This document shows positions 1 through 64,000 of a stretch of 64,000 nucleotides of DNA, one piece after another. The notes under the pieces were generated by a model that saw only the letters and a program-made list of their open reading frames with translations, had not been told where the DNA came from and did not search any database. The stretch covers positions 62,001-126,000 of the forward strand of contig CADCWG010000146.1 in NCBI GenBank assembly GCA_902806335.1, in the 5' to 3' direction. Made by a program: the position numbers and the translations under genes. The DNA is from an uncultured Thermomicrobiales bacterium. Lineage in GTDB: Bacteria; Chloroflexota; Chloroflexia; Thermomicrobiales; UBA6265. The first letter of the stretch is position 1, and every line of letters starts with the position of its first letter.

Positions 1-210
1 GGCTCGGCCGGGTCGGCGCGCCGCGGGTCGCCGTCGACCCCGTGAGCCGCGGTGCTAATACGCGGTTGCGGGTCGCTGGTACAGCGTTTGCGCCCGTCCG
101 AATCGCGATGAGGTGCCGTCGGACGGCGGCGGGCTAAGACGCGCCCCGCGCCGTGCGGGCGCCACGGGACCCGGCGCCCCGCCGCGGACCAGGAGAGGAG
201 CCGAACGCCC

Positions 211-1017
211 ATGGAGAGTTCGCAGGCGGGCACACCGGAGGCAACGTTAGCCGACCGCTTTCGCCCTGGCGCCCGCGTCACCACGCCGGACGGGCCGCTC
301 GGCACGCTCGAAGACGTGATCGTCGACCCGGCGACCGGGCAGCCGGCCTACCTGGCGGTCCGCGAGGACGGGGCGGACGGCGATCGCGTTCGGATCGGCT
401 TCGACGCCGTCGACGAGGCAGCGTCCACCGCAGACGAGGTCCGGCTGGCGATCGGCCGCTCGCAGCAGGTCAGCTTCGGCACCGGCCACTACGACGCCGC
501 CGACTCGCTGATCATCCCGGCCCGCGAAGAAGTCCTCGTTCCGATTACCCACGAGGAGGAGTACGGACGGGTCCGAATCGAGCGCCGCGTCGAGACGGTC
601 CCTTACGAGACCACCGTCGAGGTCGGGCGGGACCGGGTCGAAGTCGAGCGGGTCGCCGTCAACCGCCAGATCGACGCGATGCCCTCTCCCCGCCAGGAAG
701 GCGACACCCTGGTCGTCCCGGTCGTCGAGGAAGTCCTCGTCACCGAGAAGCGCCTCTTCGTGCGCGAGGAGATCCGAATCACCCGCTACCGGGAGACCCA
801 GTCGGTGCCGGTCGCCGAGACGCTGCGCCGGGAGGTGGTCCGCGTCCAGGACGTGCACCGACCGTCCGGCGAAGGCTCGCTCGACGTCGTGGGCGCCACC
901 GGGACGGCCGACGTGATGACGTTCGATCCGACCGGCACCAACACGCCGCCGTCGCCGACGGAGCCCACCGGCACGGGAACGGCCGGCGACGCCGTGCGCC
1001 CCCTCCCGGGCACCTAG
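211..1017 (+). CDS. PRC-barrel-like / DUF2382 (YsnF/AvaK) stress-type protein
   Basis: A 268-residue soluble protein. Residues about 14-85 look like a PRC-barrel-type beta domain (start GARVTTPDGPLGTLEDVIVD). Residues about 105-225 carry the charged repeats typical of DUF2382 (YsnF/AvaK), for example EEVLVPITHEEEYGRVRIER and later VVEEVLVTEKRLFVREEIRI. Members are often stress-induced, but no biochemical role is established. The tail is low-complexity (T, P, G). The ATG is preceded by AGGAGAGGAG. No signal peptide or membrane segment is visible. The next gene begins about 90 bp downstream on the same strand, so they may be co-transcribed. Family call is fairly sure; function is unknown. Confidence 0.85.
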   Translation: MESSQAGTPEATLADRFRPGARVTTPDGPLGTLEDVIVDPATGQPAYLAVREDGADGDRVRIGFDAVDEAASTADEVRLAIGRSQQVSFGTGHYDAADSLIIPAREEVLVPITHEEEYGRVRIERRVETVPYETTVEVGRDRVEVERVAVNRQIDAMPSPRQEGDTLVVPVVEEVLVTEKRLFVREEIRITRYRETQSVPVAETLRREVVRVQDVHRPSGEGSLDVVGATGTADVMTFDPTGTNTPPSPTEPTGTGTAGDAVRPLPGT

Positions 1018-1104
1018 ACGCACCGGCGGCCGGCGCTCCGAGGCGCCGACCGACCGGGCCAGTCCGGCAAAGTCCGTACCCTGACGGAACCCGGTGAGGG
1101 ATCC

Positions 1105-1593
1105 ATGCTCCGCGCGCCCGCACGCGAGGAGGTCACGACCGCGATGGCCGGCAACGATCGACGGGGAGCGGGGCCCAGGCGGCCCCGCACCGGGCGTCGG
1201 CTCGGGGGCGCCCCCCTCGCGACCGGTTGGCTGTTGCCGGGCCAGGCGGTCAACGGGGAGTTGGTCGTCGCCCGCTTCGACACCGACGACCTCCCCCACG
1301 CGCTGGCGGTGCTCCATCAGACTAACCGCGGGCACCTGGCACGGGTCCTGAACGGTTCGCGGGGTGACCTCGCCGGCCAACTGGTCCGCGCCGGGGTTCG
1401 CGTCGATCTCGGGTTCTCGCCGGGGGCGCTCGGCGCCGACGCCGCGCTCGTGCTCGTCAACGCCACGGGGCAGGTTGACGCCATCGGCGGCCTGCTGCTC
1501 GGCGCGGGGGCGCGGGAGGTCCGGGTGGTCGGCCCCGGCGCCGCACCCCCTCCGTCCCAGGACGCCGCCGCCGAGGCCGTGGCCGACGGATAG
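1105..1593 (+). CDS. Small hypothetical protein downstream of the DUF2382 gene
   Basis: A 162-residue protein I do not recognise with confidence. The first 35 residues are basic and Arg/Gly/Pro-rich. Residues about 45-150 form a compact alpha/beta pattern (NGELVVARFDTDDLPHALAV, then AALVLVNATGQVDAIGGLLL, then GAREVRVVGP) that faintly recalls the GSP17M/YflT stress domain; this resemblance is only by eye. The ATG at 1105 follows GAGGG with a 4-nt gap; an alternative ATG at 1144 follows AGGAGG with a longer gap, so the start is uncertain. Placement after a DUF2382 gene supports a stress-related role, which is inference. Confidence 0.55.
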   Translation: MLRAPAREEVTTAMAGNDRRGAGPRRPRTGRRLGGAPLATGWLLPGQAVNGELVVARFDTDDLPHALAVLHQTNRGHLARVLNGSRGDLAGQLVRAGVRVDLGFSPGALGADAALVLVNATGQVDAIGGLLLGAGAREVRVVGPGAAPPPSQDAAAEAVADG

Positions 1594-1903
1594 GCCGCAC
1601 GCCCCCGCGAGGATCGTCGTCTCCCGCTGCATGGCCCCGCGGGAATGCAAGGCCGTCGCCCCGCCCTCGCTTCCCCGCCTTGGGTCGCACCCACCCAACC
1701 CCCATCAGCCCCACCCGCTCAACTCGGGTCGCATGAGGCGTCCGGCCCGATCCGCGGTCACCCCAAGTCGGGCCCGCCCGCTGCGCCCGCGGGATCACGG
1801 GCCCCGCCGGCGACAATACCCCGGCGTGGTGTCCCGTCGCGGGGCGACGTTGTCGATCGAGATCCGTTGACAGCCTTCCGGGGCTGGTCCCATGCTCCGA
1901 CCC
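1594..1903. other. Intergenic region upstream of the UbiA-family gene
   Basis: No gene or structured RNA is recognisable here. The open frames crossing it are shadows of high G+C content. The only signal is a promoter-like pair at its right end, listed separately. Confidence 0.5.
1867..1896 (+). promoter_or_regulatory. Candidate sigma-70 promoter for the UbiA-family gene, possibly leaderless
   Basis: A perfect -35 hexamer TTGACA (1867-1872) is followed after 18 bp by CATGCT (1891-1896), a poor -10. If used, transcription would start around 1903-1904, exactly at the ATG at 1904, which has no Shine-Dalgarno sequence. The -35 is seen; a leaderless mRNA is inference. Confidence 0.35.
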
Positions 1904-2845
1904 ATGACTCAGCCGCCCGAAGCCTCGACCCGCCGCGGCGGGCGAACGGTCGTCCCCGCCGTATCGCCGGGCAGGGGCACCGCGCGGTCCAGCGGCTGGC
2001 GCCACGTGGCGCGCACAGTCCACGCCTGGCTCGTGCTGCCCCATGCCCTGCCGGTGCTGGTCGTGCTGGCGACGACCGCCGGCTTCGCGATCCTGGCACG
2101 GGGGGGGATCCCGTCGGGCGGCGAGCTGGCGCGGCTGCTCCTGGCGATGCTCGGCGGACAGCTCGCGATCGGCGCCGTGAACGAGGTGGTCGACGCCGAC
2201 CTCGACGCCGTCGCCCAGCCCACGAAGCCGATCCCCGCGGGCTACGTCTCGGTCCGGGCGGCCCTCTGGCTGGCCGGTGTCTCGCTGGCGGCGATGGTCT
2301 TCTTCGCCGCCGGGTTCGGCCCCTGGTCGCTCGCGCTCTGCGCGCTGGGGACCGGGGCCGGCCTGGCCTACGACCTCTGGGCCAAGCGGACGCTCCTCTC
2401 GTGGCTGCCCTACCTGGTCGCCCTTCCCCTGCTGCCGATCTGGGTCTGGGTCGCCCTGGAGGGGTTCGAGGCGCGCCTGCTGCTGCTCTACCCGCTCGGG
2501 TCGCTCGCCGTCGTCGGCGTGCACCTCAGCCAGGCGCTGCCCGACGCCGGCAGCGACCGTGCCGCCGGGATTCGCAGCCTCTCCAGCCTGCTCGGCGAGC
2601 GGCGGGCCATCCTCGCCTGCTGGGCCGCGACGCTGTCTGCCCCGGTCCTGGCGCTCCTGCTCGCCCGGGCGGTGACCGAGCGTCCAGGCGTCGTCCTGGG
2701 TGCCTCCGCCGTGGTCGCCGCCCTGGTCGGCCTCGACGCGGCGCTCTACGCCGTTCGCCGCCCGCTCGGCGTCGCCGCCTGCTTCCCCTGCGTCGCGGTC
2801 AGTACCGCCGCGATGGGGCTGGGATGGGTGCTGGCGGTGCGCTGA
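1904..2845 (+). CDS. UbiA-family prenyltransferase
   Basis: A 313-residue polytopic membrane protein. The UbiA family transfers isoprenoid chains to aromatic or other acceptors in the membrane using Mg2+-bound prenyl diphosphate. The first Asp-rich motif is visible at about residues 90-110: NEVVDADLDAVAQPTKPIPA, matching NxxxDxxxD and the following P-KPIPAG signature. About eight hydrophobic helices follow. The second Asp motif is weak (SQALPDAGSDRAAGIRSL, about residue 210), as in many family members. The frame could begin 12 bp earlier at 1892, but the ATG at 1904 sits at the predicted transcription start. The acceptor cannot be deduced: menaquinone, heme O and lipid ether synthesis genes are all absent nearby. 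Confidence 0.88.
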   Translation: MTQPPEASTRRGGRTVVPAVSPGRGTARSSGWRHVARTVHAWLVLPHALPVLVVLATTAGFAILARGGIPSGGELARLLLAMLGGQLAIGAVNEVVDADLDAVAQPTKPIPAGYVSVRAALWLAGVSLAAMVFFAAGFGPWSLALCALGTGAGLAYDLWAKRTLLSWLPYLVALPLLPIWVWVALEGFEARLLLLYPLGSLAVVGVHLSQALPDAGSDRAAGIRSLSSLLGERRAILACWAATLSAPVLALLLARAVTERPGVVLGASAVVAALVGLDAALYAVRRPLGVAACFPCVAVSTAAMGLGWVLAVR

Positions 2846-3204
2846 CGGGTCCATCGTGAGCCACCGGATGGCGGGGCGGCACCATCCGACCCCTGGCGTC
2901 CGACGCGAGCCCAGCCGGCGAAGCGTCGCCGCCATCGATCCGTCGGTCAGCACCACCGCGGGGTCACCGGCCGCCCGCCGAGCCGTCGGCGTCCGGCGAG
3001 ATGCGTCCAGCCGCCCGCCCCCAATCACTGAATCCGGGCGATTGAGTGGGCCCATCAGACCCATCCGCAGGAGGCAGGAGGTTGAAGCAGCTCAACGCCC
3101 GCCCCGTGGCGGGGAACGTGTGATGCACCTCCATGCGTCGCTCAAACGGTTCGTGGGCCGTCGGGACCGGCCGGGCCCGGCCGCGGCGGTGAGACGGAGG
3201 CCGG
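2846..3204. other. Intergenic region before the amidohydrolase
   Basis: No coding gene is seen. A short stem CCCCG/CGGGG with loop TGG lies at 3102-3114. Around 3022-3044 a stretch containing CACTGAATCCGGGCGATT resembles one end of the interspersed repeat described at 4876, but the match is too short to call a copy. Confidence 0.45.
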
Positions 3205-4602
3205 ATGCCGAGCGAGATCGCCGACCACATCGCCAACGTCTCGGTGATCGATACGCACACCCACCAGCCGGGCGATTACGCGTGGGAGGGGCCGGACGCG
3301 CCCGACATCCTCGGCGACCTCTTCGGGTGGTACAGCTCGTCGGACCTGATCGTCGCCGGCGCCTCGCCCGAGGCCGTTGCCCGCCTCCAGGACAGCAGCG
3401 ACGAGGACTTTGAGGGCCGCTTCGCCGGTGTCGCGGCCGCGTGGGACATGGCCCAGTTCACCGGGTACGGCGAGGCGGTGCGCATCGCCGCCCGCGATCT
3501 CTATGGGATCGAGGCGTTGAGCGGGGCAACCATCCGCGCGGGGCAGCAACGGCTGGAGGCGTTGCAACGGCCAGGCGGGTGTGTCGCTCTCTTGCGCGAC
3601 CGCGCGAAGGTGGATCACGTCCAGACGGATCAGGGGCTCCGCGTGGTCGACCTCCCCCGGTCGTCCGCGGAGTACTTCCTGCGCGATCTCTCGCTGGTCC
3701 GGCTCGCCTCCGGTGAGATCGAGTATCCGATCCTGGAAGAAGCGACCGGCGTGACGGTCCGGGATCTCGCCACACTCGGGCAGGCGATGGAAGCGTTGTT
3801 CGCGCGGTGCGCCCCGCTCTCCATCGCGCTGAAATCGCAGCACGCCTACGTCCGCACCCTGGTGTGGGAGAAGCGAACCGACGCCGACGCCGAGCGCGCG
3901 GTGCAGACGGTGCTTGGGGCCGGTCCGGGCAGCGACGACCCCCAATCGGAGGCCCGGCTCTGCCTCGGCGACTGGTGCCTGGCGCGCGGCGTGGAGCTGG
4001 CCACCGCGTACCAGCTACCGATCAAGCTCCACACCGGGTATCTCGCCGAGACGGGGCGAACTGGCACGTACATGCCGGTCGACCGGTTGCGGGCGGGGCA
4101 CCTTGCGCCACTCCTGATGGAGTATCCGGACGCGCGGTTCGTCCTGATGCACATCGCCTACCCGTACAGCGACGAGTTGATCGCGCTGGCCAAGCACTTC
4201 GGCAACGTCTATGTAGACCTGTGCTGGGCGTGGGCGCTCAATCCGTTCGCGAGCAAGGACTTCGTTCGTCGCTTCCTCCACGCAGTCCCGATGAACAAGC
4301 TCTTCGCCTTTGGCGACGACGCGGCGACGCCCTCGGCCGCCTACGCCTACGCGGTGCAGATGCGTCGCTGGCTCGCCAGGGCCCTCGAAGAAGAAGTGGC
4401 CGACGGGTTGTTGACCACGCGGCAGGCGATCGACAGCGCGACACGGCTGCTTCGCGGCAATCAGCTGGCGTGCTTCGACATCGAGGGGCGGCAACGGGCG
4501 GTTCGTGAGGCGACGTCCACGCACGAGCGCCACCCCTGGCCGTACCGCTACGACCGCGTTGAATCGGCGCCGGACGCGGCGCGTGACGTCCCGGCGTCGT
4601 AG
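3205..4602 (+). CDS. Amidohydrolase-2 family protein
   Basis: A 465-residue metal-dependent hydrolase-fold protein (TIM barrel). Metal-ligand motifs occur in family order: HxH in VIDTHTHQPGD (His18 and His20), a His in IKLHTGYL (near residue 276), a His in VLMHIAYPY (near 315) and an Asp in FAFGDDAATPS (near 370). This matches uronate-isomerase-like and ACMSD-like members of the superfamily; the length is close to glucuronate isomerase (UxaC). The substrate is not clear. GGAGG lies 5 nt before the ATG. It appears monocistronic: the next gene is on the other strand. A perfect 18-bp palindrome begins 7 bp after the stop codon. Confidence 0.85.
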   Translation: MPSEIADHIANVSVIDTHTHQPGDYAWEGPDAPDILGDLFGWYSSSDLIVAGASPEAVARLQDSSDEDFEGRFAGVAAAWDMAQFTGYGEAVRIAARDLYGIEALSGATIRAGQQRLEALQRPGGCVALLRDRAKVDHVQTDQGLRVVDLPRSSAEYFLRDLSLVRLASGEIEYPILEEATGVTVRDLATLGQAMEALFARCAPLSIALKSQHAYVRTLVWEKRTDADAERAVQTVLGAGPGSDDPQSEARLCLGDWCLARGVELATAYQLPIKLHTGYLAETGRTGTYMPVDRLRAGHLAPLLMEYPDARFVLMHIAYPYSDELIALAKHFGNVYVDLCWAWALNPFASKDFVRRFLHAVPMNKLFAFGDDAATPSAAYAYAVQMRRWLARALEEEVADGLLTTRQAIDSATRLLRGNQLACFDIEGRQRAVREATSTHERHPWPYRYDRVESAPDAARDVPAS

Positions 4603-4609
4603 GCCGCGA

Positions 4610-4627
4610 TTCCGGTCCGGACCGGAA
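4610..4627. repeat. Perfect 18-bp palindrome TTCCGGTCCGGACCGGAA
   Basis: Both halves are exact complements with no loop, starting 7 bp after the amidohydrolase stop. No T-tract follows, so it is not a classical Rho-independent terminator. It could be a binding site for a dimeric protein. Confidence 0.6.
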
Positions 4628-4875
4628 GCTACGCCCACGGCATGCCGCTCTTGGGCACGAAGAGGAGGCCGGTCGAGCGGGTTCGGTCCAGGACCCAGAG
4701 CAGCCGCCCCCGGGCTTGCGACGCTCGGCCGGCAGCGAGGCGACGATGGTCCGGAGCTCGTCGGGCTGGAGGGGGTCGCGCATGGCGCTGGCCCACCATG
4801 CCACCACCGGTTTCGACAGGGACTCTAGTTCCGGGGCCTCATCCGGTCGGTCCGCGGCCGGCTTGATCCGGCTTC

Positions 4876-5025
4876 GTCCCTGATACCGAATCCGGGGAAT
4901 CGCCGGCGCTTCGCCCGGCGGGGTCGCGGCCGACTTCGTCCCTTTGCCCGGGGCGTGCCCCGGGCAGGCCGACTGTCCGGGCACCCCCGAAGCCACCCCT
5001 GATCACCCGGATTCGGTATGGGCCT
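4876..5025 (+). repeat. Interspersed repeat element, copy A (MITE/REP-like)
   Basis: A roughly 150-bp element with 14-bp terminal inverted repeats ATACCGAATCCGGG (4883-4896) and CCCGGATTCGGTAT (5006-5019). At its centre is an inverted repeat TGCCCGGGGC-GT-GCCCCGGGCA (4945-4966). Its first 59 bases match copy C (from 35759) at 47 positions without gaps. Copy B (39284) shares the end motif and TTCGCCCGGCGGG. No open reading frame is inside, so it would be non-autonomous. Confidence 0.65.
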
Positions 5026-5303
5026 CTGACCTTCGGCGGCGCGTTCCCTCGACCGCGATCGGCAGCCTCCGGCGGGACGCGGCAGTGACTGAGCGACGAT
5101 TCGCCTCGCGCCGGGTCGGTTCAACCGCTCGATGGTACGCCTGGCGGTCCACCACGCTCCGGCAATCGCGCGGGCCGACAAGGAGCGAGCCGGAGGAGCC
5201 GGCCCGGGACCCGGACGGTGGCCCACGCACCGTCGGTCGTTCCACGCGATGCACCGGCGCGGCCCGGCGGGATGGTGCGATGGGCGATAGGGGTGCTTCC
5301 CCG

Positions 5304-6905
5304 TCAGACGATCCGACTGGGCGTACCGCCGGGTCGGGCGCGGGCGGGTCTGCGGGCGGCGACGGCGCGCACGGCCGCGCCGAGGCGGGACGCGCCCTCG
5401 GCGAGCTGGTCAGACGACAGGGCCGAGAAGGCGAGGCGCATCGCGTCGCGCCCCCCGCCGTCGGCGTGGAAGAGGTCGCCCGGGACGAAGGCCACCCCGG
5501 TGGCGGCCCCCTCCGCCAGGACTTCCCGGGCACGGAGCCCGGCCGCGAGGCGCGCCCAGAGGTAGAACCCGCCTTCCGGGCGGCGGAACGAGAGGTGGCC
5601 CCCCGCCTCCCGCTCGAGCGCGACGGCGAGCGCGTCCCGCCGCTCGGGGTAGATGCGGCGCACCCGGTCGAGGTGGGCATCGAGCAGACCCCGGTCGAGG
5701 AACGCCGCCACCGCCCACTGCGCGAGCGGGTTGGAGTCGAGGTCGACCAGGGCCTTCTCCCAGGCGAGGCGCTCGACGACCGGGGGCGGCGCGGCCACGA
5801 AGCCGAGGCGGAACCCCGGGAAGAGCACCTTCGAGAAGGTGGAGAGGTAGACGACCGGACTGGCCGCGCCGGGGGAGAGCGCGAGGAGCGACGGCGCGTC
5901 GGTCCCCTGGTAGCGCAACTCGCCGTAGGGGTCGTCTTCGATGACCGGCACGCCGTGGCGCCGGGCCAGGGCGAGGAGGCGCTCTCGCCGCTCGATCGGG
6001 AGCGTCGCGCCCGTCGGGTTCTGGAAGGTCGGCAGGACGTAGAGGAGCTTGACCGACCGGCGGTCGAGCAACTCGCCGAGGCGGTCCGGGTCGAGGCCGT
6101 CGCGGTCGGCGGGGATGGTCACCAGCCGGGCCCCCGCGGCGCGGAAGACCTGAAGCGCGCCGAGGTAGGTAGGCGCCTCGACCGCCACCACGTCGCCCGG
6201 CTCGACGAACGCCCGCGCGAGCAGGTACAGCCCCTGCTGGCTGCCGGCACAGACGAGGACCCGCCCGGCGCCGACCGGCGCCCCCCGGCGGGCGAGGCGG
6301 GCGGCGACGGCTTCCCGCAGCGACGCGACCCCCTCGGGCGGGCAGTACTGGAGGAGGCCCTCGCCGCCCGCCCCGAGGGCTTCGTCGAGGAGCCCCCGGA
6401 ACGCCGCGGTGGGGTACGCGCCGGGGGCGGGCACCCCGGCAACGAACGAGACCACGTCCGGTCGCGCCGCGAGCGCGGCGACGTCGGCCAGCGCCGGATC
6501 CTCATCCGGCCGGGAAGCGAACCGCTGGGCCCACTCCGGTGGCCGGACCGGCCCGGAGGCGGCGATGCCCCTCCCCGACCGACCGGCGGCCGCGCCCGTG
6601 CCGTCGGGGAGCGGCGCCGCGACGACGGTGGTGCCACGCCCGACATGAGCCTCGACCAGCCCGGCGGCGGTCAGGTCATGGTAGGCACGGACGACGGTCG
6701 TGCGGTCGACACCGAGGGCGGCGGCGAGGGTCCGCTCCGGCGGCAGGCGGGCGCCGATCGGGATCATCCCGCCGGCGATGGCGGCGCGCACCCCCCGCTC
6801 GATCTGCCGGTAGAGGGGGGTGCGGCCGACCCGGTCGAGCCGGAGCCCAAGGTCGTCGGCCGGTGAGGTGACCGCCGGATCGGGTCGGCGGCTCGTCGTG
6901 GCCAA
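5304..6905 (-). CDS. MocR/GntR-type regulator with aminotransferase domain
   Basis: A 533-residue fusion of an N-terminal GntR winged helix (about residues 28-95, LYRQIERGVRAAIAGG through AGLVEAHVGRGT) and a fold-type I PLP aminotransferase domain (about 140-530). The PLP lysine is Lys359 in STFSKVLFPG; the NPTGA motif is at about 296-300 and the cofactor Asp in IEDDPYGEL near 324. MocR proteins usually sense PLP or amino-acid derivatives and control vitamin B6, GABA or taurine genes; the target here is unknown. The start is TTG, with GGAGG 6 nt upstream. A short linker rich in G/A separates the domains. The upstream region is shared with the divergent sigma-factor gene, which may be under its control. 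Confidence 0.9.
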   Translation of the reverse strand: MATTSRRPDPAVTSPADDLGLRLDRVGRTPLYRQIERGVRAAIAGGMIPIGARLPPERTLAAALGVDRTTVVRAYHDLTAAGLVEAHVGRGTTVVAAPLPDGTGAAAGRSGRGIAASGPVRPPEWAQRFASRPDEDPALADVAALAARPDVVSFVAGVPAPGAYPTAAFRGLLDEALGAGGEGLLQYCPPEGVASLREAVAARLARRGAPVGAGRVLVCAGSQQGLYLLARAFVEPGDVVAVEAPTYLGALQVFRAAGARLVTIPADRDGLDPDRLGELLDRRSVKLLYVLPTFQNPTGATLPIERRERLLALARRHGVPVIEDDPYGELRYQGTDAPSLLALSPGAASPVVYLSTFSKVLFPGFRLGFVAAPPPVVERLAWEKALVDLDSNPLAQWAVAAFLDRGLLDAHLDRVRRIYPERRDALAVALEREAGGHLSFRRPEGGFYLWARLAAGLRAREVLAEGAATGVAFVPGDLFHADGGGRDAMRLAFSALSSDQLAEGASRLGAAVRAVAARRPARARPGGTPSRIV

Positions 6906-7335
6906 AGCTGCCTCCGCGGCGGCATTCGTCCCGATTTGGACACCCGCTGCCCCGCGGGCTCACGGTCCCCGTGCCCGGTCGCGTCCGGACCCCGCTGGGT
7001 TTGGTCCGGTCGCACCGGCACCCGCCGCCATTGCCAAAGGACGCCGGCATCGCCCCGTCGGTCCCACAGCTGAGTCGCCGGGTGGCCAATTGTAGGCCGG
7101 CGGATCGTGGTGCCGACCGCACCCGCGGAACGGCGTCACGTCCGGAGTCGGGACTGGCCGCCACGGCCTTTCACGCCGAGGAGTCCGAACCGAGGCCACC
7201 CGTCGGCAAGCCGGTGCCGGGTTCAGCGGGAGAAGACCCATACCGATCGAGCGATCGAACAATCCTGCCGGTCCATGCATCCTGATAGTGTCGCCGGAGA
7301 TTCAGGCGACGCCGAGTGACGGGGAGGGGCGAGCC
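6906..7335. other. Divergent regulatory region between MocR and sigma-factor genes
   Basis: No gene is seen. It contains an inverted repeat CCGGACC (6985-6991) and GGTCCGG (7003-7009) that could serve as an operator, and a direct repeat CGATCGA/GCGATCGA near 7247-7258. No convincing -35/-10 pair was found on either strand. Confidence 0.4.
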
Positions 7336-8319
7336 GTGGGCGCGGAGCAGCGGAGCGATGCCGACCTGGTGCGCGCCGCGCGGGCCGGTGACACCGCGAG
7401 TCTCGGCGTGCTGCTCGAGCGGTACCGCGCGCCGCTCTACGCCGTCGCGCTTCGGATGCTCGGACACGGCCCCCAGGCCCAGGACGCCGTGCACGACACC
7501 TTTCTGATCGCGCTCCGGCGGCTGGACTCGCTGCACGACCCCGCGGCGGTCGGCGGCTGGCTCCGGGCGGTGACTCGCAACGTCTGCTTGGAGACGGTGC
7601 GCGGTGCCCCTGGCCCGCTCCCGCTCGACGGCCTTCCCGCCGCCGGGGAACCGCGGTCGTCGGATGCGTCGATGGAGGAGCGTATCGACCGCCTGGCGAC
7701 GAGGGACTGGGTGTGGACCGCGCTGGCGGCGCTGCCGGAGACGCTCCGGGTCACCGCCATGCTGCGCTACTTCGGGAGTCACCCCTCGTACGAGGAGATC
7801 GCGGTCGTGCTCGGTGTGCCGATCGGGACCGTCAAGAGCCGGCTCAACCAGGTCAAGGTCAAGCTCGCCGAGGCGCTGCTCGCCACCGCGGGGCTCGACC
7901 ATTCCGAAGCCGTCCACCGCCGCGAGGCGGCGGCCACCTACTTCGCCGCCGCCGCGGACGAGATCAATCGGGGGCGTGGCTACGACCTGTTGGTGGACGC
8001 GTACGCGGACGACCCCGAGATGCTGCTCGCGGACGGGACCGTTGTCCGTGGACGCCGCTACCTCATCGAGGAGCTCGACGGGGACTTGCGGGCCGGCATG
8101 AAGATGCATCTCTCCCACGTCTCCGCGAGCAAGGACATCACGATCCTCGACGCGTCCTTCGAGAATCCCCAGGACGATCCCTTCCGGTGCCCACCGGCGA
8201 CCACCCAGGTCCACTTTCAGCGCGATGGCAGGACCGAGCGGGTGCGGCTCTACTTCGCCCCGCGCCCGGACAGCGAGAAGGAGGAGGAAGGAAAGCAAGC
8301 CGGCCAGGACGTCACGTGA
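7336..8319 (+). CDS. ECF sigma factor with C-terminal NTF2/SnoaL-like domain
   Basis: A 327-residue RNA polymerase sigma factor. Sigma region 2 spans about residues 8-90 (DADLVRAARAGD, HDTFLIALRR) and region 4 about 120-185, with the HTH SYEEIAVVLGVPIGTVKSRL. Residues about 195-310 form an extra domain (AAATYFAAAADEI, then DGTVVRGRRYLIEEL) of the NTF2/SnoaL type, as in SigJ-like and ECF41-like factors, where the tail acts as a built-in regulator instead of a separate anti-sigma factor. Indeed no anti-sigma gene is adjacent. GTG at 7336 is chosen over GTG at 7288 because GGAGG lies 8 nt before it. The downstream cupin gene is likely co-transcribed. Confidence 0.88.
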   Translation: MGAEQRSDADLVRAARAGDTASLGVLLERYRAPLYAVALRMLGHGPQAQDAVHDTFLIALRRLDSLHDPAAVGGWLRAVTRNVCLETVRGAPGPLPLDGLPAAGEPRSSDASMEERIDRLATRDWVWTALAALPETLRVTAMLRYFGSHPSYEEIAVVLGVPIGTVKSRLNQVKVKLAEALLATAGLDHSEAVHRREAAATYFAAAADEINRGRGYDLLVDAYADDPEMLLADGTVVRGRRYLIEELDGDLRAGMKMHLSHVSASKDITILDASFENPQDDPFRCPPATTQVHFQRDGRTERVRLYFAPRPDSEKEEEGKQAGQDVT

Positions 8320-8367
8320 CCGCGGACAGGGCGACGTGCCCGATGGGCGTGGACAGGAGCAGTGGCG

Positions 8368-8736
8368 ATGCACAGCAACGAGCAGGCGATGCCGATCGCG
8401 ATGCAGCAAGACGAGTTCGTGAGCCGCCAGTCGCAGTGGGGGACGATGACCGTCGCCTTCGAGCGCGCCCCATCGGGGATGGACAGCCGGCCGTTGTTCG
8501 AGGGACTCCCCGGCGACAGCTGCCAGTGCCCGCACTGGGGATACGTGATCAGCGGCCGGATGCGGGTGATCTACGCCGACCATGAGGAGACGGTCAGCGC
8601 GGGCGAGGCGTACTACCTCGCTCCCGGCCACAACATCGTCTGCGAGGAAGCCGGGGAACTCGTCGAGTTCAGTCCCCAGGGCGAGTACCAGAAGACGATG
8701 CAGGCGGTGGCCGCCAAAGTAGCGGGCGGCGTCTAG
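8368..8736 (+). CDS. Cupin-domain protein
   Basis: A 122-residue single-domain cupin. The beta-barrel motifs appear as PHWGYVISGRMRVIY (about residues 51-65) and EAYYLAPGHNIVCEE (about 77-91). The metal-binding histidines are partly kept (His52 and His86), so metal binding is possible. ATG at 8368 is preferred over GTG at 8362 because AGGAG lies 8 nt before it. It begins 48 bp after the sigma-factor gene, pointing to one operon; in ECF41-type loci the partner gene is often a small enzyme, and this cupin takes that place. Specific function is unknown. Confidence 0.8.
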   Translation: MHSNEQAMPIAMQQDEFVSRQSQWGTMTVAFERAPSGMDSRPLFEGLPGDSCQCPHWGYVISGRMRVIYADHEETVSAGEAYYLAPGHNIVCEEAGELVEFSPQGEYQKTMQAVAAKVAGGV

Positions 8737-8884
8737 CGCCCGTCAAGGCGAGGCCTCACCTGACCCGGTCTTCATCGGCCCGGTCCCCGGGATGGAGATC
8801 GACGCCCTCGTCGCGGCCCACGAGCGTCAGGCGGTACCCGCTTGAGACGACCCTCGCCCCGCGCGCGGCGACGAGAGGGCACCC

Positions 8885-10264
8885 ATGCGTTCACTCCTAT
8901 TCGCGACGACTGGGGAGCAGGCCGACGCGATCCGACAGCGCCACGTCTCCGCGACCGCGTTGTTAGACGCGCACCTGGCGCAGATAGCCCGTCACAACCC
9001 GGCCCTGAATGCCATCGTCACCCTCGATGAGGACGGCGCTCGCGCCCGTGCTAAGGAAGCCGACCACGCCATCGCGCGGCGAGAAGCTTGGGGTCCACTC
9101 CACGGGGTGCCGGTCACCATCAAGGACTCCCTGGAGACCGCGGGCATGCGGACGACCGCTGGCCACCCGCCCCTCGGCACCTATGTCCCCGCGCAAGACG
9201 CACCCTGCGTGGCAAGGCTGCGCGCGGCCGGCGCGATCATCCTCGGCAAGACCAACCTGCCCGAACTCTGCATCGGCCCCCAGTCGGACAACCCCCTCTT
9301 CGGGCAGGCGAGCAACCCGTGGGACCCCAGCAGGACACCTGGTGGATCGACCGGTGGCGGAGCGGCCGCCCTCGCCAGCGGGATGACGTCGCTGACGATC
9401 GGCAGCGATGCGGGCGGATCGGTACGCATCCCGGCGCACTACTGCGGCGTGTTCGGCCTGAAGCCGACCGAGCACCGCGTGCCGTTCACGGGCCACATCC
9501 CCGAGCTGCCGGGGGCTCCTCGTGGCCTGCGCCATCTGGCCACGCTCGGTCCTATGGCCCGCTCGATCGACGATCTGGAGCTGGCGCTGAGGCTGATCGC
9601 CGGCCCCGACGGCCACCAGTGGGAGGTGCCGCCGGTTCCCATGGAGCCGGTCCCGAGACCGACTCTTAGCCGTCTTCGCCTTGCCTGGACCGATACCCTC
9701 GGTGGCATCCCCATCTCGGCCGACACGCGCGCCGCCCTTGCCTCGCTGGCGACGAACCTAGCGGCGGCGGGCGCGTTCGTCGAGCAGCGAACGCCCGACG
9801 GCTTCGACTTTGATGCGGTCTGGGATGCGTGCTTTCGGATGTTCGACGCGGAGATCTCACCGTCGTCGCCGCCGGATGTCGCAGCGGAGTGGACGGTGCG
9901 GCGGTACACCGATCTGCTGATGACACGTGATCATCAGATCGCCGTGGTCGAGGCGTTCCTCGGGTCGTGGGACGCCTGGCTGCTCCCGGTCTCGGCCGGT
10001 CCGGCGTTTTCCCACTGTCCTCCCGGCAGTCCCATCCCTGTGGACGGCCAGGCAGAGGAATACTGGAGAGCGACGGCGGGGTTGACCTTTCCGTTCAACC
10101 TGACCGGCCAACCGGTCGTCGCCGTGCCCCTCGCTCGGTCGGCGGACGGGCTCCCGATTGGCCTCCAGGTCGTCGGCCCGCGGTGGTCAGAGCCACGGCT
10201 CCTGGGGATCGCGAGAGCAGTATCCGATCTCATCGCGCCGTTGGGCCCGCCTCCGGGATACTGA
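8885..10264 (+). CDS. Amidase signature family protein
   Basis: A 459-residue enzyme with the Ser-cisSer-Lys catalytic triad of the amidase signature family: Lys80 in GVPVTIKDS, Ser155 in TPGGSTGGGAAAL and Ser179 in GSDAGGSVRIPA. The family hydrolyses amides, and includes GatA of the tRNA-dependent amidotransferase. No gatB or gatC is adjacent, and the length and sequence suggest a free-standing amidase. No signal peptide is seen, so a cytoplasmic location is likely. It lies on the same strand 148 bp after the cupin gene. The natural substrate cannot be told from sequence. Confidence 0.88.
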   Translation: MRSLLFATTGEQADAIRQRHVSATALLDAHLAQIARHNPALNAIVTLDEDGARARAKEADHAIARREAWGPLHGVPVTIKDSLETAGMRTTAGHPPLGTYVPAQDAPCVARLRAAGAIILGKTNLPELCIGPQSDNPLFGQASNPWDPSRTPGGSTGGGAAALASGMTSLTIGSDAGGSVRIPAHYCGVFGLKPTEHRVPFTGHIPELPGAPRGLRHLATLGPMARSIDDLELALRLIAGPDGHQWEVPPVPMEPVPRPTLSRLRLAWTDTLGGIPISADTRAALASLATNLAAAGAFVEQRTPDGFDFDAVWDACFRMFDAEISPSSPPDVAAEWTVRRYTDLLMTRDHQIAVVEAFLGSWDAWLLPVSAGPAFSHCPPGSPIPVDGQAEEYWRATAGLTFPFNLTGQPVVAVPLARSADGLPIGLQVVGPRWSEPRLLGIARAVSDLIAPLGPPPGY

Positions 10265-10662
10265 GCGCACGCCCCGCGTCGCCGTCGATTCACCGAGGCA
10301 ACAGCCCGGGAACCGGAACGCGCCGCCTGGCCGCGACCGGCCACGCGGCGAATGCCCCGCCTGTCCTGGGACGGAGGATTACGGGAGGCGGATCCGTCCC
10401 CCAGGGCGTGCCACCGGAGCGTGCGGGCCAGAAGCTCGGAGGACCTGGCGTCGTCCTATCCCGTTCGCTCCATCGCCGACTCGTCTGTTCGGACGCGTGG
10501 GCAGTCCTGGCCAGAGATGGCCCGGAGTTCCTCCTCCGCTCACCATAGGTCTCATCGCGTCGACCTCCCCGGGCCTTGGTCGGCTCACCGCCACGCCCGA
10601 GATTCGTCGGGATCGCCTGTCCGGACCGGTGCCCTGCCCCCGCGGCCCGTCAACCATGTCCC

Positions 10663-10698
10663 GCCGGGAGGGGCGCGGCATGCCGCGCCCCTCCCGGC
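10663..10698. repeat. Perfect 36-bp palindrome
   Basis: The 18 bases from 10663 to 10680 (GCCGGGAGGGGCGCGGCA) are the exact reverse complement of 10681-10698, with no loop. It could extrude as a cruciform or be bound by a dimer. It lacks a T-tract. Confidence 0.75.
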
Positions 10699-10930
10699 AA
10701 CCCGGCGGCCCTGGCGTCGCCCCGGCCGGGGCACGTCCCCCCGCAGACGAGGCGCGAAAGACCCCGAGACGGTGTTCTCAGCTGACGTCGCCCATAGCCA
10801 CCGAGAGGTCGGCACCATGGTGCGCGGCCGCTCCACCGCGATCGTGCCCGGACAAGGGGTGGAAGGCGACGCCCGGTTCTGGGGCCTGAGGGGCCGACAG
10901 TCCCGCGTCGGACAGTGTCGCGGTCACCGC

Positions 10931-10959
10931 TTGACGGCGTCCGGAGGCGACCCTATGAT
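10931..10959 (+). promoter_or_regulatory. Sigma-70-type promoter of the aldolase/ABC operon
   Basis: TTGACG (10931-10936), a 17-bp spacer and TATGAT (10954-10959): 5 of 6 matches at each hexamer. It faces the aldolase gene at 11103. Confidence 0.65.
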
Positions 10960-11102
10960 CCCGCCCGGTCGTCGACAATCCGAGGGACCTCCGCCAGCCA
11001 GGGCGACCGGGGCACATCGCGCTCGCCCACCTCGCCGGGTCCACGCGCGACCGGACGACCGGTCGGGCGCGGTCAGGGTCCGCAAACGAAACGGAGACCC
11101 TC

Positions 11103-11912
11103 GTGAGCGGCGCATCCCTGCGACTCGGCCGGCTCTTTGACTCCGGCAGCGGCCGGTCGTTCATCGCCGCCATCGACCACGGCATCACCCTCGGCGTGCC
11201 GACGGGTGCCGAGGACGCCGTCGGCGCGGTCGAGCGCGTGGTGGCCTGCGAGCCGGACGCGGTCCTGATCTCCCCCGGCCTGCTCAGCAAGACCGGCGAC
11301 CACTTCGCCCGTCGCGGTGCCCCGTCGCCGATCGTCCGTGCCGACTGGTTCATCGCGACCACGGACCCGCACCTCGCCGGGTACGACGAGCAGTACCGCG
11401 TCCTTGTCTCCCCGACCCACGCCGCGCACCTCGGCGCCGACGCCTTCATCCTCTTCCTGATCCTCGGCCCGGAGCGCGGCGCCCAGTTCGCCGACAACGT
11501 CCGGATCCTGGCGCAGGCGGCCGAGGACGCCCACAAGGTGGGGCTGCCGTTGATCGTGGAGGCGGTGGCCTGGGGCCACCGGGTCCCCGAGCGGCGCAAG
11601 GACGCCGACCTGCTCGCCTTTGGCTGCCGGATGGCCGCCGAGCTCGGCGCCGACGCCGTGAAGACCGAGTGGACCGGCGACGTCGCGAGCATGCGTCAGG
11701 TGGTAGACGGCTGCCCGGTGCCGGTGCTCGTCCTCGGCGGGCCGAAGACCGAAGACCCCAACGCCCTCTACGACGCGACCGAGCAGGCGATGGTCGCCGG
11801 CGCGAAGGGCGTCGTCTACGGCCGCAACGTCTGGCAGGCCGACGACCCGGTCGCGACCAGTCGCCGCCTTCGCGAGATCATCCACAGCGGCCCGGCGCTC
11901 GTCGGCTCCTAG
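11103..11912 (+). CDS. Class I aldolase, DeoC/LsrF/FbaB family
   Basis: A 269-residue TIM-barrel aldolase. The Schiff-base lysine is Lys187 in GADAVKTEWTGD; an early DHG signature (residues 25-27, AAIDHGITLG) and a phosphate-binding end (GAKGVVYGRNVW, about 234-245) match the DeoC/LsrF/FbaB branch. Such enzymes cleave or condense phosphorylated sugars through a lysine imine. The start is GTG with GGAG upstream. As first gene of the transport and FGGY kinase cluster, it probably cleaves the phosphorylated product of the imported sugar. LsrF-like and archaeal-type fructose-bisphosphate aldolase roles are both possible. Confidence 0.82.
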   Translation: MSGASLRLGRLFDSGSGRSFIAAIDHGITLGVPTGAEDAVGAVERVVACEPDAVLISPGLLSKTGDHFARRGAPSPIVRADWFIATTDPHLAGYDEQYRVLVSPTHAAHLGADAFILFLILGPERGAQFADNVRILAQAAEDAHKVGLPLIVEAVAWGHRVPERRKDADLLAFGCRMAAELGADAVKTEWTGDVASMRQVVDGCPVPVLVLGGPKTEDPNALYDATEQAMVAGAKGVVYGRNVWQADDPVATSRRLREIIHSGPALVGS

Positions 11913-12158
11913 TATCTGCCCGTCGGTGCGCCAGACGGCGTGCCGGCCACCGCCATAGACCCCAATCGGGGGCACCCCCACGGTGCCACGCGTGAGACAG
12001 GCGAGTCGGGGCGCAGCGGCGCGTCCCGAGGAAGGCTCGCCCACCCAGTGTTGGGAGTTCGGCTCCGGTTCCCGGACAGACGGTCGTCGGTACGGCCATC
12101 AGGGAATCGCCGGCACGGCAGCCGGCAACGTATTCGCTCCGCGGGAGGAGACAGACGG

Positions 12159-13778
12159 ATGGCAGACGCTCGGATCCACCAGCTCTACCGGGACCTTCGC
12201 GCCGGCGCGATCAGCCGGCGGGACTTCGTGAGGGCGGGCACCGCGCTCGGTGTCTCGTCGACGGCGCTCGGGCTCTTCCTCCGCGCCGAGGCGGTCGCGG
12301 CGCAGGATCCGCCGGCGGGGGTCGGGGCGCCGGTTGTCGCCCAGCCGTGCGGCGACGCCTGCGAGTGGGCCGGACAGGAACTGACCGTCCAGTGCATCGA
12401 CGACTCGGTGAAGCTGCCCTGGGAAGGCGTCCGGGCCGAGTTCGAGGCCGCAACCGGCGCGAAGCTGAACATCATCGCCGACCCGATCGCCGAGGCGTTC
12501 CCGAAGCTGCTCGATGACGCGGTGACCGGTCGCAACGAGATCGACGCGGCGATGATCGGCATGTGGTGGCTCGGCGAGCTGGTCGCCGGCGACTACATCC
12601 GGCCCTACGACGACTTCTACGAGGACACCAGCGGCCGCTTCCCCAAGTTCGACTTCGAGGCCGACCTGCCCGGGATCCAGGCCCTCCACCTCTACAACGG
12701 CCAGAAGTTCGTGGTCCCCTACGACTGCGATGGCCAGGTCCTCTACTACCGCCGCGACCTGCTCGAGGACCCGGCCCACCAGCAGGCGTTCCAGGCCGAG
12801 TACGGCCGCCCGCTGGCCGTCCCCCAGACCTGGGAAGAGCTGCGCGACATCGCCAAGTACTTCACCGGCAAGCCGCTCGGCGGCGACGCCGAGACCGGCC
12901 ACGGCATCTCGATGCACCTCAAGGTCGGCGGCCAGGGCATGTTCCACTTCATGTCCCTCTCCGCCCCCTTCGTGATCGGCCCCGAGAACCCGAAGCTGTA
13001 CTGGTTCGACCCCGAGAACATGGACCCGCTCGTCGAGAGCGAGGGCCACCGCCGGGCGATGGCGCTCTACCTCGAGCTCGTCCAGTACGGCCCGCAGGCG
13101 ATGCTCGCCTGGGCGCTCGGCGAGGCGTGGGACTACTTCCTCCGCGGGAACGCGGTCTTCACCTACAGCTGGGGCGACGTCGCGGCGCTCGCCGTCGAGC
13201 GCAACTCCTTCGTCAAGGGCAAGGTCGGCACGTCCCAGCTCCCGGGCACGATGGCCTACGTCGATCCCAAGCTCGGCCAGGAGTACCCGGTCCAGACGCC
13301 GAACCTGGTCGGCAACACCACCGGCGGCTCGTGGGCGCCGGTGATCATGAAGGGGTCCGACCAGCCCGAACTGGCCTACTACTTCTGCGCCCTGCTCGCG
13401 ACCGAGCCGAAGGAGCGGTACTTCGCCGCCGTCGGCACCGACGGCGTGGACCCGGGCAAGACCTACCAGATCCTGCCGCCCGAGGGCACCGGCAACGTCG
13501 AGGACTACCTCGCCCAGGGGTGGGTCGCCCAGGACGCGCAGGAGTACACCAAGGCCTACTTCGACAACTACCAGAACCCCAACCAGCTGCCGTTCCTGCG
13601 CATCCCCGGCACGTTCGAGTACTGGACGGCGATGGACGTCCGCCTCTCCGAGGCGGTCACCAACGCCGCGTCCCCGGAGGAGGCCCTGGCCTCGATGGCG
13701 CAGGACTTCCGCGACATCAACGACCGCCTCGGCGTCGCGGAGCAACTCGAGATCTACAAGGCCTCGCTCGGCCTCTAG
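12159..13778 (+). CDS. Tat-exported CUT1 sugar ABC transporter solute-binding protein
   Basis: A 539-residue extracellular binding protein of solute-binding family 1. The N-terminus has a twin-arginine signal: AISRRDFVRAGTALGVSS at about residues 17-34, then an Ala-rich stretch and likely cleavage near AVAAQD. Lobe motifs such as LYYRRDLLEDPAHQQAF and TWEELRDIAKYFTG are typical of maltose-type binding proteins, though this one is longer than the usual 400-450 residues. ATG at 12159 is chosen because GGGAGGAGA lies just before it and the Tat signal starts there; the open frame runs further upstream without domain support. It lies in an operon with two permeases and two FGGY kinases. The ligand is unknown. 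Confidence 0.9.
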   Translation: MADARIHQLYRDLRAGAISRRDFVRAGTALGVSSTALGLFLRAEAVAAQDPPAGVGAPVVAQPCGDACEWAGQELTVQCIDDSVKLPWEGVRAEFEAATGAKLNIIADPIAEAFPKLLDDAVTGRNEIDAAMIGMWWLGELVAGDYIRPYDDFYEDTSGRFPKFDFEADLPGIQALHLYNGQKFVVPYDCDGQVLYYRRDLLEDPAHQQAFQAEYGRPLAVPQTWEELRDIAKYFTGKPLGGDAETGHGISMHLKVGGQGMFHFMSLSAPFVIGPENPKLYWFDPENMDPLVESEGHRRAMALYLELVQYGPQAMLAWALGEAWDYFLRGNAVFTYSWGDVAALAVERNSFVKGKVGTSQLPGTMAYVDPKLGQEYPVQTPNLVGNTTGGSWAPVIMKGSDQPELAYYFCALLATEPKERYFAAVGTDGVDPGKTYQILPPEGTGNVEDYLAQGWVAQDAQEYTKAYFDNYQNPNQLPFLRIPGTFEYWTAMDVRLSEAVTNAASPEEALASMAQDFRDINDRLGVAEQLEIYKASLGL

Positions 13779-13808
13779 GCTGTGGCTTTGCTCCGGCGAG
13801 CGCGTCGT

Positions 13809-13847
13809 CGGGGTGGCGGGGCCGGTCGTCCCGGCCCCGCCACCCCG
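13809..13847 (+). other. Stem-loop between binding-protein and permease genes
   Basis: A perfect 17-bp stem (13809-13825 with 13831-13847) and a 5-nt loop TCGTC lie 31 bp after the binding-protein stop. No T-tract follows, and the permeases are clearly in the same cluster, so it more likely stabilises the upstream mRNA or causes partial termination. Confidence 0.7.
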
Positions 13848-13913
13848 CCTTCCTGATCGCCCCACCCCTCCACCTGCCCGCGGCGCCACCGGTCCCGACC
13901 GTCAGGAGCAGCG

Positions 13914-15503
13914 ATGGCTCAGTCCCAGACGACCGGCCCCGTCCAGCCGGTTCGGGCCCGGCTCCAGCCGGCCGGATCGGCGCCGCTGGCGCGCCCCGAC
14001 GTCTCGCCGCGGGCGATGGTCTCGCCGGCCGCGGTGCTGGTCGCGCTGGCCCTCGGCGGGGTGCTCGCCTACGGCCTGCCGGCCGTCGACCTGACGACCG
14101 GCGCCGACCTTGGCCTCGGCGCCGTCTCCGACCGGCTGACACTGGGCGGCGACGGCTGGGTCACGACGCTGAGCTGGTTCGGCGCGATCGTCGCGGCGGT
14201 GGCGGCCTTCGCCTTCCCCCGCAGCGAGCGGTTCATCCAGGCGATCGCGGTCTCGGCCGGCTCGCTGGTGGCGATGGCCGTCCCGTACTTCGTCTGGTCC
14301 CACCTCAGCCTGGTCGACGACGAGGCCGCCGGGCTCGGGCTCGGGCTGGCGCTGGCCTGGGCGTGCTTCGGCGTGGCGGCGGCCATGCCCTGGCTCGGCC
14401 TCTTCGCCTGGGACCGGACGCGACCGGCGCTCGGGCGCGACTGGTCGAAGTGGATCTTCCTCCTCCCGGCCGTCGCCTGGGTCTTCCTCCTGACGATCTT
14501 CCCGCTGCTCTACGCCCTCACGACGAGCCGCTACGCCTTCCGCAACGGCCGGATCAGCCGCTCGGTCGGCTGGGAGAACTACCGCCGCCTGTTCGCGGAG
14601 GACGTATCGGCCGGTGCCCTCGGCGGCGCCGTCGTGGTTGCCGGGATAGCCGCCGCGGTCGCGGTCGCCCTCGGTGTCGGCTGGACACTGCTCAACGAGC
14701 GGGCGGTCACCCGGCGCGACGTCGCCCGGGCGGCCCACCTCGTTCCCCTCGTCGCCGTGCCGGCGGTGCTCGTCTACCTGGCCCAGACGGTGCTGCGTGA
14801 CCCGCTCGGCCCGCAGCTGGTGATCACCTTCATCTTCGTCGCCGGCGCGGTCGGCACCCAGATGCTCCTCGGGTTCCTGATCGCCCTGGTGCTCAACCGC
14901 GAGCTCCGGGGCCGCGGGGTCCTGCGGGCGGTCATGACACTGCCGCTCTTCGCGACGCCGATCGCGCTCGGCTACCTCGCCCGGTCGATCTTCTACGAGG
15001 AGGGCGGTCCGATCAACGCGGGGCTGGGCAGCCTCGGGCTCGGCCAGCCGCCCTGGCTCTCGGACCCCCAGTGGGCCCGCCTGGCAACGATCATCGTCGA
15101 CGTCTGGCAGTGGACCCCGTTCGTCTTCATTATCGCGCTGGCCGGGCTCCAGGGCCTCTCCCAGGAGGTGATCGAGGCGGCTGAGGTCGACGGCGCCACC
15201 GGCTGGCAGGTCCTGCGCTCGATCACGCTGCCGCTGATGGCCCCGATCCTGTGGCTCATCTTCCTGCTGCGGGCGATCGACTCCTTCAAGGTGTTCGACA
15301 TCCCGTCCGGCCTGACCCTCGGCGGGCCGGGACGGGCCACGGAGTACTACTCCCTCTTCAACTACCGGACCGCCCGGAAGTTCTTCAGCTACGGGGAGGC
15401 GGCGGCGCAGGCGTTCCTGCTGCTGTTCGTGGTGATGGTCCTCGTCTCGCTGCTCTGGGGTCGGATCAAGCACGTCTACGAGGACGAGGGGGTCCGCGCA
15501 TGA
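13914..15503 (+). CDS. CUT1 sugar ABC transporter permease, enlarged (MalF-like)
   Basis: A 529-residue membrane protein. The C-terminal half holds the binding-protein-dependent permease domain with the EAA loop [20 protein letters not shown] (about residues 419-438), which contacts the ATPase. Ordinary CUT1 permeases are near 300 residues; here about 180 extra N-terminal residues contain three or four additional hydrophobic segments, giving a size like E. coli MalF. The coding end overlaps the next gene by 4 bp (ATGA), implying translational coupling. No ATPase gene is in the cluster, so a shared MsmK/UgpC-type ATPase elsewhere must energise it. Confidence 0.9.
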
Positions 15504-16408
15504 CCGCGAGCACCGTCCCGACCCGCGCCGCGGGCGTCGCACCGCGGCCGTCCGCCGGGCGCCGCCGTGGGCGAGGGCGCCACCTGCTGGGGACGGCGTT
15601 CATCCTGCTCGTGGTCGCGCTGCTGCTGGTCTGGACGCTCTTCCCCTTCTACTGGGCGTTCATCAGCTCGATCAAGAACCCGGCCGACAACTACGGCAAC
15701 AACTGGCTGCCGTGGGTCTCCTTCGAGCCGACCCTCAAGCCGTGGCGGGACCTCTGGGGGATCCGCGAGATCCGCGACGCGATGGTCAACAGCACCGTGA
15801 TCTCGGTCGGCGCCGCGACGATCGCCCTGCTGCTGGGGACGCTGGCCGCCTACGGGATCGCGCGGTTCCGGTTCTTCCGACCCCAGAACGGGAGCCTGAC
15901 GACCTGGTTCCTCTCCCAGCGCGTCCTGCCGCCCGTGATCTTCGTCACGCCCTACTTCCTGATCCTGGTCAAGCTCGACCTGATCGACAGCGTCTGGGCG
16001 CTGATGCTGCTCAACGCGACGTTCAACCTGCCGTTCCCGGTGATCATCCTGACCCAGATGTTCCGCGAGATCCCCGTCGAGCTCGAGGAGGCGGCCCAGG
16101 TCGACGGCGCGAGCCGGCTGGCGATCTTCGCCCGGATCGCCCTCCCGCTGGTGCTGCCGGGGCTGGTCGTGAGCTGGATCCTCTGCCTGGCGTTCAGCTG
16201 GAACGAGTTCCTGTTCGGCTTCGCGATGACCCAGGAGGCGGCGCGACCGATCCCGGTCTTCCTGGCCGGCGGCGACCAGACCCGTGGCGTCGACTTCCAG
16301 GCGATCGGCACCCGGATGTTGCTCGCCGCGTCGGTCCCGCTGATCGCGGCGATGCTTGTCCAGCGCTACATCGTCCGTGGGCTCTCGCTGGGGGCGGTCA
16401 AGGGATGA
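15500..16408 (+). CDS. CUT1 sugar ABC transporter permease (MalG-like)
   Basis: A 302-residue inner-membrane permease, standard in length. Six hydrophobic segments are visible; the first is at about residues 33-55. The EAA loop [20 protein letters not shown] sits at about residues 192-211 and matches the MalG-type consensus. The ATG overlaps the TGA of the preceding permease, so the two are translated together and should form the heterodimeric channel. The first 30 residues are basic and cytoplasmic. It is followed by two FGGY kinase genes. Confidence 0.9.
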
Positions 16409-16501
16409 CGCGCCGCCTCGGTTCCACGCCGGGCCGGGAGGTGCGCCTCGCGCCGCCCCACGTCGTCACGACGGCCGGTCGGACCCCGTGAGCATGGGCC
16501 G

Positions 16502-18121
16502 GTGACCCTCCTCGTCGGCCTCGACGTCGGCACCACCAGCGTCAAGGCGTGCGTCTACCGCCCGGACGGCACGGCGGTCGCCGGGTCGGCCGTGCCGACC
16601 CCCACCCACCACCCCCGGCCGGGCTGGGCGCACCACGAACCGGACGAGCTGTGGGGAGGCGCCGTCGCCGCGCTGCGGGGCGCGCTCGGTCAGCTCGCGC
16701 CCGGCCAGGCGGCCGAGATCGCCGGCGTCGCGGTCGCGAGCATGGGCGAGGCCGGCGTCCCGCTCGACGAGCGGGGGCGGCCGACCCACGCCGTGATCGC
16801 CTGGTACGACACGCGGTCCCAACCTCAGGCCGACGTTCTCGCCGCCCGCTTCGGCCACGACGCCCTCTTCGCGACGACCGGCCTGTCGCTGCAGCCGATC
16901 TGGAGCCTGCTCAAGCTGCTCTGGCTCAAGGACCAGGAGCCCGAGGCCTTCGCCCGGACCCGGCGCTGGCTCAACGTGGCCGACTACATCGCGTTCCGGC
17001 TCTGCGGCGTGGCCGCGACCGACCCCTCGCTGGCCTCCCGGACCCACGCGCTCGACCTCCGGGCGCGGCGGTGGGACGAGGGACTGCTGGGCGAGGTCGG
17101 CATCAGGTCGGGCACCTTCGCGCCGCTGGTCCAGAGCGGGACGGCGCTCGACACCGTCACGCCCGCCGCCGCCGCCGCGACCGGCCTGCCGCTCGGGGCC
17201 CGGGTGGCGGCCGGCGGCCACGACCACGTCTGCGGCGCGCTCGCGGTTGGGGTCACCGAGCCGGGCGAGATGCTCAACTCGCTGGGCACCGCCGAGGCGA
17301 TCTTCCTTCCCCTCGAGGCCCCGCTCGCCGACCCGGTGATGGGCGCCCAGGGGTACACCCAGGGGGCGCACGTCGTCCCCGACCGCTCCTACGTCTTCGG
17401 CGGGCAGTACACCACCGGGGCGGCGGTGGACTGGCTGCGCGACGTCGTCGGGCGCGAGCGGCCCTACGGCGACCTGATCGCCGAGGCGGAAGCGATGCCG
17501 CCGGGCAGCCTCGGGGTCGGGTTCCTCCCCTACCTGCGGATCGCCGCGCCGCCGCACAACGACCCGCGGGCCCGCGCCGCCTTCGTCGGCCTGACCGCCG
17601 ACACGCCGCGCGGCGCGATGGTCCGCGCGGTCTTCGAAGGGCTGGCCTTCGAGTCCCGCGCGTCGCTGGAGCCGCTCTTCGCCCATACCGGCCTCGACCG
17701 CCTGGCCCGCATCGTCGCCATCGGCGGCGGCACGCGGAACCGCCTCCTGATGCGGATCAAGGCGACGGTCCAGCAGCAGCCGTCGACGGTGGCGAACGTC
17801 GCCGAGGCGACCACGCTCGGCGCGGCGATGCTGGCGGGGCTCGGCGCCGGCGTCTATCGGGATGTGCCCGACGCGCTCGGCGCCCTCCGCTACGAGACGG
17901 TCGAGGTCCCGCCCGTCGAGGCGTGGGTGCCGCTCTACGACGCCATCTACGACCGGGCCTACCGGCGGATCTACCCGGCGCTGCGGGACCTGCACCACGC
18001 CCTCGGCGACCTGCAGGACGATCTCGCGGCCGGCGCGCTCGCCGTCGGAAACGGGCCGCCACCGGACGCGGCGGTCGAGCCGGCGGCCAACAGAGGGGTC
18101 ACGGTGGGACGACCGGCGTGA
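16502..18121 (+). CDS. FGGY-family carbohydrate kinase (first of two)
   Basis: A 539-residue sugar kinase of the FGGY family, which phosphorylates sugars or polyols with ATP. The N-terminal phosphate-1 motif is LLVGLDVGTTSVKACVY (residues 3-19), a second signature is AVASMGEAGVPL near residue 80, and the C-terminal nucleotide-binding region has IVAIGGGTRNRLLMRIKA near residue 405. The ASMGEAG motif differs from the GQMHG of true xylulokinases, so its substrate probably differs from that of the next gene. GTG start is supported by homology. The C-terminal 25 residues are low-complexity. It likely acts on the sugar imported by the preceding transporter. Confidence 0.88.
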   Translation: MTLLVGLDVGTTSVKACVYRPDGTAVAGSAVPTPTHHPRPGWAHHEPDELWGGAVAALRGALGQLAPGQAAEIAGVAVASMGEAGVPLDERGRPTHAVIAWYDTRSQPQADVLAARFGHDALFATTGLSLQPIWSLLKLLWLKDQEPEAFARTRRWLNVADYIAFRLCGVAATDPSLASRTHALDLRARRWDEGLLGEVGIRSGTFAPLVQSGTALDTVTPAAAAATGLPLGARVAAGGHDHVCGALAVGVTEPGEMLNSLGTAEAIFLPLEAPLADPVMGAQGYTQGAHVVPDRSYVFGGQYTTGAAVDWLRDVVGRERPYGDLIAEAEAMPPGSLGVGFLPYLRIAAPPHNDPRARAAFVGLTADTPRGAMVRAVFEGLAFESRASLEPLFAHTGLDRLARIVAIGGGTRNRLLMRIKATVQQQPSTVANVAEATTLGAAMLAGLGAGVYRDVPDALGALRYETVEVPPVEAWVPLYDAIYDRAYRRIYPALRDLHHALGDLQDDLAAGALAVGNGPPPDAAVEPAANRGVTVGRPA

Positions 18122-18397
18122 GCCCCCGGTTCCCGGTGATCGCCCGTCGCGCGGAAGCGGCCGAGCGGCACGGCGACGACCGGATACGCCGCTGACCCCG
18201 GGCCGCGGTCGAAGGACCGCCGCCGAGGTCTCGGATCCTCCGGGTGCCAGACCAGCCGCGTCGGGGTCATGGCCGGCTCATCGGCGGGCTACACTCCGTG
18301 CGCCGTGTGCCTGTCCTCCAACGGCCGAGGGCCGAGGGCACCGGCGCCACGAGCCCCCGCCGACGCCGTTCCCGCGCCCTCGTCTGGATGGCCCCCG

Positions 18398-19933
18398 ATG
18401 TCCGCGCCACGCTACCTCGGCCTCGACCTCGGGACCTCGTCGCTGAAGGCCCTCGTCGTGGACGCCGCCGGTCGAACGCTGGGGACGGGCAGCGCGCCCT
18501 ATCCCATTGTCCGCCCCGCTTCCGACCGGGCCGAGCAGGACCCGGAGGCATGGTGGCGCGCGGCCGCCGTGGCGACCCGGGCGGCCCTCGCCGCAGCCGG
18601 CCGCGGACCGGTCGCCGCCATCGGCCTGACGGGCCAGATGCACGGGACGGTGCTGCTCGGCGACGACGACCGCCCGCTCGCGCCGGCCGTGATCTGGATG
18701 GACCGTCGCGCCGCCGCGGAGGTCGCCGACCTGACGGAGGAGGTCGGACGGGAGCGGCTCGTCGAGCTCGCCGGCAGCCCCCTCGCGGTCGGCTTCCAGG
18801 CGGCGACGATCCGCTGGCTGACGCGCCATCGGCCCGATCTCTGGGCCGCCACCCGGACGGTGCTGCTGCCGAAGGACTGGCTGCGCTTCCGGTTGACCGG
18901 CGAGATCGCGACCGACCCGAGCGACGCGTCGGGCACGCTGCTGCTGGATGTCCGGCGGCGCGACTGGGCGCCGAAGCTGCTCGCCGCCGCGGGGGCGGAC
19001 CGTGGGGTCCTGCCGCCCGTGCGGCCGTCCGGCGCCTGGGCGGGAAGGCTGCGCCCCGAGGCGGCGAAGGCGCTCGGGCTGGCGGCGGCGACGCCGGTGG
19101 TGGTCGGCGCGGGCGACGCTCCGGCCGCGGCGCTTGGCGCGGGGATCGTCGACGCCGGCACGCTGCTCCTCACGCTGAGCACCGGAGCCCAGGTCCTCGT
19201 CCCGGCACCGGAGGTCCGGATCGACGGTCGGGGTCGCCTCCACACCTTCTGCGCCGCGCTCGATCCCGGCCCCGCGTCCCCGGGCTGGTACCAGATGGGC
19301 GCGGTCATGACCGCCGGGGCGGCGCTGCGCTGGCTCGGCAGGGAGGTCTTCTGGCTTGACGGCGACGATGCCGACCGCCGGCTCGTGGCCCTCGCCGCGG
19401 CGGCGCCGGCCGGGGCGCGAGGGCTCCTCTTCCTCCCCTACCTCGCCGGCGAGCGGACGCCGCACATGGCCCCGGAGGCCCGCGGGGTGTTCCTCGGGCT
19501 GACGGCCGCCCACGGCCGCCCCGAACTGGCCCGTGCCGTCGTCGAGGGCGTCACCTTCGCCTGCGCCGACGCCTTCGCCGCGCTCGCCGAGGCGGGCGCC
19601 ACCCCGAGCGAGATCGTCGTCGCCGGCGGTGGGGCCCGCTCCGGGCTCTGGCAGGGAATCGTCGCCGACGTCTTCGGGCTGCCGGTCCGTCCGCTCGCGG
19701 AGGCCGACCAGACGGCACTCGGCGCCGCCCTCCTCGCGGCGGCGGCCGACGCGCGGACGGCCCCCGCCGACCTGGCGCGCGCCTGGTCCGCCGGGACCCG
19801 CGGCGAGGCGCTCTCCCCGGACCCATCGCGCCGGGCGGCCTATGAGGAGCTGCTCCCGATCTTCCGCGGCGCCTTCGCCAAGCTCCGCGACGACTTCGCG
19901 GCGCTGGCCCGGTTCGCGTCGGCGAGGGGCTGA
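18398..19933 (+). CDS. xylB: Xylulokinase-type FGGY kinase (second of two)
   Basis: A 511-residue kinase whose length and motifs fit xylulokinase: N-terminal YLGLDLGTSSLKALVVD, then LTGQMHGTVLL near residue 78 (the GQMHG signature of XylB), VIWMDRRAAAE near 98, and VVAGGGARSGLWQGIVAD near 408. Xylulokinase makes D-xylulose 5-phosphate from xylulose and ATP. ATG at 18398 is chosen because homology begins there; the frame extends 43 codons upstream without family support. It lies about 280 bp after the first kinase. Two kinases of one family in tandem suggest two related substrates or consecutive steps. Family is sure; the exact sugar is less so. Confidence 0.85.
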   Translation: MSAPRYLGLDLGTSSLKALVVDAAGRTLGTGSAPYPIVRPASDRAEQDPEAWWRAAAVATRAALAAAGRGPVAAIGLTGQMHGTVLLGDDDRPLAPAVIWMDRRAAAEVADLTEEVGRERLVELAGSPLAVGFQAATIRWLTRHRPDLWAATRTVLLPKDWLRFRLTGEIATDPSDASGTLLLDVRRRDWAPKLLAAAGADRGVLPPVRPSGAWAGRLRPEAAKALGLAAATPVVVGAGDAPAAALGAGIVDAGTLLLTLSTGAQVLVPAPEVRIDGRGRLHTFCAALDPGPASPGWYQMGAVMTAGAALRWLGREVFWLDGDDADRRLVALAAAAPAGARGLLFLPYLAGERTPHMAPEARGVFLGLTAAHGRPELARAVVEGVTFACADAFAALAEAGATPSEIVVAGGGARSGLWQGIVADVFGLPVRPLAEADQTALGAALLAAAADARTAPADLARAWSAGTRGEALSPDPSRRAAYEELLPIFRGAFAKLRDDFAALARFASARG

Positions 19934-20025
19934 TCCTCGCGTCCGGCGCCCATACGCTTGGCCGCGGCAGCGAGGTGTCTCGCGCCGGCAGAGACGACGC
20001 GCCGGATCACCGTGAGGTCGGGTGC

Positions 20026-20120
20026 AGCGGCTGAGACGGAATCCGTGTGGCCACCATGACCCGGCCTGACGATCCGCGGCCAACTGAGACCCAAGCTAGT
20101 CCGCCGGGCGAAACTCGGGC
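20026..20120. repeat. Interspersed repeat element, partial copy E
   Basis: AGCGGCTGAGACGGAATCCG (20026-20045) matches copy B at 39284 with one change, 22 of 24 bases over a slightly longer span. CCGCCGGGCGAA near 20101 is the reverse complement of the inner motif TTCGCCCGGCGG of copies A and B. It sits just beyond the stop of the CBU_0592-like gene. Confidence 0.45.
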
Positions 20121-20138
20121 GCTCACCCGGCCCCCGTC

Positions 20139-20441
20139 CTACGGCTCCCTGCGATCCGGCGCGGTCACGGCCACCCCCGCTCCCGTCGATCGGGCCCCCG
20201 GCGCCGACTCGCCGCTTCGGAGGCGCGCCGCCAGCGACCAGAGCGAGACCATCGCCCAGACGCCTTCCAGCAGCAGGAAGCCCCACTGCCGGTCCGCGGC
20301 GGCGAGCACCGCGAGGATCCCCGAGCCGACGAGATTGAGGACCAGGCTCGGGTAGGACCGTGCGTCGCGGAACCCGGTCTGGGTGGCGACGAACGCGGCC
20401 AGCACCAGCAGCGCGCCGAAGATCTGAACTGCCTGTTCCAC
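20139..20441 (-). CDS. CBU_0592-type small membrane protein
   Basis: A 100-residue protein with three hydrophobic segments: about residues 5-20 (VQIFGALLVLAAFVATQ), 31-47 (PSLVLNLVGSGILAVLA) and 53-70 (WGFLLLEGVWAMVSLWSL). The pattern LVLNLVGSGILAV...RQWGFLLLEGVWAMVSL closely resembles the CBU_0592 family of membrane proteins as I remember it; its function is not established. The start is GTG, with GACGAGG 5 nt upstream; the frame extends far upstream but without any membrane pattern. The last 30 residues are polar and probably cytoplasmic. It is divergent from the DNA-repair operon. Confidence 0.75.
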   Translation of the reverse strand: MEQAVQIFGALLVLAAFVATQTGFRDARSYPSLVLNLVGSGILAVLAAADRQWGFLLLEGVWAMVSLWSLAARLRSGESAPGARSTGAGVAVTAPDRREP

Positions 20442-20823
20442 GGAGACCTCGTCCTGCCTCGAACCGGCCGACCGGTGCGACCCGACGATCCGCCTCCGAA
20501 GCAGGAGGCGGGCCCCCGACCGGGGTAGCAATGGTAGACGCCGCGCCCTCGGGCGGGGCGGCGGATTGCATCGCCACCGACGGCGTACCACCGACCCCGA
20601 ACCGCCGCTTGGCGACCCACCCGGCGATCGAGGACGCGCCCCCCTTCCGCGCGACTCCCGGACGACGCTGACTCGGGGACACCCCGTCCGTGCCTGTCCC
20701 GTCGCGGGGCGTGGGCGCGGCTGGCAGCCCGCCCGCCCCGGAATTGCCGCCGTAACGCGGCGCGGCGCGTTCCCTCGCCGGCCGGTGGTCCCCGATGCCG
20801 ACGCGGCAACCGACGGCCGCAAC

Positions 20824-20852
20824 TTGACCGGATGGCACCGCGCGGGTAGAAT
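20824..20852 (+). promoter_or_regulatory. Sigma-70-type promoter of the XPB/Bax1 operon
   Basis: TTGACC (20824-20829), 17-bp spacer, TAGAAT (20847-20852): 5 of 6 matches at each hexamer. It faces the HhH gene at 20911. TAGAAT or TAGGAT recurs upstream of several genes in this window (42534, 54099, 58472, 60295), suggesting the local -10 preference. Confidence 0.65.
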
Positions 20853-20854
20853 TA

Positions 20855-20866
20855 GTACAAATGTTC
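20855..20866 (+). promoter_or_regulatory. LexA-box-like palindrome GTACAAATGTTC
   Basis: Gram-positive-type LexA boxes follow GAAC-N4-GTTC. This site has GTAC-N4-GTTC, one mismatch, and sits 3 to 14 bp after the -10 hexamer, where a repressor would block transcription. It precedes a DNA-repair operon. LexA control is inference. Confidence 0.35.
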
Positions 20867-20910
20867 TTTCCGCCGGGCGAGGGTGCCCCGCGGCCCGTGG
20901 AGCCCCGCCG

Positions 20911-21648
20911 ATGACCACTCCAACCGCCACTGCCCCGATCAAACCCACCCCGATCACGTCCGCGCCCTCGCTCGCCGGGCGGACGGCCGTCCGCGCGGCC
21001 GACGTCGCGCCGGAGGCGCCCGTGCGCCCGGGCGCACCCCGAGCCGGCCTCGGCCCGAGCCGTCGGCACCCGACGAACCGCGACGCCGCCGAGGTGCTCT
21101 TCAACGTCGCGACGATCCTCGAGCTCGCCGAGGACAACCCGTACCGGGTCCGGGCCTACCGGAACGCGGCGCGGCTCCTTCTCCGCAGCCGCCAGGACGC
21201 CCGCGTCCAGCTGACCGCCGAAGGCGAGTTGGCGCTGCCCGGCCTCGGCAAGCGCCTGCGCCGAAAGCTCGGCGAGCTGCTCACGTCCGGTCGGATGGGG
21301 TTCTACGTCGAACTCTGCGCCGATCTGCCGCCGGAGGTCAGCCAGCTGATGCAGATCCCGACCGTCGGGCCGAAGACCGCGATGCGGCTGCGCGAGGAGC
21401 TGGGCCTCGGCTCCCCCACCGAGGTCCGCGACGCCGCCCTCGCCGGGCGGATCAGGGCCCTCTACGGCTTCGGCGCCGCCCGCGAGCGGCAGCTGCTCGA
21501 GGGGGCCGAGGCGACGCTCGCCGGGCGTCCGAAGCGGCTCGCCGCGCCGCCCGTCGAAGGCGACGGCGAGACCCCGCCCCCCCCGCCTCCTGCCAAGCCG
21601 GTCGCGCTGCCGCGTCCGGGTCAGCTCACGCTGCCGGAGGCGGCGTAG
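20911..21648 (+). CDS. PolX N-terminal-like helix-hairpin-helix protein
   Basis: A 245-residue DNA-binding protein. Residues about 57-200 match the N-terminal part of X-family DNA polymerases: the 8-kDa lyase-like domain (NRDAAEVLFNVATILELAED, then NPYRVRAYRNAARLLL) and two HhH hairpins (LPGLGKRLRRKLGELL and IPTVGPKTAMRLREEL). The polymerase palm and the PHP domain of bacterial PolX are absent. A Pro-rich linker (about 217-233) leads to a C-terminal QLTLP (residues 238-242), resembling a sliding-clamp-binding motif. The stop codon abuts the GTG of the XPB gene, so the two are coupled. It probably guides the helicase or nuclease to damaged or branched DNA; that is inference. Confidence 0.85.
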   Translation: MTTPTATAPIKPTPITSAPSLAGRTAVRAADVAPEAPVRPGAPRAGLGPSRRHPTNRDAAEVLFNVATILELAEDNPYRVRAYRNAARLLLRSRQDARVQLTAEGELALPGLGKRLRRKLGELLTSGRMGFYVELCADLPPEVSQLMQIPTVGPKTAMRLREELGLGSPTEVRDAALAGRIRALYGFGAARERQLLEGAEATLAGRPKRLAAPPVEGDGETPPPPPPAKPVALPRPGQLTLPEAA

Positions 21649-23220
21649 GTGCCTCGCCCGTTCGTCCCGGGCCGCGGCGGCTGGGGTAGCCGTCGCCACG
21701 CGGCGGCCCCCGCCTCGTCCGACGCGCCGGTGAGCGACGGCGACGTCGCCGAGGACCGCGAGGCCGAGGGCGAGCTTGAGGACCTCTTCGCCGCCCTCGC
21801 CGGCGAGGAGGCCGACGGCGCGCCCGACGAGCCGCTGGAGGACGACCGGGAGGCGCCTGACGCGTCGGGCGCCCCCGCGGCCGCGGCGTCGAGCGCGGCG
21901 CCGGCCGAGCCGGGCCTCGACGGGTCGACGGTGGTCGACCTCGTCACCCCGGGGGTCCGGGCTACCCACGGGTTGGCCCGGCCCGCCGCGTTGGCGCTCA
22001 CGCCCCGCCCCTACCAGGAAGAGGCGGTCGCCGCCTGGTCTCGCCAGGGCGGCCGGGGCGTGGTCGTGCTGCCAACCGGGGCGGGCAAAACGGTGGTCGC
22101 GCTGACCGTGGCCGCCCGGCTCGGCCTGCGGACGCTGGTCGTCGTGCCGACGATCGAGCTGCTCCACCAGTGGCGCACCGGCCTGGCGGAGAAGCTGGGC
22201 TACCCGCTGGACGAGGTCGGGATCGTCGGCGGCGGCAAACGGACGGTCCGCGACCTGACGGTGATCACCTACGACTCGGCGGCGATGCCGTCCCGGCGGC
22301 TCGACGGCTTCGGGCTGCTGGTGGTCGACGAGGTCCACCACCTCCCGGCGCGGGCCTACCGGGGCATCGCGGGCAAGGTCAACGCGCCCTTCCGGCTCGG
22401 CCTCAGCGCCACCCCCGAGCGCAGCGACGACGGCCACGAGGCGCTCGGCGCCCTGGTCGGCCCCGTCGTCTTCCGGCGCAGCCCGGCCGAGCTCTCGCGC
22501 GACCGCTACATCGCCTCCTACAAGGAGAAGCGGATCTTCGTCGACCTCACCTCCGACGAGCAGATCCGCTACGACCAGCTGATGGCCGAGTACAAGTTCT
22601 ACCTGGCGTCCCGCCGCGGCAGTCTCGGTCGTTCCGAAGGGATGTTCGTCGAGATGATCCGTCGCTCCGGGCACGACCCCGCCGCCCGGTCGGCGCTCCG
22701 CGCGCACCACCAGGCGCGGATGATCGCCCTCAACGCCGACGCCAAGATCGCGAAGGTGGTCGAGCTGCTGGTCAAGCACCGCGACGACAAGGTGATCGTG
22801 TTCTCGGAGTACAACGCGATGGTCGACGTCCTCAGCGAGCAACTGCTCCTGCCGGCGATCACCTACCGCACCGCGCCGGCCGAGCGGCGACAGACGCTCG
22901 AGCGGTTCCGGTCCGGCGAGTACGGCAAGCTGGTCACGGGGCGGGTGCTGAACGAGGGCGTCGACGTGCCGGACGCCAACGTCGCGATCGTGGTCAGCGG
23001 CTCGTCGGCCACCCGCGAGTACATCCAGCGCCTGGGGCGCATCCTGCGCCCAAAGGCGAGCGAAGCGCAACTCTACGAGTTGGTCACCCGCCGGACCACC
23101 GAGGGCCGCAGCGCCCGCCGCCGCCGCCCGGTCGACGAGGTCGACCCCGACCGCCTCGCCCGCCGCCTCGCCGGCGCCCGGGCCGATGCGGCCAACGCCG
23201 CCGAGACGCCCGCCGCCTGA
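21649..23220 (+). CDS. XPB/Rad25-like superfamily 2 DNA helicase
   Basis: A 523-residue SF2 helicase. Motifs in order: Walker A PTGAGKT (residues 142-148), Ia VVPTIELLHQW (166-176), DEVH box (227-230), motif III LSATP (252-256) followed by ERSDD where XPB has its RED loop, and motif VI QRLGRILRP near residue 466. XPB opens DNA in eukaryotic excision repair; archaeal and bacterial homologues pair with the nuclease Bax1. The first 110 residues are acidic and disordered-looking, and the C-terminal 40 are basic. GTG directly follows the stop of the HhH gene with no gap. The next gene, 73 bp later, is the Bax1-like partner. Confidence 0.92.
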   Translation: MPRPFVPGRGGWGSRRHAAAPASSDAPVSDGDVAEDREAEGELEDLFAALAGEEADGAPDEPLEDDREAPDASGAPAAAASSAAPAEPGLDGSTVVDLVTPGVRATHGLARPAALALTPRPYQEEAVAAWSRQGGRGVVVLPTGAGKTVVALTVAARLGLRTLVVVPTIELLHQWRTGLAEKLGYPLDEVGIVGGGKRTVRDLTVITYDSAAMPSRRLDGFGLLVVDEVHHLPARAYRGIAGKVNAPFRLGLSATPERSDDGHEALGALVGPVVFRRSPAELSRDRYIASYKEKRIFVDLTSDEQIRYDQLMAEYKFYLASRRGSLGRSEGMFVEMIRRSGHDPAARSALRAHHQARMIALNADAKIAKVVELLVKHRDDKVIVFSEYNAMVDVLSEQLLLPAITYRTAPAERRQTLERFRSGEYGKLVTGRVLNEGVDVPDANVAIVVSGSSATREYIQRLGRILRPKASEAQLYELVTRRTTEGRSARRRRPVDEVDPDRLARRLAGARADAANAAETPAA

Positions 23221-23293
23221 CCGCCCGTCCCTCGCCCGTCGCCCCCCTCTGGGGCGTCACGGGCGACGGTGCCCGCCCGACACGGAGCCCCGC

Positions 23294-24910
23294 ATGGCCT
23301 TCCGCCGCCAGGACATCGCCAAGACGACCCGGAAGGACAAGGAGGGCGGGGGGCCGCGCAAGCTCTACCCCCGCTACCTCCGCGACCGGACCGTGCTCCC
23401 CAAGGTCGAACTGGCGATCGGCTACCTCGACGGTATGGTCGGTCGGCGGCGCGGCGACCTCTCGCCCGACCTCGTCCTCGACCTCCTCGGCGACCCGAAG
23501 CTCGCCCGCTGCCTCCTGGCGTGCCTGGCCGACAGCTACCGCTACCGCACACCGACCTTCGCCGAGGTCGTCGGCGAGGAGGCGGCTTCCGCGCTCGCCG
23601 CGTGGGACCTGCTCACCCCGGCCGACCTCCGCGCGCACGTCTACCTCGCCGCCAACCAGACGCGCGCCGGGGTGGTCCCCCCCGCCGAGCGGGAGGCGTT
23701 CCTGGGGGAGGTCGCGGCACCGCTGGGGCTGACCGCCCAGGCGGTGGAGAGCCTCATCCACTTGGACGCCGAGCGGAACGCCCTCCTCGAGCGGATCGGG
23801 CCCCGCCCGACGGCCGAGGACACGGTCGCCCGCTACAACGCCACGCTGACGGTCTCGGTGCTCCGCCACGCCTCGACACTCCGGCTGGAGCTGCCCGGGC
23901 TGGCGGCGACCGCGGTGGCGACGGTCTGCGACCGGCACGGCGTCGAGTGGCGACGGACCGGCCCGGAGAGCGTCGTCCTCCGCGGTCGCCGCAACGCGCA
24001 CGGGACCTGGAGCAACCACGGGGGCCGGCTCGCCCGCTGCGCCGCCCAGCTGATCGCGCTCGCGCCGGCGACGCCGAGCGGCGAGGCCACGGTCCACCTC
24101 GGCGACCAGACGCTGGCCTTCCCCGTCGACGCGAAGGCGGTCGGTCCCATCCGTCCCAAGCTGCGGGCCGTGGCCAGCGTCGACGGCGTGGTGCGCGGCG
24201 CGGTGCTTGCCGACGAGGTCGCCGCCTTTCGCCGGGCCGGCGGGCGACTGGGGGGGTGGACGATGCGCCGCGCCCTGGAGCCGATCGCGGTCGACGGCGC
24301 CCTGGTCCTCCCGGAGTTCGTGTTCGTGCGCGGCGGCATCGCGGTCGCGGCCGTGCCGGTTCCGTCCGGTGCGGAGCGGGGGACGGTGCTCGCCGCGCTC
24401 GAGGTGGTGGGGCGCGCGCGCCCGGTGCTCGCGCTGGGCGTGTCCGGGGGTCTGGCCGACGTGCCGACGCTGCCCGTAGCGACACCGCCCGCGCTGCTCG
24501 CCGCCCTCGACGCGCTCGCCGAGGCGGTCGACCCCAGCCCGACCCCGCTCGGGACCCTGGCCGACGAGCTCGTCGGCGCCGGCTGGGTCGCCGAGACCCG
24601 CGTCGCCGAGGTCCTCGCGGTGGCGGCCCCCGCCGACGTGCCGGCCGCGGTCGCCCCCCTCGTCGCCGAGGGCGAGGTCGCCCACGTTCCCGGCTTCGGC
24701 CTCTGCCGGGTCGCGGTCCTCGAAGACCTCCAGGACCGGCTGCTCGGCGGGCCGCTCGATGTCGCGTCGCTCCGCGCCGGCGTCGCGGCGCGGGTCGGCC
24801 CTGGAGCCGGCGCCGACGCCCTCGCCCTCCACCTGCTCGCCCGGGGCACGGGCTCCTGGGAGCGTCCCGCACCCATCACGGGCGACGAGGTTGATCGGCG
24901 CGCGGCCTGA
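23294..24910 (+). CDS. Bax1-like DUF790 family protein, partner of XPB
   Basis: A 538-residue protein matching DUF790 (PF05626), the Bax1 family, whose archaeal members bind XPB and incise branched DNA. Family marks: the N-terminal KLYPRYL (23-29), LARCLLACLADSYRY (about 70-84), ARYNATLTVSVLRHAS (about 179-194), GPESVVLRGRR, and the C-terminal VLPEFVFVRGG (338-348), the counterpart of the family's PDF motif. After it, the strand that I recall carrying an acidic residue (VEIVGFW in typical members) reads AVAAVPVPS, so the nuclease site may be damaged. About 100 residues at the C-terminus are an additional Ala-rich region. ATG chosen for homology. It is the third gene of the XPB operon. Confidence 0.85.
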   Translation: MAFRRQDIAKTTRKDKEGGGPRKLYPRYLRDRTVLPKVELAIGYLDGMVGRRRGDLSPDLVLDLLGDPKLARCLLACLADSYRYRTPTFAEVVGEEAASALAAWDLLTPADLRAHVYLAANQTRAGVVPPAEREAFLGEVAAPLGLTAQAVESLIHLDAERNALLERIGPRPTAEDTVARYNATLTVSVLRHASTLRLELPGLAATAVATVCDRHGVEWRRTGPESVVLRGRRNAHGTWSNHGGRLARCAAQLIALAPATPSGEATVHLGDQTLAFPVDAKAVGPIRPKLRAVASVDGVVRGAVLADEVAAFRRAGGRLGGWTMRRALEPIAVDGALVLPEFVFVRGGIAVAAVPVPSGAERGTVLAALEVVGRARPVLALGVSGGLADVPTLPVATPPALLAALDALAEAVDPSPTPLGTLADELVGAGWVAETRVAEVLAVAAPADVPAAVAPLVAEGEVAHVPGFGLCRVAVLEDLQDRLLGGPLDVASLRAGVAARVGPGAGADALALHLLARGTGSWERPAPITGDEVDRRAA

Positions 24911-25201
24911 CGGACGGTCCCGTACCGGGGGTCGCGCCCGCGCGCCTGTCCGCCGAGGTGTGCCCCGGTCGAACGCGGTGCCGGCTCTCCCGCGCCCATC
25001 GGAGTGGATGGTGGCGCGGCGGGCCGCCGGGGTCATGCATCGACGTTCCCCTCCCGCTGCGGTGGGCTGACGTTCCCCAGATGCCAGCGAGAACGGACCG
25101 GTGACGAGCCGCTCTGGGATCGCACTTTGGCCGGCCGGAAGGACGGGGGTCCGAAGAAGGGTGCCATGCTGTTTGCGACCGCCATTCTGCCGGCGGGCCT
25201 A

Positions 25202-25227
25202 CGTCGAGGCGCCGTGGAGCCTCGACG
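25202..25227. repeat. Stem-loop CGTCGAGGC / GCCTCGACG
   Basis: A perfect 9-bp stem (25202-25210 and 25219-25227) with an 8-nt loop. It could terminate the repair operon, whose last stop is about 290 bp upstream, or be an operator. No T-tract follows. Confidence 0.5.
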
Positions 25228-25342
25228 GGCGCCCAGCGTCCCGGATGGCTCGTCTGGTCCCCTGATGTAAAACCACCCCTCGATTCGAATAGGGCTGCCC
25301 CTCGCGGGGTGCGATCTCGTGCCCGGGACGACAAGCGGAGCT

Positions 25343-25360
25343 GGTAAGCGTGCGCTTACC
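25343..25360. promoter_or_regulatory. Operator-like inverted repeat GGTAAGCGTGCGCTTACC
   Basis: Perfect 8-bp arms GGTAAGCG and CGCTTACC with centre TG, located 33 bp upstream of the -35 hexamer. It is suited to a dimeric regulator; which one is unknown. Confidence 0.5.
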
Positions 25361-25392
25361 TGGGGCCCATCCGGGTCGCCACCCGGCCCCTC

Positions 25393-25421
25393 TTGACCGT
25401 TCGCGGGGCTTGCCATAGCCT
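25393..25421 (+). promoter_or_regulatory. Promoter of the second CUT1 cluster
   Basis: TTGACC (25393-25398), 17-bp spacer and TAGCCT (25416-25421). The -35 is good; the -10 keeps the key T1, A2 and T6. The expected start, about 25428, lies just before the twin palindromes. Confidence 0.5.
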
Positions 25422-25437
25422 ACGGCGACCCGACTCC

Positions 25438-25462
25438 GTCAACGTTGACGGTCAACGTTGAC
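25438..25462. promoter_or_regulatory. Twin LacI-type operators GTCAACGTTGAC
   Basis: Two perfect 12-bp palindromes at 25438-25449 and 25451-25462, 13 bp apart. The central CG with flanking AA/TT is characteristic of LacI-family sites. They lie about 10-35 bp after the predicted transcription start, a position that favours repression. A LacI-family gene ends the same cluster at 30038. Confidence 0.65.
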
Positions 25463-25564
25463 GGCGAGGAGTCCGATGCCGCGGCATCGCGGCGCGGTCG
25501 TCTGCCAACCGGTCCGCCGGGCGGCACCCCACGGGTGGCACGCGATCACCCGCAGGAGGGCAGG

Positions 25565-26854
25565 ATGCGCGATCTGTTCGACTCGTCGTTGAGTCGCCGC
25601 CGGCTGGTCCGGAACACGGGCCTTGGCGTCGCCGCGCTGGCCGCGGCGCAGGGACTCTCGCGCCCCTCCGTCGCAACCGCGCAGGAGAAGGTCACGCTGA
25701 CGTGGCTGACCGACCTGCCCGGCGCGGAGGACGTGGTCGCTCGCTTCAGCGAACAGAACCCCGACATCGAGATCAAGGTGGAAACCGTCACGTTCCGCGA
25801 GGTCTTCCAGCAGAATCAGGTCCGTCTCGGCTCCAAGTCCGAGAACCCGGACATCGTCAGCGTCGACGCCCCGGTCGTCGCCTCCTACGGCCTGCGTGGC
25901 TGGCTGCGCCCGCTCGACGACGCGTTCACCCCCGAGGAGACCGACATCTGGGTCGATGCTCAGAACGAGTCGGGTCGCTACCAGGGCTCCCTCCTCGCCG
26001 CTCCGATCTGGAACTCGTCCCAACTCCTGTTCTACAACCTCGACCTCTTCGAGGCGGCGGGAGTGACCCCGCCCGGTCCGCAAGATCGCTTGACCTGGGA
26101 CCAGATCGCCGAGGCGGCCCGGACGTTGACCAAGGATGGGATCTTCGGCTTCCAGTTCGAGCAGTTCAACCGCATCTATCAGTTGCAGCCACTGCCGCAG
26201 GGTAAGGGCGCGCAGTTGATCGGCGAGGACGGGCTCGAGGTCAAGGGCATCATCGACGGTCCGCAGTGGGTCGAGGCCTTCACCTGGTACTCCCAGATCC
26301 ACAACGAGTGGAAGGTCGCCCCGCAGGGCACCCTCGAGGTCGAGGACCTCTTCAACAACCAGCAGTTGGCGATGTGTATCCGCGGCCCCTGGGCGATCAA
26401 GTCCTTCAGCGAGGCCAACCTGCCGTTCCGCTGGCGTGCCGCCCCGCACCCGTTCTGGGGAGGCGAGATCGTCGTTCCGACCGACTCCTGGCACCTCGGG
26501 GTCAACGCCAGCAGCCGCTACCCCGCCGAGGCCACCCGGTTCATCAAGTGGTCATCCTCCCTGGAGGGCGGCCGGGCCTGGCGGGAGGCCAACGACATCT
26601 GGCCGCCGCAGCAGGTGATCCTCGACGAGATCTTCAACGACCCGGCCAACAACGACTGGCCCGGCCAGGCGAACGCCATCGCCGCCGCCGAGGCGCAGTA
26701 CGCCAAGCCGCGGCCACTGACCCCGGGCTACCTCGAGTACGAAGAGATCCTCTCCGATGCCTTCGAGGACATCCGCAACGGGGCCGACGTGCAAGAAGCA
26801 CTGTCCGGCGCCGCCGACCGCATCGACCGGGAGATGGACAAGTACCGCCAGTAG
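25565..26854 (+). CDS. Tat-exported CUT1 ABC transporter solute-binding protein
   Basis: A 429-residue binding protein of solute-binding family 1, of normal family length. The signal is twin-arginine: SLSRRRLVRNTGLGVAALAA at about residues 8-27, with likely cleavage near ATAQEK. The mature part begins VTLTWLTDLPGAEDVVARFS and has LLFYNLDLFEAAGV and LTWDQIAEAARTLTK, typical of the family. AGGAGGG precedes the ATG closely. The frame is open 40 codons further upstream, across the operators, so the shorter start is preferred. It is the first gene of a cluster with two permeases, a nucleoside hydrolase and a LacI regulator; a nucleoside or its sugar is a reasonable ligand, but this is inference. 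Confidence 0.9.
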   Translation: MRDLFDSSLSRRRLVRNTGLGVAALAAAQGLSRPSVATAQEKVTLTWLTDLPGAEDVVARFSEQNPDIEIKVETVTFREVFQQNQVRLGSKSENPDIVSVDAPVVASYGLRGWLRPLDDAFTPEETDIWVDAQNESGRYQGSLLAAPIWNSSQLLFYNLDLFEAAGVTPPGPQDRLTWDQIAEAARTLTKDGIFGFQFEQFNRIYQLQPLPQGKGAQLIGEDGLEVKGIIDGPQWVEAFTWYSQIHNEWKVAPQGTLEVEDLFNNQQLAMCIRGPWAIKSFSEANLPFRWRAAPHPFWGGEIVVPTDSWHLGVNASSRYPAEATRFIKWSSSLEGGRAWREANDIWPPQQVILDEIFNDPANNDWPGQANAIAAAEAQYAKPRPLTPGYLEYEEILSDAFEDIRNGADVQEALSGAADRIDREMDKYRQ

Positions 26855-26875
26855 ACGTTCCAAGCGGCGACAATC

Positions 26876-26902
26876 GGGGCCGGCTCCGCGCGGGCCGGCC
26901 CC
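26876..26902 (+). other. Stem-loop between binding-protein and permease genes
   Basis: A perfect 9-bp stem GGGGCCGGC/GCCGGCCCC with a 9-nt loop, 21 bp after the binding-protein stop. It occupies the same position as the stem-loop at 13809 in the first cluster. Confidence 0.65.
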
Positions 26903-26937
26903 ACGGATTCGGCTGCTCCACGGACGGGGGATGATCG

Positions 26938-27804
26938 GTGGCCCGGAGCGAGCGGTGGACTCCCTACCTCTTCCTGCTACCGGCACTGGTGCTGCTGGTG
27001 ATGTGGCGCTACGTCCCGATCGTGTCGGGACTCCGCGAGAGCTTCTACAGCAACGGCCTCAGCCTGACCGGCGCCAAGGAGTACGTCGGTCTCGAGAACT
27101 TTCGCCGCCTCGGCGACGACCCGGTGTTCTGGCAGTCGCTGCGCGTGACGTTGCTCTTCAACCTGATCGTCAACCCGCTGCAGGTGGCCCTGGCGCTCGC
27201 CCTCGCCGTCCTCGCCAATCAGCGCCTCCGTGGCATCAGCGTGTTCCGGACCGTGCTGCTGCTGCCGGTGGCGATCTCGATCAACATCACGTCGCTCGCC
27301 TGGGGCCTGGCCCTCGACACGAACTACGGGCTGGTCAACGGCCTGCTCGAGGCGGTCGGATTCGAGCGCCAGCCATTCCTGCGCAGCGTCGACCAGGCGC
27401 TGCCGACGTTGATCGGGATCGTCAGCTGGATCGGCGTGCCCTTCTGGACGCTCTTCCTGCTAGCCGGGCTCCAATCGATCCCGCACGAGGTGCTGGAGGC
27501 GGCGCGGCTCGACGGCGCGACCCGGGCCCAGGCGTTCTGGCAGGTGACGGTGCCGCTGATGCGGCGGACGATCGCCTTCGTGCTGGTCTCCGACACCGTG
27601 GTCAACTTCACCCTGTTCGCGCCGCCCTACCTTCTGACCCGCGGCGGCCCGCAGGAGTCGACCAACCTGATGATGTACGAGGCGTGGCAGCGCGGGTTCG
27701 TCTACGGTGACCTCGGCGCCTCGGCGGCGATGGTGCTGGTGATCCTCGCGCTGACCATGGTCGTGGTCGCGGTGCAGTTCGCGGTGCTGCGCCCCCAACA
27801 CTGA
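26938..27804 (+). CDS. CUT1 ABC transporter permease (MalF-like position)
   Basis: A 288-residue permease with six hydrophobic segments, the first at about residues 10-27. The EAA loop HEVLEAARLDGATRAQAFW is at about residues 183-201. The sequence between helices 1 and 2 (YVGLENFRRLGDD) is typical of the first CUT1 permease. The start is GTG; an ATG 7 bp upstream is in another frame. It lies 83 bp after the binding-protein gene and 34 bp before the second permease. No ATP-binding subunit is encoded in the cluster. Confidence 0.9.
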   Translation: MARSERWTPYLFLLPALVLLVMWRYVPIVSGLRESFYSNGLSLTGAKEYVGLENFRRLGDDPVFWQSLRVTLLFNLIVNPLQVALALALAVLANQRLRGISVFRTVLLLPVAISINITSLAWGLALDTNYGLVNGLLEAVGFERQPFLRSVDQALPTLIGIVSWIGVPFWTLFLLAGLQSIPHEVLEAARLDGATRAQAFWQVTVPLMRRTIAFVLVSDTVVNFTLFAPPYLLTRGGPQESTNLMMYEAWQRGFVYGDLGASAAMVLVILALTMVVVAVQFAVLRPQH

Positions 27805-27838
27805 GGTCGGGGGCGGCGACCCCGCGGAGGGAATCGAG

Positions 27839-28774
27839 ATGCGCGCGAGGATCGAACCCGCCAGCGGCGTCCCGGCGGCTCCCGGCACGGCGCGGCAAGC
27901 CAGGACGAGCGGGTGGCGGGGTCCGTCGGGACGGTTCCCACGCCCGTCCGTGGGCGCCGCACTTCAGTACGGTCTGCTCGTCCTGCTCCTGATCGTGGTC
28001 GTGTTGCCGCTCTGGTGGATCGTCGTCTCCTCGTTCACCACCCGCGAGACGGTCTGGAAGAACGTGCTGCCTTTCTCGTGGCGAGCGCTCTTGCCCGAGC
28101 AGTTCACGCTCGCCGGCTACCGGGCGATCTTCGAGAACGAGTTTGGGCGGGCCATCCTGAACACCCTCTTCGTCGGGGTCACCACCGTCGTGCTGACGAT
28201 CACGATCTGCGCCACGGCCGGCTTCACGTTCGCGCGCTTCACGTTCCGCGGCAAGGGAGTGCTCTGGGCGTTGATCCTGGTCAGCCTGATGGTACCGGGG
28301 GAGGCGACGGTCATCCCGGCGTACACCCTGGTCAACAGCCTCGGCTGGCTCAACTCCTGGCAGGCCTTGATCGTGCCAGCCCTCGCCAACGGCACCGTCA
28401 TCTTCCTCTTCCGCCAGTTCTTCGCCGAGATCCCGCAGGACCTCCTCGACGCCGCGCGCGTCGACGGCGCCTCGTGGACCCGGGTTCTGGGCACCATCGT
28501 GCTGCCCGTCTCGAAGCCGGTCGTCGTCACGTCCGCGATCCTGGTCTTCCTCGCGCAGTGGAACTCGTTCTTCTGGCCGATGCTGGTGTCGCCGGCGGAA
28601 GAGTTTCGCCAGGTTCAGGTCGCGGTCTCGATCCTCGGCGTCGAGCAGAACCTGCGCTTCTGGGACCAGCTCTTCGCCGGCGCGACCATCGCCGCGCTGG
28701 TGCCGCTGGTGCTGGTCCTCCCGCTCCAGCGCTACTACGTCAGCAGCATCATGGGCTCGGGCATCAAGGGGTAG
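27839..28774 (+). CDS. CUT1 ABC transporter permease (MalG-like position)
   Basis: A 311-residue permease. A basic, low-complexity N-terminus of about 40 residues precedes six hydrophobic segments (first at about 41-61, LLVLLLIVVVLPLWWIVVSS). The EAA loop QDLLDAARVDGASWTRVLG is at about residues 200-218. It ends with the usual SGIKG of MalG-type proteins. ATG follows a GGAGGG 10 nt upstream. It should pair with the preceding permease to form the channel. The following nucleoside hydrolase gene begins about 235 bp later. Confidence 0.9.
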   Translation: MRARIEPASGVPAAPGTARQARTSGWRGPSGRFPRPSVGAALQYGLLVLLLIVVVLPLWWIVVSSFTTRETVWKNVLPFSWRALLPEQFTLAGYRAIFENEFGRAILNTLFVGVTTVVLTITICATAGFTFARFTFRGKGVLWALILVSLMVPGEATVIPAYTLVNSLGWLNSWQALIVPALANGTVIFLFRQFFAEIPQDLLDAARVDGASWTRVLGTIVLPVSKPVVVTSAILVFLAQWNSFFWPMLVSPAEEFRQVQVAVSILGVEQNLRFWDQLFAGATIAALVPLVLVLPLQRYYVSSIMGSGIKG

Positions 28775-29009
28775 CGTCGCCGCCCGCACGGCAGCGACCC
28801 GACCTGGACCAACTGCCACGGGGGAGGGCGACGACCGTCCGAAGCCGCCGGAACCGGCGCTGCTCGTCGCCGCACATCCTGGTAGGGCCGGCCCGTCGCA
28901 ACGCCTGGCACACCCCTCGTCCGGATCGGAGCCGCCAGATCATCGGCCCAGCGACCCGACACAGGGCACCGTTATGCCTCCGCATCGGAGGCACGAAAGG
29001 AATGCGACC

Positions 29010-30002
29010 GTGGCGATCCGGACGATTCTCGATACGGACATCGGGACCGACGTGGACGACTGCCTGGCACTGGCCGTCGTGCTGGCGTCACCAGAAGTGC
29101 AGCTGGAAGGTGTCACCTGTGTCTACGGTGACGTCCGACTCCGCGCCCGGATGGTGCGCAAACTCCTGCGGCTGGCCGAGCGGGATGATGTTCCGGTGAT
29201 GATCGGCGCCGAACCGCCGCTGCTCGGCCTGCGCCCGGTCTACTGGCCGGGTCATGAGGGGGTGGGGCTGCTGGAGCCCGAGGACGAGGCCATCGAGCCG
29301 GACCCGGAGCACGCCGTCGACTACCTCGTCCGCACCGTGATGGAGAACCCGGGCGAGATCCACCTGCTCGCGGTCGGCCCACTGACCAACGTCGCGCTCG
29401 CCCTGCGCCGCGAGCCGCGCCTCGCGGCGCAACTGCGGCACCTGACCATCATGGGCGGCGTCGCTCGCTCCGTGGACCGGCTCCACCTCCCCATCGGTGA
29501 GCACAACATCGTCTGCGACCCGGAGGCAGCCCACGTCGTGCTCTCCTCCGGTGCCCCGATCACCCTGATCCCGCTCGACGTGACCACCCAGGTCGAGATC
29601 CGCCGCGGCGACACCGACCGGATCCGGGCGGCGGGGACACCGTTCCATGACGCGGTCGCGCGGCAGGTCGAGCTCTACCCGCGCTTCGCGGAGACGGGGG
29701 CGACCTTCCTTCACGACCCGCTCGCGGCGGCGGCGATGGTCCGTCCGTTGCTCGTCGACACCGCGGCGCTGCACGTCGGCGTCGAGACCCAGGGACGGCT
29801 CACCACCGGCGCGACGCCCATGAAGCTGCCGACCGAGGAAGCGCCGGCTACAGCCCAGGTGGCGGTGGGTCTTGATCCGGGCGAGGCTGAGGCGTTCATT
29901 ATGGAGCGGCTCGCGGGCCCGGTCGCCGTGCGCGGCGCGACCGGACGGACAGCGGCCACTGTCGGCGGCCGACCCGGCCCCAACCCGGCCGGCGGGGGCT
30001 AG
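29010..30002 (+). CDS. Nucleoside hydrolase (IUNH family)
   Basis: A 330-residue enzyme of the inosine-uridine preferring nucleoside hydrolase family, which splits ribonucleosides into ribose and base with a Ca2+-bound water. The N-terminal calcium signature DTDIGTDVDD is at residues 8-17. Further family marks are LLAVGPLTNVALALRREP (about 115-132), TIMGGVARSV, and a C-terminal catalytic-loop Asp in FLHDPLAAAA. The GTG at 29010 is preferred, with AAAGGA nearby; a longer in-frame ATG at 28974 lacks homology. Placement in a CUT1 cluster suggests it cleaves an imported nucleoside. Confidence 0.9.
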   Translation: MAIRTILDTDIGTDVDDCLALAVVLASPEVQLEGVTCVYGDVRLRARMVRKLLRLAERDDVPVMIGAEPPLLGLRPVYWPGHEGVGLLEPEDEAIEPDPEHAVDYLVRTVMENPGEIHLLAVGPLTNVALALRREPRLAAQLRHLTIMGGVARSVDRLHLPIGEHNIVCDPEAAHVVLSSGAPITLIPLDVTTQVEIRRGDTDRIRAAGTPFHDAVARQVELYPRFAETGATFLHDPLAAAAMVRPLLVDTAALHVGVETQGRLTTGATPMKLPTEEAPATAQVAVGLDPGEAEAFIMERLAGPVAVRGATGRTAATVGGRPGPNPAGGG

Positions 30003-30037
30003 GTCAAAGGTCGCGTTGGGATCGAGAGGGGACGGGA

Positions 30038-31057
30038 TTGCCGACGCCGACCATCAAGGACGTGGCACGGGCGAGCGGCGTCTCCTACAAGACCGTCTCC
30101 CGGGTGGTCAACGGCGAGGAAGACGTCAGCGTCGCGACCCGCCAGCGGATCCAGGAGGTGATCGCGACGCTCGGCTACCGGCCGCACCACGGTGCCCGCA
30201 GCATGCGCCGCGGCCGGACCGAGACGCTCCGCCTGATGATGCACGGTCGGAACGGACGCTTCCTGGCCAACCCGTTCCAGGACGACGTGGTGTCTGGCGT
30301 GGTCGATACCGCGGCTCGGCACGGCTACGCCGTCCTGCTCGAGCTGATCGAGGAAGCCGGCGACGCCACCCGGCACAGTCTCCACGACCGGCGGGTGGAC
30401 GGGACGATCCTGCTCGACAGCCACCTCCCTCGCCCACGCCTGGTTCCCCATCTACTCCAGGCCGGAGCGCCGTGCGTGGTGGTGGCGAACCGGGAGGTCG
30501 ACCCGGCGCTGGGCTGGGTCGACGCCGACTTCGAGGACGGAGCCGACCGTCTCGTACGCCATCTGATCGACCTTGGTCACCGACGGATCGCTCTCCTCTC
30601 AGACGACACCACGCTCCGATCAACCCAGGGCCGCCTGGTCGGATACGAGCGCGCGCTTCTGGAGGCCGGGATCCAGCCGGACCCAGACCTGTTCCTGATG
30701 GCCGGGCAGTTGCGCGAGCACGGCGACGCGGCGACGGAGGAACTGCTCCGCCGCCGATCGGACGTGACCGCGATCTTCGCCATCAACGATCTGACCGCGT
30801 TTGGCGCGATCGACTGCCTGCGCCGGCACGGGTGCCGCGTCCCCGAGGATGTCTCGGTCACCGGCTACGACGACATCTACCCGGCACGCTACGCCTCCCC
30901 GCCCCTAACCACCGTCCGCCTTCCCTGGTACGAGATGAGCGCGGCGGCCGTCGAACTGGTCATCGGCGCCGTCGAGGGCAAGCAATCCTTCCCGAACGGG
31001 CGCGAGTTCCCCGTCGAGTTCGTCCTCCGCGGCTCGACGGCACCGGCCCGGCGGTAG
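30038..31057 (+). CDS. LacI-family transcriptional regulator
   Basis: A 339-residue repressor-type protein. The N-terminal HTH and hinge read TIKDVARASGVSYKTVSRVV (residues 5-24) and TRQRIQEVIATLGYRPH (about 34-50). The rest is a periplasmic-binding-like sensor domain (DGTILLDSHLPRPR, then DVTAIFAINDLTAFGAIDCL and VSVTGYDDIYPARYASPPLT). The start is TTG with AGAGGGGA upstream. It closes the second CUT1 cluster. Twin LacI-type palindromes at 25438-25462 are its likely target, giving local feedback on transporter and nucleoside hydrolase expression; binding is inferred from family and context. Confidence 0.92.
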   Translation: MPTPTIKDVARASGVSYKTVSRVVNGEEDVSVATRQRIQEVIATLGYRPHHGARSMRRGRTETLRLMMHGRNGRFLANPFQDDVVSGVVDTAARHGYAVLLELIEEAGDATRHSLHDRRVDGTILLDSHLPRPRLVPHLLQAGAPCVVVANREVDPALGWVDADFEDGADRLVRHLIDLGHRRIALLSDDTTLRSTQGRLVGYERALLEAGIQPDPDLFLMAGQLREHGDAATEELLRRRSDVTAIFAINDLTAFGAIDCLRRHGCRVPEDVSVTGYDDIYPARYASPPLTTVRLPWYEMSAAAVELVIGAVEGKQSFPNGREFPVEFVLRGSTAPARR

Positions 31058-31233
31058 GCGGTAGGCCGCGGGACGACAGTCGCCAATCGCGCCATCCGCA
31101 GCGGGGCCGGCCAGAAGCGCCGCGGCGTTGGCTCGTCGTGGCTGGGGGCTGCCGTCACGAACCCGGGGAGCCGGCTGGGTCACTGGTGCCGGTCGTTCGT
31201 GGGCGAACATGGTCGTCAACGGAGCAGCATCCG

Positions 31234-32217
31234 GTGAGTACCGACCAACCGTTGCCACAGGCCGAGCCGACGTCGGACAGACCATCCGCTGTGGATGCCG
31301 CGGGCGTCACGACGTTTCTTGCCGGGCGCTTTGGCCCCGACGTCCACGGGATCGCGAGCATCGGCTATGGCGAGTGGTCCAGGGCCTTCGCTTTTCGGCA
31401 CGCCGGTGCCGCCTACGTCGTCCGGTTCGGCGCCCATCCGGACGACTTCGCGAAGGACCGCCTGGCGGCGCGGTTCGCGTCGCCCGACCTCCCGATCCCG
31501 GCGGTCACCGAGGTCGGCGACGCGTTCGGCGGCTACTACGCCATCGCCGAGCGGGCCTTCGGCGACTACCTCGACGCGCTGGACGAGGAGCCGATGCGCG
31601 CCACGTTGCCGTCCCTCTTCGCCGCGCTCGACGCCGCCCGGCGGGTCGACCTCTCGGCGACGAGCGGCTACGGCGGCTGGGACGAGACCGGTACCGGCGC
31701 GCACCCGAATTGGCGGGCGGCGCTCCTCGACGTCGCCAACGACCGGCCGACCGCCCGGGTCCACGGGTGGCGTGCACGCTTGGCCGCCTGCCCGACCGGA
31801 TGCGGGGCGTTCGACGAGGCCTATGGTGTCCTCCAGGATCTGGTCGCGTTCTGCCCCAACGAGCGCCACCTCATCCACAGCGACCTGCTGCACTACAACG
31901 TCCTGGTCGCGGACGGTCGGATCACGGCGGTGCTCGACTGGGGCTGCTCGCTCTACGGCGACTTCCTCTACGACCTGGCCTGGCTCATCTACTGGGCTCC
32001 GTGGTACCCGGCGTGGGCAGGCATCGACTTCCGTGCGGCGACCAAGCGTCACCTCGCCGAGATCGGCCTCGACGTCCCCCATCTTGACGAGCGGCTCCGC
32101 TGCTACCAGATCCACATGGGCCTCGACTCCCAGGCCTACAACGCGTTCCGCGGCAACTGGGCCGGAGTCGAGGCAACGGCGCGGCGGACCCTCGCGGTGG
32201 CACAGCGGAGCGGGTGA
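31234..32217 (+). CDS. Aminoglycoside phosphotransferase family protein, hygromycin-B-kinase-like
   Basis: A 327-residue APH-fold kinase. The catalytic loop HSDLLHYNVL lies at about residues 215-224 and the metal-binding DWG at about 235. The order of motifs GYGEWSRAFAF, DLPIPAVTEVG, RHLIHSDLL and GRITAVLDWG closely follows hygromycin B phosphotransferase, APH(4), as I remember it, and length is similar. Homologues of this type occur in many environmental bacteria and their natural substrates are mostly untested, so resistance should not be assumed. GTG is supported by GGAG 9 nt upstream. It is on the same strand as the LacI gene, about 175 bp downstream. Confidence 0.82.
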   Translation: MSTDQPLPQAEPTSDRPSAVDAAGVTTFLAGRFGPDVHGIASIGYGEWSRAFAFRHAGAAYVVRFGAHPDDFAKDRLAARFASPDLPIPAVTEVGDAFGGYYAIAERAFGDYLDALDEEPMRATLPSLFAALDAARRVDLSATSGYGGWDETGTGAHPNWRAALLDVANDRPTARVHGWRARLAACPTGCGAFDEAYGVLQDLVAFCPNERHLIHSDLLHYNVLVADGRITAVLDWGCSLYGDFLYDLAWLIYWAPWYPAWAGIDFRAATKRHLAEIGLDVPHLDERLRCYQIHMGLDSQAYNAFRGNWAGVEATARRTLAVAQRSG

Positions 32218-32393
32218 TCGGCGCCATTGGCTCGAGCCCGCGCCGACCCCGACCCTCGAGTGCAGCCAGACGGCAGGTGCCCGCGTGCCCGTGTCCCTCG
32301 CCGGGTCAGTGGGACCTCCCCACGACCTATACTCGCGGCGACGGTCCGGTGCGGGTCAGGCCGTGCAGACGGGCAGCGGGGGCGAAAAGACCG

Positions 32394-33080
32394 ATGGAGA
32401 CCGTCGAGCGGCGTCCCCTGGCTCAGCAGGTCGTGGAGCGCCTGCGGGCCCTCCTCGGCGGGGACGAGTTTCCGGTGGGCACCCGGCTGCCGACCGAGCC
32501 GGAGCTGATGGCCCGGTTTGGCGTCGGGCGGTCGACCGTCCGCGAGGCGGTCCGGGTGCTCGCCCACCTCGGCATGGTCGAGGTTCGCCAGGGCGACGGA
32601 ACCTACGTCCGGGCCCCCGCCCGGGAAGGCGACGCGGAGTCCCTCGCGGCGCGGCTGCGCCGGGCGCGGCTCGCCGAGGTCTTGCAGGTCCGCGAGATCC
32701 TCGAACCCGCGATCGCGGGGCTGGCCGCGGCGAACCGCGACGAGGGTGATCTGACCCGCCTGCGCTCCCTGCTCGACCAGGAAGACGCCGCCCGGGCGGA
32801 AGGGAACGTCGCGGGCCGCCTGGCCGCCGGTCTCGCTTTTCACCACGCCCTGGCGGACGCGTCCCACAACGGCGTCCTGGCCGACCTCTACCGCACCTTC
32901 GCGGCGGTGCTCCCCGAGCTAGCGGACACCCCCGAGATGCGGGCCGTCCTTGCCCACCGCTGCGACGAAGGGTCCCACCGCGCGATCCTCGCCGGTGTCG
33001 AAGCGGGCGACGTCGGGCACGTCCGGGGAATGGCCGGAGACGTCGTGGCGGCGATGCGACACGCCGTAGGCGCCGAGTAG
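32394..33080 (+). CDS. FadR/GntR-family transcriptional regulator
   Basis: A 228-residue regulator. The winged helix (about residues 6-74) reads PLAQQVVERLRALLGGDEFP, LPTEPELMARFGVGRSTVRE and VRQGDGTYVRAP. The C-terminal FCD domain (about 85-220) carries the helices VREILEPAIAGLAA and the metal-binding-type residues in FHHALADASHN and EGSHRAILAGVEAGD. FadR-subfamily proteins bind carboxylates or acyl compounds. A GntR-type half-site pair TGTCAGACA lies 32 bp after its stop, next to a strong promoter, suggesting that it controls transcription to its right. Confidence 0.9.
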   Translation: METVERRPLAQQVVERLRALLGGDEFPVGTRLPTEPELMARFGVGRSTVREAVRVLAHLGMVEVRQGDGTYVRAPAREGDAESLAARLRRARLAEVLQVREILEPAIAGLAAANRDEGDLTRLRSLLDQEDAARAEGNVAGRLAAGLAFHHALADASHNGVLADLYRTFAAVLPELADTPEMRAVLAHRCDEGSHRAILAGVEAGDVGHVRGMAGDVVAAMRHAVGAE

Positions 33081-33111
33081 GGCGCGGCCTCCGCCACCGT
33101 GCCCAGGACCA

Positions 33112-33120
33112 TGTCAGACA
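33112..33120. promoter_or_regulatory. GntR/FadR-type operator candidate TGTCAGACA
   Basis: A 9-bp palindrome fitting the GntR consensus GTM-N-KAC. It sits 4 bp upstream of the -35 hexamer of the promoter at 33125 and just after the FadR-type gene. Confidence 0.4.
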
Positions 33121-33124
33121 ACCG

Positions 33125-33153
33125 TTGCGAAACATCTGATGATCTGATATATT
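33125..33153 (+). promoter_or_regulatory. Strong orphan promoter with A/T-rich -10
   Basis: TTGCGA (33125-33130), 17-bp spacer, TATATT (33148-33153). The stretch from 33131 to 33160 is the most A/T-rich I noticed in the window. The spacer carries a direct repeat ATCTGAT (33134-33140 and 33142-33148). The next gene begins about 580 bp downstream. Confidence 0.6.
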
Positions 33154-33736
33154 ATTTTAGCGACGGTCGAAGCTGGCGAGAGAGAGGCGCTTGGGCGACA
33201 GGCCGGTCCGCTCGGACGGGCCGGCTCCGGCACTCGCTCCCGCCTCGTCTTGACGCGTGTCCGGTGATAGGCCCAGTCACCCGGATCTGGGGGACGGCAG
33301 TCGCCGGAAGGCGATGGCCTCGTGGTCCGTCGGGCCCCGCCCGCGGGGCGACGTATCCCGTTCAGGGCGACGCCTGGGCCGCCCTGCTGTCCGTGAAGAC
33401 ACGCCTGCCGTGCCCCTGCCGGCGAAGTCCGATCGACGGGCCCCGAGAGCGGGTCGGCGCCGACCAGCCACCGGGCGGGGGCCGAAGATCGACGGAATGC
33501 CGTTGGTTCCGGGTCGCTTCGCTGCTAGCTGCGGGCGTCCCTGGTCCCGGCCTGGTGTGGCGGGCGACGTCTCGGTGGGCGCCGAAGGGTCAGGGGCGTC
33601 ATCGCTCCAAGCACCTGGCGTCCCACCATCGGCGTCGCGTCACGGCTGGTCACGTTTATCGTCGCGAACGGAGCGTCCCGTGCCAGGCGGGCGAAACCTC
33701 GGCGCCTCCGCGTCGACGAGCTGAGGAGCATCGATC

Positions 33737-34759
33737 ATGGACGAGACGTACGACGTGGTGGTCGTCGGTGGCGGCGCGGCGGGGCTCAGCGGGGCCCTCG
33801 CCCTGGCCCGGGCGCGCCGCTCGGTGCTGGTGATCGACGCCGGCACCCCGCGCAACGCACCGGCCGGGCACGTGCACAACTACCTGGCCCGCGAGGGCAT
33901 CGCGCCCGCGGACCTGCTGGCCGCGGGGCGGGCGGAGGTGACCGGCTACGGCGGCGACGTCGTCACCGGCCGCGTCACCGGGGCCGAGCCCCTGGGCGAC
34001 CCGGAGGAGGGCGGGGGCTTCCGGGTGCTGTTCGGAGACGGGTCCGGGCCCAGGAGCGTGGGGGCGCGGCGCCTCCTGGTGACCACGGGCCTCGTGGACG
34101 AGTTACCCGACGTGCCCGGCCTGGCCGAGCGGTGGGGACGCGACGTCCTGCACTGCCCGTACTGCCACGGCTGGGAGGTGCGCGACCGAGCGATCGGGGT
34201 GCTGGCCAGCAGCCCGCTCGCGGCGCACCAGGCACAACTGTTCCGGCAACTGAGCGCGGACGTGACCCTGTTCCTCCACCAGGTGCCCGCTCTCAGCCCT
34301 GAGGAGCGCGAGCAGATGGCCGCCCGCGACGTCAGGCTCGTGGAGGGCGAGGTGGTCGGGTTAGAGGTCTCCGACGACCGGCTCACCGGCATCCGCCTCC
34401 GACCTGGCGAGGTCATCCCGGTGCAGGCTCTGGCGGTCCAGCCCCGCTTCATCGCCCGCGCCGAGGTGCTGACATCCCTCGGACTGCTGCCGTCCGACAT
34501 GGAGATGGGCGGCCACGTCCTCGGCACGTATGTTGCCGCCGACCCCAACTGGGCCACGGCGGTTCCCGGGGTGTGGGTGGCCGGCAATGTCGCGGACCTG
34601 CGGGCCCAGGTGATCAGCGCCGCCGCCGCGGGCATGAACGCCGCCGCGGCCATCAACGCCGACCTGATCGCCGAGGAGGTCCGCCACGCCGTGGCCGCCC
34701 ACCGCCGTCGGCACGAGCCTGTCGGCGTTCTCGTGAGCGACGACCGAGCAGCGGACTGA
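33737..34759 (+). CDS. Thioredoxin-reductase-like FAD-dependent oxidoreductase
   Basis: A 340-residue flavoprotein. The N-terminal FAD-binding motif is VVVVGGGAAGLSGALALARA (about residues 7-26). A redox motif CPYCHG at about residues 141-146 corresponds to the CxxC of thioredoxin reductases. The C-terminal FAD segment PGVWVAGNVADLRAQVISAA is at about 277-296. The region expected to bind NADPH (near residue 153) has LASSPLAAHQAQL rather than a canonical GxGxxA, so the electron donor is uncertain. ATG follows GAGGAGC. It is followed about 100 bp later by a methyltransferase gene and could share its transcript. Confidence 0.88.
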   Translation: MDETYDVVVVGGGAAGLSGALALARARRSVLVIDAGTPRNAPAGHVHNYLAREGIAPADLLAAGRAEVTGYGGDVVTGRVTGAEPLGDPEEGGGFRVLFGDGSGPRSVGARRLLVTTGLVDELPDVPGLAERWGRDVLHCPYCHGWEVRDRAIGVLASSPLAAHQAQLFRQLSADVTLFLHQVPALSPEEREQMAARDVRLVEGEVVGLEVSDDRLTGIRLRPGEVIPVQALAVQPRFIARAEVLTSLGLLPSDMEMGGHVLGTYVAADPNWATAVPGVWVAGNVADLRAQVISAAAAGMNAAAAINADLIAEEVRHAVAAHRRRHEPVGVLVSDDRAAD

Positions 34760-34857
34760 GTTAGGAGGCGTGGGGGTAGGGAGCACGGCCATGATCCCGA
34801 GCAGCACCCGGAACCTCGACCCCCTCGACCGAGCCGACGACCGGGAGCACGGAGACC

Positions 34858-35481
34858 ATGCTTGACGAGCAGTCCTGGGACGAGCGCTACCGCTCCCGCG
34901 CCGCGGTCTGGAGCGGCGCTCCTAACCCCCAGCTCGTCGCCGAGGCGGCCGACCTCATGCCCGGCACGGCGCTCGACGCGGGGAGCGGCGAGGGGGCCGA
35001 CGCCCTCTGGCTGGCCGCACGCGGCTGGCGGGTGTCGGCGGTCGATTTCTCCGTCACCGCCCTGGCGCGCGGCGCCGCCCAGGCGGAGGTCCTCGGCGAC
35101 GAGGTAGCGGGACGCATCGCCTGGGTGCACGCCGACCTGACCGCCTGGGAACCGCCCGAGGGCGACTTCGACCTGGTCTCCGCCCAGTTCATGCACCTGC
35201 CCGCCGCCCCGCGGCGGGCTCTGTTTGCCCGGCTGGCCACCGCGGTGGCGCCCGGCGGGACCCTGCTCATCGTCGGCCACCACCCGTCTGACCTGGAGAC
35301 GACGGTGCCCCGCCCCCCGCTGCCCGACCTGTTCTACTCCGCCGAGGAGGTCGCGGGATCTCTCGATCCCGAGGAGTGGGACATCCTCGTCGCCGAGGCC
35401 AGGCCGCGGAACGCCAGCGACCCCGAGGGCCGGACGGTTACGATCCACGACACGGTGCTCCGAGCCCAAAGGCGTCCGTGA
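34858..35481 (+). CDS. Class I SAM-dependent methyltransferase
   Basis: A 207-residue enzyme with the Rossmann-type methyltransferase fold. Motif I is ALDAGSGEGADALWLA (about residues 38-53), post-I is VSAVDFSVTAL (about 58-68), and the motif IV region reads FDLVSAQFMHLP (about 102-113). The N-terminal WDERYRSRAAVWSGAPNPQL is typical of a subfamily often annotated as tellurite-resistance-like or generic methyltransferase. GGAG precedes the ATG. Its substrate is unknown. It lies downstream of the TrxB-like gene. Confidence 0.85.
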   Translation: MLDEQSWDERYRSRAAVWSGAPNPQLVAEAADLMPGTALDAGSGEGADALWLAARGWRVSAVDFSVTALARGAAQAEVLGDEVAGRIAWVHADLTAWEPPEGDFDLVSAQFMHLPAAPRRALFARLATAVAPGGTLLIVGHHPSDLETTVPRPPLPDLFYSAEEVAGSLDPEEWDILVAEARPRNASDPEGRTVTIHDTVLRAQRRP

Positions 35482-36052
35482 CCGCGCTGTCGTCGGTCCC
35501 ATGCCCCGCCAGTCCGGGCGGCTCGGGGTGGACGAGCGGCGGTGGCCCGAAGGACGGCGTCCACCGCGGCGACGCGGGCGCGTTCGCGAAGTCGTCGGCA
35601 GGGAACATCCCAGCGGACCCGACTTCGCCGCACGCCCAGAGGGAAAGGGCACGAGTCTGGAGTACGTGTCCTGCGCGGGATCACGTCGGCGTCGGGACGG
35701 CGGGCCGCCCCTCCCTCCCGTCCGGCTGAGGCAGACCGGCGGCCGGACACAGCCCACAGTCCCTGACACCGGATCCGGGAGATCCCCGCCGCTCCGCTCG
35801 GCAGACTCGCGGCCGGCTGACGCCAGCTTCGTTCCTGAGCCCGCGGCTTGCTCCGGGCGGCCCCAACCATCCCCGCGCCCCAATACCACCACCGACCAGA
35901 CGGATTCAGTGTGGGTCCGCGCTGCCGACGACAACACGCGGCTCGCCGAGATGGTCCCGGCTCGGTCCGTGGCGGAGCAGGCAGCGTAAGCGTCTCGACC
36001 TACCCGATCCTTGCCACGGTCGGAGAGGCGGGGGCCCGGCCGCTCACCTCCG
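35482..36052. other. Intergenic region before proC
   Basis: No gene is seen. The repeat copy C occupies 35759-35917. The genes on each side converge here, so terminators are expected, but I see no clear one. Confidence 0.5.
35759..35917 (+). repeat. Interspersed repeat element, copy C (MITE/REP-like)
   Basis: About 159 bp. It begins GTCCCTGACACCGGATCCGG and matches copy A at 4876 in 47 of the first 59 positions without gaps. It ends with CGGATTCAGTGTGGG, corresponding to the right end of copy A. The inner CCCGGGGC hairpin of copy A is degenerate here. Confidence 0.6.
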
Positions 36053-36946
36053 TCAGCCGTCGGTCCGGTCGCGCTCGGCCGCTCCGAGGGTGAGGGTGCG
36101 CTGGTAGGCGGCGTAGACGGCGCGGGAGAGGACCGTCCGCATGCCGCCCTTCTCCATCTGGTAGACCGCCTCGGCGCTCGTCCCGCCGGGCGAGGTGACC
36201 ATGTTCCGCAGCTCGGCCATGTGCTTGCCCGAGTCGCGGGCGAAGGCGACCGAGCCGGCAACGGTCTGGAGAACGATCTGCTCGGCGATCCGGCGCGGGA
36301 AGCCCATGTGGACCCCGGCGTCGATCAGCGCCTCCATCATCAGGAAGACGTAGGTCGGCCCCGTGCCGGAGAGGGCCGTCGCCATGTCGACGTACTTCTC
36401 CTCCTCGACCTCGAGCTCCTCGCCGAGCGCGCCGAGGGCGGCTCGGACCCACGCCTTGTGGCCCGGGTCGACGTCGGCCGTCGCCGTCCAGACGCTCATC
36501 CCCTGGCCGACTTGGGCCGGGGTGTTCGGCATCACGCGCACGATCGCGTCGTGGCCCAGCCCCCGGCTGAGCGCGGCGATCCCCGCGCCGGCGACGACCG
36601 AGACCGCGACCTGGGCCGGCGAGAAGCGGCCGTGGAGCTGCCGCATCACCCCGGCGAGGACCTGGGGCTTGACCGTCAGCAGGACCAGGTCGCCCTCGGT
36701 GACCGCCTCCCGGTTGCCCTCGACGGTCACGATCCCAAACCGGTCGGCGAGGCGACGGCGCCGGTCCTCGCGGGGGTGGCTGGCCGTGATCCGGTCGGGC
36801 GCGATCATGCCACGGCCAAGCAGCCCGGCGATCATCGACTCCGCCATCACCCCGGCGCCGACGAAGGCTAGCCGCGCATCGGCCAGCGCCCCGACCTCGA
36901 CACCGTCGTCCGGTCCGGCGCCGCCGGTCCCACCCGCTCCCGCCAC
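36053..36946 (-). CDS. proC: Pyrroline-5-carboxylate reductase
   Basis: A 297-residue enzyme for the last step of proline synthesis: NAD(P)H reduction of 1-pyrroline-5-carboxylate. The N-terminal Rossmann motif is [18 protein letters not shown] (about residues 25-42). [10 protein letters not shown] and [18 protein letters not shown] (about 134-151) are diagnostic of ProC. The C-terminal signature is [20 protein letters not shown]. An extra 20 Gly/Ala/Asp-rich residues precede the fold. It is on the minus strand and divergent from the DUF255 gene; its promoter should lie between 36947 and 37180, where I see no clear hexamers. Confidence 0.95.
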
Positions 36947-37181
36947 GTCGCCCCTCCCTTACCTTGCCAGAGACCGCCATTGTAGTGGCCCCCGTGTCCC
37001 GCCTACCGCCCGATCCGCCGGAGCCCACCGGACGGAAAGACGTTCCCTGGTGGGGCCCACTGGGTCCCGGTTCCCGGGATCCGCCATGCCCAACGGCACC
37101 CGCCTTGCAAGCCCAGAGGGTGCCGTCGCCCGCCGCGGGGACCGCCGAGGACCGCCCGACCACCCGGAAAGCGAGCGCCCG

Positions 37182-39260
37182 ATGCCGAACCGCCTGGCCG
37201 CCGAGACGAGCCCGTATCTCCTCCAGCACAAGGACAACCCGGTCGAGTGGTACCCGTGGGGTCCGGAGGCCCTGGGCAGGGCGAAGGTCGAGGACAAGCC
37301 GATCCTCGTCAGCATCGGCTACGCTGCCTGCCACTGGTGCCACGTGATGGAGCACGAGTCGTTCGAGGATGAGGCGACGGCCGCGCTGATGAACGAGGCG
37401 TTCGTCTGCATCAAGGTCGACCGCGAGGAGCGCCCCGACGTCGACGGCATCTACATGAGCGCCGTCCAGGCGATGACCGGCCACGGCGGCTGGCCGCTCA
37501 ACTGCTTCCTCACCCCCGACGGCGTCCCCTTCTTCGGCGGCACCTACTGGCCACCCGCCGAACGGATGGGGATGCCGAGCTTCCGCCGCATCCTGGCGAG
37601 CGTCGCCGAGGCCTGGCAGGACCGCCGCGACGCGGTCGCGGAGAACGCCGCCCAGCTCGGGGAGTACCTCCAGCGCTCCTCGCGCTCCGCGCCGGCGCCG
37701 GGCGACCTGACGACGGCCACCCTCGACGCGGCCGCCGCGGCGCTCGCGGAGGACGTCGATCCCCAGCACGGCGGCTTCGGGGGCGCCCCGAAGTTCCCGC
37801 AGCCGGTGGTGATCGACTTCCTCCTCCGCCACCACCGCCGCACGGGAGACGAGCGGTCGCGGGGGATGGCCGAGCTGACCCTCGATCGGATGGCCGCCGG
37901 AGGGCTCTACGACCACGTCGGGGGCGGGTTCCACCGCTACAGCGTCGACGCGGTCTGGCTGGTGCCCCACTTCGAGAAGATGCTCTACGACAACGCCCAG
38001 CTCGCCCGCGTCTACCTCGACGCCGCCCGCGCGCTCGGACACGACCGCTACCGCCGCGTCGCGACCGAGACGCTCGAGTACGTCGCCCGCGAGATGACCT
38101 CCCCCGAAGGGGGGTTCTACGCGACCCAGGACGCCGACAGCGAGGGTGAGGAAGGCCGGTTCTACGTCTGGACCCCCGCCGAGATCGACGCGGTGCTCGG
38201 CGCCGACGACGGGCGGGTCGTCCGCGCCTACTACGGGGTCACCGAGCGCGGGAACTTCGAAGGTCGCAACATCCTGAACACGCCCCGGCCCGCCGCGACC
38301 GTCGCTGCTGAGCTCGGGATGGCCGAGGACGCCCTGCTGGCGACGGTGGCGGCCACCCGGACCAAGCTCTACGACTCCCGCGAGCAACGCGTCCACCCCG
38401 GACGGGACGAGAAGATCATCACCGCCTGGAACGGCCTGATGCTCCGCGCCTTCGCCGAGGGATCCACGGTGCTCGGACGGCGCGACTTCCTCGGCCTGGC
38501 CGAGCGGAATGCCGACTTCGTGCTGACGCGCCTGCGGACGGACGATGGCCGCCTCCGCCGGACGGCGAAGGACGGCCAGGCCAAGCTCGACGGCTACCTG
38601 GAGGACTACGCCTTCCTCGCCGACGGCCTGCTCGCGCTCTACCAGGCGACCTTCGACCGGCGCTGGGTGGAGGCGGCGATCAGCCTCGCCGAGACGATGG
38701 TGGCCGACTTCGCCGACCCCGAGGGCGACCTCTTCTACGACACCGGTGCCCACCACGAGACCCTCGTCGCCCGGCCCCGCGACCTCCAGGACGGCGCGAC
38801 CCCGGCCGGCAATTCGGTCGCGGCCGAGGCGCTGCTGCGGCTCGCGGCGCTGACCGGGCGGGACGAGTGGGCGCGACGCGCCGAGGGCATCCTGCGGACC
38901 CTGGCGAACCCGATGGCGGAGCACCCGACCGCCTTCGGTCAGTTCCTGTGCGCCGCCGACCTCGCCCTGGCCGGCGTCCGCGAGTTGACCCTAGTCGGCT
39001 CACCCACGGACACCGCCTTCCGCGACCTGGCCCGCCAGGTGACCGACCGGTACGAGCCGAACCTGGTCGCCGCGCGCTTCGACCCGGCGGAGCCTGACCT
39101 CGCCGACCTCCTGCCCCTCGTCGCCGACCGGCCGATGCGGGACGGCCAGGCCACCGCCTACCTCTGCGAGCGTGGCGCTTGCCTGCCGCCCGTGACCGAC
39201 CCCGCGGCCCTCGCGTCCCTGCTGGCCCAGGGGACCGCCGCGGCCTGGCCGGTGAGCTGA
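37182..39260 (+). CDS. DUF255 thioredoxin-domain protein (YyaL/SPATA20 family)
   Basis: A 692-residue protein. The N-terminal thioredoxin-fold domain (DUF255) starts [20 protein letters not shown] and carries a CHWC motif at residues 50-53 ([16 protein letters not shown]). The central and C-terminal part is an (alpha/alpha)6-barrel of the GlcNAc 2-epimerase/mannosidase type ([43 protein letters not shown]). The family is widespread; its function is not defined. Length is normal. The ATG at 37182 opens the conserved region; the frame is open far upstream but without conservation. Confidence 0.93.
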
Positions 39261-39624
39261 GGCCCTTGGCCGCCCGGATCGCCAGCGGCTAAGACGGAAT
39301 CCGGGTGATCGAAGGGGATTCGCCCGGCGGGCTCGCGGTGGGCTTGAGCCGGCCGCGAGCCCGAGTCTCTGACCCAGAGGCTCGGTCCGCTGCCGGCGGA
39401 GCCGCCGGCGCGTCCCCATCCCTCCACCGAGCAGCCGGATTCCGGATAACCGGACAGCGCCGCCGACCGAAGGTTGTGTGCGACCGGCGCCCCGGACGTG
39501 GCCGTCTGCGGTCCTCCCCGCCGAGCAAACGCTGCGGGCCAGCGTGCCCGGCGCGCCGCACGGCGTCACGCCCGCCTCAGCCGCGAACGGTTCCCGGGCA
39601 GCGATCGCGTGGGGATCGGCGGCG
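39261..39624. other. Intergenic region between convergent genes, mostly repeat copy B
   Basis: No gene is seen. Copy B of the interspersed repeat takes up 39284-39450; the remainder shows no nameable signal. Confidence 0.5.
39284..39450 (+). repeat. Interspersed repeat element, copy B (MITE/REP-like)
   Basis: It begins AGCGGCTAAGACGGAATCCG, shared with copy E. The next part has ATTCGCCCGGCGGGCTCGCGG-like sequence, close to copy A's TTCGCCCGGCGGGGTCGCGG. The right end GCCGGATTCCGGATAA mirrors the left end. The inside holds several G/C-rich inverted repeats. Confidence 0.55.
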
Positions 39625-40254
39625 TCAGCCCCCGCCGCCGCCCGGCTCGCGGCGTAGTGCCCAGAACCGGATCGCTCCGGGGACGTCCGTCTCGTCGACC
39701 ACCTCGAAGCCCTGCCGACGGTAGAAGCGCAGGTTCCGCTCGTTGTGGGTCTCCAGGTAGCAGGGGACCCCGGCCACGTCCGCTCGGTCCAGCCCGGCCC
39801 CGAGGAGCGCGCCGCCGATGCCCTGCCCGGCGCGCTCCGGCTCGACGGCAAGCAGCCAGAGGTACCAGTGCGGTGCGGTCATCACCCGGTGATGGGTGGA
39901 CTCCATCGGGCCGGTGAGGCGAAGAAGCCGCCGCATGCCGTCCGCACCGAGGCGAACGCAACCGGTCATCATCCCGGACCGCAGCATCCGCACCGGGCTC
40001 GCCGCGGTGTTGCCGGGCGCCAGCCAGACCGCGACTCCCGCCAGGTCCGCCGTCGCGTCGACGCGGCCGTAGCGCAGGCCGTAGCCGGCCAGGCCAGCGA
40101 AGAAGGCCGGCAGGACTCGCCTCCGGCGGGCGCCGTCCGGCACGAGGTAGCGCATCATCGGGTCGTCCTGGAAGGCCCGTCCGAGCAGGGCCACGGCCTC
40201 CCGCCTTCGGGCCGGTGGCAACGGGGCGAGGGCGTCCTGGTCCGGTCCGGTCAA
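39625..40254 (-). CDS. GNAT-family N-acetyltransferase
   Basis: A 209-residue acetyltransferase. The acetyl-CoA loop is seen in LAVEPERAGQGIGGALLGAG (about residues 129-148, matching Q/RxxGxG/A), followed by CYLETHNERNLRFYRRQGFEVV typical of the GNAT C-terminus. The N-terminal part (RREAVALLGRAFQDDPMMRYLVPD) resembles acyltransferases of this subgroup. I choose a TTG start because AGGGGGAAGACGA lies directly before it; the frame continues upstream through a low-complexity Arg/Ala-rich stretch coded by an 11-bp tandem repeat, which is unlikely to be translated. Substrate unknown. Confidence 0.8.
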   Translation of the reverse strand: MTGPDQDALAPLPPARRREAVALLGRAFQDDPMMRYLVPDGARRRRVLPAFFAGLAGYGLRYGRVDATADLAGVAVWLAPGNTAASPVRMLRSGMMTGCVRLGADGMRRLLRLTGPMESTHHRVMTAPHWYLWLLAVEPERAGQGIGGALLGAGLDRADVAGVPCYLETHNERNLRFYRRQGFEVVDETDVPGAIRFWALRREPGGGGG

Positions 40255-40274
40255 TCGTCTTCCCCCTCTGCCGC

Positions 40275-40340
40275 GCGGGTGCGCCGCGGGTGCGCCGCGG
40301 GTGCGCCGCGGGTGCGCCGCGGGTGCGCCACTGGTGCGCC
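40275..40340. repeat. 11-bp tandem repeat, GCGGGTGCGCC, five exact copies plus one variant
   Basis: Units at 40275, 40286, 40297, 40308 and 40319 are identical; a sixth (40330-40340) reads ACTGGTGCGCC. The array ends about 20 bp upstream of the GNAT start codon, where the promoter or leader should lie. Eleven bases is about one helical turn. Confidence 0.9.
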
Positions 40341-40507
40341 GCCGGGCGGTCTGACCCCCCGATCGCCGTCGTCTCGCACGACTCGCCGCTGGGGCCGATG
40401 ACGCCGCTCCGACTCTTACAACCTGTCTTACAGCCTGCCGCCCCATGAACCGGCCATCGGAGCGCACCGGCGGTAGACAACACATTGACGTGCCGGTCCG
40501 GCGATCG

Positions 40508-41311
40508 TTACACCCCCAGCCACCCGTGGAGGCGGGTCAGGGACTCCACGCACTCGGCGGTCGGGTCGCGGTCGTCGGGCCCGTGCTCGATGCTGATCCG
40601 CCCGGCATAGCCGATCTGTCGGAGGGCGGCGAGGCAGCGCTCGACCGGCACGATGCCGTCGCCGAGGGCGACGGTGTGGTGGGCGCCCGCTGCCCGCACG
40701 TCCTTGAGGTGAACGTGGAGCACGCGGTCGCCGAGGACCGTGATCGCGTCGGCCGCGTCGTAGCTCTGGGTGGCGTACCAGCCGGTGTCGACGGCCGTGC
40801 CCACCCGACCGCCCGCCGCGTCACCCAGCTTGGCCAGCATCTCGTCCGGCGTCTTCTCGAGGTGGTTCTCGACCGCGAGCCGAAGGTCGAACGCGTCCAG
40901 CGTCTCGATCACGGCGGCTCGGTCGGTGGCGAGGAGCGGGGTCGACCCGCCCAGGATCCCAGCGCCCATCGCCTCGGCGATCCGCGCGGCCGCCGCGAAC
41001 TCTTCCGGCGTGGCGCCGAACCCGCCGGCCAGGCTGACGACCCGGAGGCCGTGCCGGTCGAGGAGGTCGCGCGCCGCGACGAGGTGCGCCTCCGTCGCCC
41101 ACGACCAGTGGAGGTGGGCCAGCCAGAGGTCGATCGCCCGGAAGCCCATCGCGCGGACCGCGTCGAGCATGCCGCCGAAGCGCTCGGGAAAGGTCTCGAT
41201 TGGCGCGAAGAAGGCGTTGGTCGTCCGGTCGCCCTGGCCCCAGCCGCCGTCCATCCGGTAGCCGAGCTGCCTGGCGACGAAGTTGGCGCTCATGAACGAG
41301 ACAGGCCCCAC
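40508..41311 (-). CDS. Sugar phosphate isomerase/epimerase-family TIM-barrel protein
   Basis: A 267-residue AP-endonuclease-2/xylose-isomerase-like barrel. Metal ligands appear in family order: Glu in LRLAVENHLEK, Asp in GTAVDTGWYAT, His in VLHVHLKDVRA and Glu in RISIEHGPDDRDP. Such enzymes isomerise or epimerise sugars and inositols. A GTG start at 41311 is chosen because AAGAGGTG lies just upstream; the frame is open further but enters the shadow of the next gene. It is probably the second gene of a two-gene minus-strand operon with the FAH-family gene, about 105 bp away. Substrate unknown. Confidence 0.85.
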   Translation of the reverse strand: MGPVSFMSANFVARQLGYRMDGGWGQGDRTTNAFFAPIETFPERFGGMLDAVRAMGFRAIDLWLAHLHWSWATEAHLVAARDLLDRHGLRVVSLAGGFGATPEEFAAAARIAEAMGAGILGGSTPLLATDRAAVIETLDAFDLRLAVENHLEKTPDEMLAKLGDAAGGRVGTAVDTGWYATQSYDAADAITVLGDRVLHVHLKDVRAAGAHHTVALGDGIVPVERCLAALRQIGYAGRISIEHGPDDRDPTAECVESLTRLHGWLGV

Positions 41312-41415
41312 GCTCACCTCTTGGTCCCCGCGACGATGGGATCGTCCGCCGGGCTGTCTGCCCCGCGTCGTGTGGGGGAGGGGCGGACGCGGTGTCGCGC
41401 CCCTCCCCCGGGACC

Positions 41416-42195
41416 CTAGCGGGCGGTGACCGGGTTCCGGAGCACGCCGACCCCACCGACCTCGACCTCGATGGTGTCGCCGGGCCGCATCGGTCCGACG
41501 CCCTCGGGGGTGCCGGTCATGATCACGTCGCCGGGCTCGAGCGTCATGATCCCGCTGATGTAGGCGATCAGAGCCGGCACGTCGAAGATCATGTCGCGGG
41601 TCGTCGACGACTGCTTGGTCTCGCCGTTGAGGCGGGAGACCACCGCGAGGCCGTCCCCCGCCGTCGGGTCGAGGTCGGTCGCCACGCAGGGGCCGAGCGG
41701 GCAGTAGGTGTCGAAGCCCTTGGCCCGCACCCACTGGCCGTCCTTCTGCTGGAGCGGCCGGTCGGAGACGTCGTTGCCGGCGGTGTAGCCGAGGATGTAG
41801 TCGGCCGCCGACGCGGCGGCAACGCCCCTGGCCCGCCGCCCGATCACGACCGCGAGCTCGGCCTCGTGGTCGGTCCGGTTGTCCGGGTTGGCGATAGCGA
41901 TCGGCGCGCCGTGTCCGACCAGCGCGGAGGGCGGCTTCATGAACAGCACCGGCTCCTCGGGCACCGCCCGGGTGGCGTCGGTCTCGGTGACGTGGGCGGC
42001 GTAGTTGAGACCGACGCAGACGATCTTGCCGGGCTGGACCGGCGGCAGCAGCGTCAGCTCGCCCAGCGCCCCGACCGCCGACCCGGCGGTCAGCCCGCCC
42101 GCGAACGGGTCGCCGTCGGCGGCGTGGACCGTCTCCCCGTCGAGCACGCCGTAGCGCGCCTGTCCCGCCCCGTCCTGGTACCGCACGAACTTCAC
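41416..42195 (-). CDS. Fumarylacetoacetate hydrolase (FAH) family protein
   Basis: A 259-residue enzyme of the FAH superfamily, which cleaves or hydrates 1,3-dicarbonyl acids using a divalent metal. Motifs: IVCVGLNYAAHVTET (about residues 58-72), the metal-binding Glu/Asp set in RTDHEAELAVVIG (about 108-120), YTAGNDVSDRPLQ, and the C-terminal GDVIMTGTPEGVGPM (about 222-236). The GTG start has GGGAGGGAG upstream. Homologues include 2-hydroxyhepta-2,4-diene-1,7-dioate isomerases and acylpyruvases. With the downstream isomerase gene it may serve breakdown of a sugar acid; this is inference. Confidence 0.9.
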   Translation of the reverse strand: MKFVRYQDGAGQARYGVLDGETVHAADGDPFAGGLTAGSAVGALGELTLLPPVQPGKIVCVGLNYAAHVTETDATRAVPEEPVLFMKPPSALVGHGAPIAIANPDNRTDHEAELAVVIGRRARGVAAASAADYILGYTAGNDVSDRPLQQKDGQWVRAKGFDTYCPLGPCVATDLDPTAGDGLAVVSRLNGETKQSSTTRDMIFDVPALIAYISGIMTLEPGDVIMTGTPEGVGPMRPGDTIEVEVGGVGVLRNPVTAR

Positions 42196-42752
42196 GCGTC
42201 GCTCCCTCCCACGCTGCGCCGGCTCGGTTGGGGACGGCCCCGGCCGTCGCCCGCCGCCTCGTTGGTCGCCGGCCGAACCCACGGTGCCCCCTCGGACGGC
42301 GCATTCTAGCCCTGGCCCGACCACAGTGGTGGCGAGCGGTCGGCCCTGAGGGTCGGTGGCCGGCATCCAGGCGACGGCCTCTCTCTCCACCGGCCCGCCG
42401 GGGACGCGCTGTCGCCCGCCTGTCCGGGGCACCTGACCGGGCGACATCGCGCCGGCGCCTGGCTGAACACGGTGCCCGTAGCAGAGGTGCCCCACCAGGG
42501 CGGCAACGCGGGCCCTCGGCGGCGTGGCCGGGGTAGAATCAGACGGGGTCTCCGCCAGCCCCGGACCTGTCGGCGCTGCCGCCGGCCCCGCCTGGATGAC
42601 GCACCGGTAGGCCGCCCTGATCGGCCGCCCTCTGAGCCACCCTTCCCAGCCACCCAAGGAGCGCGGACAGCCGCCGTCGCGGCCCTCGGCGCCGTCTCCG
42701 CCGGGGCCGCCCACGTCCCCATGCCTCGCACACCCGCGAACAGGAGTCGCGC
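42196..42752. other. Divergent intergenic region with TAGAAT -10 candidates on both strands
   Basis: No gene is seen. TAGAAT occurs on the minus strand at 42303-42308, 108 bp before the FAH gene, and on the plus strand at 42534-42539, about 214 bp before the SCO1664-like gene. Neither has a good -35 at 17 bp. Confidence 0.4.
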
Positions 42753-43523
42753 ATGCCCGACCTGTTCCTCCAGTTACACGAGGACGACGCGGCCGCCGAG
42801 CCCGCGCCGCCGCTCGCCGAAGCGGACGCCCTCGCCCTGCTGCGCGACGCCGACTTCACGGCCGCCCAGCTGATCCCGTGGGGGAGCAACTACACCTTCG
42901 GCGTCGCGCTGGAGAACGCCGACGGCCGCGCCCAGCTGGCGATCTACAAGCCCCGCGCCGGCGAGGCCCCGCTCTACGACTTCCCCGACGGCACCCTCTA
43001 CAAGCGGGAGCTCGCGTCCTACCTCCTCAGCCGCCATCTGGGCTGGGAGATTGTCCCGCCGACGGTGGTCCGGGACGGGCCGAACGGCGTCGGCTCGGTT
43101 CAGCTCTACGTCGAGCCGGCCGCGGACGAGGTCGACCCGCAGCGATTCTGGGGCCGCTGCGAGCCCGAGATCGAGAAGATGGTGCTGTTCGACCACGTCG
43201 CCAACAACGCCGATCGCAAGATCGGCCACTGCCTGCGCGACGTCCGGGGCAAGGTCTGGGGCATCGACCACGGCCTGACCTTCCACCGCCAGCCGAAGCT
43301 GCGGACGGTGCTCTGGCAGTACGTCGGCCAGCCCGTGTCCCCCGAGCTGCTCGACGACCTGCGGCGGCTCCAGGACACGCGCCCTGCCGTCGAAGACGAA
43401 CTCGGGCCGCTGCTGGAACGGGGCGAGATCGGCGCGCTGTTCGGCCGCGTCGACAGCCTGGTCCGCAACGGCACCTACCCGGTCCTCAGCGGGCGCCGCA
43501 ATGTCCCGTACGGCTGGTGGTGA
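42753..43523 (+). CDS. SCO1664-family kinase-like protein
   Basis: A 256-residue protein fitting the SCO1664 family (TIGR03843), distantly related to HipA/PI3-4-kinase folds. Visible marks: GSNYTFGVALE and LAIYKPRAGEAPLYDFP (lysine likely ATP-binding, near residue 70), LYKRELASYLLSRHLGW, and the catalytic-type segment NNADRKIGHCL...WGIDHGLTFH near residues 150-175. The family is known mainly from Actinobacteria, and its role is undefined. Translation overlaps or nearly meets the following phosphoribosyltransferase gene, so the two probably form an operon. Confidence 0.85.
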   Translation: MPDLFLQLHEDDAAAEPAPPLAEADALALLRDADFTAAQLIPWGSNYTFGVALENADGRAQLAIYKPRAGEAPLYDFPDGTLYKRELASYLLSRHLGWEIVPPTVVRDGPNGVGSVQLYVEPAADEVDPQRFWGRCEPEIEKMVLFDHVANNADRKIGHCLRDVRGKVWGIDHGLTFHRQPKLRTVLWQYVGQPVSPELLDDLRRLQDTRPAVEDELGPLLERGEIGALFGRVDSLVRNGTYPVLSGRRNVPYGWW

Positions 43524-43590
43524 CGCCGACGAGGACCGCGCGCCCGCCCGCGGCCCGGCAACGGCCGGGCGTTCCCCGCGATCCCAGGCC

Positions 43591-44250
43591 ATGGACGTGG
43601 GGTCGGTCCGCGCCGAGCTGATCCGGGCCGTGAGCCCGCGGTGCGGCCATTTCCGCCTGGAGTCCGGGCACCACGGCGACACCTGGCTCGCCCTGGACCA
43701 CCTGCTCACGCGGCCCCGGCCGGCCCGCCGCTTCGCCGCGGTGCTGGCCGGTCTCCTCGCCCACCACAACGTGGGCGCCGTCTGCGGCCCGCTGACCGGG
43801 GGCGCCTTCGTCGCCCAGCTCGTCGCCGGCGAGCTGGACACCGCGTTCGCCTACTCGATGCCCTCGGCGGCGGCTCCCGCCCCCGCCACGGCTCCTCCCA
43901 TCGGCCCCACCCCCGTAATGGACGCTCCCGCCACCGACCCGCGTCTTCCCGTCCGCTACCTCGTGCCAGGCGCGCTCCGTGGCGCCCTCCGTGGGAAGCG
44001 GGTGGCGGTCGTCGACGACGCGGTCAACGCGGGATCGGCGGTCCGTGGCACGATCGCCGACCTCCGCGCCTGCGGCGCCGAGACGGTCGTGGTCGGGACG
44101 TTGATCGCCCTCGGGTCCGCGGAGGTGGACCCGAGGGCCGTCGAGGATCTCCCGGTCGTGCCGATCGTGACGATCCCAACCCGCCTCTGGCATCCCCCGC
44201 GCTGTCCCCCCTGCGTGGCGGGGCAGCCGCTCGAGGCGCCGTCGCCGTAG
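43591..44250 (+). CDS. PyrE-like phosphoribosyltransferase
   Basis: A 219-residue type I phosphoribosyltransferase resembling orotate phosphoribosyltransferase. Residues 2-40 (DVGSVRAELIRAVSPRCGHF, then ESGHHGDTWLALD) and the PRPP loop VAVVDDAVNAGSAV (about 134-147) are visible. A Pro/Ala-rich insertion (about residues 90-118) breaks the usual hood, and no other pyrimidine gene is adjacent, so its substrate may not be orotate. Start uncertain: ATG at 43501 would overlap the preceding gene by 23 bp and add a low-complexity tail; the ATG at 43591 starts at the fold. Confidence 0.72.
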   Translation: MDVGSVRAELIRAVSPRCGHFRLESGHHGDTWLALDHLLTRPRPARRFAAVLAGLLAHHNVGAVCGPLTGGAFVAQLVAGELDTAFAYSMPSAAAPAPATAPPIGPTPVMDAPATDPRLPVRYLVPGALRGALRGKRVAVVDDAVNAGSAVRGTIADLRACGAETVVVGTLIALGSAEVDPRAVEDLPVVPIVTIPTRLWHPPRCPPCVAGQPLEAPSP

Positions 44251-44578
44251 GCGGTCGCACGTCGGTACGTGTAGTGGAGTCAGCCCGCCGTGTCGTCAGC
44301 GGTGAGCGGGGGCCAGCCGCGCCGCCCGTGGCCGGTGCACGCCCCTCACCGGCATGCCCCGCTCGGGGCGGCGCCGCGGCGTTCGGGACGGCCCGGATCG
44401 TGCATCGTCGCGGTCCGGTTGCTACTATGCGCTCGGCTTCGCGCCGGTGGGCGCGGCGTGCCCAAGAGCGACGCCCCGAGCGATGGCTGCCGCCGAGAGA
44501 TTGTGATATCTTTCGCAATCGCCAGGGGCTGAGAGGGGACCGCCGATCGACGCTTCGTCGTCGGACCGTCGGAGGCAA
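44251..44578. other. Region upstream of the ATP synthase operon
   Basis: Contains no gene. The notable part is an A/T-rich imperfect palindrome at 44499-44520. A weak -10-like TACTAT lies at 44423-44428 without a good -35. Confidence 0.45.
44499..44520. promoter_or_regulatory. Imperfect inverted repeat GATTGTGA/TCGCAATC before the atp operon
   Basis: Arms 44499-44506 and 44513-44520 pair at 7 of 8 positions around TATCTT. It is 58 bp upstream of the first gene, in a stretch poorer in G+C than its surroundings. It may be a promoter core or an operator. Confidence 0.4.
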
Positions 44579-44893
44579 GTGCGGGCAATCGGCGTCGCCA
44601 GCGGGCTCGGCTGCTCGGTGGTCACGAGCCTGCTCGTGCTGATCGTGGGCGGGGTGTTCCTCGACGACGCGGCCGGTACAGCCCCGCTCTTTACCCTGCT
44701 CGGCGTCGCCCTCGGGCTCGTCGTGGCCGGCTGGCAGCTGTACCGGTTGGTGGCGCAGCTGGGAACCGGAGGCGGGTCGAAGCGGCCTGCCGCGGGCGGG
44801 CGGCCCGGGCCGCCCGGAACCGGGTCTTCCCCGGCCGGCCGCGAGCGTCGGCAGGTCAAGGGTGCGAGGCCGCGTCGGCGGCGGGACGGCTAG
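44579..44893 (+). CDS. AtpZ/AtpI-family ATP synthase accessory protein
   Basis: A 104-residue membrane protein. Two hydrophobic helices (about residues 5-28 and 36-56, SGLGCSVVTSLLVLIVGG and PLFTLLGVALGLVVAGWQL) match the AtpZ/AtpI family, which helps assemble the c-ring or carries Mg2+/Ca2+. The C-terminal half is basic and Gly/Pro-rich. GGAGG lies 3 nt before the GTG, a short gap. Being first in the atp operon is the usual place for atpI or atpZ. The gene is too divergent to choose between the two names. Confidence 0.78.
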   Translation: MRAIGVASGLGCSVVTSLLVLIVGGVFLDDAAGTAPLFTLLGVALGLVVAGWQLYRLVAQLGTGGGSKRPAAGGRPGPPGTGSSPAGRERRQVKGARPRRRRDG

Positions 44894-44911
44894 GCGGAGG
44901 GACGGGGGCGC

Positions 44912-45847
44912 ATGGAAATTCACGTCGAGATCGCGGCGGAGACCCTGTTCCACATCGGCCCGTTCCCGTTCACCAACTCGTTCCTGATGATGCTGATGGT
45001 GATGGCCGCCATCATCCTCTTCGGCCGCTGGGTCGCATCGTCGCTCAAGCCGATCCCCGGGCGCCGCCAGGGCGCGGTCGAGCTGGTCATCGAGTTCCTG
45101 CTCAACCTCGTCGAGGGGACCGCGGGCAAGCGCGTCGGGCGCCGCATCTTCCCGCTCGTGGCCTCGCTCTTCATCTTCATCATCATCGCCAACTACTCCG
45201 GTCTGCTCCCGGGTGTCGGCACCATCGGCAACTACCACACGGAAGTGGAAGAGAGCGAGGCCGGCGAGGAGCACCTGGAGACGGGGAACGCCGCGCCGTA
45301 CGAGGTCGCGGCCGCTCCGGGCGCCGCCGCCGCGCTCCCCGCCGCTGCCGAAGAGGGCGAGAGCCACGAGGTCCTCGTCCCCTGGTTCCGGGCGCCGAAC
45401 GCCGACCTGAACATGACGCTCGCGATGGCCCTGATCACCTTCACGGTGGTCCAGATCGCCGGGGTCACCGCCCACGGCGTCAAGGGTCGGATCAAGCACA
45501 TGGCCGACCCGCCGTTCATGTTCCCGATCGAGCTGATCTCCGAGTTCTCGCGGATCATCTCCCTCTCGGCCCGGCTCTTCGGCAACATCTTCGCCGGCGA
45601 GGTCCTGCTCACCGTGATGTTCACCCTCGCGGCGACGATCCGGGTCGCGGTCATCCCGTTCGCGATCCCCGTGATCTTCCTCGGGCTCGAGCTGCTCTTC
45701 GGCTTCATCCAGGCGCTCGTCTTCGCCCTCCTGACGCTGATCTACATCACGCTCGCCACGGCGGACAGCCACGGCGGGGACGCCGACCACGGCCACGCCG
45801 AGCCGGCGCACCCGCTGACCCCGGCACCCGCCGGCGCCGGCGACTAG
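44912..45847 (+). CDS. atpB: ATP synthase F0 subunit a
   Basis: A 311-residue membrane subunit forming the proton half-channels. The essential arginine is Arg221 in SLSARLFGNIFAGEVLL. Helices are visible from about residue 22. An insertion at about residues 109-158 is rich in Glu and Ala (NYHTEVEESEAGEEHLE, then AAALPAAAEEGESHEV) and lies between helices, where most homologues are short. The C-terminus is His/Asp-rich (ADSHGGDADHGHAE). It starts 18 bp after the AtpZ/I gene. Confidence 0.95.
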   Translation: MEIHVEIAAETLFHIGPFPFTNSFLMMLMVMAAIILFGRWVASSLKPIPGRRQGAVELVIEFLLNLVEGTAGKRVGRRIFPLVASLFIFIIIANYSGLLPGVGTIGNYHTEVEESEAGEEHLETGNAAPYEVAAAPGAAAALPAAAEEGESHEVLVPWFRAPNADLNMTLAMALITFTVVQIAGVTAHGVKGRIKHMADPPFMFPIELISEFSRIISLSARLFGNIFAGEVLLTVMFTLAATIRVAVIPFAIPVIFLGLELLFGFIQALVFALLTLIYITLATADSHGGDADHGHAEPAHPLTPAPAGAGD

Positions 45848-45849
45848 CC

Positions 45850-45863
45850 GCCCCTTTCGGGGC
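45850..45863 (+). other. Small stem-loop between atpB and atpE
   Basis: GCCCC/GGGGC stem with TTTC loop, starting 2 bp after the atpB stop. Probably an mRNA structure within the operon. Confidence 0.5.
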
Positions 45864-46024
45864 AGGGCTCGGCTTGGCGGCCGGGACCACTCGACCATGC
45901 GGACGACCGTCGCGCCCATCGGCGTGGCGTCGCGAGATCCGATCGCGGGGCGGTGACGAACCGTTCGGCACAGCACAGCGGGCCGCCGGCGAGCGTCGGT
46001 GGCGAGGGAAGAGGGGGAGACGAG

Positions 46025-46324
46025 ATGTTCGAGGTGCTCAGCACGGTCGCGATGGTCGGGGATCTCTCGGCCGTGCCGGCGGTCTTTGACGGCGTTCAGG
46101 AAGCCGACGCGACCTCTCGGGCCGCGGCCGGCTTCGCGATGGGCCTCGGCGCGCTCGGCCCGGCGATCGGGATCGGCCTCGCCGTCCGGGGCGCGATGGA
46201 CGCGATCGGGCGCAACCCTGAGGCGGCCGGCGACATCCGGACGACGATGATCATCGGCGCCGGTCTCGCCGAGGCGATCGCGATCTACGCGTTCGTGATC
46301 TCGATCATCCTTCTCTTCGCGTAA
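46025..46324 (+). CDS. atpE: ATP synthase F0 subunit c
   Basis: A 99-residue hairpin proteolipid, with about 25 residues more at the N-terminus than the common 75-residue form. The glycine-rich helix is GFAMGLGALGPAIGIGLAVR (36-55), the polar loop is GRNPEAAGD (62-70), and the ion-binding carboxylate is Glu83 in GAGLAEAIAIYAF. The residues around Glu83 lack the Gln and Ser/Thr of sodium-binding rings, so proton coupling is expected. ATG at 46025 is chosen because AGGGGGAG lies just upstream. Confidence 0.95.
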   Translation: MFEVLSTVAMVGDLSAVPAVFDGVQEADATSRAAAGFAMGLGALGPAIGIGLAVRGAMDAIGRNPEAAGDIRTTMIIGAGLAEAIAIYAFVISIILLFA

Positions 46325-46418
46325 TCCTTCCACCCAGCAGGCGCCGGGGGAGCGGACGGGGCGGTGCGGTCCCGTCCGCTCCTCGGGGCGACGGGGCTAC
46401 GCAGCCGGGAGCACGCCG

Positions 46419-46967
46419 ATGTTCGAATCGATCGGGATCAACGGCTGGAACCTGATCGCCCAGGTGATCGCGTTCATCCTGTTCATCTATCTGCTCCAGC
46501 GCTACGCCCTCGGCCCGATCGTGCGCGCGCTCGACGAGCGCACGGCCCGGGTCCGCAGCGGCATGGAAGCGGCCCAGAAGATGCAGGCCGACCTCCAGAC
46601 GACCGCCGCTCGGAACGAGCAGGTCCTGGCCGAGGCCCGGCGCGAAGCCCAGGCCATCGTCACCAACGCCCGCGAGGTCAGCGACACCACGATCGCGAAG
46701 GCCCGCGAGGAGGCCGGTCGCCAGGCCGACGAGTACCTCGCCCGCGCGGAGGAGTCGCTCCGCCAGGAGACGGCGCTCGCCCGCCAGCAGCTCCGCCAGG
46801 AGATCGCCGATCTGGCCGTGACGGCCGCCGGCAAGATCGTCCGCCGTGAGCTCGACCCGGCCGGCCAGACGCGCCTGATCAACGAGGCGCTCGCGGAGGC
46901 CGGTGGGGTCGCGACCGGCAACGGCAGCCAGCCGGCGGTGGCGACTCCGCCCCGCCCGCGGGTGTAG
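46419..46967 (+). CDS. atpF: ATP synthase F0 subunit b
   Basis: A 182-residue stalk subunit: one N-terminal membrane helix (about residues 9-30, NLIAQVIAFILFIYLLQRYA) followed by a long charged coiled coil (about 40-150) rich in Ala, Glu, Arg and Gln. The last 25 residues are low-complexity. It forms the peripheral stalk that holds F1 to subunit a through the delta subunit. Only one b-type gene is present, so the stalk is a homodimer unless another copy exists elsewhere. Confidence 0.94.
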   Translation: MFESIGINGWNLIAQVIAFILFIYLLQRYALGPIVRALDERTARVRSGMEAAQKMQADLQTTAARNEQVLAEARREAQAIVTNAREVSDTTIAKAREEAGRQADEYLARAEESLRQETALARQQLRQEIADLAVTAAGKIVRRELDPAGQTRLINEALAEAGGVATGNGSQPAVATPPRPRV

Positions 46968-47029
46968 CCGACGACCCGGCACGACGGCAAGACGGCACGG
47001 CGGGACGCCCCGCTGAGGAGCACCCAGCG

Positions 47030-47575
47030 ATGGCCAGCGTCGCCGGCAGACGATACGCCCAGGCGGTGACCCAGCTCGCCCGGGAGCAGGGCACGTTCGA
47101 CGCGTGGGAGGAGGACCTGGCCCAGCTCCAGGCCCTGGTTGCCGACCCCGGGGCGGTCACCTTCCTCGCCAATCCCAGCGTCGACGAGGACGAGAAGCAC
47201 CACCTGCTGGACGTGGGTCTCGCCCGCAACCGGCCCGAGGTGCGCAACCTGGCCCACCTCCTGCTGCGCCGCCACCGCCTCCAGATCGTGCCCGACCTGG
47301 TCGAGGCGTTCACGGAGGCGCGGCTGGCCGAGCAGGGGATCGCGGTGGCCGAGGTGACCACGGCCGAGCCGCTCGACCCGGAGGGGCAGCAGGCGGTCCG
47401 CGAGCGGCTGGAGCGGATCGTCGGCAAGAAGATCGAACTCCGGATGAAGACCGACCCGAGCATCATCGGCGGCATCGTCGCCCGGATCGGCGATCAGGTC
47501 ATCGACGGCAGCGTGGTCAACCAGCTGCGGCAGCTGCGGCAGCGTCTCTCGACCGGAGTGGGTCCCAGCCGGTAA
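47030..47575 (+). CDS. atpH: ATP synthase F1 subunit delta
   Basis: A 181-residue peripheral-stalk subunit. N-terminal [20 protein letters not shown] (2-21) is the usual opening, and the C-terminal signature [29 protein letters not shown] (about 137-165, shown here in part: [19 protein letters not shown]) is diagnostic of OSCP/delta. It links the b stalk to the top of the alpha/beta ring. It begins 62 bp after atpF. Confidence 0.95.
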
Positions 47576-47684
47576 CGGCACCCGACGCTCCCGGACGGGA
47601 GATCGGCACCGAGGAGTCGTCGTAGGGGCGCAGGTGGTGCGTCCGAATCGTCCGCGGCGCCACAGCCGCGAGAGGGGGCAAGCA

Positions 47685-49247
47685 ATGGCTCTGCGCGCCA
47701 CCGAGATCGGCGACGTCCTGCGCCAGCAGATCGCCGGTTTCGAACAGCAGATGTCGGTCACCAATGTCGGCACGGTCGTCGACATCGGCGACGGCGTGGC
47801 CCGGGTCTTTGGACTCAGCCAGGTGATGGCCAGCGAGCTGGTCGAGTTCACCAAGGACGGGACGCTGGGCCTTGCCCTGAACCTGGGCGAGGACTCGGTC
47901 GGCGTGATCGTGATGGGCGATTACCAGACCATCGAGGAGGGCGACGAGGTCCGCAGCACCGGCGCCGTCGCCTCGGTGCCGGTCGGCGACGCCCTGCTCG
48001 GCCGCGTCGTGGACGCCCTCGGCCGCCCGATCGACGGCAAGGGCCCGATCCAGACGACCAGCACCCGCCCGATCGAGCGGATCGCGCCGGGCGTGATCCA
48101 GCGCGCCAACGTCAGCCAGGCGATGCAGACCGGCATCATCGCGATTGACGCGATGACCAACGTCGGCCGCGGCCAGCGCGAGTTGATCATCGGCGACCGC
48201 CAGACGGGCAAGTCGGCGATCGCGATCGACACGATCATCAACCAGCGCGGCGGCGACGTGACCTGCATCTATGTCGCGATCGGCCAGAAGCGCGCCCAGA
48301 TCGCCCAGGTCACCCGGATCCTCGAGGAGTACGGGGCGCTGGAGCACACCATCGTCGTCGCCGCCTCGGCCTCGGAGCCCGCCGCCCTCCAGTACATCGC
48401 CCCGTTCGCGGGCACGGCAATGGGCGAAGAGTTCATGGAGACCGGGCGCGACGCCCTGATCATCTACGACGACCTCTCCAAGCACGCGCAGGCGTACCGT
48501 GAGGTCTCCCTGCTGCTCCGCCGCCCGCCCGGCCGCGAGGCCTACCCGGGCGACGTCTTCTACCTCCACTCGCGCCTCCTGGAGCGCTCGGCGAAGCTGT
48601 CGGAGGAGAACGGCGGCGGCTCGCTGACCTCGCTGCCGATCATCGAGACGCAGGCCAGCGACGTCTCCGCCTACATCCCGACCAACGTGATCTCGATCAC
48701 CGACGGCCAGATCTACCTCGAGCCCGACCTCTTCTACGCCGGCGTCCGACCGGCGGTGAACGCCGGCCTCTCGGTCTCCCGCGTCGGCAGCGCGGCCCAG
48801 ATCAAGGCGATGAGCCGGGTCGCCGGCCGCCTCCGCCTCGACCTCGCGAACTACCGCTCGCTGGCCGCGTTCGCCCAGTTCGGGGCGAGCGACCTCGACG
48901 CCAGCACGCGCAATCAGCTCGAGGTCGGCCAGCGCCTGACCGAGATCCTGAAGCAGCCGCAGTACCACCCGCTGCCGGTCGAGGAGGAGGTCGCGATCCT
49001 CTGGGCCGGGACGAACGGGATGCTCAGCGACGTCCCGGTCGAGCGGGTCGGCGCCTTCAAGGACCAGTACCTCGAGTACCTGCGAACCGTGAAGCCGGAC
49101 GTCCTGCGCCGGATCGCGACCGAGAAGGCGCTGCCCGACGACCTGGTCGACGCGCTGCGCAAGGCGACCGAAGAGTTCAAGGCGACCGCCGGCTTCGGCG
49201 GCACGCGCGGGGCGAGCGCCGGCACGGCCGCCGCCGCCGCCCGCTAG
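47685..49247 (+). CDS. atpA: ATP synthase F1 subunit alpha
   Basis: A 520-residue non-catalytic nucleotide-binding subunit. Walker A is GDRQTGKS (residues 170-177), the Walker B region reads [16 protein letters not shown] (near 263), and the arginine-finger region includes [13 protein letters not shown] (near 365). ATG at 47685 is chosen over 47634 because GAGAGGGGG precedes it and the alpha-subunit N-terminus begins there. The C-terminus has a short Gly/Ala tail. The intergenic hairpin at 49286 follows. Confidence 0.97.
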
Positions 49248-49285
49248 CGACGCGTCCCCCGACGGGGGTGACCGGTCGGCCATGA

Positions 49286-49319
49286 GGGGCGGCGCCCGAC
49301 TCCGGTCGGGCGTCGCCCC
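49286..49319 (+). other. Stem-loop with TCCG tetraloop between atpA and atpG
   Basis: A 15-bp stem with one G-U wobble (49286-49300 with 49305-49319) closed by TCCG, a member of the stable UNCG tetraloop class. No T-tract follows; it lies within the operon. Confidence 0.7.
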
Positions 49320-49378
49320 CACGGTCTGGCCCCACTCCGGTCACCGCCCTCCGCCGCTCGACGCATAGGAGCACCACC

Positions 49379-50248
49379 GTGGCCTCTCCCCGCGAGATCC
49401 GACGCCGGATCCGCAGCGTCCGGAACATCTCGCAGATCACCCGGGCCATGGAGATGGTCGCCGCCTCGCGGCTGCGGCGAGCCCAGAACCGGGTGGTCGC
49501 GAGCCGTCCCTACAGCGAGCGACTGCGCGACATGATCGCCGACCTCGCGGCGATCGAGATCGACGCCGAGGCGCTGGCCCAGTTCCCGCTGCTCACCCAG
49601 CGGGAGGTTAAGAAGACCGCGGCGATCCTGATCACGCCCGACAAGGGGCTGACCGGCGCGCTCAACTCGAACATCCTCCGCCGGGCGAGCCGCTTCGTGC
49701 TCAACGAGGCCGGGGGACCGGTCGAGATCGTCGCCGCCGGCCGCAAGGGCCGCGACTTCATGGTCCGCTCGCGGCAGAGCGTCGTCGCCGAGTTCTCCGG
49801 GATGGGCGACAACGTCAGCCTGGACGACATCCGGCCGCTCGTTGGCGTGGCCCTCTCCGCGTTCGTCGCGGGCGAGGTCGACGCCGTCTATCTGATCTAC
49901 GCCCGCTTCGTGAACACGCTGCAGCAGGTTCCCGAGGTGCACCAGATCCTGCCGATCGTGCGCCCGGAAGCGGGGGCCGAAGGCACCTACCGCGATTACA
50001 TCTTCGAGCCGAACCCGGCCGCCGTCCTTAACGAACTGCTCCCCCGCTACATCGAGGTCCAGGTCTACCAGGCGCTGCTGGAGTCGATCGCCTCGGAGCA
50101 CTCGGCGCGGATGGTCGCGATGCGGAACGCGTCCCAGAACGCGAAGGACCTGGTCAGTGACCTGTCGCTCTCGCTGAACAAGGCGCGCCAGGCGTTGATC
50201 ACCCAGGAGGTGGCCGAGATCTCGGCCGGCGCCAACGTCGGCCGGTGA
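49379..50248 (+). CDS. atpG: ATP synthase F1 subunit gamma
   Basis: A 289-residue central-shaft subunit. The N-terminal helix REIRRRIRSVRNISQITRAM (5-24) and the C-terminal helix ASQNAKDLVSDLSLSLNKAR (about 243-262) are the antiparallel coiled coil that rotates in the alpha/beta ring. The middle has ILITPDKGLTGALNSNI near 82, matching the gamma signature TSDRGLCG-like segment. The start is GTG with AGGAG upstream. Standard length. Confidence 0.96.
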   Translation: MASPREIRRRIRSVRNISQITRAMEMVAASRLRRAQNRVVASRPYSERLRDMIADLAAIEIDAEALAQFPLLTQREVKKTAAILITPDKGLTGALNSNILRRASRFVLNEAGGPVEIVAAGRKGRDFMVRSRQSVVAEFSGMGDNVSLDDIRPLVGVALSAFVAGEVDAVYLIYARFVNTLQQVPEVHQILPIVRPEAGAEGTYRDYIFEPNPAAVLNELLPRYIEVQVYQALLESIASEHSARMVAMRNASQNAKDLVSDLSLSLNKARQALITQEVAEISAGANVGR

Positions 50249-50256
50249 CGACGCGG

Positions 50257-51822
<1,566 letters not shown>

Positions 51823-51828
51823 ATCCCT

Positions 51829-51860
51829 CGGCGGGGGCGCGATAGGTCGCGCTCCCGCCG
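51829..51860 (+). other. Stem-loop between atpD and atpC
   Basis: A 14-bp stem with one G-U wobble (51829-51842 with 51847-51860) and a TAGG loop, starting 6 bp after the atpD stop. Confidence 0.65.
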
Positions 51861-51968
51861 GGCTCGCGTCGGACGCCGGTAGCCGACGCGCTCGCCCACC
51901 GGTGACGAGGACGGGTCAGATACGGCCCGACGGGACCACGCGCCGGGAGGCGACGGGAGGCAGCCACG

Positions 51969-52421
51969 ATGGCCGACAGGCTCAGCGTCGAGATCGTCAC
52001 CGGCGAGCGGGTCGTCTACAGCGAGGAGGGCGTCGAGATGGTCGTCGCCCCCGGGGCGGACGGGGCGCTAGGAATCCTCCCCCACCACGCGCCGCTGGTG
52101 ACCCTCCTCTCGGCCGGCGAGCTGCGGGTCACGAAGGGTGGCCAGGAGCGCGCCCTGGCCGTCTTCGGCGGCTTCATGGAGGTCACCGGCGACCGGGTGA
52201 TCATCCTGGCCGACTCCGCCGAGCACGCCGAGGAGATCGACCTCGCCCGCGCCGAGGAAGCCCGCGCCCGCGCGGCGGCCGCGACCGCGAGCGGCGTCGC
52301 CGACGGGGACCTCCAGAGCGCCGCCGCCTCGCTGCGGCGGGCTACCATCCGGCTCCGGATCGGGCAGCGGCGCGGCGGCCGGCGTGGCCCGGGTGTCGGC
52401 CCAGGCAACAACGAGGTCTAG
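51969..52421 (+). CDS. atpC: ATP synthase F1 subunit epsilon
   Basis: A 150-residue central-stalk subunit. The N-terminal beta-sandwich (about 1-85) begins LSVEIVTGERVVYSEEGVEM and includes GALGILPHHAPLVTLL, the family signature. The C-terminal two-helix domain (about 88-135, EIDLARAEEARARAAAATAS) can inhibit ATP hydrolysis. The last 20 residues are Arg/Gly-rich. It is the last atp gene; murA begins 63 bp later. Confidence 0.94.
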   Translation: MADRLSVEIVTGERVVYSEEGVEMVVAPGADGALGILPHHAPLVTLLSAGELRVTKGGQERALAVFGGFMEVTGDRVIILADSAEHAEEIDLARAEEARARAAAATASGVADGDLQSAAASLRRATIRLRIGQRRGGRRGPGVGPGNNEV

Positions 52422-52484
52422 CGCCAGGTCGGGGCGACGGCGGCCCGGCCGTCCCCGCGGCGGTGCCAGGAGCCAATCCCACCG

Positions 52485-53840
52485 ATGCCAGCCTCCGCCC
52501 CCACTCCGCCCGCAACCGAACCGCAGGCCGACCCCGGGCGCGCGATCCGCGTCCGGGGCGGCCGTCCGCTGCGCGGCGAGGTCTTCGTCGGCGGCTCCAA
52601 GAACCTGGCGCTGCCGGCCCTGGTCGCCGCGCTGCTGACCGAGGAGCCCTGCGTCTACGACAACGTGCCCTGCATCGAGGACACCCGCACGATCCTGCGG
52701 CTGCTCAAGGGCCTCGGCGCGCGGATCAGCCCCGACCCGGACCGCCTCGACTTCTTCGAGGACCTCCAGTCCCACAAGCGGGTCACGGTCCACGCCGCGA
52801 CGATCACCACGACCGACGCCCCCGACGCCCTCGCGCGGGCGATGCGGGCCTCGTTCCTGGTCGTTGGGCCGCTGCTCGCGCGCTGCGGCCAGGCCACCGC
52901 GCCGGCGCCGGGCGGCGACGACATCGGCGCGCGGCCCCTCGACGTCGCGATCCGCGGTCTCCAGCGGATGGGCGCCCGGATCCTCGACCACGAGGGCGGG
53001 CGCGTCGCCCTCGCCGTCGACCGGCTCGCCGGCGCCCAGCTCTACCTCGACTACCCCAGCCATACCGGCACCGAGACGCTGCTGATGGCGGCGGTCCTCG
53101 CCGGCGGCACGACGACGATCATCAACGCGGCCTGCGAGCCGGAGGTGATCGCCTTCGCCCAGATGCTGAACCGGATGGGCGCCAGCATCCGCGGGCTCGG
53201 CTCGCCTCACCTCGTGGTCGAGGGGGTCAGCCGCCTCAAGGGCGCCTACGAGACCATCCTGCCCGATCGCCTCGTCGCCGGAACCTACGCCATCGGCGCG
53301 GTCGTGACCGGCGGGGAGCTCACGATCCACAACGTCCGCGCCACCGACATGCTGCCGCTGACCCAGAAGCTGCGCGAGGCGGGCGCGACGGTCTTCGTCG
53401 ACGACGGCGCCGACGTGATGTTCGTTCGCGGCGGCCGCGAGCTGCGCGCGGTCGACGTCCAGGCCCTCCCCTTCCCCGGCTTCCCGACCGACCAGCAGGC
53501 GGTGTTCGCGGTTCTGCTGACCCAGGCGCGGGGCGTCTCCCGCCTCCACGAGCGCGTCTTCGAGGACCGGCTCCGCTACACCGAAGACCTCGTTCGGATG
53601 GGCGCCAGGATCCGGATCGACGGCCTCGGCGTCCGCGCCGAGGTGACCGGGCCGACCCCGCTCCACGGCGCGACCGCCGCGGCCCGCGACATCCGGGCCG
53701 GCGCGGCGCTGGTGCTGGCCGGGCTCGCGGCTGACGGCGAGTCCGTCATCACCGGCACCCACCACCTCGACCGCGGCTACGAGGCGCTGGTGCCGACGCT
53801 GGCCGCCGTCGGCGCCGACATCACTGAGGGCGCGGCCTGA
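52485..53840 (+). CDS. murA: UDP-N-acetylglucosamine 1-carboxyvinyltransferase, Cys-to-Asp variant
   Basis: A 451-residue enzyme for the first committed step of peptidoglycan synthesis: transfer of enolpyruvate from PEP to UDP-GlcNAc. The N-terminal GGSKNLALPALVAALL holds Lys39 and Asn40, equivalents of the E. coli Lys22/Asn23. The active-site loop reads APGGDDIGARPLD, where the E. coli enzyme has PGGCTIGARPVD: the catalytic Cys115 is Asp145 here. Known enzymes with Asp at this place work but resist fosfomycin. The first 20 residues are extra. It follows atpC on the same strand and may be co-transcribed. Confidence 0.95.
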   Translation: MPASAPTPPATEPQADPGRAIRVRGGRPLRGEVFVGGSKNLALPALVAALLTEEPCVYDNVPCIEDTRTILRLLKGLGARISPDPDRLDFFEDLQSHKRVTVHAATITTTDAPDALARAMRASFLVVGPLLARCGQATAPAPGGDDIGARPLDVAIRGLQRMGARILDHEGGRVALAVDRLAGAQLYLDYPSHTGTETLLMAAVLAGGTTTIINAACEPEVIAFAQMLNRMGASIRGLGSPHLVVEGVSRLKGAYETILPDRLVAGTYAIGAVVTGGELTIHNVRATDMLPLTQKLREAGATVFVDDGADVMFVRGGRELRAVDVQALPFPGFPTDQQAVFAVLLTQARGVSRLHERVFEDRLRYTEDLVRMGARIRIDGLGVRAEVTGPTPLHGATAAARDIRAGAALVLAGLAADGESVITGTHHLDRGYEALVPTLAAVGADITEGAA

Positions 53841-54165
53841 GCCGATGGCGGCGCCCTCCGCCTGACCCGCCGCGCCCTCCCCGGCGCACCGCCGAACGCC
53901 TGATGGCGCCCCGTGCGCCCCGGGCGCACCGGCCGTCGTCGGGCGTCCTGCACCAGCGGGAGAGACCCCCGGCTCGGTCGGCCCGGTCCGATGCCCGTGG
54001 GCACTCCCACCGGGGCGTGGTCCCCGCGTCTACCTATGGCGGCGCGCCGCTCGGGCAAGCGACGAACCCCTGTTCTGCCCCCTTTGGGGCGGATGCCGTA
54101 GAATGCCCGCGGCGCCGGGCGGTCGGCCTGACCGACGCGCCAACGGGCAGGGGCAGGAGGGGACG
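53841..54165. other. Intergenic region between murA and the receiver-domain gene
   Basis: No gene is seen. GCCCC/GGGGC with a CTTT loop lies at 54077-54090 and a TAGAAT -10-like hexamer at 54099-54104, about 62 bp before the receiver gene; no convincing -35 was found. Confidence 0.4.
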
Positions 54166-54555
54166 GTGCCGCCTCGTATCCTGGTGGTAGACGACGAGCC
54201 AGCGGTCACCGATCTGATCGAGGCCGTCCTCGTCGGCGAGGGCTACACGGTCGCGATCGCCCGTGACGGCGCTCAGGGCCTCATGCTCGCCCGCGACTGG
54301 AATCCCGACCTCGTGCTGATGGACGTGCGACTGCCGGCCGTCGACGGCGGCACGGTGATCCGCAAGCTCAAGGGCGAGGCCGCCACCGCCGACATCCCGA
54401 TCATCGCGATGTCGGCGGGGAGCAACATCCGCCAGCAGAGCGGCGACCTCGCCGTCGCCGACGGCGCCCTCGCCAAGCCGTTCGACATCGAGGCGCTCCT
54501 CGCCCAGGTCGCGTTCAACCTGGCGCGCAGGCAACCCGTCGCCGACGACGCCTGA
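54166..54555 (+). CDS. Single-domain response regulator receiver protein
   Basis: A 129-residue CheY-like protein with no output domain. Acidic pocket Asp9/Asp10 (ILVVDDEP), phospho-acceptor Asp53 (LVLMDVRLP), switch Ser83 (IAMSAGS) and Lys104 (ALAKPFDIEALL) are all present, so it should be phosphorylatable. The GTG start has AGGAGGGGACG directly upstream; the frame extends 21 codons further without homology. No histidine kinase is adjacent, so its partner is unknown. The glycosyltransferase gene starts 12 bp downstream. Confidence 0.9.
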   Translation: MPPRILVVDDEPAVTDLIEAVLVGEGYTVAIARDGAQGLMLARDWNPDLVLMDVRLPAVDGGTVIRKLKGEAATADIPIIAMSAGSNIRQQSGDLAVADGALAKPFDIEALLAQVAFNLARRQPVADDA

Positions 54556-54567
54556 GGTGCGGCCCGG

Positions 54568-55416
54568 ATGCCGGACCGTCGGCTCCCCGGTCCCCGGCGC
54601 CCGATGACGACCCCGCTCTCATCGGCCCTGGCGAAAGACCGGGCGACATCGGCGCACGCCACGGTCGAGCCGTTCGCGGACGCCACCCTGCCCCCCGTCA
54701 ATCGGTCGGTCACGGTCGTCATTCCGACCTATAACGAGCGAGACAACCTGCGGACGCTGGTCCCCCGGATCCTCGCGCTGGGCAGCGCCTACGGCGTGGT
54801 GGTCGTCGACGACGCCTCGCCCGACGGCACCGGCGAGGTCGCCGACGCCCTGGCTGCCGCTAACCCGGGCCGCGTGCGGGTCCTCCACCGACCGGGCAAG
54901 GCCGGGATCGGCCCGGCCTACGCGGCGGGGTTCCGCGTTGCCCTCGCCCTGGGCACGCCGCTGGTGGCCCAGATGGATGCCGACCTCTCCCACGACCCGC
55001 TGGCCCTGCCGCGCCTGGTGGCCGCCACGGCCGACCACGACCTTGTCCTCGGCTCCCGCTACGCGCCGGGCGGCGCGACCGTCGGCTGGCCCCGGCGGCG
55101 CCTGCTGCTGAGTCGCCTGGGCGGGTGGTACGCGCAGGCGGTACTCGGCGCGCCGATCCGCGATCTGACCGGGGGCTTCAAGGTCTTCCGCCGCGCCGCC
55201 CTGTCCGCCCTCGACCTCGACGCGGTCCGCTCGGACGGCTACGGCTTCCAGATCGAGACGACCTGGCGGGTGCTCCGCGCGGGCGGACGGGTGATCGAGG
55301 TCCCAATCACCTTTCACGACCGCGTCGCCGGGGCCAGCAAACTCTCCCGCCGGATCGTGCTCGAGGCCCTGATCGTCGTCTGGCGCCTCCGCCTGGAGCG
55401 TCTCCGTCGGCGCTGA
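54568..55416 (+). CDS. Family 2 glycosyltransferase, polyprenol-phosphate mannosyltransferase-like
   Basis: A 282-residue GT-A enzyme resembling dolichol/polyprenol-phosphate mannose synthase. Motifs: VTVVIPTYNERDNLRTLV (about 48-65), GVVVVDDASPDGTGEVAD (about 75-92), the DxD-type QMDADLSHDP (about 134-143), DLTGGFKVFRR, and GYGFQIETTWR. It makes a lipid-linked sugar donor used in cell-envelope or protein glycosylation. No C-terminal membrane helices are present. ATG at 54568 is used; ATG at 54604 is possible. It is 12 bp after the receiver gene and converges on the GT4 gene. Confidence 0.87.
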   Translation: MPDRRLPGPRRPMTTPLSSALAKDRATSAHATVEPFADATLPPVNRSVTVVIPTYNERDNLRTLVPRILALGSAYGVVVVDDASPDGTGEVADALAAANPGRVRVLHRPGKAGIGPAYAAGFRVALALGTPLVAQMDADLSHDPLALPRLVAATADHDLVLGSRYAPGGATVGWPRRRLLLSRLGGWYAQAVLGAPIRDLTGGFKVFRRAALSALDLDAVRSDGYGFQIETTWRVLRAGGRVIEVPITFHDRVAGASKLSRRIVLEALIVVWRLRLERLRRR

Positions 55417-55499
55417 CGGCACGGGGCGGCCGAGGGCCGTGCCGCTCCCGGCGCGGTCCGCACCTGCGGGACCGGCACGACGCTCCGTCGCACCCTCTC

Positions 55500-56648
55500 C
55501 TAGCGGGACCGGGGCGAGGCGATCGAGACCGTCGTCTGACGTCGCCGGGCGGCGAGCGTCGCCTCGACCACGGCGGCGACCTCGTCCTGGAAGCGGTCGC
55601 GGCCGAAGCGGGCCGCGTTCGCTCGCGCCCGCTCCGGGCGCCACGTCAGCGCCTCGCAGGCGTCGATGGCGGCGAGCAGGGAGGATGCGGTGGGCTCGCC
55701 GAAGAGGACACCCGTCTCACCGGGGATCACCGTCTCCAGCGCGCCTCCGGCACCGAAGGCGACGACGGGGCGACCGGCCGCCTGGGCCTCGACGGCGGTG
55801 ATCCCGAAGTCCTCGGTCGCCGGCAGGACGAGCGCCCGACAGCGCCGCAGGTGATCGGCCGTCGCCGCGTCGTCGAGCCGACCGAGGAACTCGACCGTCG
55901 GCCCCGCCACCCGCCGCAGGGTCTCGAGCGACCGACCGTCGCCGACGACCTTGAGCGGCAGTCCGGCCCACGTGAAGGCCTCCACCGCGAGGTCGACCCG
56001 CTTGTGCGGCACCAGCCGCGACACGACGAGGTACCAGGGCTCCGGCGGCACCGTGCCGCCGGGCGGGTCGGCGAAGCGCTCCAACTCGACCGGTGGGTAG
56101 ACCACCGTGGCCTCGACGCCGTAGGCGGCACGCAGGCGCGCCGCCACCGCCCGCGAGTTTGCGAGGTAGCGCGTGACCCGGGCGGCCGCCCGCCGGTCAG
56201 ACCGGCGGAGCGCGGCGAACGCCGCCGCCGCGGCCGGCCTCAGGGCGAGCGGGATCCGCGCCGGCCCGAGGTAGGTCCGGTCGCCCCAGAGGAACCTGGC
56301 CGGCGAGTGGCAGTAGCAGACGTGGGCGGCTCCCGGGGCGGCGGGGGCCTGGTGGGCCCAGGCGCTGGAGTCGGAGAGCACCACGTCGTAGGGGCGCAGC
56401 GCGGGGCCCAGCCCGCGGAAGAGCGCCGGGTAGAGCGGCAGCGCGGCGCGGTGCCAGCGCGCGGCGCCGGGCAGCCGCCCGAGCGGGCTCTCGCGCAGGT
56501 CCCACGTCGCCCAGTCGGCGGGCAGGGCGTCGGGCGCGACGACCGAGGTGAAGACCGGCGCGTCCGGCCACCGGTCGTGGAGCGCGTGGAGGACCCGCTC
56601 CGCCCCCCCGTGCTGCGTCAGGTAGTCGTGGACCAACGCGACCCGCAT
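55500..56648 (-). CDS. Family 4 glycosyltransferase
   Basis: A 382-residue GT-B enzyme. The N-terminus MRVALVHDYLTQHGGAERVL is typical of mannosyltransferases of the WbaZ/MtfB group. CYCHSPARFLWGDRTYL (about 115-131) and the C-terminal donor-binding ATEDFGITAVEAQAAGRPVV (about 289-308, the EX7E-type motif) support the call. ATG at 56648 is chosen because homology starts there; the frame is open 83 codons upstream in low-complexity sequence. It probably adds sugar to a lipid-linked glycan, perhaps with the neighbouring GT2 product as donor, which is inference. Confidence 0.9.
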   Translation of the reverse strand: MRVALVHDYLTQHGGAERVLHALHDRWPDAPVFTSVVAPDALPADWATWDLRESPLGRLPGAARWHRAALPLYPALFRGLGPALRPYDVVLSDSSAWAHQAPAAPGAAHVCYCHSPARFLWGDRTYLGPARIPLALRPAAAAAFAALRRSDRRAAARVTRYLANSRAVAARLRAAYGVEATVVYPPVELERFADPPGGTVPPEPWYLVVSRLVPHKRVDLAVEAFTWAGLPLKVVGDGRSLETLRRVAGPTVEFLGRLDDAATADHLRRCRALVLPATEDFGITAVEAQAAGRPVVAFGAGGALETVIPGETGVLFGEPTASSLLAAIDACEALTWRPERARANAARFGRDRFQDEVAAVVEATLAARRRQTTVSIASPRSR

Positions 56649-57081
56649 CGTGCCCCCGCCGACCCATGACGAGCGACGACGGCCGACCGGCCCGGCCCCG
56701 TCCCTCCGCCGGAACGCCTGGACGACGTCTCCGCCGACGTCGCGGGTGGCCGGGGGCCAGCAGACGGACCGGCACCGTCCGACGCGGGGAGCATGCCATA
56801 CCGCTCTGGCCCGGAGCCGACTGACGCTCTCGGCGCTCCAGCGCCCCGACCCTGGGGCGGCGGTCGGGAGCGCCGGCGTCGCACCGGCTGGCGTCACGCC
56901 GCTCGCCGGGGGGACCGATGGGCAGGGCCGATCCTCCGGCCCCGCGCCCCGACCGGCCCGCGCCGCGGTACGCTGCGGCGACAGAGGCGGTTGGCCCGGG
57001 GAGTCGCGAGGTCGTTACCCCCGGCCAACCGCCCAGGCTCGGGATCGACCGGACCGCCGGATCGCACTGGACCGCCGTCTC
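56649..57081. other. Divergent intergenic region between GT4 and the AlkZ-like gene
   Basis: No gene, repeat or promoter pair that I can support. Confidence 0.4.
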
Positions 57082-58194
57082 ATGGACCGACCGACGCTCA
57101 CCCGCCGACAGCTCAACCGCGCCACCCTCGCCCGGCAGATGCTGCTGCGCCGGGAGGCCGTCTCGCCGGTCGACGCGGTGGAGCGGCTCGGCGGGCTCCA
57201 GGCCCAGGAGCCGAAGCCGCCATTCGTCGGGCTCTGGTCCCGGGTCGAGGGGTTCCTGCCCGACGACCTGCACCGTGCCCTGCACGGACGCGAGGTGGTG
57301 CGCGCCACGCTGATGCGCGCCACCCTGCACCTGTTCAGCGCCCGGGACTACCGGACGTTCCGGATCGCGCTGCAGCCGGTGATGACCCAGGCCCTCGGGG
57401 TCCTCGGCGCCCGCGCCGAGGGCATGGACATCGACCTCGTCCTGCCCGTGGCGCGCGCGCTGCTCCGGGACCGGCCCCTCGCGTTCGACGCTATCCGCGC
57501 GGCGCTGGTCGAGCGGTTCCCCGAAGCCAACGACCGCGCCCTCGGCTACGCGGTACGGACCCACCTTCCGCTCGTGATGGTGCCGACCGGGGACCGCTGG
57601 GCCTTCCCGTCCGTGGCCGCCTTCGCGCTCGCGGAAGAGTGGCTGGGCACCCCGCTGGCCGACGAGCCGGCGCTCGAGGCACTGGTGCTCCGGTACCTGG
57701 GAGCGTTCGGGCCGGCCACCGTCGCCGACGCCCAGGGGTGGTCGGGGCTCCGGGGCCTGAAGCCCACCTTCGAGGCGCTTCGGCCGCGCCTGCTGACCTC
57801 CAAGGACGAGCGCGGACGCGAGCTGTTCGACCTCCCCGAGGCGCCGCGACCGGACGGCGACCACCCGGCGCCGCCGCGCTTCCTCCCCGAGTTCGACAGC
57901 CTGGTGCTGGCCCACGCGGACCGCTCCCGTCTCCTCGCGGACGAGCACCGCGCGCTGGTGGTCACCAAGAATCTCCGCGTTCGCGCCACGTTCCTCTGGG
58001 ACGGCTCCGTCGCCGGGACCTGGGGGGTGGAACGGCGACGGGGCAACGCCACGCTGCGGCTCGCCCCGTTCGCGCCCCTGCCCGGCCCCGCCGTCGACGA
58101 ACTCGGCCATGAAGGGGACGCGCTTCTGCGCTTCCTGGAGCCGGACGCCGCCGCGCGCGACGTCCAGGTGGACGCCCAGCCCCCGGCGTCCTGA
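57082..58194 (+). CDS. AlkZ-like HTH_42 DNA glycosylase (QAQ motif)
   Basis: A 370-residue protein of the HTH_42 (DUF1006) winged-helix superfamily, which contains DNA glycosylases that remove bulky or crosslinked alkylated bases. The catalytic QxQ motif of the AlkZ branch is seen at residues 40-42 in RLGGLQAQEPKPPFVG. RATLMRATLHLFSARDYRTF, RYLGAFGPATVADAQGWSGL and FLPEFDSLVLAHADRSR are family marks. ATG at 57082 is supported by homology; the open frame runs 144 codons further upstream in low-complexity sequence. The next gene, 340 bp on, encodes a paralogue of the YcaQ branch. Confidence 0.85.
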   Translation: MDRPTLTRRQLNRATLARQMLLRREAVSPVDAVERLGGLQAQEPKPPFVGLWSRVEGFLPDDLHRALHGREVVRATLMRATLHLFSARDYRTFRIALQPVMTQALGVLGARAEGMDIDLVLPVARALLRDRPLAFDAIRAALVERFPEANDRALGYAVRTHLPLVMVPTGDRWAFPSVAAFALAEEWLGTPLADEPALEALVLRYLGAFGPATVADAQGWSGLRGLKPTFEALRPRLLTSKDERGRELFDLPEAPRPDGDHPAPPRFLPEFDSLVLAHADRSRLLADEHRALVVTKNLRVRATFLWDGSVAGTWGVERRRGNATLRLAPFAPLPGPAVDELGHEGDALLRFLEPDAAARDVQVDAQPPAS

Positions 58195-58534
58195 CCGACG
58201 CGTCACCCTACTCCCTACCCCTTCGGCGAGCACCCCTGAGAGGCGCTCCTCGGCACCGCTGGGTCTGCGAGCCCGACGCACGCGAATCCGTGCCATCTCG
58301 GCGAGGAACCACTTCTGTGCTCCGGGAGCGGCGCCACCCCGCGGCGCCCGGGGTGGGCGGCCGCTGCCGACGCGGTACGCCCTCTTCTGTCCCCGCTGGC
58401 CCAGGTCAGCGGGGCGGTGTGCGAGGCTCTGGAGGCAGTGACATCAAGGTCGCAGAACACCCGTTCGGTGGTAGGATGCGGCCCGCACCTGCCCCTAGCG
58501 TCGCCCTTCGCTCCCAGCCGTGCGAGGCTCCGCC
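58195..58534. other. Intergenic region upstream of the YcaQ-like gene
   Basis: No gene is seen. Its right end has the palindrome at 58455-58466 and a TAGGAT -10-like hexamer at 58472-58477. Confidence 0.45.
58455..58466 (+). promoter_or_regulatory. LexA-box-like palindrome GAACACCCGTTC
   Basis: Perfect GAAC-N4-GTTC half-sites, as in Gram-positive-type LexA boxes. It lies within the 17 bp preceding the -10-like TAGGAT (58472-58477); the matching -35 (58449-58454, GTCGCA) is weak. It is 69 bp upstream of the YcaQ-like start. Confidence 0.4.
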
Positions 58535-59983
58535 ATGTCAATCGACGCCGCCGATCACCACGTCGCGCCCGCCCCGCACGCGTCCGCATCAGGAGCCGAC
58601 CACGGGGCCACGCCCTCCGACGCGGCCGCCAACGCGGACGTCGGAAACGGAACGGCGTCTCACCCCACCGACCGGGGTGACGTGCCGAGCGCCGCCACGC
58701 CGCTCACCCTCACCAGAGACGAGGCGCGGCTGCTCGCCGTAGCCGCCCAGGGGCTGGACCGGCGGCCGCGCGGCCGGGCCACCCGCGCTCGCCTCCTCGC
58801 GACGATCCGTCACCTGGGCTGCGTGCAGCTCGACACGATCAGCGTCGTCAGCCGGTCCCACGAGACCGTGCTCTGGAGTCGCCTCGGCCCCTACGACCCG
58901 GCCGACCTCGCGGCCCTCCACTACCCCGATGGCCACCTGATCGAGTACTGGGCCCACGCCGCCGCCCTCGTGCCGGTTGAGCTCTTCCCCTGCTTCCGCC
59001 GCATGATGGCCTTCTACGCGGACCGCGACGGCTGGGCCGTGGCCAACCGCGACGTCCTCGACCGGGTCCTGGCGCGGGTCCGGGACGGTGGCCCGGTGGC
59101 GTCCCGCGACTTCGAGCGCCCCGACGGCGTCGCCGCCGGCCCCTGGGACTGGTACGGCGCCAAGCCCGACCGCCGGGCGCTGGACGCGCTCTGGACGGCC
59201 GGCGAACTGATGGTCCTCAAGCGGGACGGCTTCCAGCGAACCTACGAGCTGACCGAGCGCGTTCTCCCCGGCGCCCTCGACGGCGACCCGCCGCCGCTCG
59301 CGGAGCAGCACCGCACCTTCACCCGACGGGCGCTGGCCGCCCTCGGCGTCGCGACGCCGCGCTGGGCAGCCGACTACTTCCGCACGGGCTCGCGCCCCCA
59401 CCTGCCGCCGGCCGCGGCCGCCGCGACGCTCGCCGCGCTGGCCGACGCCGGGGAGGCGGTGCCCGCGACCGTCGACGGCCTCGCCGAGCCGGCCTGGGTC
59501 GCGCCGGGGATGCTGGGCCGGCTCGCGGACCTCCGCGCCGGGCGCGGCCGGCCGACGCTGACCACCCTGCTCTCGCCGTTCGACAACCTGATCTGGACCC
59601 GAGCGCGGACCGAGGCGCTGTTCGGCTTCGAGTACCGCCTGGAGAGCTACACGCCGGCGCCCAAGCGCCGGTACGGGTACTACACCCTGCCGATCCTCCA
59701 CCGCGGGCGGTTGGTCGGCCGGCTCGACCCGAGCTACGACCGGAAGTCTCGGTTCCTCACCGTCCGCGCCCTGCACCTCGAGCCGGGCGTGCGCCCGACG
59801 GCGGCGCTGGCGGCCGCGGTCGCCTGGGCCCTCAGCGACCTGGCGACCTTCCTCGGTGCCGCGGAGGTCGGCGTCCTCCTGAGCGACCCCGAGCCGTTCG
59901 CCCCCCTCGTCCAGTCGGCGCTCGGCGAGACCCTGTCGTCCCCCGCCCGGGGGGCGTCAGACACACCGCTGGCGGAGCGGTAA
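58535..59983 (+). CDS. YcaQ-like HTH_42 DNA glycosylase (QLD motif)
   Basis: A 482-residue paralogue of the preceding gene, from the YcaQ branch, whose E. coli member unhooks interstrand crosslinks. The catalytic QxD is Gln98-Leu99-Asp100 in HLGCVQLDTISVVSRSH. Other marks: HYPDGHLIEYWAHAAALVPV, WYGAKPDRRALDALWTAGEL, LLSPFDNLIWTR and FGFEYRLESYTPAPKRRYGY. About 55 N-terminal residues are low-complexity and not conserved. ATG at 58535 is chosen over GTG at 58520 since GAGG lies 7 nt before it. A LexA-like palindrome sits in the promoter region. Confidence 0.88.
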   Translation: MSIDAADHHVAPAPHASASGADHGATPSDAAANADVGNGTASHPTDRGDVPSAATPLTLTRDEARLLAVAAQGLDRRPRGRATRARLLATIRHLGCVQLDTISVVSRSHETVLWSRLGPYDPADLAALHYPDGHLIEYWAHAAALVPVELFPCFRRMMAFYADRDGWAVANRDVLDRVLARVRDGGPVASRDFERPDGVAAGPWDWYGAKPDRRALDALWTAGELMVLKRDGFQRTYELTERVLPGALDGDPPPLAEQHRTFTRRALAALGVATPRWAADYFRTGSRPHLPPAAAAATLAALADAGEAVPATVDGLAEPAWVAPGMLGRLADLRAGRGRPTLTTLLSPFDNLIWTRARTEALFGFEYRLESYTPAPKRRYGYYTLPILHRGRLVGRLDPSYDRKSRFLTVRALHLEPGVRPTAALAAAVAWALSDLATFLGAAEVGVLLSDPEPFAPLVQSALGETLSSPARGASDTPLAER

Positions 59984-60363
59984 TCCCCGTCGGCGGGCCG
60001 AGCCCTCTTGCCCCGGCGCCGGTCCGTGGACGTAAGCACGTCCCATTCGGTGCCCGGCCGGCTCCGCCGATCTGACCCGGCCGGGGCCGGCGTTGACCGT
60101 CGGGACGAATGCGAGGGGGAAGGTCCGGTCCACGGCGCCGCATCGACGCGTTCGGCAGATCGGCGGACCGCCCGGCGAGGTCAGCCACTCACCGGCTCTG
60201 CGGGACGCCACGCGACCGGCGACTTCGCCGCGGTGATGGCCGCCTCGGGCAGATTGGCCGACTGTGGGGCCCCGGGCCGGCGTCCGCGGCCTGGTAGGAT
60301 CAGCCGCCGATAAGGCGCCCCGCGCTGACCTGGACCAGCCCCTGCCACCCGGAGGACCGAACG
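59984..60363. other. Intergenic region before the second amidohydrolase
   Basis: No gene is seen. A TAGGAT -10-like hexamer lies at 60295-60300, about 64 bp before the start codon, without a convincing -35. Confidence 0.4.
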
Positions 60364-61389
60364 TTGGCTGCCACCGACCGCGAGCGGGATCACACGGCGC
60401 CGGCGCGCGTCTTCGACACCCACGTCCACTTCCCCTGGGGCGAGGACCGCGACCCGGCGGCGGCCACCGCCGAGCTCGTCGCCCGCTGCCGCGAGCTGAA
60501 CATCGTCCGCGTCGCGCTGCTCGGCTCTCGCTGGGGCGACTACAACGACCGGTTGGCGGGCGCGGTCCAGGGACACCCCGACCTCTTCGTGGGGCTCTAC
60601 GGCGTCGAGCTGGAGACCGACACGCCCGAGACGATCCGCGCCGCCCATGCCCGCGGCTTCCGCGGCCTGAAGGTCATCCACGCCCTCGCCGCGTACGACG
60701 ACCGCGCCTACTGGCCCCTCTACGCCGAGGCCGAGGCGCTCGGGATGGTCTGCCTGTTCCACACCGGGGTCGTCGGCGGCGGGGTGGACTTCCGCGACGT
60801 CGACCCCTTCGACCCGGAGGTGGTCCGCCGCACGCGGGGCTGGGAGCGCCGCGCCGCCGGCCAGGGCTTCTCCAGTGCCCACATGGACCCGATCCGGCTC
60901 GACACGATCGCCTTCACGTTCCCCCGGCTGCGGATCATCGGCGCCCACCTCGGGGTGGGGCAGGAGGACTACGCCTGCCACATCGCCCGCTGGCGCCGCA
61001 ACGTCTTCTGGGACGTCTCCGGCGGCGAGCTCGTCCGCCGGCGGGTCTTCGAGCGGCGGCTGATCGGCCCCGAGATCGCGCCGTTCAAGCTGGTCTTCGG
61101 CTCCGACTGCGGGCTCGAGAAGATGGGCGCCGAGATCGCCGACTGGCAGGCCGTCTTCGAGCTGCTGCGGCTGACCCAGGCCGAGCGCGACCGGATCCTC
61201 TACGGCACCGCCGCCCGCATCTTCGGCGTCGACGAGTTCGCCGGCGTCACCGACGAGGCGGCCTACGACGCGGTCTGGCGGGACGAGGAGGACGGGACGT
61301 CGTCCCCGCCGCCGCAGCCCGAGAACGCCGACGAGCTCGACGCGCTCGCCGATCAGGCCGATCAGCCCGCCGTCACCCCGGCCGGCTGA
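60364..61389 (+). CDS. Amidohydrolase-2 family TIM-barrel protein
   Basis: A 341-residue metal-dependent hydrolase or decarboxylase. HxH in VFDTHVHFPWGED (His21 and His23), a His in CLFHTGVVGGG (near 134), a His in IIGAHLGVGQEDY (near 197) and an Asp in VFGSDCGLEKM (near 246) give the usual ligand set. The C-terminal 40 residues are acidic and disordered-looking. The TTG start follows GGAGGACCGAACG. It is unrelated in detail to the amidohydrolase at 3205. The substrate is unknown; the context (glycosylases upstream, rny downstream) gives no hint. Confidence 0.82.
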   Translation: MAATDRERDHTAPARVFDTHVHFPWGEDRDPAAATAELVARCRELNIVRVALLGSRWGDYNDRLAGAVQGHPDLFVGLYGVELETDTPETIRAAHARGFRGLKVIHALAAYDDRAYWPLYAEAEALGMVCLFHTGVVGGGVDFRDVDPFDPEVVRRTRGWERRAAGQGFSSAHMDPIRLDTIAFTFPRLRIIGAHLGVGQEDYACHIARWRRNVFWDVSGGELVRRRVFERRLIGPEIAPFKLVFGSDCGLEKMGAEIADWQAVFELLRLTQAERDRILYGTAARIFGVDEFAGVTDEAAYDAVWRDEEDGTSSPPPQPENADELDALADQADQPAVTPAG

Positions 61390-61459
61390 GCCCTCGACCC
61401 ACCCCGCTGGGACCGCCGTGGGACCCCGACCCGGACCGCGGGACGGGACCTCGACCCCC

Positions 61460-61487
61460 TCGCGACCAATCCCCTGGGTGGTCGCGA
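61460..61487 (+). terminator. Stem-loop TCGCGACCA/TGGTCGCGA, possible terminator
   Basis: A perfect 9-bp stem (61460-61468 and 61479-61487) with a 10-nt loop, 70 bp after the amidohydrolase stop. It lacks a T-tract, so termination is only a guess. Confidence 0.4.
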
Positions 61488-61702
61488 AACGGTCGACTCG
61501 GCTTATCAACGCGGCGATGAACCCGGCTATTGGTCAGGCTCGGTGGCCCGCGAGCAAAGCCATCTGCAGGGCATAACGCGGAGGGGTACCGTCGCCGGAC
61601 CCTTCGTTGCGCCGCTCGGCTCGCGAGGGTGGCCGGACCAGCACCGTCCCGAAGGAATGGCTTTGCGAAGCCGTTTTCGGACGACCGACGGCGCGGGTTC
61701 GC

Positions 61703-61732
61703 TTGACGCTGTGTTGTCTCGACCCGTATCAT
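61703..61732 (+). promoter_or_regulatory. Sigma-70-type promoter of rny
   Basis: TTGACG (61703-61708), 18-bp spacer, TATCAT (61727-61732): 5 of 6 matches at each hexamer. It is the best promoter in this part of the window and leaves a leader of about 135 nt. Confidence 0.65.
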
Positions 61733-61736
61733 GATC

Positions 61737-61753
61737 CGTTAGAAGGGCTAACG
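61737..61753 (+). promoter_or_regulatory. Hairpin at the rny transcription start, CGTTAG/CTAACG
   Basis: A perfect 6-bp stem with loop AAGGG, overlapping the predicted +1. As DNA it could be an operator; as RNA it would cap the 5' end. Confidence 0.45.
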
Positions 61754-61873
61754 CGTCGGTACCCGGCGGGCGGACCGGACCCTCGTTCGGGTCGGTCCGG
61801 TGGCCACCCTCGACGCCGGAAACCTTAACAACCGACGCCCCCCGCGCGGTCCGACCGCCAGGGGGGATTTCTC

Positions 61874-63541
61874 ATGAGCAGGAGCGACGTGATGGATGCC
61901 ATCATCGCCATCGTCGCCGTGCTGCTCGCCGTCGTGGTCACCTTCGGCCTCACCTACTTCTACCTCGAGACGCGGTCCAAGTCCCGGATGGGCAGTGCCC
62001 AGGCCGAGGCGGACCGGATCCTGGCGGAGGCCGAGACACGGCGGCGAGACGCGGCGCTCGAGGCCAAGGACGAGGCGATCCGCCTCCGGGGCGAGCTCGA
62101 CCGGGAGCTCACCCTCCGCCGCAAGGAGATCGAGCGGGTCGAGCAACGGATCGAGCAGAAAGAGACCGCGATCGACCGCAAGTCGGCCGGACTCGACGAC
62201 CGCGAGGCGGCCGTCCGCGCCGAGGAGCTCGAGATCCGGCGCCGCGAGCAGCAGGCGCGCCAGGCCCAGGACGCCGCCGAGCAGGAGCGCGCCCGCGCCG
62301 TGCGCGAGTTGAGCGCGTCGCGCGCCGAGGCCGAGCGCGAGTTCGCCGCCGTCCGCGCCGACCTGCAGCGCGAGGTCGACGAGGCCAGGGGTATCCAGCA
62401 GCGCGAGCTGGAGCGCGTCGCCGGTCTCACCGCCGACGATGCCAAGCAGGAGCTGGTCGCGGAGGTCGAGGCGGAGGCCCGCGCGATGGGCGCCCGCCGG
62501 ATGCACGAGATCGAGCAGGAGGTCCACGCCGAGGCCGACAAGCGCGCTCGGAAGGTCCTCGCGACCACCATGCAGCGGATCGCCTCGGACTACGTCACCG
62601 AGTCGACCGTCTCGGTGGTGCCCCTGCCCAGCGACGACATGAAGGGGCGCATCATCGGCCGCGAGGGCCGAAACATCCGCGCCCTCGAGCAGGCGACCGG
62701 CGTCGACCTGATCGTCGACGACACCCCCGAGGCGATCATGGTCTCCGGGTTCGACCCGGTCCGCCGCGAGATCGCCCGCCGCTCGCTCGCCAAGCTCCTC
62801 CAGGACGGGCGGATCCACCCCGCCCGGATCGAGGAGGTCGTCAACAAGTGCCGCCTCGAGCTCGAGGAGGTCATGCGCGAGGAGGGAGAGCGGATCGCCT
62901 ACGAGGCGAACGTGCCCGGCCTCCACCCCGACCTTATCAAACTCCTCGGCCGGCTCAAGTACCGGACCAGCTACGGCCAGAACGTGCTCGGCCACTCCCT
63001 GGAGGTCTCGCTGCTGGCGACGGCGATCGCCGCCGAGCTCGGCGCCGACGTCAACGTCGCGAAGACCGCCGGGCTGCTCCACGACATCGGCAAGGCCGTC
63101 GACCACGAGGTCGAGGGGCCGCACGCCCTGATCGGCGCCGACATCGCCAAGCGGCTCGGCCGATCGCCGAAGATCGTCCACGCTATCGCCGCCCACCACG
63201 GCGAGGAGGAGCCGCAGACGGTCGAGGCGTTCATCGTCGCCACCGCCGACGCGATCAGCGGCGCCCGCCCCGGCGCCCGCCGCGAGATGGTCGAGGCCTA
63301 CGTCAAGCGCCTGGAAGCGCTCGAGGGGGTCGCCAACTCCTTCGACGGTGTCGAGAAGTCGTTCGCGATCCAGGCCGGCCGCGAGGTCCGGATCCTGGTC
63401 CAGCCGAACGGCATCGACGACCTCGGCGCCTCGCGGCTCGCCCGCGACGTCGCCAAGAAGATCGAGGAGAGCCTGGAGTACCCCGGCCAGATCAAGATCA
63501 CCGTGATCCGGGAGACGCGGGCGGTCGAGTATGCCCGCTAG
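61874..63541 (+). CDS. rny: Ribonuclease Y
   Basis: A 555-residue membrane-anchored endoribonuclease that starts mRNA decay. One N-terminal membrane helix (about residues 5-26, [19 protein letters not shown]) is followed by a long charged coiled coil (about 35-235), the KH domain ([20 protein letters not shown] near 256-275) and the HD domain with [15 protein letters not shown] (near 400). It is 35-40 residues longer than Bacillus RNase Y, mainly in the coiled coil. The downstream ymdB-type gene begins 63 bp later; rny-ymdB linkage is common in bacteria. Confidence 0.96.
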
Positions 63542-63604
63542 GCACCCCCGGGTGACGCCCCCGGTCTCCTGGTGCCGACCGGCCGGCGCGGTCGGGGGCG
63601 CCTG

Positions 63605-64000
63605 ATGGCCACCCCCGATTCCGAGGAGGCGTCACCGCCGGCCGCCGGGACCATCCGGGTCCTCGCGGTCGGCGACGTGATCGGCTCGCCGGGTCGACGC
63701 GCGCTGGGACGGGTCCTGCCCCCTCTCCGCGCCGAGCTGGGCGTCGACCTGGTCGTCGCGAACGGCGAGAACAGCGCGGGCGGAAAGGGCGTCGGTCTCC
63801 GCACCGCCCGCGAGCTGCGCGACTCCGGCGTCGACGTGATCACCACCGGCAACCACGTCTGGAACCAGCCCGACATCGACGAGGCGCTCGGCGACGACGA
63901 CCTCCGCCTGCTGCGCCCGCTGAACTACCCTCCCGGCCTACCGGGCCAGGGCGCCCGCACCGTGCGCGCGCGCGGGCACGACGTGGTCGTGGCCAACCTG
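63605..64000 (+). CDS. YmdB/TIGR00282-type metallophosphoesterase (partial, cut by window end)
   Basis: The first 132 residues are visible; the gene runs off the window. Family motifs: VLAVGDVIGSPGRRALGRVL (19-38; metal-binding Asp in GDVIG), VVANGENSAGGKGVG (about 50-64, NGENxAGG signature) and VITTGNHVWNQPDI (about 76-89, GNHxW/D). Members are cyclic-nucleotide phosphodiesterases affecting biofilm and motility in Bacillus. ATG at 63605 is used; 15 extra N-terminal residues precede the fold. It probably shares a transcript with rny. Confidence 0.9.
   Translation, partial: MATPDSEEASPPAAGTIRVLAVGDVIGSPGRRALGRVLPPLRAELGVDLVVANGENSAGGKGVGLRTARELRDSGVDVITTGNHVWNQPDIDEALGDDDLRLLRPLNYPPGLPGQGARTVRARGHDVVVANL

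Follow-up and report, generated by a model that had tools for sequence, protein, structure and literature searches.

A MITE family in an uncultured Thermomicrobiales bacterium and its likely connection with an IS630-type clade duplicating TNA

The window analyzed here is a 64,000-nucleotide stretch of contig CADCWG010000146.1, from an assembly of an uncultured Thermomicrobiales bacterium (GCA_902806335.1; a draft of 4.82 Mb in 332 contigs, 92.6% complete). Three copies of a repeat without coding capacity, A, C and B, are found in its intergenic gaps. According to the ORF list, A is located between converging genes and C and B come after genes, which agrees with the initial annotation, where the repeats were described as intergenic and several of them as lying at 3' ends. 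The elements are about 135–165 bp long and are bounded by 18-bp imperfect terminal inverted repeats (TIRs), TACSGRATCCGGGTGATC. The features of the three copies are as follows:

4831–4883, + strand: left-hand remainder of an older MITE-I copy, split by the insertion of A into its interior CTGAG; found on its own by the profile as a fragment at 4830–4883 (E 9.7e-07)
4881–4883, + strand: left target-site duplication of copy A, TGA
4884–5018, + strand: MITE-I copy A, 135 bp
4884–4901 and 5001–5018, + strand: TIRs of copy A, TACCGAATCCGGGGAATC and, inverted, TACCGAATCCGGGTGATC, 16/18 matching
5019–5021, + strand: right target-site duplication of copy A, TGG, i.e., TGA with one substitution
5022–5035, + strand: right-hand remainder of that older copy (GCCTCTGACCT...), continuing the left-hand one across A
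35764–35766 and 35912–35914: flanks of copy C, TGA and TGG
35767–35911, + strand: MITE-I copy C, degenerate, 145 bp, 20% from the consensus, TIR 12/18
39290–39292 and 39447–39449: exact duplication TAA/TAA of copy B
39293–39446, + strand: copy B, divergent subfamily, 154 bp, TIR GACGGAATCCGGGTGATC 14/18

The cores of the copies had been placed correctly in the initial annotation, with their ends set too far outward: positions 4876–4883 and 5019–5025 lie outside A and correspond to the duplication and to the older copy hosting the insertion of A. Elsewhere in the window, a lone end-like sequence, CACTGAATCCGGGCGATT, is found at 3026–3043 with 4 mismatches; it is possibly a remnant end, without a match to the family profile.

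Copies A, B and C belong to one repeat family, as seen from global-alignment scores of 143.5 (A–C), 123 (A–B) and 134.5 (B–C), where shuffled sequences reached about 80 at most, and from their matches to a profile of 38 aligned family copies built from sequence alone, with E values of 3e-26 for A (4885–5017), 2e-24 for C (35768–35910) and 2e-19 for B (39294–39444). When the host assembly was searched, copy A alone found about 40 further places on many contigs, at least 151 nearly complete copies matched the profile at E<=0.01, and the end motif TACCGRATCCGGSTGATC occurred 312 times at up to 3 mismatches, compared with 10 occurrences of the reversed control. Hence, the family is spread over the genome and is more than a single duplicated region, in line with the interspersed family of about 150 bp first proposed. 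These intergenic repeats, at least 150 in number, represent about 0.5% of the assembly. Several subfamilies were distinguished, with ends common to all of them (e.g., TACGGAATCCGGGTGATCACCC...), and individual copies diverge from the consensus by 4.6–27%, the least diverged of the 38 being at 4.6%. A partial copy E (20026–20120) had been listed together with A, B and C. Its membership is supported neither by the profile, which gave no match to it in the window at E<=10, nor by its alignment scores, which stand at the edge of the shuffles (A–E 57.5, shuffled maximum 64.5; B–E 61.0, shuffled maximum 58.5). Similarly, the inner module TTCGCCCGGCGG, initially thought to be common to the copies, is exact in A and B and inexact in C, and with 54 occurrences found at 2 mismatches for 45.6 expected it is uninformative alone.

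Across the 38 aligned copies, the edges of the element are abrupt (TACCGGATCCGGGTGATC on the left, GATCAGCCGGATTCGGTA on the right) and the flanks beyond them are unrelated, except for a TNA on each side, with C before and G after. The left N was equal to the right N in 16 of the 19 own copies having TNA on both sides (7.2 expected from shuffles, p<0.0002) and in 13/13 copies of relatives (4.8 expected, p<0.0002). Such an equality, far above chance, indicates that the three bases TNA of C|TNA|G are duplicated and that the adjacent TA belongs to the element. An exact 3-bp duplication was kept in only 17 of 57 own copies, in line with the age of the copies. Removing A together with one copy of its TNA restored the older copy without any gap. 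Indeed, the flanks of A joined with one TGA aligned with the MITE-I consensus interior over 64 bp (83%, no gap, E 1.9e-16) and matched the profile with an E value of 2.4e-11. The insertion point of A is the interior stretch CCCTGAGCC, which contains the target CTGAG. The window's own copy A therefore displays insertion, duplication and empty site together. The same interior stretch was hit twice more, by a MITE-II inside a MITE-I with TCA/TCA flanks (L101) and by a MITE-I inside a MITE-I with TGA/TGA flanks, where one base is missing beside the junction (L002). Nested insertions were observed in 5 of the 47 copies tested, and several more copies have another one within 100 bp. This insertion of copies into one another follows from the target CTGAG carried by the MITE interior. 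The flank statistics, the nested insertions and copy A thus agree on a 3-bp TNA duplication, and TA as the duplication of these MITEs is ruled out by the equal N and the empty sites.

Full-length IS630-family elements of 1.1–1.2 kb with the same ends were found in four related genomes:

L073 (genome G017), 255–1407: partner IS, TACGGAATCCGGGT at both ends
L106 (genome G015), 1461–2579: partner IS
L107 (genome G004), 995–2116: partner IS
L109 (genome G027), 1455–2583: partner IS

Family models identified a DDE_3 domain (PF13358, 2.8e-19) on L053 and NF033545 (127 bits) on L073. The L073 transposase is encoded in two frames split at AAAAAAGGGGG, in what looks like a programmed frameshift. In L106, one variant, TACGGATTGCGGGT, is present at both ends, indicating that the ends evolve with the IS. 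One end of the MITE resembles the IS end on the N-terminal side of the transposase (..GGTGGYAT.GGG) and the other resembles the end on the C-terminal side (GGGTRATCAC), as expected for an internal-deletion derivative. Within the host assembly, the 92.6%-complete draft described above, no DDE_3 domain, no relative of the transposases of this clade and no IS630-type transposase at all was detected, so that a transposase with matching TIRs was found in the relatives and not in this assembly. A local autonomous partner is usual for MITEs but not required, and orphaned MITE families are known; repeated ISs are also often lost from draft assemblies. Considering the host assembly without IS630 transposase and a least diverged copy at 4.6%, the family looks old and orphaned in its host, which would have lost the transposase, keeping in mind how easily ISs drop out of such assemblies.

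On closed plasmids, the same IS clade was found with ends starting with TAC, TAT or TAA and with exact TNA duplications in 9 elements from 8 genera (Thermus brockianus, Trichormus, Stanieria, Methylocystis, T. thermophilus, Deinococcus, Cyanobacterium, Azospirillum and Methylobacterium), the groups represented being Thermus, Deinococcus, cyanobacteria and Alphaproteobacteria. These elements are 1.08–1.17 kb long, with a DDE_3 transposase that in most cases is annotated, or can be read, as two ORFs, and the Trichormus element is annotated as ISAva6. On the Thermus thermophilus plasmid pTthSNM1-7c, an IS630-type element (L165, 1004–2080) lies inside another transposase gene. Joined with a single TCA, its flanks were recovered at 500/500 bases (100%) in at least 6 other plasmids, and this empty site proves the 3-bp duplication for the L165 element. 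Hence, the 2-bp TA duplication that is the rule in the IS630 family does not apply to the partner clade. Four ISs of draft genomes and metagenomes have TNA on both sides but with unequal N (TCA/TAA in L073, TAA/TCA in L106 and in L107, TCA/TGA in L053), as does one more plasmid copy of T. thermophilus (L166, TTA/TGA). Such flanks could have arisen through recombination between copies or through assembly joins. In a tree of the DDE domain, the 22 rows labeled TNA, three of which (L053, L155 and L156) owe their label to the ends without an exact duplication, formed one clade (support 100/98, 99% of bootstrap trees), and the TA-type IS630s of the same bacterial family fell outside it. It is thus likely that an IS630 clade present in Chloroflexota, Deinococcota, Cyanobacteriota and Pseudomonadota left the family rule of a TA target, a 2-bp duplication and a TA outside the element, shifted to a C|TNA|G target, a duplication of 3 bp and a TA forming its own ends, and seeded large MITE families in Chloroflexota, that of the present host with at least 150 copies.

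The ends are not restricted to this host. Indeed, within the bacterial family of the host, 16 of the 32 genomes have the end motif with at most 1 mismatch, and the MITEs of these relatives combine different interiors with the ends described here and with exact duplications (TTA/TTA, TGA/TGA, TAA/TAA and TCA/TCA). One genome of this family (G024, L115–L120) is heavily laden with MITEs: the end motif occurs there 208 times when up to 3 mismatches are allowed, compared with 14 in the control; many of these ends are identical over 30 bases, which suggests that activity there may be more recent. A scan of the collection also revealed the ends in MAGs assigned to Xanthobacteraceae, Thermomicrobiales, Lachnospiraceae, Rubrobacter and Acetobacteraceae. 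Two of these MAGs contain short elements whose duplications match (L049, TTA/TTA; L052 4771–4868, TCA/TCA), and the Acetobacteraceae copy has a broken DDE_3 transposase between the ends. In the Rubrobacter MAG (L052 4367–4868), a short ORF lies between two ends in inverted orientation, spaced 502 bp apart, and a complete MITE of 98 bp (TCA/TCA) occupies the right side, an arrangement that could be a small gene-carrying composite. Besides, a short perfect palindrome, GATGACACGGAATCCGTGTCATC, at L112 1856–1878 resembles two element ends fused back to back.

From these sequence comparisons, the repeats are very probably internally deleted, gene-less derivatives of IS630-type elements, mobilized in trans by a transposase of the TNA clade. 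Under such a mechanism, the transposase would bind the common 18-bp ends and excise the element together with its terminal TA; joining to C|TNA|G with a 3-bp stagger would then leave a TNA duplication on each side, and copies would pile up in gene gaps and inside one another before decaying. The non-autonomous, MITE-type nature proposed in the initial annotation is well founded in the inverted termini, the duplication, the dispersal, the nesting and the matching autonomous ISs. The REP-type nature offered beside it does not hold for a unit of about 150 bp with a target duplication. REPs are palindromes of roughly 20–40 bp without target duplications and are linked to RAYT transposases. Although the copies are many, intergenic and partly palindromic, as REP/BIME-type repeats spread by a RAYT (TnpA-REP) transposase would be, their length of about 150 bp, their fixed 18-bp inverted termini and their 3-bp target duplication are all unlike REPs; with the matching ends sitting on DDE transposons and the target-site duplications already refuting a RAYT origin, we give this explanation virtually no weight. 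It is also highly improbable that mobility was only the origin of the repeats and that they are kept for a role in the host, for example in terminating transcription, in RNA processing or in binding nucleoid proteins at 3' ends. The intergenic position, for some copies between convergent genes, would suit such a role, as would the strong hairpins (consensus MFE of -95 compared with -73 +/- 4 kcal/mol for mononucleotide shuffles), but selection against gene disruption also predicts an intergenic bias, and the consensus pairs almost without covariation (term -0.31). Moreover, copies decay individually (4.6–27% from the consensus) and sit inside one another, and the helices of the MITEs of related genera look unrelated in sequence, ends apart. 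With interior hairpins almost devoid of covariation and no Rfam match within the window, there is no sign of a conserved functional RNA, and nothing was seen to suggest that the repeats are under selection as RNAs or as terminators.

The nature of the transposase itself was weighed against a second source of 3-bp duplications. IS1031 is a bacterial group with such duplications and its target is TNA. The MITEs could accordingly have been mobilized by an IS5/IS1031-type transposase, the likeness of their ends to those of IS630-type elements being due to chance or secondary. TNA and CTNAG are indeed known targets on the IS5/PIF-Harbinger side, to which the eukaryotic NuwaII (PHIS), with the same C|TNA|G target and no relationship to the TNA clade, belongs (PMC4482050), and one DDE_Tnp_1 transposase fragment is present in the host genome (C191:75–251). 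However, this sole fragment has no such ends within the 1.75 kb examined, and the same ends occur on IS630-type elements from several genera and phyla, which themselves generate TNA duplications, one empty site being proven; this makes an IS5-type partner improbable and favors the TNA-clade IS630 transposase. A partner of the IS982 type was rejected as well: one element (L109/L134) has the right ends, but IS982 relatives elsewhere end in AACGCTTGGTGT.., and the IS982-type elements of relatives have ends different from those of the MITEs.

The element in question (L109 257–1451, identical to L134 2331–3525, G027:C526) is 1195 bp long, MITE-ended and flanked by TGA/TGA, with an IS982-like ORF inside. 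An inverted repeat of its own, AACGCTTGCTGTGAGA..TCTCACAGCAAGCGTT, surrounds this ORF. Considering this repeat and the other ends of IS982 elsewhere, the element is probably an IS982-type IS that landed in a MITE. An IS630-type IS directly adjoins it, with a TGA common to both. In another genome of the same order, with two replicons and 4.0 Mb (G145; L138, L142 and L144–L154), at least 13 IS982-type copies have AACGCTTGGTGT ends.

Among known systems, the family is comparable to RUP of Streptococcus pneumoniae, a 107-bp element linked to IS630-Spn1 for which mobilization in trans was proposed (PMC2229807). RUP and other IS630-linked MITEs are likewise short, gene-less, mostly intergenic and present in more than 100 copies with IS630-like inverted ends, whereas RUP targets TA and the window family has a 3-bp TNA with the TA inside the element, its sequence and GC content being unrelated. 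The Correia elements of Neisseria, of about 105–155 bp with a terminal TA motif and, in the long form, an IHF site (PMC2229807), resemble the family in size, high copy number, inverted ends and intergenic location but differ in end sequences. Regarding the ISs, the partner elements share with ISY100 and canonical IS630-Tc1-mariner elements the DDE_3/IS630 superfamily, the inverted ends and cut-and-paste transposition. In the latter, however, the flanking TA of the target is the 2-bp duplication and lies outside the element (PMC2170065), whereas it is inside the element in the TNA clade. In a survey of Thermus, a repeat of 2 bp is given for ISTth6, of the IS630 type (PMC6352166), in contrast to the 3-bp TCA of the L165 element; the two are compared as Thermus IS630 types and may not be the same element. 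A 3-bp duplication is also made by Fot, a lineage of the pogo group of IS630-Tc1-mariner (PMC7386202), which is eukaryotic and duplicates TAA instead of TNA. In contrast to the MITEs, the TNA-clade ISs such as ISAva6 and those of Thermus carry a transposase within their 1.08–1.17 kb, and their ends vary between lineages.

The repeats are therefore a newly recognized MITE family of an ordinary kind, and the notable part is the TNA-duplicating IS630-type clade behind them, which the curators of ISfinder may know. In the open-access papers searched, neither TNA duplications in IS630 nor MITEs of this group were described. To our knowledge, strict TA specificity is attributed to IS630/Tc1-mariner elements, and a TA duplication is presupposed by annotation tools and surveys. 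With a whole clade making a 3-bp TNA duplication, the ends of its elements have probably been called 2 bp off. For the host, the MITE reading accounts for at least 150 intergenic repeats that are nameless in the sources searched. For the IS630 family, CTAG with TA and CTNAG with TNA constitute a natural pair, which bears on how a transposase sets its stagger and its target.
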